From: Actinomycetota bacterium
GTDB lineage: Bacteria; Actinomycetota; Actinomycetes; Propionibacteriales; Propionibacteriaceae
DNA length: 64,000 bases
Assembly (NCBI GenBank): GCA_020161755.1
Contig: JAIUOS010000005.1
Coordinates: 62,001-126,000, forward strand
Direction: 5' to 3'
Numbering within the stretch: the stretch's first letter is position 1; every line of letters starts with the position of its first letter. The notes beneath the pieces were generated by a model. That model did no database searches and was not told the origin of the DNA. It worked only from the letters and a program-made list of their open reading frames with translations. The position numbers and the translations under genes are program-made. Positions 1 to 64,000 of this stretch are shown here, piece by piece.

Positions 1-1
1 C

Positions 2-703
2 GGACGTTGCCTCGGCTCGATCGTGTGGCAGCTCAACGACTGCTGGCCGGTCACCTCCTGGGCCGCCCTCGACCTCGGCACCAACGCCGCCGGCGAACCG
101 GTCGCCCGACGCAAGCCGCTGTGGTACGCGCTGCGTTCGGCCTACGCCGACCACCTGGTCACGCTCCAGCACGATGCGGACGGCTGGCGCGCGGTGCTGG
201 TCAACGACGGCACGGACGACTGGACGGCCCAGGGCACCGTGGCGCTGCGCGGGTTCGACGGCGCGGTGCTGTGGTCGCTCGACGTCGCGCAGGTCGTGCC
301 GGTGCGCTCCCGGGTCGACCTCGTCCTGGACGGGCTGCCGGACGGCGTCCGAGACGACGTCGCGCTGGTGGCCGACCTCTCCGGCGCCGAGCGGGCGCTG
401 AAGCTCCTGGTCGAGGACGTCGACGCCGCGCTCCCGACGCCGCGCTGGACGGCGACCGTGACCCGCACCGACGCCGGTACCCGCGTCGACGTCACCGCCG
501 AGACCTTCGTGCGCAGCCTGTGCCTGTTCGCCGACCGGGTGGCGGAGGACGCGTGGGCCGACACGCTCGGAATTGATCTCTTCCCCGGTGACTCCCACAG
601 CTTCAGGGTGCATGGTGGCCTCAGCGACGACGCGTCCGGGTTGACCGAACGACCGGTGCTGCGGGCCCTCACGAATCCGCTGACCCCGAGTGAGGCCCTA
701 TGA
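2..703 (+). CDS. Glycoside hydrolase family 2, beta-mannosidase-like (C-terminal part)
   Basis: Only the last ~233 codons are in the window; the reading frame is open from base 2. The segment opens with the motif SIVWQLNDCWPVTSWAALD, which is typical of the end of the catalytic barrel of GH2 beta-mannosidases, followed by the C-terminal beta-sandwich region. Such enzymes remove terminal beta-mannose from mannans or N-glycan cores, usually on imported oligosaccharides. The catalytic glutamates lie upstream, outside the window, so substrate cannot be judged. It precedes the ABC importer by 134 bases on the same strand, which supports a role in the same oligosaccharide utilisation cluster. Family is clear; mannose versus other beta-glycoside specificity is inferred. 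Confidence 0.85.
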   Translation, partial: GRCLGSIVWQLNDCWPVTSWAALDLGTNAAGEPVARRKPLWYALRSAYADHLVTLQHDADGWRAVLVNDGTDDWTAQGTVALRGFDGAVLWSLDVAQVVPVRSRVDLVLDGLPDGVRDDVALVADLSGAERALKLLVEDVDAALPTPRWTATVTRTDAGTRVDVTAETFVRSLCLFADRVAEDAWADTLGIDLFPGDSHSFRVHGGLSDDASGLTERPVLRALTNPLTPSEAL

Positions 704-720
704 GGGTGCCTTGACCTACG

Positions 721-738
721 GTCCCGCAACTGCGGGAC
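721..738. promoter_or_regulatory. Perfect palindrome ahead of the ABC importer operon
   Basis: GTCCCGCA and TGCGGGAC are exact reverse complements separated by two bases. The palindrome sits 18 bases after the GH2 stop and 99 bases before the binding-protein start, 4 bases downstream of a TTGACC that resembles a -35 box. No T-run follows, so an operator for a sugar-responsive repressor is more likely than a terminator, but no regulator is encoded beside it in the window. Confidence 0.4.
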
Positions 739-837
739 GGTGACCAGCAAGAACCGCAGTACCAGCCTGACAAGCAGTAACACACCCAAGTAACCGCATT
801 GAGGCCCAACGAGGGGCCGATCCAATGGAGGTAGTAA

Positions 838-2643
838 ATGTCAGAGTCAATGTTCGAGAAGCCGTCTCGTCGGTCGTTCATCAAGCTGGGCGGCGTCGTC
901 GCCGGCAGCCTCGCCCTCGCGGCGTGTGCGGGCGGCGGGGGCGGCAACGCCACCTCGACCGCGTCCGGTGGCACCCAGCCCGGCATCGGCAACAACGGCC
1001 AGGTCGGCAAGGGCCGGTCCGGCGCGACCGCCGACACCCTGTTCATCGCGGGCTTCCAGTGGGGCGCCCCGGCCACGTTCAACCCGCTCGCCCCGACGGC
1101 CGCGTGGCCGGCGTCCGCGAACGTGATGCAGATCGTCTACGAGACGCTGCTGCGCTGGAACATCGCCACCGGTGAGATCATGCCGGGCCTTGCCTCGGCG
1201 TACACGCTCGACGGCACCAAGACCATCACGTTGACCATGCAGGACGGCGTCACCTTCTCCGACGGCACCCCCTGCACCGCCAAGGACGCCGCGGCGACGT
1301 TCGAGCTCGGCAAGAAGAACCCCGGCATCGCGACGGCCGCGTTCTGGTCGGCGGCGGACGCCGTCGAGGCCACCGACGACAAGACCCTCGTGGTCACGGT
1401 CAGCGCCAAGACCAAGAACGTCGGCCAGGTGCTGCGGATGCTCACCGAGACCTACGTCCTGCCGTCGGCCGTGTTCTCCGCGATCGCGGACGACAAGCTG
1501 CCCACCGAGATCATGGACAAGCCGATCGGTACCGGCCCGTTCACCCTCGACAAGGCCGACCAGACCCAGGTCGTGCTCAAGCTCAACGAGAATTACTGGG
1601 GCAAGACCGTCTACGGCGGCCTGCCGGTGATGAAGCAGATCATCCACCCGATCTTCAAGAGCAACGAGGACGGCAACCTCAAGTTCCAGGCCGGCGACCT
1701 CGACATCATGCAGCAGTTCGTCTCCCAGATCTGGAAGATGTGGGAGGCCGGCAAGCCGGTCGGCACCTACCTGAAGGACAAGCCGTACTACCTGCCGGGT
1801 TCGATGCCGATGCTGCTGATGAACACGACCAAGAAGGGCCTCGACAACCCGGTCGTCCGCAAGGCCATCGCGACCGCGATCGACTACGCCGCGATCGCCG
1901 ACACGGCCATGTCGGGCTACTCGGCCGCCGTGCAGCCCAGCCTGATCATGCCGACCGGTGCGGAGAGCAAGTTCTTCAACAAGGACGAGGCTGCCGCCAA
2001 GGGCTGGAAGACCGACCCGGCCGCGGCCGAGAAGCTGCTCACCGACGCCGGTGCCACCAAGGGCTCCGACGGCATCTACACCCTCGACGGCACCCGCCTC
2101 GGCCCGTACACGCTGATCACCCCGACCGGCTGGACCGACTGGAACGCCGCCTGCGAGATCGTCGTCAAGAGCCTCAAGGCGATCGGCATCGACGCCAAGA
2201 CCAACTTCCCGCAGCAGGCGGAGACCACCCAGTCGATCCAGGGCGGCTCCTTCGACATGGCCTGCTGGTACGTCTCGGGCGTGAACCCGGCCACCCCGTG
2301 GGCCCGGTTCAAGGACATCATGAGCCAGTCGGAGATGCAGCCGATCGGCAAGACGACCTTCGCCAACTACGGACGCTGGAAGAACGACGCCGTCGAGGCC
2401 ATGCTGACCGAGGCGTCCCAGGCGACCGACGACGCCACCAAGAAGACCGCCTACGACAAGCTGGACGCGCTCTACCGCGAACAGGTTCCGGCCTGCCCGC
2501 TGATGTACCGTCCGGACGAGTTCTACGAGTACAACGCAAACAACTTCTACAACTGGCCCGACGAGAAGAACTCCTACGCCCCGCCGATGTTCCGTGGCGC
2601 GGGTAACACCTGGATGTACAAGATCAAGAAGATCGCCGGCTGA
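838..2643 (+). CDS. ABC transporter substrate-binding lipoprotein, family 5 (oligosaccharide/oligopeptide type)
   Basis: This is a 601-aa extracytoplasmic solute receptor of the Opp/Dpp/CelA family (SBP_bac_5). The N-terminus has a twin-arginine motif (RRSFIKLGG, from residue 11) and a lipobox LAAC with Cys30, so it is probably exported by Tat and lipid-anchored. A Gly/Ser/Thr-rich linker follows. Family hallmarks include DGVTFSDGTPCTAKDA near residue 140 and IGTGPFTLDKAD near 230. ATG 838 is preceded by GGAGG at a suitable distance. It heads permease-permease-ATPase-ATPase and lies between glycosidases, so a beta-oligosaccharide ligand is inferred rather than peptides. The ligand itself cannot be read from sequence. 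Confidence 0.9.
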   Translation: MSESMFEKPSRRSFIKLGGVVAGSLALAACAGGGGGNATSTASGGTQPGIGNNGQVGKGRSGATADTLFIAGFQWGAPATFNPLAPTAAWPASANVMQIVYETLLRWNIATGEIMPGLASAYTLDGTKTITLTMQDGVTFSDGTPCTAKDAAATFELGKKNPGIATAAFWSAADAVEATDDKTLVVTVSAKTKNVGQVLRMLTETYVLPSAVFSAIADDKLPTEIMDKPIGTGPFTLDKADQTQVVLKLNENYWGKTVYGGLPVMKQIIHPIFKSNEDGNLKFQAGDLDIMQQFVSQIWKMWEAGKPVGTYLKDKPYYLPGSMPMLLMNTTKKGLDNPVVRKAIATAIDYAAIADTAMSGYSAAVQPSLIMPTGAESKFFNKDEAAAKGWKTDPAAAEKLLTDAGATKGSDGIYTLDGTRLGPYTLITPTGWTDWNAACEIVVKSLKAIGIDAKTNFPQQAETTQSIQGGSFDMACWYVSGVNPATPWARFKDIMSQSEMQPIGKTTFANYGRWKNDAVEAMLTEASQATDDATKKTAYDKLDALYREQVPACPLMYRPDEFYEYNANNFYNWPDEKNSYAPPMFRGAGNTWMYKIKKIAG

Positions 2644-2682
2644 GTCCGCAGAGTCAGCTGATCTAGGAGAGTTGGGGCAACC

Positions 2683-3690
2683 ATGGGTCTCAAGCGCTAT
2701 TTGGCGAACAAGACACTGTGGTACCTGGGTGCGCTGGCGGTAGCAGTGGTGTTGAACTTCCTGCTACCCCGGCTCATCCCGGGTAACCCGGTGGATGTGC
2801 TTGTCTCGAAGCTCGGCCAGGGCGGCATGTCGTCCGAGGCGCAGAAGCAGACCTACGAGGCATTCCTGAGGGAGTTCGGGCTGGACAAGTCCCTCTGGGA
2901 CCAGTTCGTGCTGTACATCACGGGTGCCCTGCACGGGAATTTCGGGGCGTCGTTCTCGTTCTACCCGACTCCGGTGTCGAGCCTGATCGAACAGTCGGTC
3001 CCGTACACCCTCGCTCTCCAGCTCCCGGCGATCATCCTGGGGTGGATCATCGGCAATGTCCTGGGGGCTGTGGCTGCGTACAAGGGCGGCTCCTGGGACA
3101 AGTCGGTGTTCACCACGTCCCTGGTGTTCTCCTCGATTCCCTATTACTGCCTCTCCATCGTCCTGCTGTTCGTCTTCGCGGTGACGCTGGGGTGGTTCCC
3201 GGTCGGTGGCGCCTATTCCCTGGGGATGAGTCCGGAGTGGAGTTGGGATTTCTTCTCCGACGCCCTGACGTATTGGTGGTTGCCGTTCATCTCCTTGTTG
3301 TTGATCAACATCGGCGGCCAGGCGGTCGGCATGCGTTCGATGGCGATCTATGAGCTGGGTTCGGACTACGTCAACTACTCCCGCAGCTTGGGGATTGGCG
3401 ACGGCAAGATGACCCGTTACATCTTCAACAACGCGATGCTGCCCCAGATCACGGGTCTGGCGTTGAGCATCGGCACGATGGTCGGCGGTGCGCTGATCAC
3501 CGAGTTGGTGTTCAACTACCCGGGTATGGGCAGTTTGTTGTTCGGCGCGATCTCCTCCAGCGACTATCCGGTCGTGCAGGCGGTCACCCTGATCATCACC
3601 GTGGCCGTGCTGGTGGCCAACTACCTGGTCGAGATCCTGTACGGCTTCATCGACCCGCGGATCCGCGCAGCCAAGTCCGGGGAGAAGTGA
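2683..3690 (+). CDS. ABC transporter permease, DppB/OppB type
   Basis: A 335-aa inner-membrane permease, the first of the two BPD_transp_1 subunits of this importer. It has an N-terminal membrane segment (about residues 13-29), a periplasmic region, then about five more helices. The coupling-helix region that contacts the ATPase is visible at YVNYSRSLGIGDGKMTRYIFNNAMLPQ. The C-terminal part GALITELVFNYPGMGSLLFGAI is typical of DppB. AGGAG precedes ATG 2683. It is 39 bases after the binding protein and one base before the second permease, so the genes are co-transcribed. Confidence 0.92.
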   Translation: MGLKRYLANKTLWYLGALAVAVVLNFLLPRLIPGNPVDVLVSKLGQGGMSSEAQKQTYEAFLREFGLDKSLWDQFVLYITGALHGNFGASFSFYPTPVSSLIEQSVPYTLALQLPAIILGWIIGNVLGAVAAYKGGSWDKSVFTTSLVFSSIPYYCLSIVLLFVFAVTLGWFPVGGAYSLGMSPEWSWDFFSDALTYWWLPFISLLLINIGGQAVGMRSMAIYELGSDYVNYSRSLGIGDGKMTRYIFNNAMLPQITGLALSIGTMVGGALITELVFNYPGMGSLLFGAISSSDYPVVQAVTLIITVAVLVANYLVEILYGFIDPRIRAAKSGEK

Positions 3691-3691
3691 C

Positions 3692-4720
3692 ATGACCAAC
3701 ATCCAGAGCAGTGCTGTTGTTGCCGAGACCGAGGGCCCGCTGGTCCCGCCGGAGCCCGGTGCGGCCACGAAGGCCAGGCCGGCCTGGCGCAGCCTCAACT
3801 TCGGGCCGCGGTTGTGGGTGTCGGCGGGGCTGATCCTGCTGATCACCCTGCTGGCGTTCGTCGGGCCCCTGTTCTATCCGTACGCCCCGGATCAGAAGGT
3901 CGGTTCGCTGTACGACTCGCCGAGCGCGGAGCACATCCTGGGCACGGAGAACTTCGGTTACGACACGCTCGCGGTGCTGATGTCCAGCACCCGGAACTCG
4001 CTGATCAACGGTTTGCTGGCCGGCACCTTGGCGGTGTTCATCGGTGTCACGATCGGCATCCTGGCCGGCTACGTGGGCGGCTGGCTCGAGGAACTCCTGA
4101 TGGGCTTCACCAACATCGTGTTGGCGATCCCCTCGATCGTGATCCTGATCCTGATCTCGATCTCGCTGCAGAGCACCGACATCCCGTTCCTGAAGGGCAT
4201 CGTCGGGTTGGCGTTGGTGATCGGCATCACGTCGTGGCCATGGACGGCCCGAGCGGTCCGGGCGCAGGCGAGTTCGGTCGGCACCCGTGAACACATCGAC
4301 GTCGCCAAGCTGTCCGGTGCCCGCACCCCCGGCATCCTGCTGTTCGACGTGCTGCCCTACCTGGCCAGCTACGTGGTGATGGCGTGGGTGTTGCAGCTGG
4401 CGTCCGCGATCCTGGCCGAGTCGACCCTGTCGATGCTCGGCCTGGGCCCGTCGGGCACGAACTCGTTGGGTATGCAGCTGCACTGGGCGTTGGCGTTCCA
4501 GGCGGTCGCGACCGGCGCGTGGTGGGCGTTCCTGCCGCCCACGATCGTGCTGACGCTGATCAGCTTCGGTCTGTTGTACCTGCAGTCCTCGCTGGACGAG
4601 GTGTTCAACCCGCGGCTGCGGCGCGGGAAGAAGAAGAACCTGGCCGCCGCTGCGGCGCGCCGGGCCGAGAACGCCCGCAAGCTGGCAGAACAGAACGAGC
4701 GCGAGGAGGTGACCGCATGA
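3692..4720 (+). CDS. ABC transporter permease, DppC/OppC type
   Basis: A 342-aa second permease subunit. It has the OppC_N-type start (membrane helix about residues 45-62 after a cytoplasmic tail) and the conserved LGTENFGYDTLAVLMSSTRNS segment. The coupling loop lies around REHIDVAKLSGARTPGILLFDVLP. It would pair with the DppB-type subunit to form the channel. The C-terminal tail after residue ~305 is unusually Lys/Arg/Ala/Glu rich (RRGKKKNLAAAAARRAENARK) and probably forms a cytoplasmic helix. Its stop overlaps the start of the next gene as ATGA, a sign of translational coupling. Confidence 0.92.
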   Translation: MTNIQSSAVVAETEGPLVPPEPGAATKARPAWRSLNFGPRLWVSAGLILLITLLAFVGPLFYPYAPDQKVGSLYDSPSAEHILGTENFGYDTLAVLMSSTRNSLINGLLAGTLAVFIGVTIGILAGYVGGWLEELLMGFTNIVLAIPSIVILILISISLQSTDIPFLKGIVGLALVIGITSWPWTARAVRAQASSVGTREHIDVAKLSGARTPGILLFDVLPYLASYVVMAWVLQLASAILAESTLSMLGLGPSGTNSLGMQLHWALAFQAVATGAWWAFLPPTIVLTLISFGLLYLQSSLDEVFNPRLRRGKKKNLAAAAARRAENARKLAEQNEREEVTA

Positions 4721-5745
4721 GCGGGGTCCTGATGCGGGCCACGAACGTGACCGCCGTGTACGCCGCGGACAGCGGCAAGGACGTGCCGGCCGTCGACAAC
4801 GTCACCCTCGAGGTGCCCGACGGCCAGATCCTCGGCCTGGCCGGTGAATCCGGATGTGGCAAGTCGACCCTGGGTAATGCGCTGGCCATGATCGCCAACC
4901 CGCCGCTGTACGTGGTGGCAGGGAAGATGGAGATCGGTGAGGAGACGATCGACCTCAGCACCCTGGCCAAGGGCGCGAACGAGGTCCACCGCGGCTACCG
5001 CGGCGCGACCGTCTCCCTGCTGCCCCAGGGCGCGATGAACGCGGTCAGCCCGACCCTGCGGATCCGGAACCTCGTCGTCGACGTGATGCGCGCCCACAAA
5101 CGCGACACCACCAAGGAGGAGGCGCTGGACCGGGCCACCGACCGGCTGAAGATGCTGGAGATGCCCACCCGGGTCCTCGACCAGTACGCCCACCAGCTGT
5201 CCGGCGGCATGAAACAACGCATGGTCACGGTGGTCTCGACGCTGCTGAACCCGCAGCTGCTGATCGCCGACGAACCCACCTCGGCGCTGGACGTGTCCAG
5301 CCAGAAAGCACTCATCGAGATGCTGCTGGCGATGGTGGAGAAGAAGATCATGCGCGGCGTCATCTTCATCACCCACGACCTGCCGGTGCTGTCGATGGTG
5401 ACCGACCGGCTCGCCATCATGTACGCCGGCAAGATCGTCGAGAACGGGCCCACCGAGGAACTGGTCAACAACGCCCGCCACCCCTACACCTCGGCGCTGC
5501 TGTCCTCGGTGCTCGACCCGACCGAGGAGACCAGGACCAAACACGTCCTCGGCATCCCCGGCTCCCCACCGAACCTGGGCAACCCGCCGTCCGGCTGCCG
5601 GTTCCACCCCCGCTGCAAGTTCGCGATGGACGAATGCTCGGCCACCGAACCCTCCTTCCTGTACGAGCGTGACCACGCGGTCGCCTGCTGGTGGGCCAAC
5701 AAGCACGCGTTCGAAACCGTCCCGATGGAGGTGAACCAGGCATGA
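4717..5745 (+). CDS. ABC transporter ATP-binding protein, DppD/OppD type
   Basis: A 342-aa ATPase of the importer. Walker A GESGCGKST is at residues 43-51, the signature LSGGMKQRM follows, and Walker B LLIADEPTSALD and the switch histidine (ITHDLPV) are present. The C-terminus carries the oligopeptide/dipeptide-transporter extension with HPYTSALL and the cysteine-bearing PSGCRFHPRCKFAMDEC, a pattern that binds an Fe-S cluster in some relatives. The frame is open further upstream, but ATG 4717 overlapping the permease stop (ATGA) is the natural start. Confidence 0.92.
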   Translation: MSGVLMRATNVTAVYAADSGKDVPAVDNVTLEVPDGQILGLAGESGCGKSTLGNALAMIANPPLYVVAGKMEIGEETIDLSTLAKGANEVHRGYRGATVSLLPQGAMNAVSPTLRIRNLVVDVMRAHKRDTTKEEALDRATDRLKMLEMPTRVLDQYAHQLSGGMKQRMVTVVSTLLNPQLLIADEPTSALDVSSQKALIEMLLAMVEKKIMRGVIFITHDLPVLSMVTDRLAIMYAGKIVENGPTEELVNNARHPYTSALLSSVLDPTEETRTKHVLGIPGSPPNLGNPPSGCRFHPRCKFAMDECSATEPSFLYERDHAVACWWANKHAFETVPMEVNQA

Positions 5746-6566
5746 GCGAGCAACTCGACACCACCCCGACCACCGGCCCGGTGCTGTCCGCGGTCAACGT
5801 CACCAAACAGTTCCGGGTCGCCGGCGGCCACATCACCGCCGTCGACGACGTCAGCGTCGACTTCCACGCCGGCAAGGTCCTGGCCGTGGTCGGCGAGTCC
5901 GGTTCGGGCAAGTCCACCCTGGCCCGCATGCTGCTCCGCCTCATGCCGGTCACCTCCGGCCAGATCATGTACCAGGGCAAGGACGTCACCCACATCAAGG
6001 GCGGCGAACTCCGCAAGTACTGGACCGACGTCCAAGCCGTGTTCCAGGACCCGTTCTCCTCGTTCAACCAGTTCTTCAGCGTCGGCCACACCCTGCGCCG
6101 CGGAATGGGACGCCAACACCTGTCCGAGGAGAACCTCGACCAACTCATCGAAACCTGCCTGGGCTACGTCGGCCTCAAACCCGCCGACGCCGTCCACAAA
6201 TACCCCCACCAACTCTCCGGCGGGCAACGCCAACGCGTCATGATCGCCCGGGCACTCATGATGAACCCCAAAGTCCTCCTCGCCGACGAAGCCACCTCCA
6301 TGCTCGACGCGTCCCTACGCGTCAGCGCACTCAACGTCCTCCAGGACCTCCGCGACAACCTCGGCCTCACCGTCCTGTTCATCACCCACGACATCGGCCA
6401 AGCCTGCTACCTCGCCGACGAAGTCGTCGTCATGGAACACGGCCTCATCGTCGAACGCGGCACCACCGACGCCGTCATCTTCGACCCGAAGAACGACTAC
6501 ACCAAACGCCTGCTGGCCGACGTGCCCGACCTGAAGGGCAGCCTCAAGGTCCGCAAGGACGGCTGA
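5742..6566 (+). CDS. ABC transporter ATP-binding protein, DppF/OppF type
   Basis: The partner ATPase, 274 aa, with Walker A GESGSGKST at residues 51-59, signature LSGGQRQRV, Walker B LLADEATSMLD and switch ITHDIGQ. The usual Glu after Walker B Asp is present (DEATSM instead of DEPTSA). It lacks the long cysteine-containing C-terminal extension of its partner, and at 274 aa is short for OppF. The ATG at 5742 overlaps the previous stop as ATGA. It is the last gene of the transporter block; a 77-base gap with a hairpin separates it from the GH1 gene. Confidence 0.92.
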   Translation: MSEQLDTTPTTGPVLSAVNVTKQFRVAGGHITAVDDVSVDFHAGKVLAVVGESGSGKSTLARMLLRLMPVTSGQIMYQGKDVTHIKGGELRKYWTDVQAVFQDPFSSFNQFFSVGHTLRRGMGRQHLSEENLDQLIETCLGYVGLKPADAVHKYPHQLSGGQRQRVMIARALMMNPKVLLADEATSMLDASLRVSALNVLQDLRDNLGLTVLFITHDIGQACYLADEVVVMEHGLIVERGTTDAVIFDPKNDYTKRLLADVPDLKGSLKVRKDG

Positions 6567-6583
6567 GGCAACGTTCGGGACCT

Positions 6584-6615
6584 CCGTCTGCCGTCCAACG
6601 AGGGGCGGCAGACGG
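6584..6615 (+). terminator. Intercistronic hairpin between importer and GH1 genes
   Basis: CCGTCTGCCG and CGGCAGACGG are perfect 10-bp arms around a 12-base loop. No T-run follows, so it may act as an RNA-stabilising or partial termination element that lets the transporter and the glycosidases be expressed at different levels. Confidence 0.5.
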
Positions 6616-6643
6616 ACCTGCGTGGCTGAGAGGAAAGACAGGA

Positions 6644-8008
6644 ATGGGCATCGACTTCCCGCGCGGCTTCGGGTTCGGGTCGGCCACCTCGGCGTACCAG
6701 ATCGAGGGCGCCGCCGCCGAGGACGGCAAGGAGGACTCGATCTGGGACGTCTTCTGCCGGGTGCCGGGGGCGATCGTCAACGGCGAGGACGGGACGCTGG
6801 CCTGCGACCACTACCACCGGCACGCCGCCGACGTGCGGCTGCTGGCCGACCTCGGCATGAACACCTACCGGTTCTCGGTGTCGTGGCCGCGGGTGCTGCG
6901 GGGCGACGGCAGCGTGAACCCCGCCGGCATGGACTTCTACTCCCGGCTGGTGGACGAGCTGCTCACCGCCGGCGTCACGCCGTGGCTGACCCTCTACCAC
7001 TGGGACCTGCCGGCCTCGCTGCCCGGTGGCTGGACCAACCGTGACACCGCCGCCCGGTTCGTCGACTACGCGACCGCCGTCCACGACCGGCTCGGCGACC
7101 GGGTCGACACCTGGACCACGCTGAACGAGCCGTGGTGCTCGTCGTTCCTGAGCTACGCGGCCGGCGTCCATGCACCGGGGTGGACCGACCCGGCCGCCTC
7201 GATCGCGGCCGCGCACCACCTGCTGCTGGCCCACGGCTGGACGGTGCAGGCCCTGCGCGCCGCGCAAAGGTCGGCGAGCCTGGGAATCACGCTGAACTTC
7301 ACCCCCGCGCTGCCCGCGTCCGACAGTCCGGCGGACGTCGACGTCGCCCGCCGCGTCGACGGCACCGCGAACCGCTTCTTCACCGACCCGATCTTCACCG
7401 GCGCCTACCCCGCGGACGTACGCGAGGACCTCGCCGCGGTCTGGCCCGAGGACCTCGTGCACGACGGCGACCTCGCCGCCATCAGCACCCCGATCGACGT
7501 CCTCGGCGTGAACTACTACACGACGAACGTGTTCACCGCAGGGCCGGACGCGGCCCCGTCCGGCCCGACCCCGCACATCGCCGCGCCGGACGCCGTCCAG
7601 GTGCTCCGCGACCTGCCGCTGACCGACATGGGCTGGGAGGTCGAGCCCGACGGGCTGCGGCGGCTGCTCGGCTGGCTGCACACCACCTACACAGGACCGG
7701 CCGGTACCGCGCTGGTGATCACCGAGAACGGCGCCGCGATGCCGGACGAGGCGGACGCCGACGGCCATGTCGACGACGCCGACCGCATCGACTACCTGCG
7801 CCGCCACCTGCACGCCGTCCACGCCGCGATGGCCGAGGGCGCCGACGTCCGCGGCTACCTGGCGTGGTCGCTGATGGACAACTTCGAGTGGTCTTTCGGC
7901 TACGGCAAGCGGTTCGGCCTCGTCCGCGTGGACTCCTCGCTCCAGCGCATCCCCAAGGCCAGCGCCCGCTGGTTCGCCCACGTCGCCCGCACGGGCCACG
8001 TCGACTGA
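6644..8008 (+). CDS. GH1 beta-glucosidase
   Basis: A 454-aa GH1 enzyme of normal length. The catalytic acid/base lies in TLNEP (Glu162) and the nucleophile in ITENG (Glu361). The N-terminal substrate site (FGSATSAYQIEG) and the YHWDLP segment are intact. No signal peptide is seen, so it is cytoplasmic and would cleave imported beta-glucosides such as cellobiose or laminaribiose to glucose. The aglycone-side NEP form and lack of a phosphate-binding signature favour an unphosphorylated substrate, in contrast to the 6-phospho enzyme at 53169-54587. It follows the ABC importer on the same strand. Confidence 0.93.
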   Translation: MGIDFPRGFGFGSATSAYQIEGAAAEDGKEDSIWDVFCRVPGAIVNGEDGTLACDHYHRHAADVRLLADLGMNTYRFSVSWPRVLRGDGSVNPAGMDFYSRLVDELLTAGVTPWLTLYHWDLPASLPGGWTNRDTAARFVDYATAVHDRLGDRVDTWTTLNEPWCSSFLSYAAGVHAPGWTDPAASIAAAHHLLLAHGWTVQALRAAQRSASLGITLNFTPALPASDSPADVDVARRVDGTANRFFTDPIFTGAYPADVREDLAAVWPEDLVHDGDLAAISTPIDVLGVNYYTTNVFTAGPDAAPSGPTPHIAAPDAVQVLRDLPLTDMGWEVEPDGLRRLLGWLHTTYTGPAGTALVITENGAAMPDEADADGHVDDADRIDYLRRHLHAVHAAMAEGADVRGYLAWSLMDNFEWSFGYGKRFGLVRVDSSLQRIPKASARWFAHVARTGHVD

Positions 8009-8021
8009 CTCGACCGGGCGA

Positions 8022-8048
8022 AATGAAAGGGGACAGTCCCCTTTCGTT
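8022..8048. repeat. Palindromic repeat, AAGGGGACNGTCCCCTT family, copy 1
   Basis: The core GAAAGGGGACAGTCCCCTTTC is an odd-centred palindrome, here with one mismatch in the outer arm (ATGAAA opposite TTTCGT). It lies in the 73-base gap between the GH1 and GH3 genes, which are on the same strand. Related copies occur at 41640, 41688, 50999, 51066 and 52178. Confidence 0.85.
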
Positions 8049-8081
8049 CCGCCACCCACCACCATCGAAGGAGAACTCCCC

Positions 8082-10274
8082 ATGACGGACATCGACGCGA
8101 GGATCGCCCTCACCGGCGGACGCGACTTCTGGAACACCCACGCGCTGCCCGACGCGGACCTGCCCGCCATGACGATGACCGACGGGCCGCACGGCGTCCG
8201 TCTCCAGGTCGCGTCGGCCGACCACGTCGGCATCAACGAGTCCGAACCGGCGACCTGCTTCCCGCCGGCGGTGGGCCTGGCGTCCTCGTGGAGCCCGGCG
8301 ATGCTCGCCGAGGTGGGCGCCGCGCTGGCCGCGGAGTGCCGGGCACTCAACGTCGGCGTCCTGCTCGGCCCGGGCATGAACATCAAGCGGTCGCCGCTGT
8401 GCGGCCGCAACTTCGAATACTTCGCCGAGGACCCGCTGGTCGCCGGTGAGCTCGCGAGCGCGCTCGTGAACGGCATCCAGAGCGGCGGCGTCGGCACCTC
8501 GGTCAAGCACTTCGCGGCGAACAACCAGGAGACCGACCGGATGCGCCGCGACTCCCAGGTGGACGAGCGGACGCTGCGCGAGATCTACCTGCGCGGCTTC
8601 GCCAAGGTCGTCCGCTCGGCGAAGCCGTGGACGGTGATGTGCTCCTACAACAAGCTGAACGGCGTCCAGGTCAGCGAGAACCACTGGCTGCTCACCGAGG
8701 TGCTCCGCGACGAGTGGGGCTACGACGGCGTCGTGGTGTCCGACTGGGGCGCGGTCTGGAACCGGGTGAACGCCCTGAAGGCGGGCCTCGACCTCGAGAT
8801 GCCCGCCAACCAGGGCCACGAGGACGCGGTGCGCGCGGCGCTGGCCGCCGGCGAGATCGACGAGGCCACCATCGAGCAGGCCGCCGGCCGGGTCGAGGCG
8901 ATGGTGCGCAAGGCGATGGCCGGACGCGAGGGTGCCACCGACAGCTTCGACGTCGACGCCCACCACGCCCTGGCCCGGAAGATGGCCGAGCAGTGCGTGG
9001 TGCTGCTGTCGAACGACGGCGTGCTCCCGCTGAAGCCGGAGACGAAGGTCGCCGTGGTGGGCGAGTTCGCCCGCACCCCGCGCTACCAGGGCGCCGGCTC
9101 GTCCCGGGTGAACCCCACCCGGCTCGACAACGCGCTGGACGCCATCCAGGCGCTGGTCGGCCACGAGGTGCCGTTCGCGCCCGGCTTCACCACCGCGCCG
9201 GGCCAGGAACTGGCCGCCGACGCCCACGACCGGGCGATCGCCGTGGCCCGGGAGGCCGACGTGGTGCTGGCGTTCCTCGGGCTGGGGGAGAGCCACGAGT
9301 CGGAGGGCTACGACCGCGAGACCTGCGACCTGCCCGCCGAGCAGCTCGCGCTGCTGAAGGAGCTGCTCTCGGCCAACCCGAACGTCGTCGTGGTGCTGTC
9401 CAACGGGTCGTCGGTGCTGCTGCCGTTCGCCGACAAGGTGCGGGCGATCGTCGAGGGCTGGCTGCTCGGCCAGGCCGGCGGTTCCGCGCTCGCCGACGTC
9501 CTGTACGGGGTGGTGAACCCGTCCGGCAAGATCACCGAGACGATCCCGCGGCGGCTGGAGGACGTGCCCTCGTTCCTCACCTTCCCCGGTGACCTCACCG
9601 GCGTCCGCTACGGCGAGGGGCTGTTCGTCGGGTACCGCGGTTACGACGCCGCCCGCACCGAGGTGGAGTTCCCGTTCGGGCACGGCCTGTCCTACACCAC
9701 GTTCGACTACTCCGGGCTGGCCGTAACCGCGACCGACGCCGGGCTGGACGTGTCGGTCACCGTCACCAACACCGGGACGCGTGCCGGACGCGAGGTCGTC
9801 CAGGCCTACGTCTCGCTGCCGTCCTCCCGGGTCGAGCGGGCGCCGCGCGAGTTGAAGGCCTTCGCCGACGTCACCCTCGAGCCGGGCGAGGCCGCGGTGG
9901 TGCAGCTGCCGATCCCGTCCGAAGAGCTGGCGTACTGGAGCGTGCTGGACGGGGCGTGGATCGTCGAGGGCGGCACCTACACCGTCGAGGTCGGCGCCTC
10001 CAGCCGTGACCTGCGGCTCAGCGCCGAGGTGGCCCTCACCGGCAACGAGCCGGTCCGTCCGGTGACGCTCAACTCCACGCTGGAGGAGGCGTTCGCGGTG
10101 CCGGGCTTCGCCGAGGCGATCGGCGGCATGGTGTCCGGCATCTTCGGGGAGGACGATCCCGACCTGATGCGGATGATGGCGGCCATGCCGCTGGCCGCGC
10201 TGGTCGGCTTCAGCGGTCGTCCGGAGTCGGAGGTGCAGGCGCTCCTCGACGCGCTGAACGCCCAGAACCGGTAG
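8082..10274 (+). CDS. GH3 beta-glucosidase with fibronectin-III-like domain
   Basis: A 730-aa GH3 enzyme starting almost directly with the catalytic barrel (MTDGPHGVRLQ near residue 28). The nucleophile Asp lies in YDGVVVSDWGAV near residue 225. The alpha/beta sandwich domain follows (GLGESHESEGYDRE, residues ~405-418), then the FnIII-like domain starting around PFGHGLSYTTF. The C-terminal ~60 residues (NSTLEEAFAVPGFAEAI onward) form an extra helical tail. No signal peptide: cytoplasmic. AAGGAG precedes ATG 8082. It probably works with the GH1 enzyme to hydrolyse imported oligosaccharides; exact linkage preference is not readable. Confidence 0.92.
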   Translation: MTDIDARIALTGGRDFWNTHALPDADLPAMTMTDGPHGVRLQVASADHVGINESEPATCFPPAVGLASSWSPAMLAEVGAALAAECRALNVGVLLGPGMNIKRSPLCGRNFEYFAEDPLVAGELASALVNGIQSGGVGTSVKHFAANNQETDRMRRDSQVDERTLREIYLRGFAKVVRSAKPWTVMCSYNKLNGVQVSENHWLLTEVLRDEWGYDGVVVSDWGAVWNRVNALKAGLDLEMPANQGHEDAVRAALAAGEIDEATIEQAAGRVEAMVRKAMAGREGATDSFDVDAHHALARKMAEQCVVLLSNDGVLPLKPETKVAVVGEFARTPRYQGAGSSRVNPTRLDNALDAIQALVGHEVPFAPGFTTAPGQELAADAHDRAIAVAREADVVLAFLGLGESHESEGYDRETCDLPAEQLALLKELLSANPNVVVVLSNGSSVLLPFADKVRAIVEGWLLGQAGGSALADVLYGVVNPSGKITETIPRRLEDVPSFLTFPGDLTGVRYGEGLFVGYRGYDAARTEVEFPFGHGLSYTTFDYSGLAVTATDAGLDVSVTVTNTGTRAGREVVQAYVSLPSSRVERAPRELKAFADVTLEPGEAAVVQLPIPSEELAYWSVLDGAWIVEGGTYTVEVGASSRDLRLSAEVALTGNEPVRPVTLNSTLEEAFAVPGFAEAIGGMVSGIFGEDDPDLMRMMAAMPLAALVGFSGRPESEVQALLDALNAQNR

Positions 10275-10291
10275 CCGGTCCAGGTCGTGCA

Positions 10292-10340
10292 ACCCGGTCC
10301 CGTCCGCGCACCCGGAGGCGCGGACGGGCCGGGTGTTTCT
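10292..10340 (+). terminator. Rho-independent terminator of the sugar cluster
   Basis: A long GC-rich stem (ACCCGGTCCCGTCCGCG pairing with CGCGGACGGGCCGGGT, one mismatch) closes 18 bases after the GH3 stop and is followed by GTTTCTGT. It is the best intrinsic terminator in the window and marks the end of the first cluster. Confidence 0.8.
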
Positions 10341-10494
10341 GTCACTTCTGTCCCAGGAGTCACACCCTCAACCCACGCTCCAGAGACGGCGGTCTCGGTT
10401 TTCCCCACTGGCCGGGGCTCGGCTAACCTCGTTCGACTGGGGCAATTGTGCCGCCCCACAGTTGTGCCTGATATTCGCTCTGGGGGAGAACGCA

Positions 10495-13400
10495 ATGGCC
10501 CGATCCGGCCGAGACCATGCCGTGCCGATGAGTGCTGCGTCACGAACACTGCTGAGGCTGCTGCTCTCCTTCGTCCTGGTCGTCACCGGGCTGATCGTCG
10601 CCGCCCCCACCACCGCGTCCGCCGCGGGCGCCATCACGCTGTCCAAGACCAGCGACGGCACCGTCCTTCTGGGCGGCAACGCCGGCTTCACCCTCACCGC
10701 GGGCAACGCCGCCGGCAACCCTGAGCAGTACAACCTGTCCTACACCGACACGCTGCCCCCCGGCGTGGCCTACGTCGACGGTTCGACCAGCCCGGCCAAC
10801 TTCGGCGAGCCCGAGATCATCACCACCGAGGTGGTCGTGGACGGGACGACCTACGACCAGCAGACGCTGGTCTGGGCCAACGTGTCCGACCTCACCCCCG
10901 GCTCCACCATCGCCCTCCACTTCGCCGCGGAGGTCGACCCGAAGCTCTACCCGATCGGTTCGGACGTCAAGAACACCGCGACCGCGGTCACCAGCTCCGA
11001 CCCCCGAGAGGTGCCCGAATTCGACCCGACCGGCGCGCCGGTCCCGGGCGTCGAGACGGTGTCCGCGAGCTCCTCGAGCACGACCGCCGTCACCGCGATC
11101 CGGATCACGAAGGCGTCCGGGGTGGACGGCGAGCTGACCCCCGAGGACGAGCTGATGCGGGGCGTGAACGACCACCAGTCGGTCTACTCCCTGACCGTGA
11201 CGAACAACGGCGTGGACAAGACCGACAGCGTGGTCGTCACCGACTACCTGCCGGCCGGCCTGGAGTTCCTGGGCTGCGGCGGCGACTTCAACTCCACCAA
11301 GCCGGAGTACCCGGGCGCGTCCAACGTCGTCGACGACGTCGCCAAGTGCACCGAGCCGAAGACCGTCGAGACGGTGCAGGACCCGAAGGGCTACCCGGCC
11401 GGCGTCTACACCAAGGTCATCTGGGAGCTGGATTCGATCCCGGCGTCCGGGAAGTCCGTGATCCGCTACGCGGCGGGCATCCCGCAGCGCTCGAACACGA
11501 TGGACTTCGGCGGCGAGACCCCGGCCATTGACGGGGCGCAGGCGGCGAACCTGGACAACAACAACGGCGCGGCCACGACCGAGACCAAGAACGAGCTCGG
11601 GCTGACGAACTACGCCGAGGCGGCGGGCAACTTCGAGGGCGCCGGCGTCGCCGACACCACCAACCACACCGTCACCGCCGAGGACCTGCGGATCGTCAAG
11701 GGCGTCTCGCCGCAGACCTTCTCCCAGGGCGAGCTGGCCACCTACACCCTCGTGGTGGACGCCAGTGAGTACGCGAACGCCAGCAAGCTCGTGATCACCG
11801 ACGAGATGCCGGCGGGCCTCTGCCCGGTGCAGACCAGCGATCCCTCGTACACGCCGCCGGTCGCGGAGTGCAAGATCGACCAGGGCGAGAAGCCCACCAA
11901 CGGCAGCATCACCGGCGTGATCGCCAACGCGGACGGATCCTTCACCCTCACGATCACCCCCGACAAGACGAGCCTGGACGCCAACGGCAACCTGGTCATC
12001 ACCTACCAGGCGCTGATGCGCCAGTACTACGACGTCGACTCCAGCGCCCCCACGTCGGCCGCCGACTCGTTCACCAACACCGTCCGGATCGACGGGGTGA
12101 CCGTCCCGCCGGACACGGTGAACGCGCCCATCACCGACGTGCAGGAGGTCAGTGACGAGTCCAGCGCGACCATCCTCTCCGGCGGTCCGCAGCTCACCAA
12201 GCTGAGGATGGCGAACGCCACGCCGATGTCGTGTTCGGAGAAGATCGGCGACTACTCCGACGACCCGGACGACGACACCAACCCGTTCGCCGAGGGTGAC
12301 CGGGTCTGCTTCTTCCTGCGGCTGGACTTCCCCGACGCCGTCGACACCCGCAACGCCCAGCTCACCGACTTCCTGCCGCTCAACCTGACGTACGAGTCCT
12401 CGACCGTCGTCACCGGCAAGGACCTGGTCGCCGCGATGCTGCCCGACACCCCGACGAACTACGTGCAGTGGCAGCTGGGCTCTGGCAAGCCGCGCGTGGT
12501 GCCCAAGGGGTCGGTGTTCGAGGTGGTGGTCTCGGCCATCGTCTCCAAGCCGGCGCCGGTCACCACCCCGGTGAAGGTGCTGGACAAGGACAACCTTGCC
12601 AAATTCCGCTACACCAACTCCGCCGGGCTCAGCCAGTCGTTGCGCGACTCGGTGACCGTGCCGCTGGGCCCGCCCCCGCCGATCGGCATCGTCAAGGGTG
12701 TGGAGTCGCTGAACGGCACCACCCTCGACGCCGGCGCGCCCAACAACCTGGACGGCGTCCAGGTGAAGGGCGACGACAAGGTCGTCTTCCGGATCGACGT
12801 GTCGAACCTGGCGAGCGCCGGGGAGATCAACGGGGACACGATCCTTGCGCCCGACGTCTGGGACGTCCTGCCGGATGGCATCACCTGCGCGAACATCAGC
12901 ACGATCAGCGACAGCGGCGTCTGCTACGACGCCGGTGCCACCGGCCGCCCGGCCCTGGCCAGCGGCAACACCACCTCCGCCGTGATCCGCTGGCAGCTGC
13001 CCGCCGACTACACGATCACGCCCGGCGCCACGGGCAAGCTCACCTACACGATGGCCATCCCCACCGGGGTCAGCGTGAGCACGACCTACACCAACACGAC
13101 TGCTGTCGCGTCCTACACGACCGCCACCAACATCGGTGGCGTCTCGCCCGCCGCGGTGCACAACCCGGCCAACAACGTGGACGCCGGCGTGCCGTCGTCC
13201 GCCATGGACGTGCCCGCCGCGAGCGACTACTCGTGGGTCTACACGGCGGACGCCACGGTCGCCAAGAGCAACGTGACCGACATCACCGCGATCGGCAACA
13301 CCGCCTCGCAGGCGGTGGTGGGCGAGACCCTGACGTACACGGTCTCGGTCAAGATCCCCGCCCGCACCACGGTGTACAACGCCGTGCTCGTCGACCCGAT

Positions 13401-16400
13401 GCCCACCGGGATCGACTTCGTCGGCCCCGCCACGGCGGCGTTCTCGGCCACGGGCACCTCGCCGGCCACCGGCGCCCTGCCCACGGGCGTCACCCTCACC
13501 TCGACGGACGGCACGCTGAAGTTCGGCACGTCCTACGCGAACACGACCGACACCGACCAGCTGTTCGAGGTGAAGATCCCGGCCCGCGCGAACAAGGACG
13601 CCGGCAACACCCAGGGCGTCACGCGCACCAACACCGCGAGCTTCACCAGTGACACCGCGCAGACCGGCGGCACCGCTCTGCCCGCGCGCGAGGCCCAGAG
13701 CGACGTCACGATCGTCGAGCCGTCACCGAGCCTGACCAAGTCGGCCACCCCGACCGACGTCGCCGGCGGCCAGACCGTGACCTACACCCTGACCGCCAGC
13801 AACGCGGCCGGGCGTCCGCCGCTCCAGGACTCGTGGGTGGTCGACTGCCTGCCCGGCACGGTCACCTTCGGCACGTTCACGACCACGCCGTCCGGCACCA
13901 CGGCCACGACCGAGGCCGGCACGGGCACCAACGGGTGCGCGACCGGTTACACCCGGATCGCCTGGAACATCGGCTCGCTCGCCGGCGGCCAGAGCCTCGC
14001 CCTGAAGTACACCGGCATCGTCAACCCCGCGCCCGCCGGTGCCGAGAGCTACACGAACACCGCCACCCTGACCGGCGGAACCCTGAACGACGGCAAGACC
14101 GATCCGCTCGCTGCGGACAACCCCAACGAGCGGACCTACAGCGACACCAGGACCGCGACCCTCAACGTCACCGGGGCGACGGTCATCAAGTCCGCGACGC
14201 CCGCCACGCTGACGCCGGGGCAGAAGGGCACCTGGATGGTCACCGCGACCATCCCGGCCGGCATCAACTTCTACGACGCCTCGGTCATCGATGTGCTCCC
14301 GGACGGCTTCGTCCTGTCCAGCCTCACCACCGACTCGGTGACGTGCGCGCCGGTCGGCGGCGGCTCCTGCACCGTGGCCGGCACGTCGCTCACGGCCACC
14401 AACTCGGGCCGGACCATCGGCTGGTTCCTGGGCGACCTCGCGGTGAGCGCGCAGGTGCGCACCGTCACGATCACGTACTCGGGCCTGCTCGATCCCGCCA
14501 ACGCGGGCAACACCGCGGGCACGACGCGCACCAACTCGGCGACGATCCAGTGGAACACCACGAACCACACCGATCCGACGAGCACCGGGGACACCTGGGA
14601 CAAGACCAGCCCGGCCGCGACCGCCACGATCACCGTCGTCGAGCCGGCCCTGACGGTGGACAAGTCGGTGAACGACACCACCGTCGAGCCGGGCCAGACC
14701 TTCACCTACACGGTCAAGGTCGCCAATGACGGCCGCGCGGCCAACCTCAGCGCGGCATACAACTACACCGTGGTCGACACCGTGCCGACCGGCGTGGTGG
14801 TGGACGCCGCCACGATCAGCAACGGTGGCGTCCTGGCCGGCGCCGGCGCCAACGGCGGCGGCACGATCACCTGGACGGTCGCCGGGCCGCTGGCTCCGAA
14901 CGCGTCCACCAGCTTCACGTACAGCGCGAAGCTGGCGGCGTCCAGCACCCTGACGACCGCAGCGCTGACCAACACGGCCGACATCACGAAGTACGAGTCG
15001 CTGCCGACCGGCGGCCGCACCTACGACGGCCCCAGCGACAGCCAGGCCGTCACGCCGGCGTTCCCGCACGTCACCCCGACGAAGTCGGTGGCTGCCGGGC
15101 CGGCCTACCTGGGCAAGCCGAAGACGTGGACGATCACCGTCACCAATGACGGCACGGCCACCGCCTACGGCGTCGACGTCACCGACACCCTGCCGATGAA
15201 CTGGACGTATGACGCCGGCTCGGCCAACGCCAGCGTGGCCGGTGCCGCGTCCACCCAGGTGGAGCCCGTGCTCAGCACGGTGGCGGGCAAGCAGGTCCTG
15301 ACCTGGACGAACGCGGGCACGATTCCCGCCACCGGTGTCAACAAGACCCTGGTGATCACGTTCACGGCCACCCCGAAGGATCCGGACGCGGCCACCGACC
15401 CCGGTGTCGGCGCGAGCGTGAACCACACCAACTCGGTGGCGGTCGTGGCCGAGGACGCCACCGGCGCGACCGGCAACTCCACCGGTCCGTACAACGCGGG
15501 CCCCGCGACGGCGTCCACCCACATCGACTCGGCCGACGTCCAGATCGTCAAGACCAGCGATGACGCGGTGGCGGGCCAGGACCTCACCTACACGCTGGAC
15601 GTGAAGAACAACGGCCCGGACACGGCCGTCGGGCCGTTCACGGTCGTCGACACCCTGCCCACCGGGCTGGGGACGGTGACCGCGTCCGGCTCCGGCTGGA
15701 CCTGCACCGTGTCCACGACCGAGGTGAACTGCGTCCGCACGACCGCCGCCGACACCCTGGCCGCGAACGCCAGCTTCCCGTCGATCACGGTCAGGATCGC
15801 GATCCCGTCGGACGTCGTCAGCGGTACGAAGATCGACAACACCGCCACGGTGACCGCGACCACGCACGACCCGGACCCGACGAACAACACCAGTTCCGTC
15901 ACCGACACGGTCGCGCGGTCGGTCGACCTCGGCATCGTGAAGAAGACCACCACGAACCCGGTAGTCGCGGGACAGAACATCACCTACACCCTGGACGTGA
16001 CCAACCACGGCCCCAGCGACACCGACGGACCGATCGTCGTCACCGACGACCTCCCCTCGGGCGCCACGTTCGTCTCGGACACCGGCACCGGCTGGGACTG
16101 CGACCGTGACGGCGACACGCTGACCTGCACGCGGACGGCCGGGCTCACCAACGGCCAGGCGGCCCCGCAGATCACGGTCGTGATGTCCGTGCCGGCCGAT
16201 CGCACCGCGAGCCTGACGAACACCGCGTCGGTCGAGGGTCCCGAAGATGATCCGAACGAGGACAACGACGAGAGCACGGTGACCGATCCGGTCACCACCT
16301 CCGCCGACCTGGGGCTCACCAAGATCCACCAGGGCGCGTTCATCCCGGGGAGCACCGGCGTCTACGAATTCACGGTCATCAACAACGGCCCGTCCGACGC

Positions 16401-19047
16401 CGCTGCGCCGGTCAGGATCACCGACCAGTTGCCGGCCGAGCTCACGTTCGTCTCCGACGACTCCACCGCGTGGGACTGCTCGGCGAATGCGTCCAACCTG
16501 TTGACCTGCACGTACTCCGGCAGCCTGGCAGACGGTGCCACGCGCAGCTTCACGATCACGGTCGACATCGACTCTGCGCAGACCGGCGACATCACCAACA
16601 CCGCGAGGGTGAGCTCGCCGACCACGGATCCGCACACTCCGAACAACGAGAGCACGGACAGCACCGGGGTGGACGTGAAGGCCGACCTGGGGATCGAGAA
16701 GACCCACACCGGCGACGCGACCGCGGGCGAGAACCTGGACTTCACCCTCGAGGTCACGAACCACGGCGACTCCGACTCGCCGGGGCCGCTCACGGTGAAT
16801 GACACCCTGCCGACCGGCATGACCTTCGTCAGTGCATCCGGCGGCGGTTGGAGCTGCGACGCCACCGGTCAGGCGGTCACCTGCACCCGGACGGCGGGTC
16901 TCGTCGCCGATGCCACGTCGACCTTCACCATGACCGTGAAGGTGGACGCCGGCGCCGGCCCCGCCACGCTGACCAACTACGCAAGCGTCTCCGGGCCGGC
17001 TGCGGACACCAACCCCGACAACGACACCGATACCGATGCGGTCACGGTGAAGGACTCGGCGAACGTCCGGATCAGCAAGACGGCCGATGCGACCAGCGTG
17101 GTCGCCGGTGAGGAGGTCACCTACACCCTCACGGTGACCAACGACGGGCCGTCCGACGCCGACAACGTCCACGTCACCGACGCGCTGCCCACCGGCCTCG
17201 TGTACGACAGTGTCACGTCCGCCTCGTTCACCTGCGCGGACGCGGACCCGATCGACTGCACGCTCGCCACCATGCCCGCCGGCGCCGTCCGCACCATCAC
17301 GGTGACGGCCACGGTCGGCTCGGGGGTCGCGGAGGGCGCCACGATCGAGAACACGGCCAACGTCAGCACCAGCAGCCCTGGTGACGACCCGGACGACAAC
17401 GAGGACTCGGCGTCGATCGACGTGGTGACGAGCGCCGACCTGAGCATCGAGAAGACCCACTCGGGCGGCACGATTCTCGCCGGCGACAACGTGACGTTCG
17501 ACCTCGCGGTGCACAACGCGGGTCCCTCGGACGCGATCGCCGACGTGGTGGTCGCCGACACCCTGCCGACCGGCATGTCCTACGTCAGCAACACCGGCCC
17601 GTGGACGTGTGAGGCGGTCGACCAGACGGTGACCTGCACTCTGGACGACGACGCGTCGGTGCTGGCCGACAGTGACGCCCCGGCCCTGACGATCACCGCC
17701 CTGGTGGCCGCCGATCTCGATCCGGACTCGCTGGTCGATGGGGTGCTGACGAACAGCGCCGAGGTGACCAGCCCGACGTACGACGACAACGGCGACAACA
17801 ACTCCGACACCGACACGGTGCCGATCGAGTTCGCCGCCGACCTGTCGATCACCAAGACCCACGACGCTGCGGACGTCCGCGTTGGTGACGACCTGGACTT
17901 CACGCTCCAGGTGACCAACGACGGCCCGTCCATCGCGCGCGAGGTGACCGTGACCGACACGCTGCCGGACAGCCTCGAGTACGTCAGCGCGACCGGCGAC
18001 GGCTGGACCTGTACCGCCACGGGCCAGGAGGTGGACTGCACGCTCGACGACCCGCTCGCCGTGGGGGATGCGACGCCGATCACGGTGACCGTCACGGTGC
18101 TCGCGGCGGCGTACCCGTCGGTGGACAACACCGCCACGGTCGACGCGACGACGCCCGACCCGAACGACGAGAACAACTCGTCCACGGATACGGTGACGGT
18201 CCCGCCGAAGGTCGATCTCGGGATCACCAAGACCCACGAGCCGGAGCCGATGCAGGTGGGCCAGCAGGCCACCTACACCATCGGCGTGAGCAACGCCGGG
18301 GACACCGACGATCCCGGGCCGATCACGGTCACGGACACGCTGCCGGACGGCCTCACCTACGTGAGCGGGACCGGGGACGGCTGGGTCTGCGGGAATGAGG
18401 GCCAGGGCGTCAGCTGCACCCGGGCCGCCGGTTTGGGCGCGACGGAGAACACCAGCATCGCGCTGGTCGTCGAGGTCGGCCCCGCCGCCTACCCGGCAGT
18501 GACCAACACCGCCACGGTGTCGACGCCGTCGGAGGACACGAACACGGACAACAACGCCGACGACGACCCGGCCACGGTGCTGCCGCTGTACGACCTGTCC
18601 CTGGACAAGGAGCTGCTCAGGATCACCGGGAGCCGCGCCGACTGGAGGCTGACGGTCACCAACCACGGGCCCAACCCGGCGCCGAGCAGCGCCGTGGTGG
18701 TCACGGACAACCTGCCCAACGAGCTCACGTACCTCGACTTCACCGGGGACGGCTGGACCTGCACGCCGCAGGGCCAGGCCGTGGTGTGCACCTACGACTC
18801 GGAGCTTGCGGCCGGGGCGAGCGCGTCCGTGGACCTGCACACGTCCATCGACTCCGGGGCCTCGGGCACGATCGTGAACAGCGCCACGATCGAGGACGGC
18901 GTCACGGACACGGCGACCGGCAAGATCCCGACGGCCAACGACGGACTGGCCTACACCGGCGGCGTCGCCTCCGGGGTGGCCGTCCTGGGTCTGATCTGCC
19001 TGGCGGCCGGAACGCTGCTGCTGAGCCGCCGGAGGCGGCGCGCCTGA
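10495..19047 (+). CDS. Giant wall-anchored DUF11-repeat surface protein
   Basis: About 2850 aa. ATG 10495 (preceded by GGGGGAG) gives a basic start, a hydrophobic core (about residues 18-37) and an ASA signal-peptidase site at 41-43, so I prefer it to the longer upstream frame. The mature part holds 19 repeats by hand count, each ~110-140 aa and marked by a VTDTLPTGL-like strand. These are DUF11/isopeptide-forming-type Ig-like domains. Repeats 11-19 are more alike (often ending in GDGWTCT) than repeats 1-10. The C-terminus has LAYTG (2818-2822), a hydrophobic helix and SRRRRRA, a cell-wall sorting signal of the LAxTG kind used by class E sortases. The likely role is a long stalk or adhesin; the ligand is unknown. 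No sortase gene is nearby. Confidence 0.9.
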   Translation: MARSGRDHAVPMSAASRTLLRLLLSFVLVVTGLIVAAPTTASAAGAITLSKTSDGTVLLGGNAGFTLTAGNAAGNPEQYNLSYTDTLPPGVAYVDGSTSPANFGEPEIITTEVVVDGTTYDQQTLVWANVSDLTPGSTIALHFAAEVDPKLYPIGSDVKNTATAVTSSDPREVPEFDPTGAPVPGVETVSASSSSTTAVTAIRITKASGVDGELTPEDELMRGVNDHQSVYSLTVTNNGVDKTDSVVVTDYLPAGLEFLGCGGDFNSTKPEYPGASNVVDDVAKCTEPKTVETVQDPKGYPAGVYTKVIWELDSIPASGKSVIRYAAGIPQRSNTMDFGGETPAIDGAQAANLDNNNGAATTETKNELGLTNYAEAAGNFEGAGVADTTNHTVTAEDLRIVKGVSPQTFSQGELATYTLVVDASEYANASKLVITDEMPAGLCPVQTSDPSYTPPVAECKIDQGEKPTNGSITGVIANADGSFTLTITPDKTSLDANGNLVITYQALMRQYYDVDSSAPTSAADSFTNTVRIDGVTVPPDTVNAPITDVQEVSDESSATILSGGPQLTKLRMANATPMSCSEKIGDYSDDPDDDTNPFAEGDRVCFFLRLDFPDAVDTRNAQLTDFLPLNLTYESSTVVTGKDLVAAMLPDTPTNYVQWQLGSGKPRVVPKGSVFEVVVSAIVSKPAPVTTPVKVLDKDNLAKFRYTNSAGLSQSLRDSVTVPLGPPPPIGIVKGVESLNGTTLDAGAPNNLDGVQVKGDDKVVFRIDVSNLASAGEINGDTILAPDVWDVLPDGITCANISTISDSGVCYDAGATGRPALASGNTTSAVIRWQLPADYTITPGATGKLTYTMAIPTGVSVSTTYTNTTAVASYTTATNIGGVSPAAVHNPANNVDAGVPSSAMDVPAASDYSWVYTADATVAKSNVTDITAIGNTASQAVVGETLTYTVSVKIPARTTVYNAVLVDPMPTGIDFVGPATAAFSATGTSPATGALPTGVTLTSTDGTLKFGTSYANTTDTDQLFEVKIPARANKDAGNTQGVTRTNTASFTSDTAQTGGTALPAREAQSDVTIVEPSPSLTKSATPTDVAGGQTVTYTLTASNAAGRPPLQDSWVVDCLPGTVTFGTFTTTPSGTTATTEAGTGTNGCATGYTRIAWNIGSLAGGQSLALKYTGIVNPAPAGAESYTNTATLTGGTLNDGKTDPLAADNPNERTYSDTRTATLNVTGATVIKSATPATLTPGQKGTWMVTATIPAGINFYDASVIDVLPDGFVLSSLTTDSVTCAPVGGGSCTVAGTSLTATNSGRTIGWFLGDLAVSAQVRTVTITYSGLLDPANAGNTAGTTRTNSATIQWNTTNHTDPTSTGDTWDKTSPAATATITVVEPALTVDKSVNDTTVEPGQTFTYTVKVANDGRAANLSAAYNYTVVDTVPTGVVVDAATISNGGVLAGAGANGGGTITWTVAGPLAPNASTSFTYSAKLAASSTLTTAALTNTADITKYESLPTGGRTYDGPSDSQAVTPAFPHVTPTKSVAAGPAYLGKPKTWTITVTNDGTATAYGVDVTDTLPMNWTYDAGSANASVAGAASTQVEPVLSTVAGKQVLTWTNAGTIPATGVNKTLVITFTATPKDPDAATDPGVGASVNHTNSVAVVAEDATGATGNSTGPYNAGPATASTHIDSADVQIVKTSDDAVAGQDLTYTLDVKNNGPDTAVGPFTVVDTLPTGLGTVTASGSGWTCTVSTTEVNCVRTTAADTLAANASFPSITVRIAIPSDVVSGTKIDNTATVTATTHDPDPTNNTSSVTDTVARSVDLGIVKKTTTNPVVAGQNITYTLDVTNHGPSDTDGPIVVTDDLPSGATFVSDTGTGWDCDRDGDTLTCTRTAGLTNGQAAPQITVVMSVPADRTASLTNTASVEGPEDDPNEDNDESTVTDPVTTSADLGLTKIHQGAFIPGSTGVYEFTVINNGPSDAAAPVRITDQLPAELTFVSDDSTAWDCSANASNLLTCTYSGSLADGATRSFTITVDIDSAQTGDITNTARVSSPTTDPHTPNNESTDSTGVDVKADLGIEKTHTGDATAGENLDFTLEVTNHGDSDSPGPLTVNDTLPTGMTFVSASGGGWSCDATGQAVTCTRTAGLVADATSTFTMTVKVDAGAGPATLTNYASVSGPAADTNPDNDTDTDAVTVKDSANVRISKTADATSVVAGEEVTYTLTVTNDGPSDADNVHVTDALPTGLVYDSVTSASFTCADADPIDCTLATMPAGAVRTITVTATVGSGVAEGATIENTANVSTSSPGDDPDDNEDSASIDVVTSADLSIEKTHSGGTILAGDNVTFDLAVHNAGPSDAIADVVVADTLPTGMSYVSNTGPWTCEAVDQTVTCTLDDDASVLADSDAPALTITALVAADLDPDSLVDGVLTNSAEVTSPTYDDNGDNNSDTDTVPIEFAADLSITKTHDAADVRVGDDLDFTLQVTNDGPSIAREVTVTDTLPDSLEYVSATGDGWTCTATGQEVDCTLDDPLAVGDATPITVTVTVLAAAYPSVDNTATVDATTPDPNDENNSSTDTVTVPPKVDLGITKTHEPEPMQVGQQATYTIGVSNAGDTDDPGPITVTDTLPDGLTYVSGTGDGWVCGNEGQGVSCTRAAGLGATENTSIALVVEVGPAAYPAVTNTATVSTPSEDTNTDNNADDDPATVLPLYDLSLDKELLRITGSRADWRLTVTNHGPNPAPSSAVVVTDNLPNELTYLDFTGDGWTCTPQGQAVVCTYDSELAAGASASVDLHTSIDSGASGTIVNSATIEDGVTDTATGKIPTANDGLAYTGGVASGVAVLGLICLAAGTLLLSRRRRRA

Positions 19048-19060
19048 CCTTGGGTGGCTG

Positions 19061-19092
19061 GGGGCCGGACCGTGTGACCACGGCCGGCCTCC
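19061..19092. terminator. Hairpin after the surface-protein gene
   Basis: GGGGCCGGACCGTG pairs with CACGGCCGGCCTCC, with one bulged base and a four-base loop, 14 bases after the stop. No T-run follows. It plausibly ends the long transcript. Confidence 0.55.
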
Positions 19093-19664
19093 AGTGCTGT
19101 TCGGGCTTCCGTGATCTTCGGCGCGGATGATCCGCGGCGCTCGCCCGCTCCTCGCTCAGCGTGTACGCAATTCTACGGCCGCGCTGTGGCGGCTCAGGTT
19201 CTGGGGACGGGGGAGGGGTTCGCGCAGAGCGGAGATGGCCCGCCGGGCTGGCGGCCCTGACCCGTGGACCCCTCCTTCGGGTCGGGCTCGCCCACGACTT
19301 CTGCCGACGCCCCCCTCAGATCGGCGTGAGTCGCGCCCCCAGGCGGCGGAGCCGTGGGAGGAACCGTGCTCAAGGGTACGGACGTGGTCGGGGGCCTTGT
19401 CAGACCCCTCCCGGGTGACTTTGGCCGATTCCGGCGGACGGCTCGTGCGGGCTGCCGCACAGGGCGCGACAGGTGCCCGCCAAGGCCTCAAGGTCGGATC
19501 GGTGGGCGCCTTGGCTGACTGCTGCGGAGCGCCGCCGCCCGGGATGGAGCGGTGCCGCGAGCCTGCTGACCGGGAGAAGGGCGAGATTTCATCATCGTGC
19601 GCGCTGCTGACCGCCCAACCCGCTCGTCATCCCGGTACACGTCGGGATCCCCGTCCTGTCCTTT
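19093..19664. other. Gene-free stretch between convergent genes
   Basis: No convincing gene is visible here. The open frames (for example 19127-19717 on the plus strand) translate to Arg/Pro/Gly-rich sequence without domains and have no ribosome site. Several small hairpins are present, such as ATCCCG/CGGGAT near 19629. It does not match the tmRNA, RNase P RNA or SRP RNA signatures I know. It may be a decayed gene or an unrecognised structured RNA. Confidence 0.5.
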
Positions 19665-19738
19665 CGCCGAACGCCACCGTTCCGGTCAAACGCCAGCGCC
19701 CAGGCAGGAGCGTTTGACCGGAACGGAGGCGTTCGGCG
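19665..19738. repeat. Large inverted repeat with 29-base arms
   Basis: The left arm (19665-19693) begins CGCCGAACGCC and the right arm (19710-19738) ends GGCGTTCGGCG. The arms pair at 28 of 29 positions around a 16-base loop. It lies between the convergent surface-protein and MFS genes, 85 bases before the MFS stop. It could be a bidirectional terminator or an immobile REP-like unit. Confidence 0.8.
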
Positions 19739-19822
19739 TGAGGCGTCCGGCAGGTCGCTCTGGTCGGCGGTAGAAGTCCACGGTCGAGACGCTGCTCATG
19801 CCGTGGAGGAGCCCGATCGTCC

Positions 19823-21052
19823 TCATGCGGCCGCTCCCAGGAGAGCCGGCTCGTCGGCGTCGGCCGAGCGGACGGGAAGGTGCCGGCGCGAGTTGAGGAC
19901 GACGACCGTGGTGGACGCGACGGCCAGCACGACGAGCGCGGCGAACAGCTGCGGGGTCGTGAACGGCGGGGTGATCGCGGCCATCGCCGTGGGCGTGAGG
20001 AACCCGAGGTACGCGACCGCGTAGAAGACTCCGGTGAGCCCGGCCAGGTGGCGCGGTCCGGCGATCCGCTGGACCTCGAGCAGGCCGGTGGACAGCGCGA
20101 TGCCGATGCCGGCCCCCGACGTCGCCGCCGTGACGATCCCCAGGAAGGGCGAGCTGGTCACGGCGACCAGCCCGACGCCGGCCACCGACACGGTCAGGGT
20201 GACCATCGCGGTGATCAGGCCGCGGGCCGTGTCGACCGCGTCGAGGCGCTTCGCGACCGGCTGGACGAGGGCCGCGACCGTGAGCGAGACCACGGTGAGC
20301 AGCGTGGCGTACGCGATCCCGAAGCCCCCGATCCGGTCGCGCAGCAGCACCGGGACGTACCCGTACGCCAGCGCGGCCAGCCCGAAGATCCACGGCGCCG
20401 CGACGACCACGACCCGGGTGAAGCGGCGGTGGGACGCGGCCGGCACCCGCAGGCTCGCCCGCAGCGGCACCCCGTCCGTCCGCGCCGGGCTGGTCTCGGG
20501 GATTCGCCGCACCAGGAACAGCGGCGGGATCGCGATCAGGATGTGCGCGAGGTACGGCAGCACCTCGGGTGCCGGCCCCCACTGGGCGAGTGCCCCGGCC
20601 ACCCCGGCGCCGAGCGCCGAGCCCAGCGAGAAGGCGAGCGAGGCGCGGCGCGCGCCGCTGCCGGCGTCCGCCGTGGGGTCGTACGGCGCCTGGGAGAGTT
20701 CCTTGAGCCAGCTGGTGCCCACCGCCATGGCGGTGCCCACCGTGATCCCGGCGAGGAGGCGTCCGACGTAAATCGGCGCCGGGCCGAGGAAGCCGAGCGC
20801 GAGCACGATGCTCGTGGCCAGCGCGGACACGGCCCCGGCGAACATCACCGGACGGCGGCCGTACCGGTCCGACAGCGGGCCCGCGACCAGCAGCGACGGC
20901 GCCAGGGCGAGAACGTAGACCCCGAGGAAGGCGTTCACCACCACCGTGCTGTAGCCGTCCACCTGCTTGTACATCAACAGCAGGGGAGTGAACTGGTTGC
21001 CCGCCCACGAGCACACGAACAGCGCGACGAACGCGCCCTTCCAGGCGCGCAT
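19823..21052 (-). CDS. MFS transporter, 12-TM
   Basis: A 409-aa major facilitator protein. The natural start is MRAWKGAFVALFVC at 21052; the longer frame upstream reads Arg/Pro-rich and lies antisense to nothing useful. Motif A is visible as GPLSDRYGRRPVMF after helix 2, and about 12 hydrophobic segments are present. It is probably a drug or metabolite exporter; the substrate is unknown. Its ATG shares one base with the stop of the upstream GntR regulator (TGATG), so the two are co-transcribed and the regulator most likely controls the exporter. Confidence 0.88.
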   Translation of the reverse strand: MRAWKGAFVALFVCSWAGNQFTPLLLMYKQVDGYSTVVVNAFLGVYVLALAPSLLVAGPLSDRYGRRPVMFAGAVSALATSIVLALGFLGPAPIYVGRLLAGITVGTAMAVGTSWLKELSQAPYDPTADAGSGARRASLAFSLGSALGAGVAGALAQWGPAPEVLPYLAHILIAIPPLFLVRRIPETSPARTDGVPLRASLRVPAASHRRFTRVVVVAAPWIFGLAALAYGYVPVLLRDRIGGFGIAYATLLTVVSLTVAALVQPVAKRLDAVDTARGLITAMVTLTVSVAGVGLVAVTSSPFLGIVTAATSGAGIGIALSTGLLEVQRIAGPRHLAGLTGVFYAVAYLGFLTPTAMAAITPPFTTPQLFAALVVLAVASTTVVVLNSRRHLPVRSADADEPALLGAAA

Positions 21053-21681
21053 CACAGGATCCCGCGGTGCCGCCGGACGTGGCCCGAGATCAGCCGGCAC
21101 AGCTCGTCGGCGTCCCCGCGCTGCGCGGCGGCCAGCATGAGCTCGTGCTCGGCCAGTGCCCCGGCGACCTCCTGGGGCCCGACCTGGAGCAACTGGTGGC
21201 GCAGGCGGTGCTGGCGGTCGCGGAGCAGTTCGTGGAAGAACAGCGCGGTTGCGTTGCGGGACGCCCGGATCAGGATCGCGTGGAACGCGCTGTCGAGCTC
21301 GACGAACCGCTCCTCGTCCCCGGCCGCAGCCAGCTCCCGCTGGCGGTCGACGTTCGCGGCCATCTCGGCGAGTACCGCGGACGGGAGCGCGCCCGCGCCG
21401 AGCGCACGGCGGGCGGTCGAGCACTCGATCGCCTCACGCATCTCCAGGACGTCGCGGGCCTCGTCCGGCGCCATCGGGACGACCGCCGCGCCCCGGCGCG
21501 GGGCCAGACTGAGCAGCTTCTCGCCCTCCAGGCGGAGGAAGGCCTCGTGGACGGGGGTGCGGCTGATGCCGAGCTCGTCGGCGATCGTGACCTCGCTGAG
21601 CAGCTCGCCGCCGGCGAAGCCGCCGGACAGGATCAGCGACTTGGTGTGGTCGTAGGCACGTTCAGCCACGGGCTGGGTCAT
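21052..21681 (-). CDS. GntR-family regulator, FadR subfamily
   Basis: A 209-aa transcription factor. The winged helix-turn-helix spans about residues 8-70 (LSEVTIADELGISRTPVHEAFLRL is the GntR signature). A helical FCD effector domain follows, with metal/ligand-type residues in LDSAFHAILIRAS and ALAEHELMLAAA. The start at ATG 21681 is supported by a TACGGT -10 box only 6 bases upstream, which implies a leaderless mRNA. It is the first gene of a two-gene operon with the MFS transporter. A 14-bp palindrome in its own promoter is the likely operator. The inducer is unknown. Confidence 0.9.
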   Translation of the reverse strand: MTQPVAERAYDHTKSLILSGGFAGGELLSEVTIADELGISRTPVHEAFLRLEGEKLLSLAPRRGAAVVPMAPDEARDVLEMREAIECSTARRALGAGALPSAVLAEMAANVDRQRELAAAGDEERFVELDSAFHAILIRASRNATALFFHELLRDRQHRLRHQLLQVGPQEVAGALAEHELMLAAAQRGDADELCRLISGHVRRHRGIL

Positions 21682-21687
21682 GGGATG

Positions 21688-21717
21688 ACCGTAGCTTGCA
21701 TGCAAGCATGAGTTCAA
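21688..21717 (-). promoter_or_regulatory. Promoter of the gntR-MFS operon with embedded operator
   Basis: On the minus strand TTGAAC (21717-21712) and TACGGT (21693-21688) are separated by 18 bases, and the start codon begins 7 bases after the -10 box. The perfect palindrome GCTTGCATGCAAGC (21694-21707) fills most of the spacer. FadR-type GntR proteins recognise short palindromes with a TTGnnnnCAA-like core, so bound repressor would block RNA polymerase directly. Confidence 0.75.
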
Positions 21718-21895
21718 GTCTGCATCCACGCCTTGGCGAGGGTAGGGGCGAGGAGGGCGCGCGGATGCGACGATGGCGCCATGTCCAGGGGTCCACATCG
21801 GCAGGTTGCGTTGCCCCGCGGCTCTGGAGCCAACTCCAGTAGTGGGTGGGCTCCGCATTTCTGCTTGTCAGGTGCTCGGGACACAGGCAGCCCGT

Positions 21896-21971
21896 TGGCG
21901 ACCCCAGCAAGATTCGAACTTGCGACACAAGGTTTAGGAAACCTCTGCTCTATCCCCTGAGCTATGGGGCC
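21896..21971 (-). tRNA. tRNA-Arg (anticodon CCU)
   Basis: The minus strand folds into a full cloverleaf. The acceptor GGCCCCA pairs with TGGGGTC, the D stem is GCTC/GAGC, the anticodon loop TTCCTAA gives anticodon CCT (reads AGG), and the T arm is GCAAG-TTCGAAT-CTTGC. The discriminator base is G73 and the 3' CCA is encoded (21898-21896). AGG is a rare arginine codon in high-GC genomes. Confidence 0.95.
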
Positions 21972-22128
21972 AAGTGGCCGTGGCGGCAGGCAACAGCGTA
22001 GCGCCTTGCCGGATGGTCACCCGACTGGGGGACCCGTGCGCTGGCTAGGGAAGAAACCTTCTCCGAGACCGTCCGGATTTGGCGATTCGAGTTTGCTTTG
22101 GGCCTTCCGTCGGCTAGAGTCAGGGACT

Positions 22129-22202
22129 GAGAGTGACGCACTCGATGTTGTCTCCTGGGGGTGGGTAGACGGCTTTCAAGCCCTTCGCGGTGCGTCACTC
22201 TC
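22129..22202 (+). other. Long-range stem-loop, possible small RNA or leader
   Basis: GAGAGTGACGCAC (22129-22141) and GTGCGTCACTCTC (22190-22202) are perfect 13-bp arms enclosing 48 bases, with a further small stem (GGCTT/AAGCC) inside. A TAGAGT box lies just upstream (22115-22120) with a weak TTTGCT 17 bases before it. It could be a small RNA gene, since the downstream pyrophosphorylase gene seems to have its own leaderless promoter. I do not recognise the family. Confidence 0.4.
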
Positions 22203-22276
22203 GCTCTGTCCGCAGGTTTGCCTGACCGCGCCGATCTCATCTGGCGCCGACGGGGCGGGACGCCCGCTTCCCCGGC

Positions 22277-22282
22277 TAGCAT
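22277..22282 (+). promoter_or_regulatory. -10 box giving a leaderless mRNA
   Basis: TAGCAT stands 7 bases before ATG 22290 and no ribosome-binding sequence lies between, so transcription would begin at the start codon. This fixes the start choice for the pyrophosphorylase gene. Confidence 0.55.
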
Positions 22283-22289
22283 CCGTCTC

Positions 22290-23648
22290 ATGACCCCCGC
22301 CGCACTCCAGGAGTGCCTCGACAAGATGGGCGCCGCCGGCATCAACCAGGCCGCGATCGACAACTTCCGCTACTACTGGCAGCAGTGCGCCTCGGGCGTC
22401 ACCGGCGTGATCCGGGAGGACACCATCCGTCCGCTGCTCGACCCGCCGCAACTCGACGCCGTCGAGGTGGACGAGGACGACGCCCGCGCCGCCCTCCAGC
22501 AGACCGTGATCATCAAACTCAACGGCGGGCTCGGCACGTCCATGGGGCTCGAGGCCGCCAAGACGCTGCTCCCGGTACGGGACGGACGCACCTTCCTCGA
22601 CCTGATCGTCGACCAGGTCCGCCATGCCCGGAGCCGCTACGACGCGCGGCTGCCGCTGGTGTTCATGGACAGCTTCCGCACCCGCGAGGACACCCTCGCC
22701 GCGCTGGCAGCCCACGCCGACCTCGTCGTGGACGGGCTGCCGCTCGACTTCCTGCAGAACGCCGAGCCCAAGATTCTCGCCGACGGGCTGGGCCCGGTGG
22801 AGTGGCCGGCCGACCCGAGCCTGGAGTGGTGCCCGCCCGGCCACGGCGACCTGTACCCCGCGCTGTGGGGCACCGGGCTGCTCGACGCCCTGATCGACGC
22901 CGGCTTCCGGTACGCCTCCGTCGCCAACGGCGACAACCTCGGCGCCGCCCCCAACGCCGAGCTCGCCGGCTGGTTCGCCGCGTCCGGCGCCCCCTATGCC
23001 GCCGAGGTGTGCCCGCGGACGATCAACGACCGCAAGGGCGGCCACCTCGCGGTGCGCATCGCCGACGGCCAGCTGATCCTGCGCGACACCGCGCAGACCG
23101 CCGCCGAGGAGATGGAGTTCTTCACCGACGAGCACCGCCACCCCTACTTCCACGCGAACAACCTGTGGCTCGACCTCGTCCAGGTGCGCGACCTGCTGCG
23201 CGAGCGCAACGGCGTCCTCGGGCTGCCGCTGATCCGCAACGACAAGACCGTCGACCCGTCCGACCCCACCTCGCCGAAGGTGATCCAGCTCGAGAGCGCG
23301 ATGGGTGCGGCCATCGAGGTGTTCCCGGGCGCCACCGCGATCGCGGTGGGGCGCGACCGCTTCCTGCCGGTCAAGACCACCAACGAGCTCATGCTGCTGC
23401 GCTCCGACGTGTTCGAACTCGGGACGGACGGACGGCTGCACAGCCAGGTCGACCGCATCCCCGAGGTCGACCTCGACCCGGCCCACTACAAGCTGATCGA
23501 CGATTTCGAGTTCCTGGTGACGGTGGTGCCCTCGCTGCGCGGGGCCGAGTCGCTGCGCGTCCGCGGGGAGTGGCGCTTCGACGCCCCGGCGGTCGTCGCC
23601 GGCGCGGTCGACCTGGCCGACACCGGCACCGTCCAGTCGTACCGGTGA
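22290..23648 (+). CDS. UTP--glucose-1-phosphate uridylyltransferase, UDPGP family
   Basis: A 452-aa enzyme making UDP-glucose from UTP and glucose-1-phosphate. It belongs to the UDPGP (eukaryote-like) family, not to bacterial GalU. The nucleotide loop LNGGLGTSMG is at residues 77-86. PPGHGDLYPAL, NGDNLGA, FHANNLWLDL and FLPVKTTNELMLLRSD (uridine/sugar-phosphate and catalytic Lys regions) are intact. It supplies UDP-glucose for glycans and trehalose/glycogen metabolism. The frame is open further upstream, but the leaderless promoter and conserved N-terminus favour ATG 22290. Its stop overlaps the GTG of the next small gene. Confidence 0.93.
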   Translation: MTPAALQECLDKMGAAGINQAAIDNFRYYWQQCASGVTGVIREDTIRPLLDPPQLDAVEVDEDDARAALQQTVIIKLNGGLGTSMGLEAAKTLLPVRDGRTFLDLIVDQVRHARSRYDARLPLVFMDSFRTREDTLAALAAHADLVVDGLPLDFLQNAEPKILADGLGPVEWPADPSLEWCPPGHGDLYPALWGTGLLDALIDAGFRYASVANGDNLGAAPNAELAGWFAASGAPYAAEVCPRTINDRKGGHLAVRIADGQLILRDTAQTAAEEMEFFTDEHRHPYFHANNLWLDLVQVRDLLRERNGVLGLPLIRNDKTVDPSDPTSPKVIQLESAMGAAIEVFPGATAIAVGRDRFLPVKTTNELMLLRSDVFELGTDGRLHSQVDRIPEVDLDPAHYKLIDDFEFLVTVVPSLRGAESLRVRGEWRFDAPAVVAGAVDLADTGTVQSYR

Positions 23649-24007
23649 GCGTCCGCTGGCACGCGGCCCTCGGCTACGCGCTGACCGGTGCGGAACTGGC
23701 GCTGCCCGAAACCGGACGCCCGGACGCGGCTGCGCTGATCGGTGAGTTGGCGGACGCCGGCTGGCCGGCGGAGCGGATCGCCCGGCATGCGCGCGAAGTG
23801 GCGGACGCGGAGCTCGGCTGGCCGCACCAGGTGCCACTGGCGCTGCGGGAAGGATGTGGGGCGGCCCAGTTCGCCGCCGTCCTGGGGGCGACGCGGGCGC
23901 TGCTCGAGCTCACCACCCTGGAGACGCGCCCCCCATCGGCCCGGCGGACGCTGGACCGCGACGAGGAGCGGTTGATGCGGGAGAAGCCGCCGCACCACGG
24001 GTCCTGA
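23645..24007 (+). CDS. Small hypothetical protein coupled to UDP-glucose pyrophosphorylase
   Basis: A 120-aa reading frame whose GTG start overlaps the pyrophosphorylase stop (GTGA), which suggests translational coupling. It is predicted soluble and Ala/Glu/Arg rich, with helix-prone segments (PDAAALIGELADAGWPAERIARHAREVADAELGW). It has no membrane segment or recognised domain. The codon pattern (GC-rich third positions) and the tight overlap support a real gene. Function unknown; a regulator or partner of the pyrophosphorylase is possible but speculative. Confidence 0.6.
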   Translation: MSVRWHAALGYALTGAELALPETGRPDAAALIGELADAGWPAERIARHAREVADAELGWPHQVPLALREGCGAAQFAAVLGATRALLELTTLETRPPSARRTLDRDEERLMREKPPHHGS

Positions 24008-24009
24008 CG

Positions 24010-24047
24010 GGTCGCGGGGTCCGGGTCCGCGCCCGGGCCCCGCGACC
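24010..24047. terminator. Bidirectional terminator hairpin
   Basis: GGTCGCGGGG and CCCCGCGACC form a perfect 10-bp stem, with an inner CCGGG/CCCGG stem, in the 48-base gap between convergent genes (pyrophosphorylase block and mscL). Confidence 0.65.
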
Positions 24048-24055
24048 ACTCAGGG

Positions 24056-24427
24056 TTACTTCTGCTGCTGGTTCGCCAGGAGGTCGCGGATCTCGGCGAG
24101 CAGTTCCTCCGACGTCGGCGCGCCGGCTTCGTCGGCCGGGGCCGGCTTCTCGGTCATCTTCTTCAAAGCGTCGTACGGCTTGACGATGCCGAAGTAGACC
24201 ACCGCGGACATGATCACGAAAGCGACCAGAGCGGTGATGAACTTGCCGATGTTGACGCCGCCAACGGCGACCGCGCTGAAGTCGGGCGCGCCACCGAGCT
24301 TGCCGATGATGTCCATGACGAGCTGGGTGAAGGCCGTCACCACAGCGCCGAACGCGGCTGCCATGATGAAAGCGACGGCGAGATCGATCAGGTTCCCGCG
24401 AAGCAGGAAGTCCTTGAAGCCCTTCAT
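24056..24427 (-). CDS. mscL: Large-conductance mechanosensitive channel MscL
   Basis: A 123-aa inner-membrane channel that opens under membrane tension to release solutes during osmotic downshock. The N-terminal amphipathic start MKGFKDFLLRGNLIDLAVAFIMAAAFGAVV (TM1) is diagnostic. TM2 is at about residues 65-88 and the cytoplasmic C-terminal helix bundle (SEELLAEIRDLLANQQ) is present. A good GAAGGAG precedes the ATG. It lies last in a same-strand row with 5-FCL, FmdB and the SAF protein, an arrangement known from other actinomycetes. Confidence 0.97.
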   Translation of the reverse strand: MKGFKDFLLRGNLIDLAVAFIMAAAFGAVVTAFTQLVMDIIGKLGGAPDFSAVAVGGVNIGKFITALVAFVIMSAVVYFGIVKPYDALKKMTEKPAPADEAGAPTSEELLAEIRDLLANQQQK

Positions 24428-24480
24428 ATAAACACTCCTTCTTTAGGCCGATGGGCATTGGAACCTTAGGCCATTACCCG

Positions 24481-25092
24481 TCAATGAACCGCGAAACTCA
24501 ACGATGAGACGGACATTGACGCCGCAATCGCGGCTGCCTGGGCCGAACTGACCTCCAGCACCACCAGGCGTGAGGTGCTGTTCGCCAGCACGCCGGCATC
24601 GTCGACCGAGGGGAGCGCGGCCACCCTCACGTTGGCGGCGACCACCCCGTAGGCGGAGCCGGTCGGATCGGGCCCGAGGATGTCGATGCGGCTGCCGACC
24701 TGGAGCAGCGAGACCGCTCCGGAGGTGCCGAAGCTCACGGGGAGGCCGACCAGACCGGGGCCGACGCCGCCCTCGTCGCCCAGCAGTAGCGTGCCGGTGA
24801 CCACCTGCCGCGCCGGCACCTCGACCACCGTGATGTGCCCGATGGCCTGCGCGAGGTCGGTGAGCGCGCCCTCGGCGACCACCGAGGACGGCACCGCGGC
24901 CAGGCTGAGGTCGGACGCCGAGACCGTGCTCCCGGCCGGGATCGTTCGTTCCGCCACGACGACGCGGGAGTCGGCGCCGGTGCGCGCGGAGAGGGCGTTC
25001 AGACCGGCGAGGACGGCGATCGCCACGAGAAGGGCGGCAAGGCCGCGGCGGTGCCAGCGCGCTGCGCGGCGGAGAGAGTTCAACAGGTGCAC
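24481..25092 (-). CDS. SAF-domain membrane protein (CpaB/RcpC-like)
   Basis: A 203-aa protein with one N-terminal membrane helix (about residues 19-36, preceded by RRAARWHRR) and an extracytoplasmic SAF domain (VVVAERTIPAGSTVSASDLSLAAVP, residues ~44-68). A region resembling the RcpC/CpaB end (GSRIDILGPDP) follows. SAF/CpaB proteins assist Flp pilus assembly, but no pilus genes are nearby. The conserved position between fmdB and mscL in actinomycetes suggests a general envelope role. Start GTG 25092; function inferred only from domain. Confidence 0.8.
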   Translation of the reverse strand: MHLLNSLRRAARWHRRGLAALLVAIAVLAGLNALSARTGADSRVVVAERTIPAGSTVSASDLSLAAVPSSVVAEGALTDLAQAIGHITVVEVPARQVVTGTLLLGDEGGVGPGLVGLPVSFGTSGAVSLLQVGSRIDILGPDPTGSAYGVVAANVRVAALPSVDDAGVLANSTSRLVVLEVSSAQAAAIAASMSVSSLSFAVH

Positions 25093-25141
25093 ACCGTGAT
25101 CTTCGGTGCGCGGGGGCTGGACGCGTCAGGCGTCCACAGGC

Positions 25142-25432
25142 TCAGGCAGCGCTGGTGGAGGCTGTGGATGACGCGGGCTTCGCGTCGGACTTCGCCTCGG
25201 TCTTCGGGGCATCGGCAGCCTTCGCCGCCGGGGCGGATGCGTTGGCCTTGCCCTTGCTGCGGTTGTCGGTGGCGTAGAAGCCCGACCCCTTGAACACGAC
25301 GCCGACCGCGTTGAACACCTTGCGCAGGTTGCCGTCGCACTCGGGGCAGTCGGTCAGCGGGTCGTCGGTGAACTTCTGGACGGCTTCCACTTCCGTGCTG
25401 CACGTGGTGCACCGGTACTGGTAGGTGGGCAT
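25142..25432 (-). CDS. FmdB-family zinc-ribbon protein
   Basis: A 96-aa protein starting MPTYQYRCTTC, the hallmark of FmdB zinc ribbons. The metal site is Cys8, Cys11, Cys29 and Cys32. GSGFYATDNR follows, then a low-complexity Lys/Ala/Ser tail. AGGAAG stands before ATG 25432; the longer frame upstream lacks conservation. FmdB-like proteins have been linked to regulation of amidase/formamidase genes, but in actinomycetes the role is not established. Confidence 0.9.
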   Translation of the reverse strand: MPTYQYRCTTCSTEVEAVQKFTDDPLTDCPECDGNLRKVFNAVGVVFKGSGFYATDNRSKGKANASAPAAKAADAPKTEAKSDAKPASSTASTSAA

Positions 25433-25503
25433 GATCACTTCCTGGCGAGGTCGAGTCTGGGAAATGGTACCCAGCCAGCAGCACAACGCCGAAATCGGCG
25501 TCC

Positions 25504-26100
25504 CTATTCCACCGCGTCGATCCGGCGCCGCTCGGTCACCAGCAGATCGACGTTGCGGTCCCAGTCGTCGGTCGGCAGGTCGTCGAGTACTTCATCGTCA
25601 TACAGCAGCAGCCCGAGCCGAGTGTCCGGACGGGCGTGGGCGAGCGCACGGTCGTACCAGCCGCCGCCGGTGCCGAGCCGCCGCCCGTCCGGGGTGCCGG
25701 CGAGCCCCGGCAGCCAGACCCAGTCGGCCTCACCGAGCGACTCCGGCCCGAGCGGCGGTCCGGGCGGGGACGGGATGCCCAGCGGGCCCGGGACGAGGTC
25801 GTCGGCGCCGGTGTACCAGGCCCAGCCGGGTTCGCGACGCAGCACGGGCAGCAGCACGCGGACGTCCGCCAGCCGCAGGTACTCGATCAGGGCCGCCGTG
25901 TCCGGCTCGCCGCGAAGAGAGGCGTAGGCGGCCACCACGCCCGCACCCGCACACGCGGCGAGGGCGCGGGTGGTGCGGGCGTCGTCGGCCGCCGGATCGG
26001 ACGCGCGGGACGCGCGCGCCGCGCGCAGCCGCGTCCGCAATTCGGCCTTCGCGGCGGATGTGGAGCCTTGCGGCTGGCCTTCCGGGCCCGCGCTGGTCAT
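25504..26100 (-). CDS. 5-formyltetrahydrofolate cyclo-ligase
   Basis: A 198-aa cytoplasmic enzyme converting 5-formyl-THF to 5,10-methenyl-THF with ATP. The C-terminal ATP/folate motif GTGGGWYDRAL near residues 141-151 is the family signature; VAAYASLRGEPDT and VLLPVLRREPGWAWY are also typical. I start it at ATG 26100: a TACGAT box lies 6 bases upstream, implying a leaderless mRNA, and no ribosome site fits in the 17-base gap to the divergent glp gene. It probably leads the row fmdB-SAF-mscL. Confidence 0.92.
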   Translation of the reverse strand: MTSAGPEGQPQGSTSAAKAELRTRLRAARASRASDPAADDARTTRALAACAGAGVVAAYASLRGEPDTAALIEYLRLADVRVLLPVLRREPGWAWYTGADDLVPGPLGIPSPPGPPLGPESLGEADWVWLPGLAGTPDGRRLGTGGGWYDRALAHARPDTRLGLLLYDDEVLDDLPTDDWDRNVDLLVTERRRIDAVE

Positions 26101-26105
26101 TGACT

Positions 26106-26112
26106 TATCGTA
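26106..26112. promoter_or_regulatory. Shared -10 element of a divergent leaderless promoter pair
   Basis: The seven bases TATCGTA read as TATCGT on the plus strand and TACGAT on the minus strand. Each -10 box is exactly 6 bases from the start codon it serves (ATG 26118 plus, ATG 26100 minus), so both mRNAs would be leaderless and start about 18 bp apart. No Shine-Dalgarno can fit on either side. Confidence 0.65.
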
Positions 26113-26117
26113 GGCCC

Positions 26118-27401
26118 ATGCCCCTATTCGCCCGCCCGAAAGAGGACCTCGCTCCGGAGGCCGAGGTCGCGCCGCCGCGCGCACCGCGCCGCCTCGATGG
26201 TGGCTCGGACGCGGACGTCCGCCGCTGCCTGGAGGCCCACCGCGACTTCCTGCTCGGCCAGGTGGAGAGCCTGCACCCGTTCGGCATCGGCCTGCTCGAC
26301 TCCGCCGGCCTGACGCTGTGCGAGTCGATCGTCTCCGACCTCGACCTGCCGACCTTCACCACCGCCATCACCGACGGCTGGGCGGTGCGCCACGCCAACC
26401 TGGTGGGCGCGAGCCCCGAACTCCCGGTGATCCTGCCCGTGGTCGACGAGGTCGCCGCCGGCGGCTACCGCGGCGCGCCGCTGCCCAAGGGCGCGTGCGT
26501 CCGGGTGGCGGCCGGGGCGCCGATCCCCGAGGGCGCGGACGCGGTCATGCCCGCGGCCGAGGGGCTGGCGGTCGGTGACGAGGTGCAGTTCACCGGGGAG
26601 GTCGACCACCTGGCCAACCTGCGGCTGGTCGGCTCCCGGATCAGCGACGGTGAGGAGCTGGTCGAGAAGGGCGCCGTGCTGACCCCGCGGGTGCTGGGCC
26701 TGATCGCCGAACTCGGTCACGACAAGGTGCTCGCCCGGCCGCGTCCGCGGGTGGTGGTGCTCACCGCCGACTCCTCGCTGGTCGAGCCCGGCCTGCCGCT
26801 GACCCGTCCCTGGCAGGCCTACGACGCGTGTACGACCCTGCTCGCGGCCACCGCCCGCGTCGACGGTGCCCAGGTGTTCGCCGGCGGCATCGTCCCGGCC
26901 GAACCCCGGGCGCTGGCGACCGTGCTGGGGGAGCAGCTGATCCGTGCCGACCTGCTCCTGCTGGTCACCGAGGTCACCGACGAGTTGGTCGGGATGTTCA
27001 CCGACGCGGACGCGATCGACGTCGCCACCTGCGAGGCGCTGCCGGGCCGCCAGCTGTTCGCCCTCGTCGGTCCCGAGCAGTCGCCGGTGCTGGTGCTGCC
27101 GCCCGGGCCTGTGCCCGCGTACCTGGCCTACCTTCTGCTCGGGCGTCCGCTGGTGCAGCGGCTGGCCGGCGCGGCCGACACGTGGCCCTCGGAGGAGATC
27201 GCCCCGGTGACCGTCGAGCTGCCGCCCGACCCGGCGTCCCGGGTGCTGCTGGCCGAACTGAGCGAGCGCGGCGTGACCCCGTTGGCCGGTGAGGAGCCCG
27301 GCGCGGCGGAACTCGCCCGCGCGAACGCGTTGCTCCTGCTGCCGGCCGACGGCGAGCCGGTGCCGGCCCACGGCGACGTCACCTGCTGGTTGCTCGACTA
27401 G
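26118..27401 (+). CDS. glp: Gephyrin-like molybdotransferase Glp (degenerate MoeA)
   Basis: A 427-aa MoeA-fold protein. Early regions are conserved (ITDGWAVR near residue 85, GAPIPEGADAV near 133), but catalytic motifs are lost. The usual TGDEL is TADSSL (216-221), the SGGxSxG loop is replaced by VTEVTDELVG, and LPGNP is LPPGPVP. This fits the actinobacterial Glp, which in Corynebacterium binds FtsZ and the membrane protein GlpR and helps cell division. The neighbours here are a RimJ-like acetyltransferase and SepX/GlpR, as expected. A role in division rather than molybdenum cofactor synthesis is therefore inferred. Confidence 0.85.
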   Translation: MPLFARPKEDLAPEAEVAPPRAPRRLDGGSDADVRRCLEAHRDFLLGQVESLHPFGIGLLDSAGLTLCESIVSDLDLPTFTTAITDGWAVRHANLVGASPELPVILPVVDEVAAGGYRGAPLPKGACVRVAAGAPIPEGADAVMPAAEGLAVGDEVQFTGEVDHLANLRLVGSRISDGEELVEKGAVLTPRVLGLIAELGHDKVLARPRPRVVVLTADSSLVEPGLPLTRPWQAYDACTTLLAATARVDGAQVFAGGIVPAEPRALATVLGEQLIRADLLLLVTEVTDELVGMFTDADAIDVATCEALPGRQLFALVGPEQSPVLVLPPGPVPAYLAYLLLGRPLVQRLAGAADTWPSEEIAPVTVELPPDPASRVLLAELSERGVTPLAGEEPGAAELARANALLLLPADGEPVPAHGDVTCWLLD

Positions 27402-27410
27402 CCGACGTCG

Positions 27411-28037
27411 ATGGCGGGAACCTCGTGGCCGGTGCGACTGGCCCATGGGCCGGTGACCCTGCGTCCGCTGCGACGCCGCGACGAGGGCGACTGGGCACGC
27501 ATCCGTGACCGCGCGGGGTCGTGGTTCCGGCCGTGGGACTCCACGCGTCCGCCCACCTCGCCCGAACCCAGCCTCACTTTCGGCCAGCTGGTCACCACTT
27601 TCGCGGTCCGGGCGCGGCGCGGCCAGATGCTGCCGTGGGCGGTGGAGTACACCCCGCCCGGCCAGGAGAAGCCGGTGTTCGCCGGCCAGGTGACCGTGTC
27701 GGGCATCACCCGCGGGTCGGCGTGCTGGGCACAGGTGGGCTACTGGGTCGACCCGAAGTGGGCGGGGCGGGGGATCATCCCGACCGCGGTCGCGATGGCC
27801 TGCGACTACTGCTTCGACGTGCTCGGGCTGCACCGCATCGAGATCGCGATCCGTCCGGAGAACGCCAACAGCCTGGCCGTGGTGCGCAAGCTGGGCGCCC
27901 GGTTCGAGGGACGCCGGGAGCGCTACATGCACGTCGACGGGGCCTGGCGCGACCACGATGTATTCGTGCTCGAGGCCGGGCCCGAATCCGGTGCGGTGCT
28001 GGCGCGCTACGAATCGCAGCACCGGCCGGTCGGCTAA
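27411..28037 (+). CDS. RimJ-like GNAT N-acetyltransferase
   Basis: A 208-aa acetyltransferase. The GNAT core shows VTLRPLRRRDEGDW at the start, a beta-4 strand AQVGYWVDPKWAGRGI and the acetyl-CoA loop GRGIIPTAVAMACDYCF. NSLAVVRKLGARFEGR lies near the end, typical of the RimJ/RimL ribosomal-protein or general protein acetyltransferases. It sits 9 bases after glp and 60 before sepX; the glp-rimJ-sepX order is conserved in actinomycetes. The substrate is unknown. Confidence 0.88.
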   Translation: MAGTSWPVRLAHGPVTLRPLRRRDEGDWARIRDRAGSWFRPWDSTRPPTSPEPSLTFGQLVTTFAVRARRGQMLPWAVEYTPPGQEKPVFAGQVTVSGITRGSACWAQVGYWVDPKWAGRGIIPTAVAMACDYCFDVLGLHRIEIAIRPENANSLAVVRKLGARFEGRRERYMHVDGAWRDHDVFVLEAGPESGAVLARYESQHRPVG

Positions 28038-28084
28038 TCCTCGACACTCCGCCCCGGGTGGGACGGATGCCGCCACCGGCCGAA

Positions 28085-28090
28085 TACGGT
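28085..28090 (+). promoter_or_regulatory. -10 box for sepX/glpR, leaderless
   Basis: TACGGT ends 7 bases before GTG 28098, so this gene can be transcribed apart from glp and rimJ and translated from its 5' end. It supports GTG 28098 rather than ATG 28104 as start. Confidence 0.5.
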
Positions 28091-28097
28091 TCGGGGT

Positions 28098-28826
28098 GTG
28101 GGAATGACCGGGCTGATCTTCGCAGTGATCGCTGCCGCCTGGTTGATGTACCTGATCCCCTACTTCCTGCGCAGCCGCGGCGAGGACTTCGCCGAGGAGG
28201 CCGCGGTCGAGATCCCGTTCAGCCCGTCGGTGACGATCGTCCGTAGTGGCACGTCCCTGGCCGAGGCGGACGAGGGGACGGCGGCGGTGTCCACCCCGCT
28301 GACCCGCCGGTCGATGCTGCGCGACCTGCACCTGCGTGACCTCGAGGCCGCCCAGCGTCGCCGCCGGGTGCTGATCTTCCTGCTCGTCGTGCAGTTGATC
28401 GTGGCCGCGCTGGCCGGATTCGGCATCGGGGCGTGGTGGGTGGCCGTGATCCCGGCCGTGCTGATCACCGCGTTCCTGGTGGTGGCGCGGTTCAGCGTCC
28501 GGGCGATGCGGGCGGACCTCGCCCGCTGCGCGGAGGCGATCCGGGAGTGCCCCGACGAGGAGACCGTGGCGATCTCGCTCACGCCTTCGGAGGTGGCCGA
28601 GCACGAGCACTCGATCGAGCTGAGCGTGCCGGTGAACCGGGTGGCGTCGCTGTGGGACCCGATCCCGATCACGCGTCCGACGTACGTCTCCAAGCCGCTG
28701 GCGCCGCGCACCGTCCGCACGATCGACCTGTCCGCCCCGGTGCTCACCCCGGGCATCCCGGTGACCGCCGACCCGATCGAGGATCCGGCCGCCGCCGAGC
28801 CCGACGCGCAGGAGGACGTGGGCTGA
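28098..28826 (+). CDS. Divisome protein SepX/GlpR
   Basis: A 242-aa membrane protein. An N-terminal helix (GLIFAVIAAAWLMYLIPYFL, residues 5-24) is followed by a cytoplasmic segment with RRSMLRDLHLRDLEAAQRRRRVL. A helical hairpin (about residues 93-135) and a long C-terminal tail come next. The N-terminal helix plus LRSRGEDF is typical of the actinobacterial SepX/GlpR family, a membrane partner of Glp and FtsZ in Corynebacterium and a divisome factor in Streptomyces. The family name rests on pattern and position after glp-rimJ. Confidence 0.82.
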   Translation: MGMTGLIFAVIAAAWLMYLIPYFLRSRGEDFAEEAAVEIPFSPSVTIVRSGTSLAEADEGTAAVSTPLTRRSMLRDLHLRDLEAAQRRRRVLIFLLVVQLIVAALAGFGIGAWWVAVIPAVLITAFLVVARFSVRAMRADLARCAEAIRECPDEETVAISLTPSEVAEHEHSIELSVPVNRVASLWDPIPITRPTYVSKPLAPRTVRTIDLSAPVLTPGIPVTADPIEDPAAAEPDAQEDVG

Positions 28827-28881
28827 ACCCCGTCCGGCAGGCGCGCTTGCCCGCCCGCACCGGCAGCGCTTCGATGGGCGC

Positions 28882-29418
28882 ATGCCACCGCCTACCGCGC
28901 CGCCCGACCGGCTCGAGTTCGACGGCGGCGTGCTGATCCGCGTGCGCCAGGAGCAGGTGGCCGAGGTGATCGCGGCGGCCGCGGCCAACGCGTCCAGGCT
29001 CCGCGACTGGATCTCCTGGGGCGACGACCCGGTGTTCCGGGCCGAACGCATCGGGGCCGCACCGACCGACTGGGACGCGCACCTGGTCTACCTCTACGCG
29101 CTGCGGCTGGGGGAGGGGCGTCCGGTGATCGGCGGGTTCAGCCTGCACCGCCGCCTGGGCCCGGACGCCCTTGAGGTCGGGTACTGGCTGGACGCCGGCC
29201 ACACCGGCCGCGGCCTGGCCACCGGTGCCGCGGGCGCGCTGACGGCCGCCGCGCTCGCGCTGCCGGAGATCAGCCGGGTCGAGATCCACACCGACGAGGC
29301 GAACGTCGCCAGCGCCGCCGTCCCTCGTCGCCTCGGCTTCTGGCTGGTGCGCACCGACGACTACGCCTCCCGCTCCCCGGTGGAGTCCGGCCGCCTCCAG
29401 ATCTGGACCACCCCCTGA
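28882..29418 (+). CDS. GNAT family N-acetyltransferase
   Basis: A 178-aa RimL-type acetyltransferase. The core LEVGYWLDAGHTGRGLATGAAGAL holds the acetyl-CoA loop, followed by VEIHTDEANVASAAVPRRLGF, the usual C-terminal acetyl-CoA-binding half. The N-terminus LRDWISWGDDP is like proteins that acetylate ribosomal protein L7/L12. It is the second acetyltransferase next to the SepX locus, 55 bases downstream. The substrate is unknown. Confidence 0.85.
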   Translation: MPPPTAPPDRLEFDGGVLIRVRQEQVAEVIAAAAANASRLRDWISWGDDPVFRAERIGAAPTDWDAHLVYLYALRLGEGRPVIGGFSLHRRLGPDALEVGYWLDAGHTGRGLATGAAGALTAAALALPEISRVEIHTDEANVASAAVPRRLGFWLVRTDDYASRSPVESGRLQIWTTP

Positions 29419-29554
29419 CCAGCGCCGGACGGTTCCGTGAGCCGTCCCCGCGGTTCAGGGCATCCGCAAAAGTGTCCCGTGCCGGGACGGACGGGCGGCC
29501 CTAGCGTGAGTGCTGCCCGGACGACGTCCGTCCGGTGCGAGGAGGTGTGTAACC

Positions 29555-29938
29555 ATGCTCGCCGACTTCGCCCCCATCCCGACCATCGCGGTCACCGACC
29601 TGCCCCGAGCGCAGGAGTTCTACGAAGGCGTCCTTGGCTTCAGCAAGGACGGCGATGCCCCGGACGGGGTGATGTACCGGGCCGGCAGCGGCTCGTTCCT
29701 GGTCTACCCATCCGGCTTCGCCGGCACCAACAAGGCCACCTACATGTCGTTCCAGGTGCCCTCCGACGCGTTCGACGACCTCGTCGGAATGCTGCGGTCG
29801 GCCAGCGTCGACTTCCTGACCTTCGACACCCCGGTGGGCACCTGGGCGGACGGGGTCGCCGACTTCGGTGACGGTGCCCGCGCCGTCTGGTTCACCGACC
29901 CGGACGGGAACATCCTCAACATCGACACCGCCGGCTGA
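29555..29938 (+). CDS. VOC/glyoxalase superfamily protein
   Basis: A 127-aa single vicinal-oxygen-chelate domain pair (PIPTIAVTDLPRAQEFYEGVLGF, and FTDPDGNILNIDTAG at the C-terminus). Metal ligands expected in true glyoxalases are not all clear: the first His is replaced (IPTIAV), so it may be a binding rather than a catalytic protein. ATG 29555 has a strong GAGGAGG 9 bases upstream and a TAGCGT -10 box near 29502, so it has its own promoter with a normal leader. Function unknown. Confidence 0.85.
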   Translation: MLADFAPIPTIAVTDLPRAQEFYEGVLGFSKDGDAPDGVMYRAGSGSFLVYPSGFAGTNKATYMSFQVPSDAFDDLVGMLRSASVDFLTFDTPVGTWADGVADFGDGARAVWFTDPDGNILNIDTAG

Positions 29939-30038
29939 TCGCGCGGAGCCGCCCCTTCGCCGGAGGGATGTGACGTGGCGGCCGGCAGCTTGAGGAAGGC
30001 TTGATGTTGCTTTAGGGCGGTCGTGGCGCGGCTGCCCC

Positions 30039-30044
30039 TAGCGT
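30039..30044 (+). promoter_or_regulatory. -10 box for the cytochrome-b5-like gene, leaderless
   Basis: TAGCGT stands 6 bases before ATG 30051 with no Shine-Dalgarno between, implying that transcription starts at the start codon. Confidence 0.5.
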
Positions 30045-30050
30045 GGTGTC

Positions 30051-30512
30051 ATGAAGCTCGCCCCCGCCGCGTCTCCGGGCGCCCTGAGCCGGATGGCCCT
30101 CGCGCTCGCCGCCGTCGCTCTGCCCCTCGCCGCCTGCTCGTCGCCGTCCGCAGCGCCGGTGGCGCCGACCGCGTCCGTGTCGGCGCCGGCCACCAGCGCG
30201 AGTGCCACGCCCACGCCCACGCCGACGCCCACGCCGTCCGCGAGTTCGCCCGTTCCCGCCCCGACCGCCACCAAGGCGGCCGGCTACACCATGGCGGACG
30301 TTCGCAAGCACGCCACCGCGTCCTCCTGCTGGAGCGTGGTGGACGGCACCGTCTACGACCTGACGAAGTGGATCAACCGGCATCCGGGCGGCCGCGCGCG
30401 GATCCTCGACATGTGCGGCAAGGACGCGACGCGGGCGTTCACCGCCGAGCACGGCAACCAGAAGCGCCCCAACGACATCCTCGACGGCTACAAGCTCGGG
30501 AAGCTCTCCTGA
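30051..30512 (+). CDS. Cytochrome b5-like heme-binding lipoprotein
   Basis: A 153-aa protein with a lipoprotein signal (lipobox LAAC, Cys29). A Ser/Ala/Thr/Pro-rich linker (residues 31-75, with a run of TP repeats) is followed by one cytochrome-b5 fold. The fold starts YTMADVRKHATASSCWSVVDGTVYDLTKWINRHPGG. The heme ligands are probably His111 (in HPGG) and His134 (AEHG). It would be tethered outside the membrane and carry electrons or bind heme; the partner is unknown. The MFS gene starts 3 bases after its stop, so the two are probably co-transcribed. Confidence 0.88.
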   Translation: MKLAPAASPGALSRMALALAAVALPLAACSSPSAAPVAPTASVSAPATSASATPTPTPTPTPSASSPVPAPTATKAAGYTMADVRKHATASSCWSVVDGTVYDLTKWINRHPGGRARILDMCGKDATRAFTAEHGNQKRPNDILDGYKLGKLS

Positions 30513-30515
30513 CCG

Positions 30516-32162
30516 ATGCCTCACACCGCCGTGGTCGATCCGGTCGGGACGTCGCTGCCCGGCCCGGCACGCTGGCTCGGCTTCGCCGGGCTGGCCGCCG
30601 GGCTGGCGCTGATCGTCCTCGACGGGACGGTCGTAGCGGTCGCCCTCCCGTCGATCATCGACGACCTCGACCTCGGACTGGCGGACGCGCAGTGGATCAA
30701 CAGCCTCTACGCCGTGGTGTTCGCCGCGTTGCTGCTCACGTCCGGACGGCTCGGCGATCGGTTCGGGCGGCGGCTGGTGTTCCTGATCGGCGTCTCGGTC
30801 TTCGCGATGGCCAGCCTGACCGCGGCCGGGGCGCAGGACGCGGGTGAGCTGATCGCGTCCCGCTGCGTGCAGGGGCTCGGGGGAGCGCTGATCCTGCCGG
30901 CCACGGTCTCCTCCCTGAACGCGACCTTCCGCGGACGTGACCGCAGCCTCGCGTTCGGGCTGTGGGGTGCGGTGATGGCGGGTGCTGCCGCTGTCGGACC
31001 ACTGCTCGGCGGCTGGCTCACCACCGCCTTCGGCTGGCGCTGGGTGTTCCTCGTCAACCTTCCCCTCGCCCTCGTCGTGGTCGGCCTCGCAGCCGGTTTC
31101 GTGACCGAGACCAGAGGGGAGGCCGGGCACGGCTTCGACCTGGGTGGGCTGGTCACCAGCGGGCTCGGGCTCGGGCTGGTGGTGTTCGGCCTGATCGAGG
31201 GACCCGACCTCGGCTGGCTGACCCCGAAGAACGAGTTCACCCTCCTCGGCCTGACCTGGCCCGACACCGCACCGGTGTCGCCGGTGCCGGTGGCCCTGGT
31301 GGCCGGAGCGGTCCTGACGGGGCTCTTCCTCGTCCTGCAGCGTCACCGCTCGTCGCGGGGGCGCACGGTCATCCTCGACCTGTCGCTGTTCGCGGTTCCG
31401 ACCTTCGCGTGGGGGAACCTGGCCGCCGCGATGGTGGCGGTGGGGGAGTTCTCGCTGCTGTTCGGCCTGCCGCTGTACCTGGTGTACGCGATGAAGCTGT
31501 CGATCCTCGAGGCGGGCTGGGTGCTGGCGGCGATGGCGATCGGCGCCTTCGTGGCCGGTGCCCGGGCACGCTCGCTGTCGGCCCGGCTGGGTGCGCCACG
31601 GGTGGTGACGGTGGGGCTGGCCGCCGAGCTCGTGGCCGCGGTCGTCGCCGCGCTCGTCCTGCCGTCCCAGCCGGACGCCTGGCTGATCGCCGCGCTGCTC
31701 GCCGTCTACGGGCTCGGGCTGGGCCTCGCGTCCGCCCAGCTCACCTCGACGGTCCTGCGGGACGTGCCGGTGGAGCTCTCCGGCGTGGCGTCCGCGACCC
31801 AGAGCACCGTCCGGCAGCTCGGCTCGGCCCTCGGCGCGGCGTTGGCCGGGACGGTGCTCGCGCTCGGCTTCGCCGTCACGGTCCCGGCCCGCCTGGCGCT
31901 CGTGGCCGATGTCAGCAACGACGACGCGAACACGATGATCGACTACATGACCGGCACCGCCGGCGCGGTCATCTCGATGATCCGCAAGAAGGGCACCCAC
32001 GGCTACTTCGGCGAACTCGGGCCGGCGGTCGCCGACCAGCTCTCGGTGGCCTTCGCCCAGTGCGTGGGTTGGGTGCTGTGGGTGGCGGCCGCCTTCATCC
32101 TCCTCGGGCTGGTCGGCGCCCTCGCCGTCGAGCGGGCGGCCCACCGGACGCCCCAGGACTGA
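30516..32162 (+). CDS. MFS transporter, DHA2 (EmrB/QacA) family
   Basis: A 548-aa drug:H+ antiporter with about 14 membrane helices. Helix 1 holds the DHA2 motif LDGTVVAVALPSI, motif A is GRLGDRFGRRLVF, and motif C-like glycine-rich helix 5 is VGPLLGGWLTTAFGWRWVF. It likely exports cationic or lipophilic compounds; the substrate is unknown. It follows the b5-like lipoprotein with a 3-base gap. A composite palindrome lies after the stop. Confidence 0.9.
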   Translation: MPHTAVVDPVGTSLPGPARWLGFAGLAAGLALIVLDGTVVAVALPSIIDDLDLGLADAQWINSLYAVVFAALLLTSGRLGDRFGRRLVFLIGVSVFAMASLTAAGAQDAGELIASRCVQGLGGALILPATVSSLNATFRGRDRSLAFGLWGAVMAGAAAVGPLLGGWLTTAFGWRWVFLVNLPLALVVVGLAAGFVTETRGEAGHGFDLGGLVTSGLGLGLVVFGLIEGPDLGWLTPKNEFTLLGLTWPDTAPVSPVPVALVAGAVLTGLFLVLQRHRSSRGRTVILDLSLFAVPTFAWGNLAAAMVAVGEFSLLFGLPLYLVYAMKLSILEAGWVLAAMAIGAFVAGARARSLSARLGAPRVVTVGLAAELVAAVVAALVLPSQPDAWLIAALLAVYGLGLGLASAQLTSTVLRDVPVELSGVASATQSTVRQLGSALGAALAGTVLALGFAVTVPARLALVADVSNDDANTMIDYMTGTAGAVISMIRKKGTHGYFGELGPAVADQLSVAFAQCVGWVLWVAAAFILLGLVGALAVERAAHRTPQD

Positions 32163-32172
32163 CCTTCCGCCG

Positions 32173-32246
32173 CCACAGAAGCCGGCGATACCTGGAGAAG
32201 CCGCCGGAATTCCGGCGGCTTCCACGACTTTCGGCGGCTTCTGTGG
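32173..32246. repeat. Composite nested palindrome upstream of kdp
   Basis: The outer arms CCACAGAAGCCG (32173-32184) and CGGCTTCTGTGG (32235-32246) are exact complements. Inside lies a second, fully self-complementary 26-base palindrome (32197-32222) with centre CCGGAATTCCGG and arms GAAGCCG/CGGCTTC. The same centre occurs in the palindrome after kdpE. It may terminate the MFS transcript or be a REP-like unit. Confidence 0.8.
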
Positions 32247-32271
32247 GGACGCGGCGGCGGGTGGCCCGCCC

Positions 32272-32310
32272 GTCAGGGAAGAGTAAAGACCGGTCAGGGC
32301 TGCGTCAGGG
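32272..32310 (+). promoter_or_regulatory. Three GTCAGGG direct repeats, candidate KdpE site
   Basis: GTCAGGG occurs at 32272-32278, 32293-32299 and 32304-32310, at spacings of 21 and 11 bases, i.e. on one face of the helix. The last ends 38 bases before the kdpF start. OmpR-type regulators such as KdpE bind direct repeats spaced about one helical turn, so this is a candidate operator. Confidence 0.5.
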
Positions 32311-32348
32311 CCCGACCGCGGCCGGTGCGCGCGACGCAGGATCGGGGC

Positions 32349-32435
32349 GTGATCGAGGATCTGGTGGCCGCCGTGATCGGCCTTGCCCTGCTGGTCTACC
32401 TGGCGTACGCCCTGGCCCGTCCCGAACGGTTCTGA
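32349..32435 (+). CDS. kdpF: KdpF, small stabilising subunit of the K+-ATPase
   Basis: A 28-aa membrane peptide. It has one hydrophobic helix ([18 protein letters not shown]) and ends in ARPERF, the KdpF hallmark. It binds and stabilises the KdpABC complex. The start is GTG 32349 and the stop is 2 bases before kdpA. It is too short for most gene finders. Confidence 0.9.
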
Positions 32436-32437
32436 CG

Positions 32438-34069
32438 ATGACGCCCGCACTCGCCGGTGTGCTGTCCGTCCTCTGCGTGGTCGTGATCCTGGTGGTCATC
32501 CACGTCCCGCTGGGCAGCTGGATCCACCGCGTCTTCACCTCCGAGCACCACACCCGTGCCGAGCGGGCCGTGTACCGGCTGGTCGGCGTCGACCCGGACG
32601 GGGAGCAGCGCTGGACGACCTACGCCGTCTCGGTGCTCGCCTTCTCCGGCGCCTCCATCCTGCTGCTGTTCGGATTCCTCCTCGGCCAGGGCTTCCTGCC
32701 CTGGTCCCAGGGCCGGTCGATGAACGTCGACACCGCCCTCAACACCGCGGTGTCGTTCGTCACCAACACCAACTGGCAGAGCTACGCCGGCGAGGCCGGC
32801 ACCGGCTACCTGGTGCAGGCGGCCGGATTGACCGTGCAGAACTTCCTGTCGGCGGCCGTGGGGTTGGCGGTCGCGATCGCGGTCGTCCGCGCCCTGGCCA
32901 GGCAGGACAGCGACCGGATCGGGAACTTCTGGGTGGACGTCACCCGCGGCACCCTGCGCATCCTGCTGCCCCTCGCCGTCCTCGCGGCCGTCGCGCTGGT
33001 CGCGGGCGGCGTGGTGCAGAACCTCATCGAGCCCACCACGATCACCACGATCGGCGGCGGCCAGCAGGTCCTCCAGGGTGGCCTGGTCGCGAGCCAGGAG
33101 TCGATCAAGGAACTCGGCACCAACGGCGGCGGGTTCTTCAACGCCAACTCCGCGCACCCGTTCGAGAACCCGAACGGCTGGACCAACCTGCTGGAGGTGG
33201 TGCTCCTGCTGGCCATCTCCTCCGCGCTGCCCTACACCTACGGCCTGATGGTGAAGGACCGTCGGCAGGGGTTCGCGCTGGCCGGCGCCATGGGTGTGCT
33301 GATGGTCGGCGCGATGGCACTGCTGACCTGGTCCGAGGTAGCCGGCGGCAGTCTGGAGGGCAAGGAGCAGCGGTTCGGTACGGCGTGGTCGGCGATCTTC
33401 GCCTCCGCGACCACCGGCACCTCGACGGGCGCGGTGAGCGCCATGCACGAATCGCTCCAGCCGCTCTCCGGCGGCGTGGCGCTGCTCAACATGATGCTGG
33501 GCGAGCTGTCGCCCGGTGGCGTCGGCACCGGCCTCTACTCGATGCTCGTGATGGTTGTGCTCACCGTCTTCATCGCCGGCCTCATGGTCGGCCGGACACC
33601 CGAACTGCTCGGCAAGACAATCGGACGGCGGGAGGTCACGCTGGTCTCCCTCGCCCTGCTCATCACGCCGACCCTCGTGCTGGTCGGCACCGGCATCGCG
33701 CTGGTCAACCCGGTATCGCTGGACGCGATGTCGACCGCCGGCCCGCACGGCCTGTCGGAGATGCTCTACGCGTTCACCTCTGCCGCCAACAACAACGGTT
33801 CCGCGTTCGCCGGGCTGTCCGCCGACCAGCCGTTCCTCAACCTGGCCCTCGCGACCTGCATGCTGCTGGGACGGTTCGTCCCCATCGTCGCGGTGCTGGC
33901 GTTCGCCGGCGGCGTCGCACGCCAGGGACGCCGGCCCGCGACCGCCGGCACCATGCCCACCTCGACGGCGAGCTTCGCCGGCTTCCTGGTGGTCATCATC
34001 CTCATCGTGGCCGGGCTGACGTACTTCCCGTCCCTGGCCCTCGGTTCGATCGCGGAGGCACTCTCGTGA
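32438..34069 (+). CDS. kdpA: KdpA, K+-translocating subunit
   Basis: A 543-aa channel-like subunit of the high-affinity Kdp K+ pump, with about 10 helices. A selectivity-filter loop is visible in [35 protein letters not shown] and [14 protein letters not shown] are further pore loops, and [10 protein letters not shown] is also typical. The much longer open frame upstream is antisense/out-of-gene; ATG 32438 fits the conserved N-terminus. Its stop overlaps the kdpB GTG (GTGA). Confidence 0.96.
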
Positions 34070-36123
34070 GCACCCATCCCCGTCCCGCCCACCCGTCGCT
34101 GGCGGTCACCGCCTGGCGGTCGCTACCGCAGGCTCTGGCCAAGCTCGACCCGCGGCACGTGTTCCGCAGCCCGGTCATGTTCGTGGTGTGGGTGGGCTCT
34201 GCCCTCACCACGGCGATCTCGGTGGTGACGCCCTCGGTGTTCGCCATCTCGGTGACCGTCTGGCTCTGGGCGACGATCCTGTTCGCCAACCTGGCCGAGG
34301 CGATCGCCGAGGGTCGCGGCAAGGCCCAGGCCGATACCCTCCGCAGGACCCGCACGCAGACCGTGGCCCGCCGGCTGACCGCGTCCGGCTCCGAGGAGGA
34401 GGTGGCCGGCACCGAGCTGCGGGTCGGCGACCGGGTCGTGGTCGAGGCCGGGCAGGTGATCCCGGGCGACGGCGACATCGTGGAGGGCGTCGCGACCGTC
34501 GACGAGTCGGCGATCACGGGCGAGTCGGCCCCGGTGATCCGGGAGGCCGGCGGCGACCGGTGCGCCGTCACCGGTGGCACCACGGTGCTCAGCGACCGGA
34601 TCGTGGTGCAGGTCACCGCCAAGCCGGGCGAGACGTTCATCGACCGGATGATCGCACTCGTGGAGGGCGCGTCCCGGCAGAAGACCCCGAACGAGATCGC
34701 CCTGGGCATCCTGCTGGCCGCGCTGACCATCATCTTCCTGCTGGCGGTGATCGCCCTGCAGCCGCAGGCGATCTACTCCGGCGACCGGCTGAGCCTGGTG
34801 GTGCTCGTGGCACTGCTGGTGTGCCTGATCCCGACCACGATCGGCGCCCTGCTGTCGGCCATCGGCATCGCCGGCATGGACCGGCTCGTCCAGCGCAACG
34901 TGCTGGCGATGTCCGGACGGGCCGTCGAGGCCGCCGGGGACGTGAACACGCTGCTGCTGGACAAGACCGGCACCATCACCTTCGGCAATCGGAGGGCGAG
35001 CGACGTGTATCCCGTCCACGACGCCGGACGCGACGAGCTGCTGGCCGCCGCCCAGGTGGCGTCCTTCGCCGACGAGACCCCCGAGGGCCGCTCGATCGTC
35101 GAGTACGCCGCGGCCGAGGGAATCAGCGGCCCGCTCGCCGACCGCACCGCGCTCGTCAGGGCGGGGGCGACGTTCGTCCCGTTCACCGCGCAGACGAGGA
35201 TGTCCGGCCTCGACCTCGCCGACGGCACGCAGATCCGCAAGGGCGCCGGCTCCGCCGTCGCGGCCTGGGTGGCGGCCGAGGGCGGTACGCCGCCGCACGA
35301 CCTGCAGGCGCTGGTCGACGGGGTGTCCGGGCAGGGCGCAACCCCGCTGGTGGTGGCCTCGCGGGCGCCCGGCCAGGCGCCGCGCACGCTCGGCGTGGTG
35401 CAACTGAAGGACGTGGTGAAGCCCGGCATGGCCGAGCGGTTAGCCCAGCTCCGCGCGATGGGCATCCGCACGGTCATGATCACCGGCGACAACCCGCTGA
35501 CCGCGAAGGCGATCGCCGCGGAGGCGGGCGTGGACGACTACCTGGCCGAGGCCACGCCGGAGGACAAGATGGCGCTGATCAAGGCCGAGCAGTCCGGCGG
35601 GCGGCTGGTCGCGATGACCGGGGACGGGACCAACGACGCCCCGGCGCTGGCCCAGGCCGACGTCGGCGTGGCGATGAACACGGGCACGTCGGCGGCGAAG
35701 GAGGCCGGCAACATGGTCGACCTCGACTCCGACCCGACGAAGCTGATCGACATCGTCGCCATCGGCAAGCAGCTCCTGATCACCCGCGGCGCGCTGACCA
35801 CCTTCTCGATCGCCAACGACGTTGCCAAGTACTTCGCGATCATCCCGGCGATGTTCGTGGCGGTCTACCCGGGCCTGCAGGCGCTCAACATCATGCGGCT
35901 GGCGTCGCCGGCCTCGGCGATGCTGTCGGCGGTCATCTTCAACGCCCTCGTCATCCTCGCCCTGGTGCCGCTGGCCCTGCGCGGGGTGCGGTACCGCCCG
36001 ATGAGCGCCTCGGCGATGCTCAACCGCAACCTGCTGATCTACGGGCTCGGCGGCATCGTCGCGCCGTTCGTCGGCATCAAGCTCATCGACCTCCTGGTCT
36101 CCCTGCTCCCCGGATTGGTGTGA
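34066..36123 (+). CDS. kdpB: KdpB, ATPase subunit of K+ pump
   Basis: A 685-aa P-type ATPase (class IA). The phosphorylated Asp299 is in DKTGTIT, the actuator loop TGES is at 151-154, and the hinge [17 protein letters not shown] is intact. GTG 34066 overlaps the kdpA stop. It energises K+ uptake through KdpA. Confidence 0.96.
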
Positions 36124-36128
36124 TCGAC

Positions 36129-36698
36129 ATGGTGTGGCGTCAACTCCTCGCCTCGCTACGTTTCCTCGTGGTGATGACCGTCCTGCTCGGACTGGCCTAT
36201 CCGGCGGCGGTGACGCTGGCCGCCCAGGCGTTCGGTTCCCGCGCCGCGGGTTCGCTGCTGACCGACGCCGACGGCCGGGTGGTCGGCTCCGCGCTCCTCG
36301 GACAGGCGTTCGGCCCGGAGTGGTTCCAGGGGCGACCGTCCGCGTCCGCCTACTCGGGGGAGACCTCCGGCGGCACCAACCTGTCGCCCGCCTCGAGCGA
36401 CCAGGCGGACGCCAGGGCGCAGCGGAAGGCGGACCTGGTGGCGGCGAACCCGGAGGCCATCGGTCCGGTTCCAGAGGACGCGCTGACCGCGTCCGCGTCC
36501 GGCCTCGACCCGCACATCTCGGTGGCGTACGCCCTGTGGCAGGTGCCCCGGGTGGCGCGGGAGCGCGGCGTGGACGCCGGTGCCCTGAGGAACCTGGTGG
36601 CCGCGGCGACCGAACCGGCGCCGCTGGACTTCCTGGGTCAGGATTCCGTCAACGTCACGCGCCTCAACTTCTCCCTCGCCGGTGGGGTGCAAAGGTAG
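36129..36698 (+). CDS. kdpC: KdpC, K+-ATPase subunit
   Basis: A 189-aa subunit with one N-terminal membrane helix (about residues 11-31) and an extracytoplasmic domain. WFQGRPSA is the family motif, and SGLDPHISVAYALWQVPRVA is near the C-terminus. ATG 36129 lies 5 bases after kdpB. It bridges KdpA and KdpB and raises ATP affinity. Confidence 0.95.
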   Translation: MVWRQLLASLRFLVVMTVLLGLAYPAAVTLAAQAFGSRAAGSLLTDADGRVVGSALLGQAFGPEWFQGRPSASAYSGETSGGTNLSPASSDQADARAQRKADLVAANPEAIGPVPEDALTASASGLDPHISVAYALWQVPRVARERGVDAGALRNLVAAATEPAPLDFLGQDSVNVTRLNFSLAGGVQR

Positions 36699-36702
36699 GG
36701 CC

Positions 36703-39216
36703 ATGGCACGCGGCAGGCTGCGCATCTACCTCGGGGCCGCCCCGGGGGTGGGCAAGACCGTCGCCATGCTCGACGAGGGCCACCGCCGCGCCGAACGCGG
36801 CACCGACGTGGTGGTGGGGTTGTGCGAGTGCCATCGCCGGCCGCACACCGAGGCCCTGCTGGACGGGTTGGAGGTCATCCCGCGACGGCAGCTGGAGTAT
36901 CGCGGCACGACGCTGGAGGAGATGGACCTGGACGCGGTCCTCGCGCGGCGCCCGCAGGTCGCCCTGGTGGACGAGCTCGCCCACACCAACGTGCCCGGCT
37001 CACGCAACGAGAAGCGCTGGCAGGACATCGACGAACTGCTGGACGCCGGCATCGACGTGATCTCGACGGTCAACATCCAGCACCTGGAGTCGCTGAACGA
37101 CGCCGTCACCTCGATCACCGGGATCGTCCAGCGCGAGACCGTGCCCGACGAGGTGGTGCGCGCCGCAGACCAGATCGACCTGGTCGACATGTCCCCGGAG
37201 GCGCTGCGCCGGCGCATGGCGCACGGCAACATCTACAAGCCCGAGAAGGTGGACGCCGCCCTGGCGAACTACTTCCGGATCGGCAACCTGTCGGCGCTGC
37301 GCGAACTGGCCCTGCTGTGGCTGGCCGACAAGGTGGACGCGGGGCTGGAGTCCTACCGCGCGGCGCACGGCATCACCCAGAACTGGCCCACGAGGGAACG
37401 GGTCGTGGTCGCGCTCGCCGGCGGGCCCGAGGGAGAGGTCCTCCTACGGCGCGGTGCGCGGATCGCGTCCCGACTGGCGGGGGGCGAACTCCTGGCGGTC
37501 TACGTCTCCCGCAGCGACGGATTGACCGCTCCGCTGTCCGTGGTCGCCGGCCTGCGCCGGCTCACCGAGGAGCTCGGGGGCGAGTTCCACACCGTCACCG
37601 GCGAGGACGCCGCGGACGCCGTGCTCGCGTTCGCCCGCGGCGTCAACGCCAGCCAGGTGCTCGTCGGGGCGTCCCGGCTGCCGGCGTGGCAGCGCGGGTT
37701 CAGCACCAGCATGGCGGAGCGGATCATCGCCGGCTCGGGCGACATCGATGTCCACGTCGTCACGCACCCCGGGGCGGGCAAGGGCTTCGGCAGGCGGCGG
37801 GGCAGCGCGCTGTCGCCGCGGCGGGTCTGGGGCGGGCTGGCCACGGCCGTTCTCCTGCCGCCGGTGCTGACCTGGATCCTGCTCGCGGACCCGTTCACGT
37901 CCGACCTGCCGCTGGACATCCCGATCTTCCTGCTCGCCACCGTGGTCGTGGCGCTGATCGGCGGCGTGGTGCCGGCCGTCGTCGCGGCGGTGGTGTCCTC
38001 GCTGCTGCTGAACTGGTTCTTCGTCCCGCCGGTCGGCACCCTGACCGTCGCCAACCCGGAGAACACGCTCGCGCTGGTGGTGTTCGTGCTGGTCGGTGTC
38101 CTGGTGGCCCTCATCGTGCACCGCAACGCCCGCCGGACCGAACAGGCACTGGCGGCGCAGCAGGAGTCTGCGGCGCTGGCCGAGTTGTCCCACTCGCTGC
38201 TGGGCTCCACCGATCAGCTGCCCCTCCTGCTGCACAGTGCGGTCGACATGTTCGGCGTCCGGGCTGCGGGCATCATCCACCGGCCGGCGATCGGGACGCC
38301 GGAAGTGGTCGCGTCCGTCGGGGACCTCGATGTCCTGGCGCCCAGCGACCACGAGGACGCCGGCGAGGCCCACGAGCTGATCCTGCAGCCGCCCGGGCTG
38401 GCCGCGGGCCGCCGTCGGCTGTTCGCGGCGTTCGGTGCCCACGCCGGCGCCGTCCTGCAGCGGCAGGAGCTACTGCGCTCTTCGCTGGCCGCGGCCGAGT
38501 TGGCTCGCGACAACGCTGCCCGGACGGCCCTGCTGTCCGCGGTCTCCCACGACCTGCGCACCCCGCTGGCCGGCATCAAGGCCGCGATCGGCAGCCTGCG
38601 CTCGGCAGAGGTCACCTGGTCGGCCGAGGACGAGGAGGAGCTGAAGGAGGCGATCGAGGAGTCGGCCGACCGGCTGGAGGCGCTCGTCGGCGACCTGCTG
38701 GACATGTCGCGGCTGCAGGCCGGTGCGCTCGTGGCGCACTGCCGTCCGACCGACCTCGGCGAGGTCATCCCCGGCACCCTGGCCACGCTCGCCGATCCCG
38801 GCCGCACCTCGTGGGAGATCGAGCCGGACGCGCGCTACGTCTTCGCGGACGCCGGCCTGCTCGACCGCGTGGTCGCCAACCTCACCGAGAACGCGCTGCG
38901 CTACCAGCTGGAGAGCGAACCCGTGCTGGTCCGGGCGAGCCGGGTGGCCGACCGGGTCGAGATCCGGGTGATCGACACCGGCGTGGGCGTGCCCGAGGGC
39001 GACCACGAACGCATCTTCCTGCCGTTCCAGCGCCAGGGCGACGTGCCGGCCGGGAACGGTCTGGGACTGGGACTCGCGGTGGCTCGCGGCCTCGCCGAGG
39101 CCATGGGCGGACGGCTCGCGGCAGAATCGACCCCGGGAGGAGGGCTGACCATGGTGGTCACGCTGCCCACCCATGAGGGCCAGGAGTTGTCGACGGGGGA
39201 GGGGGGTGCCCGATGA
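36703..39216 (+). CDS. kdpD: KdpD, sensor histidine kinase
   Basis: An 837-aa kinase sensing K+ limitation/turgor. Domains in order: KdpD domain with Walker A GAAPGVGKT at residues ~8-16; a UspA-like domain (to about 360); a four-helix DUF4118 membrane region (about 375-480); a GAF-like segment; HisKA with phospho-accepting His616 in VSHDLRTPLAGIK; HATPase with N and G boxes (NLTENALRY, DTGVGVPEG, GNGLGLGLAV). ATG 36703 matches the conserved start; the frame opens seven codons earlier. Confidence 0.95.
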   Translation: MARGRLRIYLGAAPGVGKTVAMLDEGHRRAERGTDVVVGLCECHRRPHTEALLDGLEVIPRRQLEYRGTTLEEMDLDAVLARRPQVALVDELAHTNVPGSRNEKRWQDIDELLDAGIDVISTVNIQHLESLNDAVTSITGIVQRETVPDEVVRAADQIDLVDMSPEALRRRMAHGNIYKPEKVDAALANYFRIGNLSALRELALLWLADKVDAGLESYRAAHGITQNWPTRERVVVALAGGPEGEVLLRRGARIASRLAGGELLAVYVSRSDGLTAPLSVVAGLRRLTEELGGEFHTVTGEDAADAVLAFARGVNASQVLVGASRLPAWQRGFSTSMAERIIAGSGDIDVHVVTHPGAGKGFGRRRGSALSPRRVWGGLATAVLLPPVLTWILLADPFTSDLPLDIPIFLLATVVVALIGGVVPAVVAAVVSSLLLNWFFVPPVGTLTVANPENTLALVVFVLVGVLVALIVHRNARRTEQALAAQQESAALAELSHSLLGSTDQLPLLLHSAVDMFGVRAAGIIHRPAIGTPEVVASVGDLDVLAPSDHEDAGEAHELILQPPGLAAGRRRLFAAFGAHAGAVLQRQELLRSSLAAAELARDNAARTALLSAVSHDLRTPLAGIKAAIGSLRSAEVTWSAEDEEELKEAIEESADRLEALVGDLLDMSRLQAGALVAHCRPTDLGEVIPGTLATLADPGRTSWEIEPDARYVFADAGLLDRVVANLTENALRYQLESEPVLVRASRVADRVEIRVIDTGVGVPEGDHERIFLPFQRQGDVPAGNGLGLGLAVARGLAEAMGGRLAAESTPGGGLTMVVTLPTHEGQELSTGEGGAR

Positions 39217-39890
39217 GCCGGATCCTTGTCGTCGACGACGACCCCGTCCTGCAGCGCACGCTCCGCATCAACCTGCGGGCCCGCGGGCACGAGGTGCTGC
39301 TGGCCGGCAACGGACGCCAGGCCGTCAGCACTTTTCTCGCCGACCAGCCCGATCTGGTCGTCCTCGACCTCGGGCTGCCCGACCTGGACGGCGTGGACGT
39401 GCTTCGTCAGCTGCGCACCCGGTCGGCCGTCCCGGTGATCGTCCTGTCGGCGCGGCAGGAGGCCGACGACAAGGTCGAGGCACTGGACCAGGGCGCCGAC
39501 GACTACGTCAGCAAGCCCTTCAGCATGGACGAGCTCATGGCCAGGGTGCGGGTCGCGCTCCGGCGCGGCTCGGCCGAGGCGGACGCTCCCGAGACGCTGG
39601 ATTCCCATGGCCTGGTGCTCGACTTCGCCGCGCACACCGCCATCAGGGACGGTGCCGTCGTGCACCTCACCCCGACCGAGTGGCGGTTGCTCGCCGAGCT
39701 CGCCCGGCACGGTGGGCGGGTGGTGAGCCACGAGGACCTCCTGCGCGCAGTCTGGGGGCCCAGCTACGGCAGCGAGCACAACTATCTGCGGGTGTTCGCG
39801 AACCAGATCCGCCGCAAGATCGAACGGGACCCGGCCGGCCCGCGGCACCTGATCAACGAGCCGGGCCTGGGCTACCGCCTCGTCCCCTGA
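39213..39890 (+). CDS. kdpE: KdpE, response regulator
   Basis: A 225-aa OmpR-type regulator. The receiver domain has phospho-acceptor Asp52 in VVLDLGLPD, the acidic pair DDD at 8-10 and the KPF lysine. A winged-helix DNA-binding domain follows (LTPTEWRLLAELARHGGRVVSHEDLLRAVWG). Its ATG overlaps the kdpD stop (ATGA). It should activate kdpFABC; the GTCAGGG repeats upstream of kdpF are the candidate site. Confidence 0.95.
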   Translation: MSRILVVDDDPVLQRTLRINLRARGHEVLLAGNGRQAVSTFLADQPDLVVLDLGLPDLDGVDVLRQLRTRSAVPVIVLSARQEADDKVEALDQGADDYVSKPFSMDELMARVRVALRRGSAEADAPETLDSHGLVLDFAAHTAIRDGAVVHLTPTEWRLLAELARHGGRVVSHEDLLRAVWGPSYGSEHNYLRVFANQIRRKIERDPAGPRHLINEPGLGYRLVP

Positions 39891-39971
39891 CGGTGGCGTC
39901 CCGTCGCTCGGGGTCCTGCGCTGAGTTCGGGCGGCTGCCACGCGGCGGTCGGGGCGGCCCCGTCCGCCCAC

Positions 39972-40035
39972 TTCGCCACCGAATTGTCCCCTCGCGCCCG
40001 GAATTCCGGTGGCGAGGGGACAATTCGGTGGCGAA
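39972..40035. repeat. Composite nested palindrome after kdpE
   Basis: Perfect 24-bp arms (39972-39995 and 40012-40035; outer ends TTCGCCACCG / CGGTGGCGAA, inner ends GTCCCCTCGC / GCGAGGGGAC) enclose a 16-base loop. The loop itself holds the palindrome CCGGAATTCCGG, the same centre as in the element before kdp. A GGGGAC/GTCCCC block is also shared with the short repeat family. Confidence 0.85.
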
Positions 40036-40137
40036 CCGGCGTCCGGGCCTGGTTCGGCGACGGGGCTCGGCCGGTCCGGCAGAGGCGAGCGCCCGGCAGC
40101 GATAGTCTCGCGATAGCCGCCACACCGAGGAGAGAGC

Positions 40138-40563
40138 ATGACCCCGCAGGCCGTCCGCGCCCGGGACCTGGTGACGCCCGCCGACGTCGTGGACGTGTTC
40201 GTCTACGTGGTGGTGCTGAACCTGGCCGCGGAGTACCTCCCCCAGGTGATCACCGAGACGTTCACGCTGTCGCTGGTCACCGCCGTGCTGCTCAAGCTGG
40301 TGCTGGAGGTGGTCCTGCTGGTCAAGAACCGGGTGAAGGTGCGGTTCAAGGCCGCCACCACGATCGTCGGCAAGGTCGGCGCGGGGTTGCTGCTGTGGGC
40401 GGTGCTGGTGGGCAGCAAGTTCGTGGTCCTCGAACTGATCGCGCTGCTGTTCGGCGACTCGGTGCGGCTCGGCGGCTTCTTCGCCGTGACCGGCCTGATC
40501 CTGGTGCTGCTGCTCGCCCGGGCGGGCGTCCGGCGGTTGCTGCACGAACCGTCCGAGGACTGA
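40138..40563 (+). CDS. Small membrane protein of unknown function
   Basis: A 141-aa protein with about four hydrophobic segments (about residues 18-36, 45-63, 75-97, 105-128) and a basic loop (LVKNRVKVRFKAATT). I do not recognise the family. ATG 40138 has GAGGAGAG upstream and a TAGTCT box at 40103-40108, so it seems to have its own promoter after the kdpE palindrome. It ends 19 bases before the convergent oxidoreductase gene. Confidence 0.75.
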   Translation: MTPQAVRARDLVTPADVVDVFVYVVVLNLAAEYLPQVITETFTLSLVTAVLLKLVLEVVLLVKNRVKVRFKAATTIVGKVGAGLLLWAVLVGSKFVVLELIALLFGDSVRLGGFFAVTGLILVLLLARAGVRRLLHEPSED

Positions 40564-40582
40564 GCCCGGACGCCCCGCGTCA

Positions 40583-41620
40583 TTACTCCGGCGGCGGCAC
40601 CACGCCCAGCTGTGCGGAGACCTGTTCGATCGTCGTCAGCACCGAGACCACCTCGTCCAGCGGGTGCAGCGGAGACTCCACGCGTCCCTGCCCCGCGTAG
40701 CCGGCCAGCGCGACCGCCTCGTAGCTGAGGGCGTCGTAGGGGTCGTGGAAGGTGTCGTCGGTCCAGCCGGCGGTGACCGCCCGTCCGCCGGCGCGGGTGG
40801 TCAGCACGGTCTCGGTCGGTGCGTAGAACGGACGCCGCAGCTCCAGGCGCCCGTGCGACCCGACGACGAGCGCCCGGTTGGGCAGCTCGGAGACGATCGA
40901 GGTGGCGACCATGGCGACCGCGCCGCCCGCCGAGGTGAGGAGAGCCGAGGCCCGCAGGTCGACCCCGTTGGCCAGCCGTTGCCCGGACGCCTGGACGCGC
41001 ACCGGGGTGCCCAGCACCGAGGACGCGAACGAGATCGGGTAGACGCCGACGTCGAGCAGGGCGCCGCCGGCGAGGTCGGGGTTCCACAGCCGGTGCGCGG
41101 GGTCGTAGGGGGTGGCGAAGCCGAAGTCGGCGTCGACCTGGTGGACGTCGCCGAGCGTGCCGGCGGCGAGCAGTTGGCGCAGGACGTCGGCCTGCGGCAG
41201 GTACCGCGTCCACATCGCCTCCATGACCAGGACGCCGGCCGCGCGGGCCGCGTCCGCCACCTCGCGGGCATCGCGGGCGGACGCGGCGAGCGGCTTCTCG
41301 ACCAGCACGTGCTTGCCGGCGGCGATCGCGGCCAGCGCCAGCGCGGCGTGCGCGCTGTGCGGGGTGGCGATGTGGACGACGTCCACCGCCGGGTCCTCGA
41401 TCAGGTCCTGCGGCTGTGCGTGCACCCGAGGGATGCCGTGCGTCGCGGCGAAGGCGGCGGTGCGCTCGGCGTCCCGGGCGGCCACCGCCACCACCCGCTG
41501 GTCGGTGCGCCGGGTCACCGCCCTGACGAAGGCGGCCGCGATCCAGTTGGTGCCGATCACGCCCCAGCGCAGGGACGGGACCGGCTCGGCGAACAGCGGA
41601 CGGGGCAGCGGCAACGACAT
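40583..41620 (-). CDS. Gfo/Idh/MocA family oxidoreductase
   Basis: A 345-aa NAD(P)-dependent sugar-type dehydrogenase. The N-terminal Rossmann fold has GVIGTNWIAAAFV (the usual GxGxxG is altered to GTNWIA). The catalytic Lys lies in GKHVLVEKPLA, and the C-terminal domain has GGALLDVGVYPISFASSVLG. It is cytoplasmic and probably acts on a sugar or polyol; the substrate is unknown. AAGGAGAGG precedes ATG 41620. It lies downstream of the GH3 gene on the same strand, separated by two palindromic repeats, so it may process a product of that enzyme. Confidence 0.88.
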   Translation of the reverse strand: MSLPLPRPLFAEPVPSLRWGVIGTNWIAAAFVRAVTRRTDQRVVAVAARDAERTAAFAATHGIPRVHAQPQDLIEDPAVDVVHIATPHSAHAALALAAIAAGKHVLVEKPLAASARDAREVADAARAAGVLVMEAMWTRYLPQADVLRQLLAAGTLGDVHQVDADFGFATPYDPAHRLWNPDLAGGALLDVGVYPISFASSVLGTPVRVQASGQRLANGVDLRASALLTSAGGAVAMVATSIVSELPNRALVVGSHGRLELRRPFYAPTETVLTTRAGGRAVTAGWTDDTFHDPYDALSYEAVALAGYAGQGRVESPLHPLDEVVSVLTTIEQVSAQLGVVPPPE

Positions 41621-41639
41621 GACGACCTCTCCTTTGAGC

Positions 41640-41670
41640 GGACCAAAAGGGGACTGTCCCCTTATGGTCC
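41640..41670. repeat. Palindromic repeat, copy 2
   Basis: Core AAGGGGACTGTCCCCTT with outer arms GGACCAAAA / TATGGTCC (one mismatch). It lies between the Gfo/Idh and GH3 genes, both on the minus strand, beside copy 3. Confidence 0.85.
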
Positions 41671-41687
41671 AGAACCCGCGCCTGGAG

Positions 41688-41720
41688 CGAAACGAAAGGG
41701 GACTGTCCCCTTTCGTTTCG
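41688..41720. repeat. Palindromic repeat, copy 3
   Basis: A perfect palindrome of 33 bases with outer arms CGAAACGAAA / TTTCGTTTCG around GGGGACTGTCCCC. It ends 6 bases before the GH3 stop codon. Confidence 0.9.
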
Positions 41721-41726
41721 CTGGGG

Positions 41727-43994
41727 TCAGCGGACCGACAGCACCACGCCCTCGCCGGACGCGACCGCGGACGAGCCGCCGACCCAGACGTCGATCTCGG
41801 TGGCGTCCTGCACCCAGTCGTGGCTGACCGCGCTCCAGTAGCGCAGCTGGTCCTCGCCGAGCTCGAACGTGACCGTCCGGGTCTCGCCGGCGGCCAGCGT
41901 GATCCGCTCGAAGCCCTTCAGCTCGCGCAGCGGCCGGCTCGACAGGCCGTGGCGCTGGTGGATGTACAGCTGCACCACCTCGTCGCCGGCAACCATCGAG
42001 GAGTTGGTGACGTCCACCGACACGGTCGTGCTGGCGCCCACCGCGATCTCGGACGGCTCCAGCCGCGGCCGCCCGTAGCTGAAGGACGCGTAGGACAGCC
42101 CGTGGCCGAACACGAACAGCGGCGTCGACTCCTCGCCCCAGTAGCGCTGGTGCGCCTCCTCCGGCTGGAACGTGCGGTAGTGGCTGTACACCATCGGCAC
42201 CTGCCCGACCGTCCGCGGCCAGCTGAACGGCAGCTTCCCGCCCGGTGCCACGTCCCCGAACAGGGCGGACGCGACCGCGGCGCCACCCTGACTGCCGGGG
42301 TACCAGACCTGGAGGATCGCCGGCGCGTGCTCGGCCGCCCAGCGCAGGTCGAGCGGACGGCCCGACATCACCAGCACGACGGTCGGCGTCCCGGTCGCCA
42401 CGACGGCCTTCAGCAGCTCCAGCTGGCGTCCGGGCAGGTCGAGGGTGGAGGTGGACGCCTTCTCGCCGATCATGTTCTGCGCCTGCCCGACCACCACGAC
42501 GGCCACCTCGCTGCCGCGGGCCAGCTCGACCGCGCGCGCCAGCTCGGCGTCGTCGTCGAAGCCCTCGGGGACGGTCGGCAGGCCGTGGTCCATGCGGTCG
42601 AACATCGACTCGAACACCCGGGTGTCCGGACGCACGCCCGGCGCGAACTCGACCTGGACGCCTTCGCCGGCGCGGGCCCGGATGCCGTCGAGGATCGTCA
42701 CCGTCTCGGTGACGTCGTGATCGAAGACCCACGGGCCGAGCGTGTCGCGCTCGGCGTCGGCGAGCTGGCCGATCACGGCGATCCGCTGCTGGCCGGCCAG
42801 CGGCAGGAGGCCCTCGTTCTTCAGCAGCACGAACGTCTTGGCGGCCGCCTTGCGCGCCACCTCGCGGGACGCGGCGTCGGCCAGCACGCCCGGGGCGGCG
42901 GCCTCGTCCACGTACGGGTGCTCGAACAGCCCGATCCGGAACTTGGCCTCCAGCACGCGCCGGACGGCCTGGTCGAGGTCGGCCTCGTCCACGCGTCCCT
43001 CGGTGACCGCCTGCGGCAGCCGGCTGAAGGCCGGGTCGAACATGCACATCTCCATGTCGAGGCCGGCGTTGAGCGCGCGGGCGGCGGCGTCGGTGAGGTC
43101 GGACGCGAAGTGCTGCACCTCCAGCGACCGGACGGCGTTCGCGTCGCTCACCACGAAGCCGTCGAACCCGAACTCGGTGCGCAGGATGTCGGTCAGCAGC
43201 CACCTGTTGCCGCTGGCCGGGACGCCGTTGAGGTCCATGTAGGCGCTCATGATGTTGCCGGCGCCGGCCTCGACCGCCGCCCGGAACGGCGGCAGGTAGA
43301 CGTTGTGCAGCTCGGCGTCGGAGATGTCGGAGTCCTCGTAGTCGCGGCCGCCGCGGGCCGCGCCGTAGCCGGCGAAGTGCTTGGGCCCGGAGATCACGTT
43401 GGCGTCGCCGAGGTCGCCCTGGAAGCCGCGCACCTGGGCGGCGGCCACCGCGGCGCCGAGGCAGGGGTCCTCACCGGCCCCTTCGATGATGCGGCCCCAC
43501 CGTGGGTCGCGGGCGATGTCGACCATCGGGGCGAACGTCCAGTCGATACCCACGGCGCGGGCCTCGCGGGCGGCGACCGACTGGCCCTCGGCGATCACGT
43601 CCGGCGACCACGACGCTGCCAGCGCGATCGGCACCGGCAGGATCGTCCGCAGGCCGTGGATGACGTCGAAGCCGAAGATCACCGGGATGCCGAACCGGCT
43701 GCCCTCGATCGCCTTGCGCTGGAGCCGGTTGTGCAGCGCCGCGTCGCGGACGAACAACAGCGAGCCCGCACCGCCCTGCTCCAGCGCGGCCTCGACCCCG
43801 GCCGGCTGCATCGCCATCGACCGGGCCTCCTCCGGCATCGCGGCCAGCGCCTCGGCCGAGGGCAGCTCACCGGTGCCGAAGTAGAAGTACTGGCTCAGCT
43901 GGCCGGCCTTCTCCTCCAGCGTCAGCCTGCTGAGCAGGTCGGCAGCCCGTTCCTCGGGGCTCAGGGTGGCGTCCTGGTAGGGCAGTTCGGGCAT
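41727..43994 (-). CDS. GH3 beta-glucosidase, BglX type
   Basis: A 755-aa GH3 enzyme. The N-terminal TIM barrel starts ERAADLLSRLTLEEKAGQLSQY, and the nucleophile Asp is in FDGFVVSDANAV near residue 282. GPKHFAGYGAARGGRDY holds the conserved KHF-G-Y region. The alpha/beta sandwich and FnIII-like domain (HGLSYASFSYGRP, LYIHQRHGLSSRPLRELKGF) follow. No signal peptide is visible, unlike periplasmic E. coli BglX. It hydrolyses beta-glucosides or xylosides; linkage is not readable. Confidence 0.92.
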   Translation of the reverse strand: MPELPYQDATLSPEERAADLLSRLTLEEKAGQLSQYFYFGTGELPSAEALAAMPEEARSMAMQPAGVEAALEQGGAGSLLFVRDAALHNRLQRKAIEGSRFGIPVIFGFDVIHGLRTILPVPIALAASWSPDVIAEGQSVAAREARAVGIDWTFAPMVDIARDPRWGRIIEGAGEDPCLGAAVAAAQVRGFQGDLGDANVISGPKHFAGYGAARGGRDYEDSDISDAELHNVYLPPFRAAVEAGAGNIMSAYMDLNGVPASGNRWLLTDILRTEFGFDGFVVSDANAVRSLEVQHFASDLTDAAARALNAGLDMEMCMFDPAFSRLPQAVTEGRVDEADLDQAVRRVLEAKFRIGLFEHPYVDEAAAPGVLADAASREVARKAAAKTFVLLKNEGLLPLAGQQRIAVIGQLADAERDTLGPWVFDHDVTETVTILDGIRARAGEGVQVEFAPGVRPDTRVFESMFDRMDHGLPTVPEGFDDDAELARAVELARGSEVAVVVVGQAQNMIGEKASTSTLDLPGRQLELLKAVVATGTPTVVLVMSGRPLDLRWAAEHAPAILQVWYPGSQGGAAVASALFGDVAPGGKLPFSWPRTVGQVPMVYSHYRTFQPEEAHQRYWGEESTPLFVFGHGLSYASFSYGRPRLEPSEIAVGASTTVSVDVTNSSMVAGDEVVQLYIHQRHGLSSRPLRELKGFERITLAAGETRTVTFELGEDQLRYWSAVSHDWVQDATEIDVWVGGSSAVASGEGVVLSVR

Positions 43995-44061
43995 CGTCGG
44001 CCTCTCTGGTTGCTGTGCCTGGGCAAGGTGCGTCCCGCGTCCGCGGGCACCTCACCCGCTC

Positions 44062-44112
44062 AGCCTAGGACCCGGAGAGGCCGCCGTGTCGAAGAAATGA
44101 GAAGGCTCTCAT
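44062..44112 (-). promoter_or_regulatory. Likely promoter and inverted repeat ahead of the GH3 gene
   Basis: On the minus strand TAGGCT (44067-44062) is a good -10 box, with TCGACA (44092-44087) 19 bases upstream as a possible -35. Just beyond is ATGAGA-AGGC-TCTCAT (44097-44112), a perfect 6-bp inverted repeat that could bind a regulator. Confidence 0.4.
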
Positions 44113-44124
44113 AACTGCCCGGCG

Positions 44125-44976
44125 TCACGACCAGCGGAACTCCATCGCCGCGGCGTGCTTGTCGGTGTCGCGCATGGCGTCCAGCGTGGCCATGTCCGTG
44201 CCGGAGATCTCGAAGTCGAGCTCCGCGTTCTGGCGGATGTGCCCGGTCGACGTGGCCTTCGGCAGCACCACCGCACCCTTCTGGAGCAGGTAGCGGATGC
44301 ACAGCTGCGGCGCGCTGACGCCGTAGCGGGCGGCGATGTCGGCGATCTCGGGGTGGTTGACGATGAGCCCGTGCGCGAACGGGGAGTAGGCCTCCACGAC
44401 GATGCCGTGCTCCGCGCAGGTCGCGACGGTGTCGGACGGGTCGAGCCCGATGAACCACCGGATCTGGTCGACCATCGGCGTCACGGTGCAGGCCGGCAGC
44501 AGGCTCTCCAGGTCGTCGCGGTCGAAGTTGGAGACACCGATCGCCTTCACGCGTCCGCTGGCCAGGAACTCCTCCATGGCCTTCCAGATCTCCCTGTTCT
44601 CCTCGCGGCAGTCCTTGCCGATCTCGTCCCACGGCCACGGCGCATGCACCAGGTACAGGTCGAGGTAGTCGAGGCCGATCTCCTTCATCGTGGTCTCGAA
44701 CTCCTCCACGGCGCGCGCGTAGCTCTTGGCCTCGGCGGGCAGCTTGGACGTCACGTAGACCTCCTCGCGCGCCAGCCCGGAGTCGCGCAGCGCGCGTCCG
44801 ACCGACGCCTCGTTGTGGTACGCCCGCGCGGTGTCGATGTGCCGGTAACCCAGCCGCAGCGCCTCGGAGACGGCGCCGCAGCACTCGTCGCCCTCCTTGA
44901 GCAACCAGGTGCCGAAGCCGATGACGGGGATCGTGGTGCCGTTGGCGAGGGTGTAGGTGTCGGTGAGGACGGTCAT
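44125..44976 (-). CDS. Aldo/keto reductase (AKR5-like)
   Basis: A 283-aa NADPH-dependent reductase. The AKR tetrad is visible: Asp and Tyr in DTARAYHNE, Lys in VTSKLPAE, His in LVHAPWPW. KATSTGHIRQNAE near the C-terminus binds the cofactor. Likely substrates are small aldehydes, ketones or sugars. AAGGAG precedes ATG 44976, and a TAGCGT box at 45006-45001 (minus) gives it a promoter. Its stop is 130 bases before the GH3 start, so the genes could be co-transcribed or separate. Confidence 0.9.
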   Translation of the reverse strand: MTVLTDTYTLANGTTIPVIGFGTWLLKEGDECCGAVSEALRLGYRHIDTARAYHNEASVGRALRDSGLAREEVYVTSKLPAEAKSYARAVEEFETTMKEIGLDYLDLYLVHAPWPWDEIGKDCREENREIWKAMEEFLASGRVKAIGVSNFDRDDLESLLPACTVTPMVDQIRWFIGLDPSDTVATCAEHGIVVEAYSPFAHGLIVNHPEIADIAARYGVSAPQLCIRYLLQKGAVVLPKATSTGHIRQNAELDFEISGTDMATLDAMRDTDKHAAAMEFRWS

Positions 44977-45622
44977 GGTGCTCCTTTGTCGGTCAGCACC
45001 ACGCTAGGGGAGTCCGGCGCGGGAAGGCAGGTACTGGCAGTACCCCGGAGCCCCGGAACGGGCCACCCCAACCACGCCCGAGGTGGAAAACGGGCAATCG
45101 GACGCGGAATTGCCGCGGGCGATTTACGGCGGGTGGCCGTCCCAGGTGTAACGCGCGTTCGGGTCCTTCCGCAGGTGCGCGACCCGAGCCGGTAATCGGC
45201 CTTTGTCAGCTCTCGATCAGCGCGTAGCGGGGCTGGGAGCCCGAACGGGGCCGAACCAGGTGCCACGACGCAGAGAGCTTGCCGGCCACGCTCGGGTGCG
45301 CCTCGGTGAAGGCGCGACGGGGAGCGGGGTGATCGGCGGCCGAGTGCATGGCGGTTGCAGGGGCGAGATCTTGGTCAATGGACATTGGCGGACTCCATTA
45401 CTGGGGGTACGTAATGCAGGTGGTGAGGGTGTTTTCGCACCGCTCGTGGGGGGGTGTCCGATCCACAGGTGGATCGAGGGGCACAACTTTTGCACAAAGG
45501 GGGCCTTCTCGGAAAGAGAATTCCCGCTTCCATTTTCGGGAGTGCGAGGGTTGACGACGCGGGCAGGGTTGGCAGGGTAGGGACGAAAGTGGACGCAGGC
45601 CGCCCCAGCCGAGGAGGAGAGC
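44977..45622. other. Long intergenic region with regulatory palindromes, no gene
   Basis: 646 bases between divergent genes. The left end holds the aldo/keto reductase promoter. The middle has no gene I can support: the 125-codon frame from 45203 has no domain or ribosome site. From about 45380 the base composition falls below its neighbours and palindromes accumulate ahead of the FadN-type gene. Confidence 0.6.
45396..45476 (+). promoter_or_regulatory. Palindromes upstream of the FadN-type gene
   Basis: CATTAC (45396-45401) and GTAATG (45411-45416) form one inverted repeat. CGATCCAC-AG-GTGGATCG (45459-45476) is a perfect 8-2-8 palindrome. They lie 146-227 bases before the start codon. They resemble operators for dimeric repressors, but no regulator gene is adjacent. 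Confidence 0.4.
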
Positions 45623-47941
45623 ATGACCATCGCCGACCGACAGCCCCGGATCCCGCGGGTGTCCTCCTTCGAGCCGGTCCGTCGCGCGGTCGTCGTGGGC
45701 GCCGGGACGATGGGCGCCGGCATCGCCGCCCACCTCGCCAACTGCGGTGTCTCGGTCACCCTGCTCGACCGGGTCGCCGAGGGCGAGGACCGCTCGGCCC
45801 TGGCCCGCAAAGGCATCGCCCGGCAGCTGGCGGTGGGCGGGTTCATGACGCCCGCGTTCGCCGACCGGGTCACCCCGGGCACCGTGGACGACGACCTCGG
45901 CGCCTGCGCGGACGCCGACTGGATCATCGAAGCCGTGTTCGAGGACCCGGCGATCAAGCACGACCTGTACCGCCGCCTCGACGGCGTCCGCCGGCCGGGC
46001 ACGCTGGTGTCGTCGAACACGTCCGGCATCCCGGTGCACGAGCTCGTCGACGGCCACTCCGACGACTTCGCCCGCGACTTCACCATCACCCACTTCTTCA
46101 ACCCGCCGCGCACCATGGAACTGCTGGAGGTCGTCGCCGGCACCGCGACCAGTGCGGCAGCCCGCCGGCGGGTCACCGCGGTGGCCGACTGCCAGCTCGG
46201 CAAGACCGTCCTCGACACCCCGGACACCCCCGGCTTCATCGCGAACCGGCTGGGCAGCCACTGGATGGCGGTCGCCGCGCTCGAGGCCTTCCGCCGCGGG
46301 CTCGACGTCGAGACCGCGGACGCTGTGATGTCGCGTCCGTTCGGCATCCCGCGCACGGGCGTCTTCGGGCTGTTCGACCTGGTGGGCATCAACCTGGTCC
46401 CCCTGCTGTGGCCGGTGCTCCAGAACGCCCTGCCCGCCACCGACGCCTGCCACCGCTACGACCTCGGCACCGACCGGGTGTTCACCCACCTGCTGGCCAA
46501 CGGGCTGATCGGACGCCAGGGGCCCGGCGGCTTCCACCGGCGCCGCAACGAGGTCGGCGAGAAGGTCCAGGAGGTGCTCGACCTGGAGTCGCTGGCGTAC
46601 CGGCCGGTGCGCACCGTCGACGACCCGGCCGCGACGGCGGGTGACCTCGCCGGCGTCCTGGCCACCGACAGCGCCGCCGCCCGCTGGGCGGAGGAGGTCT
46701 TCGTCGAGGTGCTCGACTACGCGTGCGCGATCGCTCCCGAGGTGGCCGAGGACGTGGAGGCCATCGACGACGGGATGCGGCTGGGCTACGCGTGGGCGAA
46801 GGGCCCGTTCGCGCTGGCCGACACCGTGGGCGCCGGCGTCCTGGCCGAACGCTTCACCGCGACCGGCCGGGAGGTGCCGCTGCTCCTGCAGCGCGCGGTG
46901 GAGGCCGGCGGCTTCTACCCGGCCGCCGACTCGGTGCTCGGCACCGACGGCTCGGTGCGCTACCGGCGCCGCGTCGAGGGCGTGGTCACGGTGGCCGAGG
47001 CCCGGCGGAAGAACGGGGTGCTCGCCGAGAACCCGTCCGCCGAGCTTGTCGACCTCGGCGACGGTGTCGCCTGCCTCGCGCTGCGCACGAAGATGAACAC
47101 CTGCGACCTCGGCGTGGTCGAGATGGTGGAGCGGGCGACCGAACTCGGCACGGCCGGGGCGTTCCGGGCGCTCGTCATCGGTTCGGACCACCCGCGCGCG
47201 TTCTCCGCCGGGGCCGACCTGGCCACGTTCGTCCGGTTGCTCGACGCCGGTGACGCGGACGCCCTGCGCGGCTTCGCCCGCCGCGGCCAGCAGGCGTTCC
47301 AGGCGCTGCGCAACGCCGCGTTTCCCGTCGTCGCGGCGGCCCGCGGCTTCGCGCTCGGCGGCGGCAACGAGCTGATGCTGACCGCCGACCGGGTGGTGGC
47401 CCACGCCGAACTGAAGGCCGGCTTCCCCGAGCGGACGGTGGGGCTCATCCCGTGCTGGGGCGGCGTCACCCAGTCGCTGGCCCGGGCGGCCGCGGCCGGC
47501 GCGGACGATCCGGCGGCGGACGCGTTCTGGGTCACGTCGAGCTGCGAGGTGACCCCGTCCGCGTGGCAGGCCGGCGAGTGGCACCTGCTGCGGGGCACCG
47601 ACGAGGTGGTGGCGTCCGCGCGGCGGGTGCTCGCCGAGGCGAAAGCGGTGGCGCTGGAGTTGGCTGCGTCGGGGGAGAAGGCCCCGGCGCCCGGACCGTT
47701 GCCGCTGCACGATCCCGCGTCCGGTGCCCTCGACGCCGGCTGGGCGGACGCGTCCGAGACCGACCGGGCGATCGTCGGCGGGCTCGCGGCGATGCTCACC
47801 GGCGGCGCGGCGGGGGAGACCACGACCGAGGACGACCTGCTCGCCCGTGAGATCGACGTGGCGCTCGACCTGCTCCCGCGGCCGGCGAACACCGAGCGGG
47901 TGCGGCACCTGCTGGCCACCAACCGTCCGCTGGCGAACTGA
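45623..47941 (+). CDS. 3-hydroxyacyl-CoA dehydrogenase / enoyl-CoA hydratase, FadN type
   Basis: A 772-aa bifunctional beta-oxidation protein. The dehydrogenase half comes first: an NAD fold with VVVGAGTMGAGIAAHLANCG (residues ~22-41), a catalytic His in TITHFFNPPRTMEL, and DTPGFIANRLG. The crotonase half follows (GFALGGGNELMLTADRVVA, then AGFPERTVGLIPCWGG). This order matches Bacillus FadN and is the reverse of FadB/FadJ. GAGGAGGAG precedes ATG 45623. No thiolase or acyl-CoA dehydrogenase lies next to it in the window, so its partners must be elsewhere. Confidence 0.9.
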   Translation: MTIADRQPRIPRVSSFEPVRRAVVVGAGTMGAGIAAHLANCGVSVTLLDRVAEGEDRSALARKGIARQLAVGGFMTPAFADRVTPGTVDDDLGACADADWIIEAVFEDPAIKHDLYRRLDGVRRPGTLVSSNTSGIPVHELVDGHSDDFARDFTITHFFNPPRTMELLEVVAGTATSAAARRRVTAVADCQLGKTVLDTPDTPGFIANRLGSHWMAVAALEAFRRGLDVETADAVMSRPFGIPRTGVFGLFDLVGINLVPLLWPVLQNALPATDACHRYDLGTDRVFTHLLANGLIGRQGPGGFHRRRNEVGEKVQEVLDLESLAYRPVRTVDDPAATAGDLAGVLATDSAAARWAEEVFVEVLDYACAIAPEVAEDVEAIDDGMRLGYAWAKGPFALADTVGAGVLAERFTATGREVPLLLQRAVEAGGFYPAADSVLGTDGSVRYRRRVEGVVTVAEARRKNGVLAENPSAELVDLGDGVACLALRTKMNTCDLGVVEMVERATELGTAGAFRALVIGSDHPRAFSAGADLATFVRLLDAGDADALRGFARRGQQAFQALRNAAFPVVAAARGFALGGGNELMLTADRVVAHAELKAGFPERTVGLIPCWGGVTQSLARAAAAGADDPAADAFWVTSSCEVTPSAWQAGEWHLLRGTDEVVASARRVLAEAKAVALELAASGEKAPAPGPLPLHDPASGALDAGWADASETDRAIVGGLAAMLTGGAAGETTTEDDLLAREIDVALDLLPRPANTERVRHLLATNRPLAN

Positions 47942-47950
47942 GGAGGGCCG

Positions 47951-48895
47951 GTGGCGCTGCCCTCGTCCCTGGCCGGACGCCTGCGGGTGCCGGTCGTCGC
48001 GGCGCCGATGTTCCTGGTGTCAGGGCCCGATCTGGTGGTCGGGGCGTGCCGGGCCGGGGTGCTCGGGACGTTTCCCGCGCTCAACCAGCGCACGACCGCC
48101 GGGCTGGAGGAGTGGCTTGACCTCATCGAGGGTGCGCTCGGACCGGACGACGCCCCGTTCGGGGTCAACCTGATCGTGCACCGCACCAACGCCCGGCTGG
48201 CCGACGACCTCGCCGTGGTCGTGCGGCACCGTGTCCCGGTGGTGATCACCAGCCTCGGGGCCGCGCCCGAAGTGGTGGCCGCCGTGCACTCCTACGACGG
48301 CGTGGTGTTCCACGACGTCACGAACGCCCACCACGCCCGCAAGGCCGCGGAGGCCGGGGTCGACGGGCTGATCCTGGTCGCGGCCGGAGCCGGTGGGCAC
48401 GCGGGCGCGCTCAGCCCGTTCGCCCTGATGGCCGAGGTGCGGGCGTTCTTCGGCGGCACGATCCTGCTGGCCGGGGCGTTGTCGTCCGGCTCGGACGTGC
48501 TCGCCGCGCGGGCGATGGGTGCCGACCTGGCCTATCTGGGGACGCGGTTCGTCGCCACCCAGGAGTCGCTGGCCAGCGCGGAGTACCGCGCGCAGGTGGT
48601 GGCGGCGGGCGCGTCCGACATCGTGTACACCGCGAGCGTGAGCACGATCCCGGCCAACTTCCTGCGCCGCAGCCTCGAGCTGGCCGGGATCGACCCGGAC
48701 GCCGCTCCCGGCCCCGTCGACCTGGCGCACGTCACCCGTCCGACGGAGTCCGACGCGAAGGCGTGGCGCGACATCTGGTCGGCCGGCCAGGGCGTCGCCG
48801 GGATCGACGCCGTCCTGCCCGTCGCCGAGGTCGTCGACCGTCTCGCCCGCGAGTACGCGGACGCCCGCTCCCGCCTGCTGGCCAAGGAGCGCTGA
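47951..48895 (+). CDS. Nitronate monooxygenase-like flavoprotein
   Basis: A 314-aa FMN-dependent TIM-barrel protein of the NMO/2-nitropropane dioxygenase family. VPVVAAPMFLVSGPDLV is the flavin-binding start, VFHDVTNAHHARKAAEAGVDGLIL and AAGAGGHAGALSPFAL are conserved, and MGADLAYLGTRFVATQES binds FMN phosphate. GTG 47951 is 9 bases after the FadN stop with AGGAGG in the gap, so it is an operon with fadN. Related proteins are often seen beside acyl-CoA genes; the substrate here may be an acyl-CoA or nitronate compound. Confidence 0.87.
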   Translation: MALPSSLAGRLRVPVVAAPMFLVSGPDLVVGACRAGVLGTFPALNQRTTAGLEEWLDLIEGALGPDDAPFGVNLIVHRTNARLADDLAVVVRHRVPVVITSLGAAPEVVAAVHSYDGVVFHDVTNAHHARKAAEAGVDGLILVAAGAGGHAGALSPFALMAEVRAFFGGTILLAGALSSGSDVLAARAMGADLAYLGTRFVATQESLASAEYRAQVVAAGASDIVYTASVSTIPANFLRRSLELAGIDPDAAPGPVDLAHVTRPTESDAKAWRDIWSAGQGVAGIDAVLPVAEVVDRLAREYADARSRLLAKER

Positions 48896-48917
48896 TCCCG
48901 GACGACGGCGAGCTCCG

Positions 48918-49337
48918 TCAGCCGAGGGCGCGGGTGATCAGGTCCTTGACGCGCTTCTCGACGTCGTCGTTCCACTCCAGGATCGCGAAGGCCGTCGGCC
49001 ACATCACGCCGTCGTCCAGCTTCGCCACGTCATGGAAGCCGAGGTGGCCGTAGCGGGTCTTGAACTTCGCGGCCAGCTGGTAGAAGAAGACCATCTTGCC
49101 GTCGGACACGTACGCCGGGTAGCCGTACCAGGTGCGGCTCATCAGCTGCGGGAAGTCGCGCTTCACGAGGGCGTGCAGGCCCTCGGCGATCGGCTTGTCC
49201 TGCTCGGTCATGCCCTCGATCGCGGTGAGCAGGTCCTGCTCGCCGGCCTCGCCCTCGGCCTGGCGCTTGCGCTCGGCCGCGGCCTGCTTGATCGCGGCCT
49301 TCTCCTCGGCGGTGAAACCCTTCTTCGTCTCTGCCAT
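48918..49337 (-). CDS. DUF1801 (YdhG-like) protein
   Basis: A 139-aa cytoplasmic protein. After a charged N-terminal helix (AEEKAAIKQAAAERKRQAEGE) comes the DUF1801 fold with RTWYGYPAYVSDGKMVFFY, LGFHDVAKLDDGVMWPTAFAI and a C-terminal helix. This frataxin-like fold is found in iron-chaperone-like proteins of unknown function. ATG 49337 with GAGGA upstream. It lies 10 bases downstream of the MmcQ/YjbR gene on the same strand, so the two are probably co-expressed. Confidence 0.85.
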   Translation of the reverse strand: MAETKKGFTAEEKAAIKQAAAERKRQAEGEAGEQDLLTAIEGMTEQDKPIAEGLHALVKRDFPQLMSRTWYGYPAYVSDGKMVFFYQLAAKFKTRYGHLGFHDVAKLDDGVMWPTAFAILEWNDDVEKRVKDLITRALG

Positions 49338-49347
49338 ACCGTCATCC

Positions 49348-49749
49348 TCACATGTCGTGTGCCGGGGCTGACAAGCCCTGATGCCCGTCGATCCCGAGGC
49401 GCGCGGCCAGTTTCGCCGGCGCCACCACGGTGTAGGCGTCCGCGAGCAGGTCGGCGAGCTCACCCTCGTCCACGTCACGGTCGAGCCGGATGCCCAGCCA
49501 GCCCCGGTGCCCTACGTAGGGCGGACGGAAGAACACGTCCGGCCGGCCGGCGACCAGCGCCTCCTGGACGCCCGGACCGGCCGCGCACCACAGGTGCGGG
49601 AAGCCCAGGTCGTGGTGGCCGTCGAGCCAGGCGGTCGCGAACGACGTCCTGCCGCGCACGAACCAGGCGGGCACCCCGTGGCTGGGCCGCTCGGTCACCT
49701 CGGGGAACGCCAGGCAGATCGCGCGGAGTCGTTCGACAAGCGCTGCCAT
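49348..49749 (-). CDS. MmcQ/YjbR family protein
   Basis: A 133-aa CyaY-like protein. PEVTERPSHGVPAWFVRGRTSFATAW and the C-terminal RLDRDVDEGELADLLADAYTVVAPAKLAARL are typical of MmcQ/YjbR, often called DNA-binding though the role is unclear. A TACGAT -10 box 7 bases before ATG 49749 (49762-49757 on the minus strand) implies a leaderless mRNA and settles the start; the longer frame is antisense to the aminotransferase. Confidence 0.87.
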   Translation of the reverse strand: MAALVERLRAICLAFPEVTERPSHGVPAWFVRGRTSFATAWLDGHHDLGFPHLWCAAGPGVQEALVAGRPDVFFRPPYVGHRGWLGIRLDRDVDEGELADLLADAYTVVAPAKLAARLGIDGHQGLSAPAHDM

Positions 49750-49756
49750 GACCCCG

Positions 49757-49762
49757 ATCGTA
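49757..49762 (-). promoter_or_regulatory. -10 box for the MmcQ/YjbR gene, leaderless
   Basis: TACGAT on the minus strand ends 7 bases before ATG 49749. The divergent aminotransferase gene has its own TAGGCT box at 49809-49814 and a normal leader. Confidence 0.5.
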
Positions 49763-49851
49763 GGCCGGCCCACCGACAGTGCGCATCGGCAGGAGCCGTC
49801 CACGCGATTAGGCTCACCCGGGACGAAGGGGAGTCGAGCGGAGGACAGCGG

Positions 49852-50997
49852 ATGGAGCTGGTGCAGCGCATGCAGCGCCACGGCACGACGATCTTCACCG
49901 AGATCAGCGCGCTGGCCGCCCGGCACGACGCGGTCAACCTGGGCCAGGGGTTCCCCGACACCGACGGCCCGTCCGAGCTGATCGAGGCCGCCAAGCGGGC
50001 CATCGACACCGGTCAGAACCAGTACCCGCCGCTCAGCGGACGCCCCGAACTGCTGGCAGCCGTCGCCGACCACCAGCGGCGCTGGTACGGGATCGACGTC
50101 GACTTGTCCACCGAGGCGCTGGTCACGGTGGGCGCGACCGAGGCTATCGCCGCGACGATCCTGGCGTTCTGTTCGCCCGGCGACGAGGTCGTGATGTTCG
50201 AGCCGTACTACGACTCCTACGCCGCGATGGTCGACCTGGCCGGCGCGACCCGGCGGACGGTCGTGCTGCGGTTCCCCGACTTCGCCGTCGACGAGGCGGC
50301 GCTGCGGGCCGCGTTCAGCGCGCGCACGAAGCTGGTGCTGCTCAACAGCCCGCACAACCCGACCGGCAAGGTGTTCACCGACGCCGAGCTCGCCCTGATC
50401 GCTCGACTGGCCCGCGAGCACGACGCGTGGGTGGTGACCGATGAGGTGTACGAGCACCTGGCGTTCGCCCGTCCGCACTGCCCGATCGCGACCCTGCCGG
50501 GCATGGCCGAACGGACGCTGACGATCTCCTCGGCGGGCAAGACGTTCTCCGCGACCGGCTGGAAGGTGGGCTGGGTGACCGGTCCGGCCGCCGCGGTGGC
50601 CGCCGTCCGCACGGTCAAGCAGTTCCTCACGTTCGGTGTCGGCGGGCCGTTCCAGCTCGCGGCGGCCGCCGCGCTCTGCCTGCCCGACGACTACTTCACG
50701 GCGTTCCGTGACCGGCTGCGCGGCAAGCGTGACCTGCTGGTGGACGGGCTGGCCGGCGCCGGCTTCGACGTGGCCGTGCCCGAGGGCACCTACTTCGTGG
50801 TGGCGGACGCGGCCCCGCTCGGCGTCACCGACGCGTCCGCCTTCGCCCGGGAGCTGCCCGCGCGGATCGGTGTCGCGGCGATCCCGGTGCAGGTGTTCCA
50901 CGACGACCCGGACGCCGCCCCGTCCCTGCTGCGCTTCGCGTTCTGCAAGCGCGACGAGGTGCTCCGCGAGGGCGTCCGCCGCCTCGCCCGCCTCTGA
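49852..50997 (+). CDS. Pyridoxal-phosphate aminotransferase, class I/II (DapC/kynurenine-aminotransferase type)
   Basis: A 381-aa aminotransferase. AVNLGQGFPDTDGP starts the substrate site, LNSPHNPTGKVF and VTDEVYEHLAF bind PLP, and the catalytic Lys is in TISSAGKTFSATGWKVGW. The C-terminal Arg region is LRFAFCKRDEV. The best matches by eye are the methionine/kynurenine aminotransferases and actinobacterial DapC-like enzymes; the amino-acid substrate is not certain. ATG 49852 follows GAGG and matches the conserved N-terminus (QRMQRHGTTIFTEISALA). Confidence 0.9.
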   Translation: MELVQRMQRHGTTIFTEISALAARHDAVNLGQGFPDTDGPSELIEAAKRAIDTGQNQYPPLSGRPELLAAVADHQRRWYGIDVDLSTEALVTVGATEAIAATILAFCSPGDEVVMFEPYYDSYAAMVDLAGATRRTVVLRFPDFAVDEAALRAAFSARTKLVLLNSPHNPTGKVFTDAELALIARLAREHDAWVVTDEVYEHLAFARPHCPIATLPGMAERTLTISSAGKTFSATGWKVGWVTGPAAAVAAVRTVKQFLTFGVGGPFQLAAAAALCLPDDYFTAFRDRLRGKRDLLVDGLAGAGFDVAVPEGTYFVVADAAPLGVTDASAFARELPARIGVAAIPVQVFHDDPDAAPSLLRFAFCKRDEVLREGVRRLARL

Positions 50998-50998
50998 C

Positions 50999-51031
50999 CG
51001 AAACGAAAGGGGACAGTCCCCTTTCGTTTCG
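50999..51031. repeat. Palindromic repeat, copy 4
   Basis: A perfect 33-base palindrome with outer arms CGAAACGAAA / TTTCGTTTCG around GGGGACAGTCCCC. It starts directly after the aminotransferase stop and matches copy 3 except at the central base. Confidence 0.9.
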
Positions 51032-51040
51032 CCGCTGAAG

Positions 51041-51055
51041 AAGGACGGTCCCCTT
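51041..51055. repeat. Degraded copy of the palindromic repeat
   Basis: AAGGACGGTCCCCTT keeps the right half of the core, but the left half has lost two G residues. It lies between copies 4 and 5 and suggests tandem duplication with decay. Confidence 0.55.
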
Positions 51056-51065
51056 CCCGCCACGT

Positions 51066-51096
51066 GGACCGAAAGGGGACTGTCCCCTTTCGGTCC
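51066..51096. repeat. Palindromic repeat, copy 5
   Basis: A perfect 31-base palindrome with outer arms GGACCGAAA / TTTCGGTCC around GGGGACTGTCCCC. It lies 13 bases before the aldo/keto reductase stop, between convergent genes. Confidence 0.9.
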
Positions 51097-51109
51097 GCGG
51101 CACCATCCC

Positions 51110-52081
51110 TCAGCTGAACGAGCGCGGGATGTGCGGCGCGTAGTGCTCCTCGAGCCGGCCCACCTCGTCCTCGCTGAGGTGGACGTCCAGCGCGGCGACC
51201 GCGTCGCTCAGGTGGTGGGGCTTCGTCGCGCCGACGATCGGCGCGCTGACCACGGGGTTCTTCAGCACCCAGGCGAGCGCGACCTGCGCCATCGGGACGC
51301 CGCGCTCCCCGGCGATCGCCTGGACGGCGTCCACGATTGGGGCGTCGGCGTCCTGGTCGTAGCGGCGTCCGACCTGGTCCACGTCCATCCGGGCGGTGTG
51401 CTCGCCCCACGGGCGGCAGACCCGGCCCTTCGCCAGCGGCGAGAACGGGATCGCCCCGACGCCGGTGTCGGCGAGGAGGCCGAACATCTCCCGCTCCTCC
51501 TCGCGCATGATCAGGTTGTACTCGTCCTGCATCGAGACGAACCGCGTCCAGCCGTTCAGCGACGCCGTGTACTGCATCTTCGAGAACTGCCAGGCCCACA
51601 TCGCCGACGCGCCGAGGTAGCGGGCCTTGCCGGCCTTCACCACGTCGTGCAGTGCCTCCATGGTCTCCTCGACGGGCGTGTGCGGGTCGAACCGGTGGAT
51701 CTGGTACAGGTCGACGTAGTCGGTGCCCAGTCGGGTCAGGCTGGCGTCGATGTTCTCCATGATCGCCGCGCGCGACAGTCCCGAACCGCCAGGGCCGGGG
51801 TGCATCGGGAAGTACACCTTGGTGGCCAGGACGACGTCCTCGCGCCGGGAGAACGTCCGGATCGCCCGCCCGGTGATCTCCTCGGAGGTGCCGCCGCTGT
51901 ACACGTTCGCCGTGTCCCAGAAGGTGATGCCCTGCTCGACAGCCTGGGCGAAGAACGGCTGCGCGGCGTCCTCGTCGAGCGCCCACTGGCTGAAGCCGCT
52001 GGCGTTGTCGCCGAAGCTCATGCAGCCCAGCGCGATCCGGCTGACCTTCAGCCCCGAGGTGCCGAGGCGGGTGTACTCCAT
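51110..52081 (-). CDS. Aldo/keto reductase (YajO/AKR-type)
   Basis: A 323-aa AKR of the potassium-channel-beta/YajO group. The tetrad residues are visible in FWDTANVYSGG (Asp, Tyr), VLATKVYFP (Lys) and LYQIHRFDP (His). VSAPIVGATKPHHL binds NADP. I start it at ATG 52081, which has GGAG upstream; the 12-codon longer frame covers that ribosome site. The substrate is unknown. Confidence 0.9.
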   Translation of the reverse strand: MEYTRLGTSGLKVSRIALGCMSFGDNASGFSQWALDEDAAQPFFAQAVEQGITFWDTANVYSGGTSEEITGRAIRTFSRREDVVLATKVYFPMHPGPGGSGLSRAAIMENIDASLTRLGTDYVDLYQIHRFDPHTPVEETMEALHDVVKAGKARYLGASAMWAWQFSKMQYTASLNGWTRFVSMQDEYNLIMREEEREMFGLLADTGVGAIPFSPLAKGRVCRPWGEHTARMDVDQVGRRYDQDADAPIVDAVQAIAGERGVPMAQVALAWVLKNPVVSAPIVGATKPHHLSDAVAALDVHLSEDEVGRLEEHYAPHIPRSFS

Positions 52082-52177
52082 CGTGGTCTCCTTCGTCGCC
52101 GGTGTCGGCACGGCCATTCCACCACCGGGCGACGCGGACGAGACAGGTCCTGCCAGTAACCCCCTTCCCCGCCAGGT

Positions 52178-52208
52178 GGACCAAAAGGGGACTGTCCCCT
52201 TTTGGTCC
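52178..52208. repeat. Palindromic repeat, copy 6
   Basis: A perfect 31-base palindrome with outer arms GGACCAAAA / TTTTGGTCC around GGGGACTGTCCCC. It ends 8 bases before the LicT stop codon. Confidence 0.9.
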
Positions 52209-52216
52209 GGGCGGGC

Positions 52217-53053
52217 TCACTCCTCGCTGGCGAGACGGGCCACGTGCAGGGTCAGGTAGATGACCTCGTCGGCCGTGATCGGCTTCTCCAGCCGCAGCTC
52301 GAGCAGCGCCTTCACCCGCTCGGCGCACAGGTAGGCCCGTGGGAAGGCGGTGCGGATCGTGGACGTGAAGCTCTCCGGGTTCTCGACGAGCTGCTGGCCG
52401 GCCTCGACGCGGACGAAGAAGTACCGCAGGTGCGTGATGAACCGGGCGGCGTTGATGCTCTCGGTGTCGAAGTGGCGGTCGAAGGCCGAGTCGAGCACCT
52501 CGAACACCTGCCGGAACAGCTCGGTCATCCGCACGGTGCGCGACAGGTCGTCGGTGGCGAACATCGCGTTGACGAAGTGCAGTGCGATCGGCACCGCCTC
52601 GTCGGCGGGCAGGTCGACGCCGGTCCGGGACGTGACCAGGGCCACCGCGTCCCGGGCGACCCGCAGCTCGCTCGGGTACAGGTGCGCGACCTCGGCCCGC
52701 AGCGGGTACTCGACCTCGATGTGCTGGCGGACGCGCTTGATCGCGAAGCTGATGTGGTCGGCCAGCGGGATCACCATGCCCTGCCCGAACGCCGTCCCGA
52801 GCCGCTCCTGCGCGAGCTGGAGGATCTCCGCGGCCAGCAGGAGGTGCTCGGGCGGGATCTCGGTCAGGAACGCGGTCAGCTGGTCGATGTCGTGCTGGGC
52901 GTCGGGGACGAAGACCTGCTGCACCTTCCCGGCGTCCACCCGGTCGCCCTTGCGGGCCTGGAAGCCCAGCCCGCGCCCGGTGAGGACGACTTCCTTCCCG
53001 TCGTCGTCGGTGGCGAGGACGACGTTGTTGTTGAAGACCTTGAGCACATCCAC
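52217..53053 (-). CDS. BglG/LicT-type transcriptional antiterminator
   Basis: A 278-aa RNA-binding antiterminator. The N-terminal CAT domain (VLKVFNNNVVLATDDDGKEVVLTGRGLGF) binds RAT RNA. Two PRD domains follow, with the expected phosphorylation histidines in PLADHISFAIKR, IALHFVNA, FITHLRYF and LTLHVARL. PTS phosphorylation controls its dimerisation. GTG 53053 with GGAAGGA upstream gives the usual LicT length; the frame continues upstream in unlikely Pro/Gly-rich sequence. It is the last gene of the beta-glucoside operon and should act on the RAT site at 56626-56653. Confidence 0.93.
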   Translation of the reverse strand: MDVLKVFNNNVVLATDDDGKEVVLTGRGLGFQARKGDRVDAGKVQQVFVPDAQHDIDQLTAFLTEIPPEHLLLAAEILQLAQERLGTAFGQGMVIPLADHISFAIKRVRQHIEVEYPLRAEVAHLYPSELRVARDAVALVTSRTGVDLPADEAVPIALHFVNAMFATDDLSRTVRMTELFRQVFEVLDSAFDRHFDTESINAARFITHLRYFFVRVEAGQQLVENPESFTSTIRTAFPRAYLCAERVKALLELRLEKPITADEVIYLTLHVARLASEE

Positions 53054-53104
53054 GTGCGGTCCTTCCAACGTCAGTGGGCGCCCGCCCGGTTCCCCCGGTC
53101 GCGC

Positions 53105-53134
53105 TGGTGGGCTACGTCCGCAAACGTAGCCCAC
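53105..53134 (-). terminator. Hairpin between 6-phospho-beta-glucosidase and licT
   Basis: GGTGGGCTACG and CGTAGCCCACC are perfect 11-bp arms around 8 bases, in the 115-base gap. A second palindrome CCGGACGCGCGTCCGG lies at 53151-53166, right after the glucosidase stop. There are no T-runs; together they could lower licT expression relative to the upstream genes. Confidence 0.5.
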
Positions 53135-53168
53135 CGGTTCGGCACGGGTGACCGGACGCGCGTCCGGG

Positions 53169-56526
<3,358 letters not shown>

Positions 56527-56625
56527 TTCTTCTCCTTCGAACAACTCTGTTCAGGGCCGGAAACGCAGAAAGACCCGAGCCGACTCCCGGAGTTGCACAA
56601 GACAGAGCATGCCGAAAGCTAGCTC

Positions 56626-56653
56626 AGGCCTTGCCTCTTGCGAGTAACAACCC
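56626..56653 (-). promoter_or_regulatory. RAT antiterminator site for the LicT-type protein
   Basis: On the minus strand the leader reads GGGTTGTTACTCGC, then AAGAGGCAAGGCCT. This matches the ribonucleic antiterminator consensus of BglG/LicT/SacY (GG-TTGTTACT...GGCAA..CC). It lies ~100 bases before the EIIBCA start. The competing terminator is not sharply defined; the GC-rich stretch before GGGTCTTTCT (56576-56567) is the best candidate. Confidence 0.85.
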
Positions 56654-56681
56654 TGGGGAACCGCTCAGGTTCCTGACCGAA

Positions 56682-56710
56682 AAGCTAGCACCGCTCGGAT
56701 TTGCCGTCAA
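56682..56710 (-). promoter_or_regulatory. Promoter of the beta-glucoside PTS operon
   Basis: TTGACG (56710-56705) and TAGCTT (56687-56682) are separated by exactly 17 bases on the minus strand. A small hairpin GGAACC-TGAGC-GGTTCC sits at the start of the transcript, just before the RAT site. Confidence 0.8.
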
Positions 56711-56724
56711 CCATTCTGTGCCGG

Positions 56725-57576
56725 TCAGTTCAGCTGGCGCGTCCGCACCAGCGGGAACACCGCCGACATCAGCCAGCGCGGCATCCGGAAGATCGGACGG
56801 TTGCGGGTCAGGACGTCGATGGCCGCCAGCTCCCCGGCGTCCAGTTCGAAGTCGAAGATGTCGAAGTTCTCGCGGATGTGGACGGGGTTGGTGGACTTGG
56901 GGATCGCGACGTGGCCGGACTGGACGTGCCAGCGCAGGATGACCTGGACGGGGCTCTTGTCGTGGCGCTGCGCGATGGCGACGATCGCGGGCTCGGCCAG
57001 GAGGTCGCGCGAGCCGTGCCCGACCGGGAACCAGGCCTCGGGGACGATGTCGTGGGTGCGCAGGAAGGGCAGGAGTCTGCGCTGGCGCCAGTAGGGGTGG
57101 AGTTCCACCTGGTTGACGACCGGCCGGATCTCCGCCCGCGGCAGCAGCTGTTCGAGGTCGGCGATCGTGAAGTTGCTCACCCCGATCGAGCGGACGGTGC
57201 CCTGCGCGACGGCGTCCTCCATCGCGGCCCACGTGCCGAGGATGTCACCGACCGGCTGGTGCAGCAGGAGGAGGTCGAGGTAGTCGGTGCCGAGCCGTTC
57301 GAGGCAGCGTCCGATCGCGGCGGGGGCCTTGGCGGCCCCGTACTCCGAGGGCCACAGCTTGGTGGTGAGGAAGATGTCGGCGCGCGGCACCCCGGACGCG
57401 CGCATGCCGCGTCCGACGGGGCGCTCGTTGCCGTACATGACCGCGGTGTCGAGCAGGCGGTAGCCGGTGCCCAGTGCGGTCTCGACGACCGACTGGCAGG
57501 TGAGCCCGTCCGACACCAGGTAGACGCCCAGGCCGAGCTGAGGCATCAATGCGCCGTCGTTGAGCGTGAGTTGCAT
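56725..57576 (-). CDS. Aldo/keto reductase (AKR5-like)
   Basis: A 283-aa reductase of the 2,5-diketogluconate-reductase-like group. The tetrad is in LLDTAVMYGNE, FLTTKLWPS and LLLHQPVGD, and VAIPKSTNPVHIREN binds NADPH. ATG 57576 fits the conserved start MQLTLNDGALMPQLGLG. It is the third AKR in the window. It ends 15 bases upstream of the PTS promoter on the same strand, but has its own transcription unit. Confidence 0.9.
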   Translation of the reverse strand: MQLTLNDGALMPQLGLGVYLVSDGLTCQSVVETALGTGYRLLDTAVMYGNERPVGRGMRASGVPRADIFLTTKLWPSEYGAAKAPAAIGRCLERLGTDYLDLLLLHQPVGDILGTWAAMEDAVAQGTVRSIGVSNFTIADLEQLLPRAEIRPVVNQVELHPYWRQRRLLPFLRTHDIVPEAWFPVGHGSRDLLAEPAIVAIAQRHDKSPVQVILRWHVQSGHVAIPKSTNPVHIRENFDIFDFELDAGELAAIDVLTRNRPIFRMPRWLMSAVFPLVRTRQLN

Positions 57577-57746
57577 ACCACCAGCTTGACGCATCGGTGG
57601 GGCCAATGGGGGGAGGGTGGCTCTGGGCGGGAGCCGCAAAGTCCCCCGGACGGGGACTGAGATGGCTTGTCAGCAGGCAAATAGGATCGCGCTGATCCCG
57701 TTGACGGCCAACCCCAGCCATACCCCCCGACGGCCCTGCGCGGATC

Positions 57747-57782
57747 GAGCCCGCCGCGCAGATCCCCCCTCGCGGCGGGCTC
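57747..57782. terminator. Strong hairpin between divergent genes
   Basis: GAGCCCGCCGCG and CGCGGCGGGCTC are perfect 12-bp arms around 12 bases. It lies in the 271-base region between the aldo/keto reductase and LRV-protein starts, so it would sit in or before a 5' leader. Its role is uncertain. Confidence 0.5.
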
Positions 57783-57847
57783 ACCCATTCTTCGGGCCGG
57801 GGCTTATGCTCGGTCGTCATCAAGGCGATCGGTCCGGAGGTGGCGAG

Positions 57848-58558
57848 ATGGACGCGGAACCCTCGGCTCGGGTGAACGTGGCCGGCAACCCGTCGACGCC
57901 GATCGAGACGCTCGTGGCGCTGACCGCGGACCCGGATCCGGACGTGCGACGCGCGGTCGCGATGAACGAGGCAACGCCCGCCGAGGTGCTCTCCCGGCTG
58001 GTCGACGACCCGGACCCCGGCGTCCGTGGGCTGCTGCCGTTGCGGGACCTGCGTCCCCAGGACCTCGACCGGTTGTGCGCGGACGAGCACCCCACGATCC
58101 GTCGGCTGGCGAGGGAGGTCCGCGCCGTCCGGCAGCCGGCGCCCGCGCCAATGTCACCGGCGGCTCCTGCGGTGACGACCCCACCTCCGCTCCCGATGAA
58201 GCCGCCGAGCCCGATCGTGCCCGGCCCGCCACCGGCGATGCCGTTGGCCGTCGTTTCGCCGGCCCCGGTCGCGGCCCCGCGAGGCAACCCTCGCGGGCTG
58301 GCCGCGCTGCTGGACCGGATCGGTCCCCTCCCACGCGTCATCGTGGCGATCCTGGGTGCGGTCCTCGCCGGGATCGTGGCCCTCACCCTGGTGGCCCTGG
58401 TCTCCGGTGAAGGTTCGGCCTTCGAAGGAGGCGTCGTCGTGGCGATCCTGGTCGCGACGCTGCTGGCGATCGTGTACGGAGTGGCTCGGGCCGTGCACCG
58501 CCCACCCCCGCCGCCGGACGGGGACCGCGAGCTCTACCACCCCGACGACCTTCGCTAG
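57848..58558 (+). CDS. Leucine-rich-repeat-variant (LRV) membrane protein
   Basis: A 236-aa protein. The N-terminal third carries LRV/HEAT-like repeats (NPSTPIETLVALTADPDPDVRRAVAMNEATPAEVLSRLVDDPDPGVR). A Pro-rich linker (about residues 100-145) and two membrane helices (about 165-187 and 195-212) follow, with a charged tail. GGAGG precedes ATG 57848. The repeats probably bind a protein partner on the cytoplasmic side; function unknown. Confidence 0.8.
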   Translation: MDAEPSARVNVAGNPSTPIETLVALTADPDPDVRRAVAMNEATPAEVLSRLVDDPDPGVRGLLPLRDLRPQDLDRLCADEHPTIRRLAREVRAVRQPAPAPMSPAAPAVTTPPPLPMKPPSPIVPGPPPAMPLAVVSPAPVAAPRGNPRGLAALLDRIGPLPRVIVAILGAVLAGIVALTLVALVSGEGSAFEGGVVVAILVATLLAIVYGVARAVHRPPPPPDGDRELYHPDDLR

Positions 58559-58704
58559 GACACCGGGCGCCGTCGCTGATCGACAGAGAGCGCCCGGAGT
58601 GCGCGCGCCGCAACAGCTACCTCCCGCCGACTGCACCGACCACGAGGGCACCCGGGCATCGCGCCCCGACGCCGCGGCGGGGGCATCCCATCAGAGGGGC
58701 ATAA

Positions 58705-58869
58705 CGTGTAACAACTGGCGATCTGGGCGCACATTACTCGAGTAACGGCGAGATCCGCCTCGGGCGTCACGTCCTGCTCAAGACCCAGGCCGTCCCCAGC
58801 TACGAACAAGCTTGCGGCCAGTCGCGAGACGCGTGTGAAGCCAAGGTGGCCGAGATCTTCCAGCGTTGA
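58705..58869 (+). pseudogene. Coding remnant without start codon
   Basis: A 54-codon open stretch ending at TGA 58869 reads protein-like (AHYSSNGEIRLGRHVLLKTQ, then SYEQACGQSRDACEAKVAEI). By hand count about three quarters of its third positions are G or C from codon 7 on, above the other frames. A TAA stands directly upstream and no ATG/GTG start lies in the frame, so it looks like the tail of a decayed gene. I do not recognise it. Confidence 0.35.
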
Positions 58870-58927
58870 CGTCAGCGGTGCATGCAGCCATATCTCAAAC
58901 TGGCATGATTCGTCATCAGCTACGCTT

Positions 58928-58939
58928 ACGTACATACGT
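58928..58939 (+). promoter_or_regulatory. Candidate operator of the AbiE operon
   Basis: ACGTA-CA-TACGT is a perfect 5-bp inverted repeat between a TACGCT box (58921-58926) and the ribosome site of abiEi. AbiEi antitoxins repress their own operon through inverted repeats, so this is a plausible binding site. Confidence 0.4.
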
Positions 58940-58962
58940 TTCGTCCCGAAAGGGGGTGAAGG

Positions 58963-59520
58963 ATGTCGACCCTGAGACCAAGCACGGCCGAGGAGGCGGG
59001 TCTGTCGCGCAGCGGACTGTATCGTGCGGCGCGCGAGGGGCGGCTGGAGCGGATCGCGCGCGGCATCTACCTGCCCGCGGATGCTCCGGCAGGGGACTGG
59101 GACTGGCTCGAGGCAGCAACCCGTCGCCCGGATGCGACGATCTGCTTGGCGTCGGCGCTTGCCCATCATGATCTGACGGATGCGATTCCCGCCGCGCTGG
59201 ATGTCGCGATCCCGCGCGGGTCACGGACGCCGGCGAGTACGGGGGCGATTGCGTGGCATCAGTTCGACCGGGCCACGTTCGACATCGGCCGCCAGGAGAT
59301 CCCGATCCCGGGCACGGATCAGCTGATCGGGATCTATTCACCCGAGCGGTCGATCGCGGATGCGTTCCGGCTGCGGGGCGGGGTTGGGTACGAGTTGGCG
59401 CGCGAGGCGTTGAAGGAGTGGCTGCGCCGCGGCGGGAAGCCTGATCGGCTGATGGAGATCGCCTCTCTGCTCCCGAGGGCGAAGTCTCCCGTCTTGCAGG
59501 CGTTGGAGATGCTGGCGTGA
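58963..59520 (+). CDS. Type IV antitoxin, AbiEi family
   Basis: A 185-aa protein with an N-terminal winged-helix region (TAEEAGLSRSGLYRAAREGRLERIARGIYLPAD), the AbiEi_4-type antitoxin start. A C-terminal domain follows with CLASALAHHDLTDAIP and IYSPERSIADAFRLR. In AbiE systems this protein represses the operon and counteracts the nucleotidyltransferase toxin. GGGGGTGAAGG precedes ATG 58963. Its stop overlaps the toxin GTG (GTGA). Confidence 0.9.
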   Translation: MSTLRPSTAEEAGLSRSGLYRAAREGRLERIARGIYLPADAPAGDWDWLEAATRRPDATICLASALAHHDLTDAIPAALDVAIPRGSRTPASTGAIAWHQFDRATFDIGRQEIPIPGTDQLIGIYSPERSIADAFRLRGGVGYELAREALKEWLRRGGKPDRLMEIASLLPRAKSPVLQALEMLA

Positions 59521-60383
59521 GGGCGGGCGATGAGGTGTTCCGCCGCATCCAGTCTGCGGCGCGCTCCACATCGGCGAAGAGCGGGACGGGTGCACCGACG
59601 CAGGAGTATCTGATCCGGCACACGCTGGAGTCGTTCCTGGACCGTCTCACCCGGACCGCCCATGCCGAGGATTTCGTGCTCAAGGGAGGGATCCTGCTGG
59701 CGGCCTACGGCGTGCGGCGGCCGACGAAGGACGCCGATGCGAACGCGATCAGAGCGGACGTCGCCGCCGATCATCTTGTCGCAGTGGTTCGCGACATCGC
59801 TGCGGTCGAAGTGGAAGACGGTGTGGTGTTTGATCTCGACTCCATCAGCGTGCAGGAGATCCGCGAACACGCCGACTACCCCGGATTCCGGGTGCGAGTC
59901 GGTGCGTCGGTCGGGCCGTGGAAGGGCGCGGCCGCGTGGGATGTCTCCACCGGAGATCCGATCGTGCCCGCTCCCCGTCAGGTGTGCATCGACCGTGTGC
60001 TGGGCGACCCGATCGTGCTTCTGGGCTACGCGCCCGAGACCACGATCGCCGAGAAGGGCGTCACCATCCTCGAGCGGGGCATCACCAGCACCCGGTGGCG
60101 CGACTATGTCGACATCGTCCAACTTGCCCGGCGAGGCATCGACACTGACGAACTGCTCCGCTCCGCACGGGCCGTGGCCCGCCATCGCGGCGTCACGCTC
60201 GAACCCATCGCAGCGCACGTCGTGGGCTATGGGCAGATCGGCCAGGCCAAGTGGGCGGCGTGGCGTCGCAAGGAACGACTGGAGGCGGTCTGCGAAGCAG
60301 ACCTCAACGAGCAGATCGCGTTGGTTGCCTTCTACCTGGATCCCGTGTTCAGCCGCGGAGACGCCCCGCCGCCTCGCACATAG
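59517..60383 (+). CDS. AbiEii-type nucleotidyltransferase toxin
   Basis: A 288-aa member of the AbiEii/DUF1814 nucleotidyltransferases. The active-site region is FVLKGGILLAAYGVRRPTKDADAN: Lys-Gly-Gly at 56-58 and the metal aspartates Asp72 and Asp74. A later conserved acidic/basic block is TTIAEKGVTILERGITSTRWRDYVDIVQLA. These toxins act as GTP/NTP transferases (some modify tRNA) and give phage defence by growth arrest. GTG 59517 overlaps the antitoxin stop. The region lies next to tRNA-Ala, a usual spot for acquired genes, though no integrase is seen. Confidence 0.9.
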   Translation: MRAGDEVFRRIQSAARSTSAKSGTGAPTQEYLIRHTLESFLDRLTRTAHAEDFVLKGGILLAAYGVRRPTKDADANAIRADVAADHLVAVVRDIAAVEVEDGVVFDLDSISVQEIREHADYPGFRVRVGASVGPWKGAAAWDVSTGDPIVPAPRQVCIDRVLGDPIVLLGYAPETTIAEKGVTILERGITSTRWRDYVDIVQLARRGIDTDELLRSARAVARHRGVTLEPIAAHVVGYGQIGQAKWAAWRRKERLEAVCEADLNEQIALVAFYLDPVFSRGDAPPPRT

Positions 60384-60622
60384 CGCGCGTTGTCCGCGCC
60401 CCGAACCGTTGGGGCATGACTGCTACAACCACACGGCCCGCTTTCTCCGCTTCGGGCAGTGTCCTACGTCCGCGTCTCCATCCTCGATCAAGCGACGGGG
60501 CTCTGAGCCGGAAGGGTTATGGATACCCGCGCAGCGGGAAGCGAACCGTCGACGGGCCTATGAGGCCGCCCTCTCGGACGGCCCCACAAGCGTGGGTTGC
60601 ACTTTTGACAGGAGGAACTGGG

Positions 60623-60695
60623 TGGAGCTAAGGGGATTCGAACCCCTGACCTTCTCATTGCGAACGAGACGCGCTACCAACTGCGCCATAGCCCC
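60623..60695 (-). tRNA. tRNA-Ala (anticodon CGC)
   Basis: The minus strand gives a full cloverleaf. The acceptor GGGGCTA pairs with TAGCTCC including the G3:U70 pair that identifies tRNA-Ala, and the D stem is GCGC/GCGC. The anticodon loop TTCGCAA gives CGC, the T arm is AGGGG-TTCGAAT-CCCCT, and the discriminator is A73. The 3' CCA is not encoded (CCC follows), unlike tRNA-Arg in this window. Confidence 0.95.
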
Positions 60696-60715
60696 AGGTG
60701 CCTTGCGGCCCGTAC

Positions 60716-60744
60716 AGGTTAGCACCGGCTGAGCCTGGGTCGAA
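60716..60744 (-). promoter_or_regulatory. Promoter of tRNA-Ala
   Basis: On the minus strand TTCGAC (60744-60739) and TAACCT (60721-60716) are 17 bases apart, about 20 bases upstream of the mature tRNA 5' end. Confidence 0.6.
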
Positions 60745-60757
60745 AACCGGGTGCGGA

Positions 60758-60806
60758 GGCCCTTCGTGACGGTTCGCCCGTTCCTCCCGAACCTCCTCAG
60801 GGAGCG
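60758..60806. repeat. GGCCCTTCGTGACG repeat, copy 1
   Basis: A 49-base unit starting GGCCCTTCGTGACGGTTCG and ending CTCCTCAGGGAGCG. It matches the unit at 62601-62649 at most positions and in the same orientation. Its ends (CCCTTCG... and ...CAGGG) are partly complementary. The two copies bracket the siroheme/GyrI cluster. Confidence 0.75.
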
Positions 60807-60816
60807 GGGGAGGGCG

Positions 60817-61560
60817 CTACGGCGAGGCCAGGTCGAGGCCGACCACCGCGCCGATCACCGTCAGGGCGGGGGGTCGGATGCCGGCCTGGGCGGCCAGGTC
60901 GGGGAGCGTGGCGACCGTGCCGCGGACGACCTGCTGGTCGGGGGTCGTCGCGTTCGCGACCACCGCGGCGGGGGTGTCGGGCGCGAGGCCGCGCTCGACC
61001 AGCCCGGCGCAGATCGCGCCCAGGTTCGTCACCCCCATCAGCACCACGATCGTGCCGCTGCCGGTCGCGAGCGCGTCCCAGTCGACCGTGGACGCCGGGT
61101 GCCCGGGGCCGACGTGACCCGACACCACCGCGAAGTTCTGGCTCAGCCCCCGGTGGGTGAGCGGGATCCCCGCCAACTCCGGGCCGGCGATCGCCGACGA
61201 CACCCCGGGGATCACCCGCACCGGCACGCCAGCCTCCGCGCACGCCAGCCACTCCTCCGAGCCGCGCCCGAGCACGAACGGGTCGCCACCCTTCAGCCGC
61301 ACCACCATCGCCCCGGTCCGCGCGTGCTCCACCAGCAGCCGGTTGATCTCCTCCTGCGACACCTGCCGTCCGCCGGGGATCTTCGCCACGTCGACCAGCA
61401 GCGCGTCCGGCCGGGTCTCCTCCAGGCAGGCCAGCGGGGCGAGGTGGTCGTACAGCACCACGTCCGCCTGCCGCAGCGCGCGCAGCCCGCCCACGGTGAG
61501 CAGGTCCGGGTCGCCCGGCCCACCGCCCACCAGCACGACCTCGCCCCGGCGGTCAGCCAT
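60817..61560 (-). CDS. cobA: Uroporphyrinogen-III C-methyltransferase
   Basis: A 247-aa SAM-dependent enzyme making precorrin-2 for siroheme or cobalamin. VVLVGGGPGDPDLLTVGGLRAL is the N-terminal SAM site, VRLKGGDPFVLGRGSEE the second, and VIPGVSSAIAGPELAGIPLTHRG the third family motif; all are intact. Its start overlaps the precorrin-2 dehydrogenase stop by 8 bases, so the two form the split equivalent of CysG. Confidence 0.93.
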   Translation of the reverse strand: MADRRGEVVLVGGGPGDPDLLTVGGLRALRQADVVLYDHLAPLACLEETRPDALLVDVAKIPGGRQVSQEEINRLLVEHARTGAMVVRLKGGDPFVLGRGSEEWLACAEAGVPVRVIPGVSSAIAGPELAGIPLTHRGLSQNFAVVSGHVGPGHPASTVDWDALATGSGTIVVLMGVTNLGAICAGLVERGLAPDTPAAVVANATTPDQQVVRGTVATLPDLAAQAGIRPPALTVIGAVVGLDLASP

Positions 61561-62032
61561 CGGCCCCGCCCAGCAGGTCCAGCAGCCGGTCGCGGAGCGC
61601 CCGCGCCGCCAGCGGGTCGTGGTTCGTCAGGACGCCGATCGTCGCGTCCCCGACCGCGCCGGTCGCCGGCGTCCACGCCGTCCCCAGTTCGGCCCGGTCG
61701 GCCCGGACGCAGAACGTGTGCCGCGCCTCCGCCGCCGCGGCCACCCGCGCGTTCACCTCCGGCGAGTCGGTCGCGGCCAGCACGTACCAGGCCCCGTCGA
61801 GGTCCGCGTCCTCGAACTCGCCCCGCCGCCACGTGAGCGCGCCGGACGCCGCCAGCGCCGCCAGGTCGGGATGCAGTTCGGGCGCGACCACGGTCACTTC
61901 GGCCCCGGCCGCCAGCAGCTTCGGGACGCGGCGCCGGTGCACCGAGCCGCCGCCGACCGCCACCACCCGGCGTCCCGCCAGCAGCAGCCCCGCCAGGTAG
62001 GCGGGCGCTCCCGGATCCGGTGGCACCGTCAC
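61553..62032 (-). CDS. Precorrin-2 dehydrogenase / sirohydrochlorin ferrochelatase-like (CysG N-terminal type)
   Basis: A 159-aa NAD-binding protein oxidising precorrin-2 to sirohydrochlorin. VVAVGGGSVHRRRVPKLLAAGAEVTVVAPEL is the Rossmann start (GGG-S-V in place of GGGxVA), and AATDSPEVNARVAAAAEA is typical. It is shorter than CysG-N/Met8p and lacks their full C-terminal dimerisation part, so iron insertion may need another enzyme. Start GTG 62032. It is an operon with cobA. Siroheme serves sulfite and nitrite reductases. Confidence 0.88.
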   Translation of the reverse strand: MTVPPDPGAPAYLAGLLLAGRRVVAVGGGSVHRRRVPKLLAAGAEVTVVAPELHPDLAALAASGALTWRRGEFEDADLDGAWYVLAATDSPEVNARVAAAAEARHTFCVRADRAELGTAWTPATGAVGDATIGVLTNHDPLAARALRDRLLDLLGGADG

Positions 62033-62075
62033 GGCAGCCTCCCTTCGACGCGTGGCACCCTAGCGTCCCGGCCCG

Positions 62076-62531
62076 TCAGGCCACCGGGAAGACCAGCTTC
62101 GTCACCGTCTTCGCCGGTTCCTCGTCGGGCTCGCTGAGGTACAGCTCGTACATGGAAGGGGCGAGCTCGTGCTCCTCCATCTCCAGCCAGGGCATCAGCT
62201 CGCCGTAGGCGCCGGGCAGCTCGTCGTACGGACCGACGTGCGTCCCCACCACCGCTCGGGTCTCGGGGTGCTCCCGCACCACGAGCCCGTCGATCGCGGC
62301 CGACGCGCCGACGCCGAAGCCGATCTCGACGTCGACGGTGTCGGTCGGCATCCCGAAGTACTCCGCGTACGCAGGCCCGGCGATGCCCACCCCGGCTGCG
62401 CCCAGCAGGCCGGCCACCTGCTCGTAGGTCGGCCCGAACACCGCGGACAGGTCCTCGCGCGGCACGGTCCTCCTGACCCCCGCGCTCACCCACGCCTCCA
62501 TGTGTTCGATGTGCGGATCAACGCCCGTCAT
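62076..62531 (-). CDS. GyrI-like effector-binding domain protein
   Basis: A 151-aa single-domain protein of the GyrI/SOUL-like small-molecule-binding fold. EDLSAVFGPTYEQVAGLLGAAGV, AYAEYFGMPTDTVDVEIGFGV, GTHVGPYDELPGAYGELMPWLEMEEHE and the terminal YELYLSEPDEEPAKTVTKLVFPV are all family-like. It probably binds a small or toxic ligand. GAGGAGG precedes ATG 62531, and a TAGCGT box lies at 62567-62562 (minus). It is 43 bases upstream of the siroheme genes on the same strand, so co-transcription is possible. Confidence 0.87.
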   Translation of the reverse strand: MTGVDPHIEHMEAWVSAGVRRTVPREDLSAVFGPTYEQVAGLLGAAGVGIAGPAYAEYFGMPTDTVDVEIGFGVGASAAIDGLVVREHPETRAVVGTHVGPYDELPGAYGELMPWLEMEEHELAPSMYELYLSEPDEEPAKTVTKLVFPVA

Positions 62532-62600
62532 GTCGGCCTCCTCGCCCCCGGTGACCGTTTCACGCTAGTCCGGACGCGGGTCCGCGTCGAGGGCCGGGTC

Positions 62601-62649
62601 GGCCCTTCGTGACGCTTCGTTCGTTCCTCACGACGCTCCTCAGGGAACG
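62601..62649. repeat. GGCCCTTCGTGACG repeat, copy 2
   Basis: A 49-base unit starting GGCCCTTCGTGACGCTTCG and ending CTCCTCAGGGAACG, in the same orientation as copy 1. It lies directly upstream of the cysteine leader promoter. Confidence 0.75.
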
Positions 62650-62666
62650 CGGAACTCGGCGTCCGC

Positions 62667-62672
62667 TATCCT
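62667..62672 (+). promoter_or_regulatory. -10 box of the cysteine leader peptide
   Basis: TATCCT ends 6 bases before ATG 62679 with no Shine-Dalgarno between. The mRNA would thus start at the leader peptide's own ATG. Confidence 0.6.
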
Positions 62673-62678
62673 TCCGGC

Positions 62679-62747
62679 ATGCACAGCGACCGGATGCGGG
62701 GCCGAATGCCGGCCCGTTGTTGTGCCTGCTGTCGGTGTTGGCTCTGA
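62679..62747 (+). CDS. Cysteine-rich leader peptide (attenuator uORF)
   Basis: A 22-codon reading frame, MHSDRMRGRMPAR, then Cys-Cys-Ala-Cys-Cys-Arg-Cys-Trp-Leu and stop. Five of nine late codons are cysteine (62718-62738). It seems leaderless (TATCCT 6 bases upstream). Poly-cysteine leaderless uORFs are known in mycobacteria and other actinomycetes, where slow translation at low cysteine raises expression of downstream sulfur genes. Two hairpins follow before the transporter gene. The peptide itself probably has no function beyond being translated. Confidence 0.8.
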   Translation: MHSDRMRGRMPARCCACCRCWL

Positions 62748-62761
62748 CCGAGCCCGACCCA

Positions 62762-62814
62762 CGGACGCCTCCGTCCGCACGACCTTCCACCACCCCGTCC
62801 CGGATGCCCGGGAC
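62762..62814 (+). promoter_or_regulatory. Attenuator hairpins between cysteine leader and transporter gene
   Basis: CGGACG-CCTC-CGTCCG (62762-62777) and GTCCCGG-ATGC-CCGGGAC (62797-62814) are perfect 6- and 7-bp hairpins, 15 and 50 bases after the leader stop. They could be the alternative structures whose choice depends on ribosome stalling at the cysteine codons. No T-run is present, so control could be by occlusion of the AGGAG at 62841 or by Rho. Confidence 0.5.
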
Positions 62815-62854
62815 CGCACCCGACACCGTCCGGCCGACTCAGGAGCCAGCCACC

Positions 62855-64000
62855 ATGACCAAGACCGCCGCCCGCCTCGCCGCAGCGCTCGCCGCCCTCG
62901 CGCTGACCGCGTGCACCGCCACGCCCGCCAGCACGCCGACCGCCGCGAGCACCGCCCCGCAGCACGGCGGGACGATCACCTACGGACGCCCCGCCGCGGT
63001 GACCTCGTTCGACCTCAACAACCAGATCACGTCCAACAACGCGTTCGCCATCGACAAGGTGTTCGAGCCGCTCGTCTCCTTCGACACGACCGGCAAGATC
63101 ATCCCCTGGCTCGCCGAGAAGTGGGACGTGAGCTCCGACCTGCTCACGTACACCTTCACCCTGCGCGACGGCCTCCAGTTCTCCGACGGCACCCCGGTGA
63201 CCGCGAAGGACGCGAAGTTCTCCCTCGAACGCCACCTCAAGGTGGAGGGACCGCTGCCGCTCCAGGCGCCGATCGCGAGCATCACCGCCACCGACGACCG
63301 CACGCTGACGATCGTCCTGAAGAGCGCGTACACCCCGTTCCTGTCGGAGCTGTCCGGGTTCTCCAACGGCATCTTCCCGGCCGACTTCGGCGGGAGGACC
63401 GAGAAGGAGTTCTTCGCCAAGCCGATCGGCACCGGCCCGTGGGTCGTCGACTCCTGGGACCCCAGCGGCGACACCACCTTCAGCGCGAACCCGCACTACT
63501 GGCAGGAGGGCAAGCCGTACGCCGCGAGCCTGGTCTACAAGGTGGTCGCGGGGGACAACCAGCGCATCCAGCAGCTCGAGGCCGGCCAGCTGTCCGGTAT
63601 CGAGGGCGTGGCGCCGGCCACCATCGCCCAGCTCTCCGGGGACGCGAACGTGACCGTCTCCGAGCTGGGCTCCTGGGAGGTCGAGCAGGTGTTCTTCAAC
63701 ACCCAGAACCAGTACTTCGCCGACCCCCACGTCCGCCGCGCCATCGCGCTGTCGCTGAACCGGGACGCGATCACGCAGGCCGTCACGTTCGGTGCCGCCC
63801 AGACCGTGAAGACGCTGATCCCGCCGACGATCCAGTACTCGGCGGACGTGAAGGCGCTCGACAACGACCCGGCGGCGGCGAAGACGGAGCTGGCCGCGTC
63901 CAGGTTCCCGCAGGGGTTCACCGCGACGATCCTGATCGCGTCCGGCAACTCGGTGCGCACCCAGGAGGCGCAGATCATCCAGGAGGCGGTCAAGCCGCTG
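62855..64000 (+). CDS. ABC transporter substrate-binding lipoprotein, family 5 (partial, runs off the window)
   Basis: 382 codons are visible. The lipoprotein signal has lipobox LTAC with Cys20, followed by a Thr/Ala/Ser/Pro linker. SBP_bac_5 hallmarks include GGTITYGRPAAVTSFDLNNQ, LRDGLQFSDGTPVTAKD and PIGTGPWVVDSW. AGGAG precedes ATG 62855. It is a different branch from the SBP at 838-2643. The upstream cysteine leader and nearby siroheme genes suggest a sulfur-containing ligand (for example a cysteine/glutathione-like peptide); this is inference. Permease genes should follow outside the window. Confidence 0.9.
   Translation, partial: MTKTAARLAAALAALALTACTATPASTPTAASTAPQHGGTITYGRPAAVTSFDLNNQITSNNAFAIDKVFEPLVSFDTTGKIIPWLAEKWDVSSDLLTYTFTLRDGLQFSDGTPVTAKDAKFSLERHLKVEGPLPLQAPIASITATDDRTLTIVLKSAYTPFLSELSGFSNGIFPADFGGRTEKEFFAKPIGTGPWVVDSWDPSGDTTFSANPHYWQEGKPYAASLVYKVVAGDNQRIQQLEAGQLSGIEGVAPATIAQLSGDANVTVSELGSWEVEQVFFNTQNQYFADPHVRRAIALSLNRDAITQAVTFGAAQTVKTLIPPTIQYSADVKALDNDPAAAKTELAASRFPQGFTATILIASGNSVRTQEAQIIQEAVKPL

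Follow-up and report, generated by a model that had tools for sequence, protein, structure and literature searches.

The 17-bp gap between the divergent genes for 5-formyltetrahydrofolate cyclo-ligase (5-FCL, minus strand) and a Glp-like protein of the MoeA family (glp, plus strand) is most probably a single bidirectional housekeeping promoter (probability about 0.85), the TANNNTA core of which would be used in both directions to yield two leaderless mRNAs. In the window (the whole stretch of DNA analysed, 64,000 nucleotides), the gap (TGACTTATCGTAGGCCC, 26101-26117) is framed by the two start codons in the arrangement CAT-N5-TATCGTA-N5-ATG (26098-26120), and the -10-like hexamers TATCGT and TACGAT overlap on opposite strands at 26107-26111 (Table 1). 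A preliminary description of this DNA had given 17 bases between the start codons and 6 bases between each hexamer and its ATG, and these figures are exact in the sequence. It had also proposed that the two genes share one symmetric -10 element in a doubly leaderless layout, a reading now strongly backed by conservation across the family and further by the change of the seventh core base where the 5-FCL start is absent.

Geometry of the site and identity of the genes

In the proposed mechanism, the 7-bp TANNNTA core would accept RNA polymerase in two opposite orientations. One would yield a glp mRNA beginning with the A of the glp ATG (26118) or right beside it, the other a 5-FCL mRNA beginning with the A of its own ATG (26100) or right beside it, so that the starts predicted from the start-codon positions are 18 bp apart. 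As both mRNAs would be leaderless, neither would need a ribosome-binding site. A TANNNT motif some 10-12 bp ahead of the start codon is reported to mark leaderless genes (PMC3160421), and TAnnnT is described as the vegetative -10 element of Propionibacterium acnes (PMC3848588). At the present site, TANNNT lies at the leaderless distance on both sides, and judging from the sequence, polymerase would start at both ATGs and both mRNAs would be translated without a leader. The gap was also said to leave no room for ribosome sites, and reading its sequence agrees with this, as no Shine-Dalgarno-like purine run fits before the ATG of 5-FCL or of glp.

The sigma-70 scan yielded no promoter made up of two hexamers, and no good -35 element was found on either side of the core. 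The hexamer TTGACT (26100-26105) was considered as a -35 element and rejected, because it abuts the -10 element without a spacer and the scan returned no two-hexamer promoter.

The pattern CAY-N5-TANNNTA-N5-RTG had one match in the window, compared to none in 100 shuffles. In the whole 4.08-Mb genome, both the ATG/ATG form and the more permissive CAY/RTG form occurred at this single place, and the 5/6 and 6/6 spacings were absent. The one-sided pattern TANNNT-N6-ATG was found five times in the window (1.35 expected), and two of these five matches are the 5-FCL/glp site itself.

Table 1. Positions of the genes and predicted promoter elements in the window.
Feature	Position	Strand	Basis or remark
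5-formyltetrahydrofolate cyclo-ligase gene (5-FCL)	25504-26100	-	TIGR02727, 114.7 bits (cut-off 84.9); PF01812
5-FCL start codon ATG	26098-26100 (read 26100-26098)	-	predicted leaderless transcript start 26100
Shared symmetric core TATCGTA (TANNNTA)	26106-26112	both	7 bp; sequence, and TANNNTA in 76/76 paired loci
-10-like hexamer TATCGT, for glp	26106-26111	+	ends 6 bases before the glp ATG; TANNNT in 109/109 loci
-10-like hexamer TACGAT, for 5-FCL	26107-26112 (read 26112-26107)	-	ends 6 bases before the 5-FCL ATG
glp start codon ATG	26118-26120	+	predicted leaderless transcript start 26118
Glp-like MoeA-family gene (glp)	26118-27401	+	best NCBIfam match NF045515 (Glp), 259 bits (cut-off 475); PF03453
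GNAT acetyltransferase gene, 3' of glp	27411-28037	+	PF13302; open reading frame positions
SepX/GlpR-like membrane protein gene, two genes 3' of glp	28098-28826	+	NF050099, 143.8 bits (cut-off 150)

The best family for the Glp-like protein was NF045515 (Glp), with a score that did not reach the curated cut-off, and the SepX/GlpR-like protein fell slightly under the cut-off of its own best match, NF050099. Glp and glpr genes have been reported to be co-localised (PMC10522489). Based on its best family and on the GlpR-like gene downstream, both below curated cut-offs, the Glp-like protein is a putative divisome protein. The genome also contains a second MoeA-family gene outside the window (G000:C5:52916-53800), the product of which is 33% identical to the Glp-like protein; its presence fits the window copy being the Glp paralogue. 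The GNAT acetyltransferase gene and glp are probably part of one transcript. With the Glp-like and the SepX/GlpR-like protein each below the threshold of its best-matching family, NCBIfam may set its cut-offs too high for this bacterial family.

Conservation of the core and competing readings

Across the window's family, the sequence and spacing of the site are conserved, and the seventh base of the core depends on whether a 5-FCL start codon stands at the place. Among the 156 genomes of the family with a Glp match, 110 loci, picked by score and genus coverage, were examined; one of them (L094, 153 bases) lacked a start and was set aside, so that 109 loci were usable. The glp starts were chosen by their N-terminal pattern and not by the promoter. 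Loci were called paired when an in-frame 5-FCL ATG or GTG lay 16-20 bases from the glp start, a definition in which the seventh base was not used. The Glp scan of the named genomes gave one locus. In the first 30 loci, CAY-N4-5-TANNNTA-N5-6-ATG was present in 27, with Glp identities down to 38%, and across the family loci identity to the window's protein falls to about 34-40%. TANNNT was found 6 or 7 bases before glp in all 109 usable loci, and glp thus looks leaderless throughout the family.

The seventh base, which completes the -10 element of the opposite strand, was A in every one of the 76 paired loci, compared to 7 of the 33 unpaired loci, where G (20) and T (6) made up the remainder (Fisher's test, p = 5e-19, uncorrected for kinship). 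The preferred hexamer differed as well, with TATCGT or TATGGT in 64 of the 76 paired loci and TAGGGT in 15 of the 33 unpaired loci. Among the seven unpaired loci keeping A, the 5-FCL start had moved inward in four (L025, L026, L028, L041), in two the start codon stood there but did not match the frame in which the gene was read (L033, L093), and no 5-FCL was found in the last (L027). Where a 5-FCL was present, CAT or CAC 5 bases to the left of the core was in frame in 74 of 77 cases, compared to one third expected by chance (uncorrected for kinship), indicating that it is the real 5-FCL start codon.

As related genomes share their ancestry, the association was also followed on a Glp tree with 70 proteins, 65 of which had both traits. 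Pairing changed nine times on this tree and the seventh-base A six times. Eight independent pairs could be compared: four to five went in the expected direction, none against it, and three to four showed no difference (sign test, p = 0.06-0.125). The direction was therefore uniform, but this kinship-corrected test was too small for significance and its support is weak.

Four other readings of the site were weighed. Doubtful, and better placed than the two considered last, is a nearly leaderless variant, in which transcription would be shared as proposed and one or both mRNAs would carry a leader of a few bases or use an internal start codon. The distance from core to glp does vary (6 bases in 39 and 7 bases in 37 paired loci), the N-terminus of 5-FCL is poorly conserved, and in four loci its start is shifted inward while the core stays; yet the 5-FCL start codon stands exactly 5 bases from the core, in frame, in 74 of the 76 paired loci, and drift would be expected at this position if it were not the start.

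Comparably improbable is a reading in which the A of each ATG would be both the first base of its own mRNA and the complement of a -18T of the opposite promoter, with the orientation chosen at each binding event, so that the two directions would exclude each other and the 17-bp unit would set the ratio of the two proteins. A T at -18, here the complement of the A of the other start codon, should favour such promoters, but only 24% of the unpaired loci have T there, which gives no visible sign of selection for it, and the idea that each start codon supplies the -18T of the opposite promoter was set aside as an explanation.

It is considerably less probable that the hexamer serves glp only, 5-FCL having its promoter within glp and an ordinary leader, and that the symmetry is incidental. 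The unpaired loci, where TANNNT before glp is kept for the sake of glp alone, and the four loci in which the core is kept although the 5-FCL start codon has moved would agree with this. However, glp has no need of the seventh base, which is G or T in 26 of the 33 unpaired loci and yet A in all 76 paired ones, and the 5-FCL ATG is not preceded by a Shine-Dalgarno-like run.

Least probable of all is an operator palindrome bound by a regulator of both genes: the symmetry is often extended in paired loci, to CTTANNNTAAG or similar, and divergent genes often share an operator, but unpaired loci hold a plain TANNNT at leaderless distance in the same place, the flanks vary (the base just before the core, for instance, is T in 33% and C in 62%) while what stays invariant matches the positions of a -10 element, and the shared -10 reading calls for no unknown protein.

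Partners of 5-FCL in other families

The partner of 5-FCL was followed in 20 loci from three other families of the same order (f2, f3 and f4). A 5-FCL gene was found in 19 of them, never adjoining glp. The gene facing it was UGPase in 7 of 8 f2 loci and in 6 of 6 f3 loci, and in 5 of 6 f4 loci the facing gene carried what we take to be a GalU-type motif. In all six f3 loci, the -10-like hexamers of the facing 5-FCL and UGPase genes overlap. Three of these loci have the core TAGCCTA, and their predicted starts lie 18 bp (L124, L130) or 19 bp (L122) apart, and the other three have the wider overlap AGCCTACGAT, with predicted starts 23, 24 and 24 bp apart (L121, L128 and L132, respectively). Both genes were in frame in four of the six, 5-FCL alone in L132, and neither, by the test applied, in L128. 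Overlapping -10 elements between 5-FCL and the facing gene were found in none of the 8 f2 or 6 f4 loci.

In a wider sample of 30 loci, drawn from 112 genomes in which 5-FCL had a match, an in-frame leaderless-like signal was present only in the window's own locus and in one f3 genome. Outside the order, the usable part of the other 28 loci contained none, a weak and provisional negative given that at least four of these 28 could not be used (L221, which a contig end truncates, and L209, L210 and L225, where the stretch did not resemble a gene start).

In the window itself, a UGPase gene (PF01704, 22254-23645) lies about 1.9 kb beyond the end of 5-FCL, with MscL, CpaB-like and zinc-ribbon genes between them. 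Compared with f2 and f3, where UGPase faces 5-FCL, this is a rearrangement, and it may have brought 5-FCL and glp together.

The preliminary description had further suggested that the element would link folate metabolism to a divisome gene. Nothing was found that shows co-regulation, and this part was dropped, as the partner of 5-FCL differs by family (UGPase in f3). The overlapping -10 elements that 5-FCL shares with UGPase in f3 argue that its partner is whichever gene adjoins. Bidirectional promoters of Escherichia coli are reported to show no competition at basal activity, and at high activity, activation of one direction tends to repress the other, that is, competition rather than co-activation (PMC12825309). 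Since this work predicts that the two directions hardly affect each other at low activity and compete at high activity, the arrangement is unlikely to serve to raise folate metabolism and division together. The likeliest meaning of the shared element would be sequence economy at low-activity housekeeping promoters, and not a dedicated folate-division switch.

Relation to known promoters and other occurrences of the pattern

Divergent transcription from a symmetric -10 element, which the preliminary description had cited as known in bacteria, is indeed documented. Bidirectional promoters with a shared -10 have their divergent starts 7-25 bp apart, 18 bp being the commonest published distance (PMC12825309, PMC10268837) and 10 and 23 bp being also common (PMC12825309). 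The 18-bp spacing has been explained by the -7T of each promoter pairing with the -11A of the other (PMC10268837). The predicted distances of 18-19 and 23-24 bp found here fit these published ones. The 5-FCL/glp site resembles the promoters described in E. coli and Salmonella by Warman, Grainger, Wade and colleagues in its symmetric -10, its (predicted) starts 18 bp apart and its reciprocal -7T/-11A. Unlike them, its predicted transcripts begin at the start codons, the promoter core forms the entire intergenic region, and it separates two conserved genes and persists across a family. A promoter shared by two leaderless genes is well supported here, and it would be an unusually clear case of the known bidirectional type with 18-bp spacing, shrunk so far that it fills the gap between the genes.

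It is well established that Actinobacteria have leaderless genes with TANNNT close to the start codon (PMC3160421, PMC3898074, PMC3848588). Each half of the 5-FCL/glp site is such a TA-led signal, the difference being that two of them are here superposed on opposite strands. The nearest precedent is prpD/Rv1129c of Mycobacterium tuberculosis, divergent neighbours for which both mRNAs have been mapped as leaderless; their reported starts (1254630 and 1254510) are 120 bp apart, and they therefore share no -10, in contrast to 5-FCL and glp. A shared -10 between two leaderless genes was not found described in the available portions of the literature on the point (including PMC3898074, PMC5741613, PMC6448022, PMC3160421 and PMC3848588), a scope outside which the founding study of 2021 falls. 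Such cases may well exist in archaea, among which leaderless genes are common.

Evidence for bidirectional promoters comes mostly from transcript maps, in which the second RNA may be noise, and evolution offers an independent test here: every relative with both starts at the site has the base that would serve only transcription the other way, and most others have G or T instead. The natural variants within the family (ATG or GTG, 18 or 19 bp, paired or unpaired) would be well suited to measuring how polymerase is split at a symmetric -10, between two real genes and uncomplicated by untranslated leaders.

Concerning the genome-wide level, the pattern matched in 105 of 197 genomes of the window's family, compared to 145 for a composition-matched control (AT for TA), and much of this matching is probably coding sequence. 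As the pattern is not enriched over this control, no claim is made that doubly leaderless pairs are common. Among the 30 listed loci with the pattern, 13 were 5-FCL/glp.

The same 5/5 pattern was also observed between two long open frames at L153 (genome G075) and L151 (genome G212). The two pairs, one at each site and named by eye, are a CofC-like frame facing an acyltransferase-like frame and a CrcB-like frame facing a YCII-like frame. In addition, in genus g34 (L141 and L142; similar in G119, G185 and G194), a LysR-like regulator faces, across TANNNTA, a frame of 13-20 residues that carries the motif YWT[YH]G and possibly encodes a leaderless small peptide.

Follow-up and report, generated by a model that had tools for sequence, protein, structure and literature searches.

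We identified a 22-codon upstream open reading frame (uORF) which we judge, with a probability of roughly three in four, to be a cysteine-responsive leader peptide on the leaderless transcript of an Opp/Dpp-type importer operon, working by the mechanism proposed below. The window, that is, the whole 64 kb stretch of DNA that was analyzed, comes from a Propionicimonas-like lineage of Propionibacteriaceae (genome G000). Judged from sequence, the uORF very likely belongs to the class of leaderless poly-Cys attenuators known in mycobacteria and has a new target, because it is conserved, matches other leaders of the genus and is the only kind of match in our background scan.

A cysteine-rich uORF precedes a complete importer operon

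The uORF MHSDRMRGRMPARCCACCRCWL occupies positions 62679-62747 of the forward strand, with its ATG at 62679 and its TGA at 62745-62747. It contains five Cys codons, and its Cys run sits near the stop codon, the combination of short ORF and Cys run by which the class is recognized. A -10 box, TATCCT (62667-62672, forward strand), lies 6 nt (TCCGGC) upstream of the ATG and predicts a leaderless transcript. The coordinates, box and codon count given in a preliminary description of this DNA were all confirmed on the sequence.

In the 64 kb window, searched on both strands for a TANNNT box with a leaderless start and a short Cys-rich ORF (at least four Cys), this uORF was the sole match. Thirty simulated windows gave a mean of 0.07 matches with at least four Cys and none with at least five Cys in 25 codons or fewer; at the Cys frequency of the operon itself (0.34%), at least five Cys in 21 codons has a probability of about 1e-8. 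A background scan of 353,060 unselected strand-bases returned six matches, all of them the transporter uORF of G000 or of its orthologues. Inside the uORF, directly 5' of the Cys codons, a stable hairpin GGGCCGAATGCCGGCCC (62699-62715) is followed by GTTGTTGTG; it is present in G137 and absent in G154. Upstream, a CCTTCGTGACGC...CTCCTCAGGGA-like stretch (62605-62650), also found 5' of the sirA uORF described below (L079, about 11330-11390), is probably a dispersed repeat.

The gene that follows, 107 nt downstream of the uORF, encodes a family-5 solute-binding lipoprotein (SBP) of 514 aa (forward strand, 62855-64000, continuing to G000:C5:126396). The family given for it before is confirmed by a PF00496 match (301 bits), and an AGGAG stands before its ATG at 62855. 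An upstream in-frame GTG at 62609 was ruled out as its start since the lipoprotein signal and the Shine-Dalgarno sequence (SD) place the start at 62855. The SBP gene heads a complete operon in the order SBP, permease, permease, ATPase, ATPase::amidohydrolase, which extends past the window end. The amidohydrolase is prolidase-like and, in G000, joined in one frame to the second ATPase. The joint of these two (L009:6983-9004, just outside the window) carries two copies of a palindromic stretch, AAAGGGGACAGTCCCCTTT, and the G137 counterpart consists of two separate overlapping genes; the G000 arrangement looks like a fusion through repeat insertion.

Siroheme genes had been placed just upstream on the other strand. 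The strand is right: a siroheme-type TP_methylase (60817-61560) and NAD_binding_7 gene (61553-62032) lie on the strand opposite to the SBP. "Just upstream" holds only loosely, with a GyrI-like gene (62076-62531, minus strand) between them and the uORF. Because they are on the other strand and set apart by one gene, they add little. No sulfur genes were recognized in the neighborhoods inspected, a point against the main reading.

The leader is conserved among close orthologues

Orthologous SBPs (75-100% identity) are present in seven of 30 genus members, G000 counted. The preliminary description had proposed a search for conserved Cys-rich uORFs in front of them, and the search succeeded: the leaderless Cys-run uORF is intact in five of the seven, G000 included, with four to five Cys each. 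A TAT[CT]CT box stands at the same place in all seven and lies 6-7 nt before the ATG in the five with an intact uORF. The intact peptides (MHSDRMRGRMPARCCACCRCWL, MHSDRMRGRMPAPCGACCRCWC, MYGNRMHGRMLRCAACCRCWR and MRSDRMCGLSVALFRVGCCCC, the last in two orthologues) all begin with MxxxRM and are rich in Cys toward the end. The Cys positions shift between orthologues (CCACCRC versus CGACCRCWC), with five Cys in both G000 and G137. In G155 and G150 the middle of the peptide differs, yet the end is CCCC.

Nucleotide identity of the uORF was 62/69 and 65/66 in the two pairs compared, higher than the 0.70 at the fourfold-degenerate sites of the SBP gene (70% in the 65/66 pair). The spacer between uORF and SBP gene is less conserved than the uORF in the same pairs (61/89 with 14 gaps and 79/91 with 35 gaps). 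Third codon positions of the G155/G150 uORF are conserved as well.

The remaining two orthologues have broken leaders. G146 has GTG and a one-base frame break, leaving the remnant CRRCRC before a stop; G148 (L028) has AAG in place of ATG and has lost the stop, leaving CRCWFC. Both retain the -10 box, two hairpins and Cys codons in phase, and therefore it seems that either the sensor is decaying in this sub-branch or part of the element functions without it. In G148 an open frame that lacks a regular start codon extends from the AAG across the Cys remnant and ends in a TGA overlapping the SBP ATG (ATGA), possibly a relic or a shift to translational coupling.

The importer is also present in more distant relatives (53-63% identity) from Leucobacter, Cryobacterium, Paenibacillus and Bifidobacterium, and we found no Cys leader before it there. 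Orthologous loci without Cys codons had been named as evidence against the idea; as it turned out, five of seven close orthologues keep the Cys run, two have broken uORFs and the leader is absent at 53-63% identity. Because of the two broken copies and the lack of a Cys leader in the wider family, the coupling of Cys leader to importer appears from these comparisons to be a feature of the clade, not of the transporter, and the sensor has been gained or lost between close relatives. An exact match to the leader-start pattern was found nowhere in the genus outside the transporter locus.

The genus has sister uORFs in front of cysteine genes

G000 carries two further Cys uORFs: MNEPTRVVRALRNISAGSMCCAC (ending SMCCAC before the stop) in front of sirA in a sirA-cysDH operon, and MHTRRLAASLSSSRVLSCMCCCRRLA (ending SCMCCCRRLA before the stop) in front of a DUF4395-thioredoxin-cysE operon; sirA, DUF4395 and thioredoxin were assigned by reading of the sequence. 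The sirA-type uORF, with SMCCA before the stop, occurs in six genus genomes, the copy of G146 lying on a contig end without sirA. A leaderless Cys uORF accompanies the cysE operon in 16 genus genomes (16 loci among L247-L266, e.g. L266, minus strand), preceding DUF4395-thioredoxin-cysE in G000 and cysE directly in others. In two genomes (G127 and G092; loci L281 and L289), metQ-type importers are preceded by leaderless Cys uORFs that differ from each other, MAISARMCDRMCRPCPACCCC and VANHTMSISSTRMCCMCMACRCR, which suggests that these importers serve cysteine supply. A recurring genus-wide TGTTGTCCTTGTTGA was ruled out as a leader, having no in-frame start. When the whole family was searched for four Cys codons plus TGA, nearly all matches were due to chance.

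These sister uORFs, together with a background in which only the transporter uORF matched, place the transporter uORF among leaders on cysteine and sulfur genes. That the other leaders of the group sit on such genes is the strongest argument that cysteine is the signal. Taken together, the comparisons speak well for the proposal that a leaderless Cys leader controls the SBP gene by cysteine supply: five of seven orthologues preserve the frame together with the Cys run and the -10 box, and sister uORFs stand at sirA, cysE and metQ. The two broken close orthologues weaken it.

Proposed mechanism

We infer that ribosomes would load straight onto the 5'-terminal AUG. With cysteine plentiful, they would pass the Cys codons and leave the uORF; the uORF end could then fold onto the SBP SD, the C-rich spacer could be free for Rho, or both, and expression would be low. 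When charged tRNA-Cys is scarce, ribosomes would stall in the Cys run at the uORF end and sit over both the anti-SD arm and the start of the spacer; the operon of the importer would then be expressed. The importer would then be one arm of a cysteine-starvation regulon that includes sirA-cysDH and cysE. Its cargo is probably a sulfur source, peptide-like or amide-linked, which the co-encoded prolidase-like amidohydrolase would open.

The elements on which the output step could act lie between the uORF and the SBP gene. The end of the uORF forms an anti-SD arm, GTTGGCTCT (62737-62745, forward strand), complementary to the SD region, and in G000 it pairs with GGAGCCAGC; the SD, AGGAG with its following bases, spans 62841-62851, of which 62843-62851 take part in the pairing. 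A ribosome covering the uORF stop in G000 changes the SD opening cost by -3.7 kcal/mol, and none of 60 shuffles did as well. The leader of G154 gains weakly and those of G137, G155 and G150 not at all; beyond G000, conserved SD masking is thus not supported.

The two hairpins noted earlier between uORF and SBP gene are real (forward strand): CGGACG-CCTC-CGTCCG at about 62762-62777 and GTCCCGG-ATGC-CCGGGAC at about 62797-62814. Hairpins fall at the same positions in the predicted folds of G137, G154, G146 and G148, with mostly different stems. They lack a U-run and do not look like terminators, and no intrinsic terminator was found after the uORF, the only terminator-like match being the hairpin inside it (62699-62715).

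Alternative explanations

We considered whether the uORF might encode a functional small Cys-rich protein, metal- or thiol-binding, and not a sensor. An N-terminal MxSDRM part conserved among orthologues would fit; the peptides nevertheless diverge outside the Cys run, their Cys positions move, and unrelated Cys-ending peptides precede sirA, cysE and metQ, which makes such a protein very improbable. Slightly less remote, though still improbable, is that conservation acts on an RNA structure or an operator, the Cys frame being incidental and cysteine playing no part. The 3' block CTGCYGYCGGTG..GG..CTG persists in G146 and G148 despite their broken ORFs, the hairpin positions are retained there, and the third codon positions of the G155/G150 uORF are conserved, all as an RNA element would predict. 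Set against this, the block in G155/G150 has been swapped for another sequence, again with four Cys codons at its end, cysteine genes of the same genus are preceded by sister Cys uORFs, and T-box, SAM and other Rfam elements were found neither at the G000 locus nor in the near-relative loci tested.

The two weightier alternatives accept the cysteine-responsive uORF and concern what it does and what it serves. Its output may be Rho-dependent transcription termination in the spacer instead of SD masking. The C-rich spacer of G000 (62748-62840, forward strand; about 51% C and 24% G) is a candidate Rho-loading stretch, and C exceeds G in the spacers of all seven orthologues (0.35-0.53 C and 0.21-0.27 G, with 0.36/0.35 in the window), although in a genome of 70% GC the C-richness of a leader speaks only weakly for Rho, and two hairpins interrupt the stretch. 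Termination by Rho also agrees with the lack of an intrinsic terminator and of conserved SD masking, and the available text of a study of mycobacterial and P. acnes cys leaders proposes it for them (PMC1262725); the SD pairing in G000, far stronger than in shuffles, argues the other way. We consider termination by Rho in place of SD masking plausible but less likely than not; within G000 itself the odds of SD masking and Rho are roughly equal. Cys stalling, the step of sensing, stands on firmer ground than the output. Comparable in weight, plausible but on balance doubtful, is the view that an importer unrelated to sulfur, such as a general peptide or metal importer used as an amino-acid scavenger, acquired a Cys-responsive leader. 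The wider family in Leucobacter, Paenibacillus, Cryobacterium and Bifidobacterium does without the leader, and neither a T-box nor a SAM element was found in its loci tested. The best NCBIfam and PDB matches of the SBP are NikA-, GsiB-, DppA- and AapF-like, all three equivalogs scored falling under curated cut-offs (GsiB 155 of 594 bits, DppA 137 of 1005, NikA 193 of 393), and neither the SBP nor the permeases match NCBIfam above a curated cut-off. Against this stand the selection that maintains the Cys sensor in five of the seven orthologues and the nature of its other targets, which are cysteine genes.

A possible substrate of the importer

Substrates of family-5 importers are rarely guessable from sequence. 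A codon-specific leader shows which amino acid is in shortage when the importer is wanted, and thereby suggests a sulfur role for a widespread operon. Assigning the transporter to sulfur acquisition, as had been done, is a reasonable conclusion from the leader but was stated too strongly. A fair guess for this clade is a peptide or amide-linked sulfur source.

The relatives at 53-63% identity mostly carry the amidohydrolase, and often a class-V aminotransferase, with the importer. The closest solved relatives are a pyridoxamine-pyruvate-type aminotransferase for the class-V enzyme and prolidase/amide hydrolases for the amidohydrolase. We tentatively propose, at not quite even odds, that the operon, in Actinobacteria and Firmicutes, is dedicated to importing and hydrolyzing a peptide-like compound, either cysteine-containing or organosulfur. 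It would be made up of the importer, the prolidase-like amidohydrolase and, in relatives, the class-V PLP enzyme, and this clade alone would have put it under the control of a cysteine-sensing leaderless uORF. If so, the uORF would give the first hint at what this SBP_bac_5 subfamily takes as substrate.

Comparison with known systems

The domain order and families of the operon are those of Opp/Dpp-type importers such as the glutathione importer GsiABCD, DppABCDF and NikABCDE. Unlike these, it includes an amidohydrolase, to which relatives add a class-V aminotransferase. It also differs from a trp-type transcription attenuator in having no intrinsic terminator after the leader ORF.

Cysteine attenuation through such uORFs in mycobacteria, on which the preliminary description drew, is borne out for M. 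smegmatis, where papers citing Canestrari 2020 report, in their available text, that leaderless Cys uORFs are cysteine-responsive attenuators (PMC9031893, PMC9094748, PMC13236596). Polycysteine leaderless uORFs are likewise described at the mycobacterial cysA2, nirA and Rv0485 loci in the accessible parts of Shell 2015 (PMC4633059) and of papers citing Canestrari 2020. Cys leader peptides were predicted before cys operons of Mycobacterium and Propionibacterium acnes and before cbs of Bifidobacterium longum (Seliverstov 2005, PMC1262725, available text). We found no earlier report in the literature of a leaderless Cys attenuator before a family-5 (peptide-type) importer. As far as the available text of Seliverstov 2005 goes, those leaders resemble ours in having Cys codons close to the stop and no conserved terminator, with Rho proposed there, but they front biosynthesis genes and ours an importer, and leaderless starts go unmentioned in that text. 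With the mycobacterial attenuators, as the accessible sources present them, the uORF shares a start predicted to be leaderless, the short ORF, the Cys run near the stop and an operon behind, which is a sulfur or cysteine operon in mycobacteria; here an entire family-5 importer operon that includes an amidohydrolase is the target, the host is one of the Propionibacteriaceae, and the cysteine response is predicted. Propionibacteriaceae would join mycobacteria as carriers of the cysteine-attenuator regulon, which would have several targets within a single genus.
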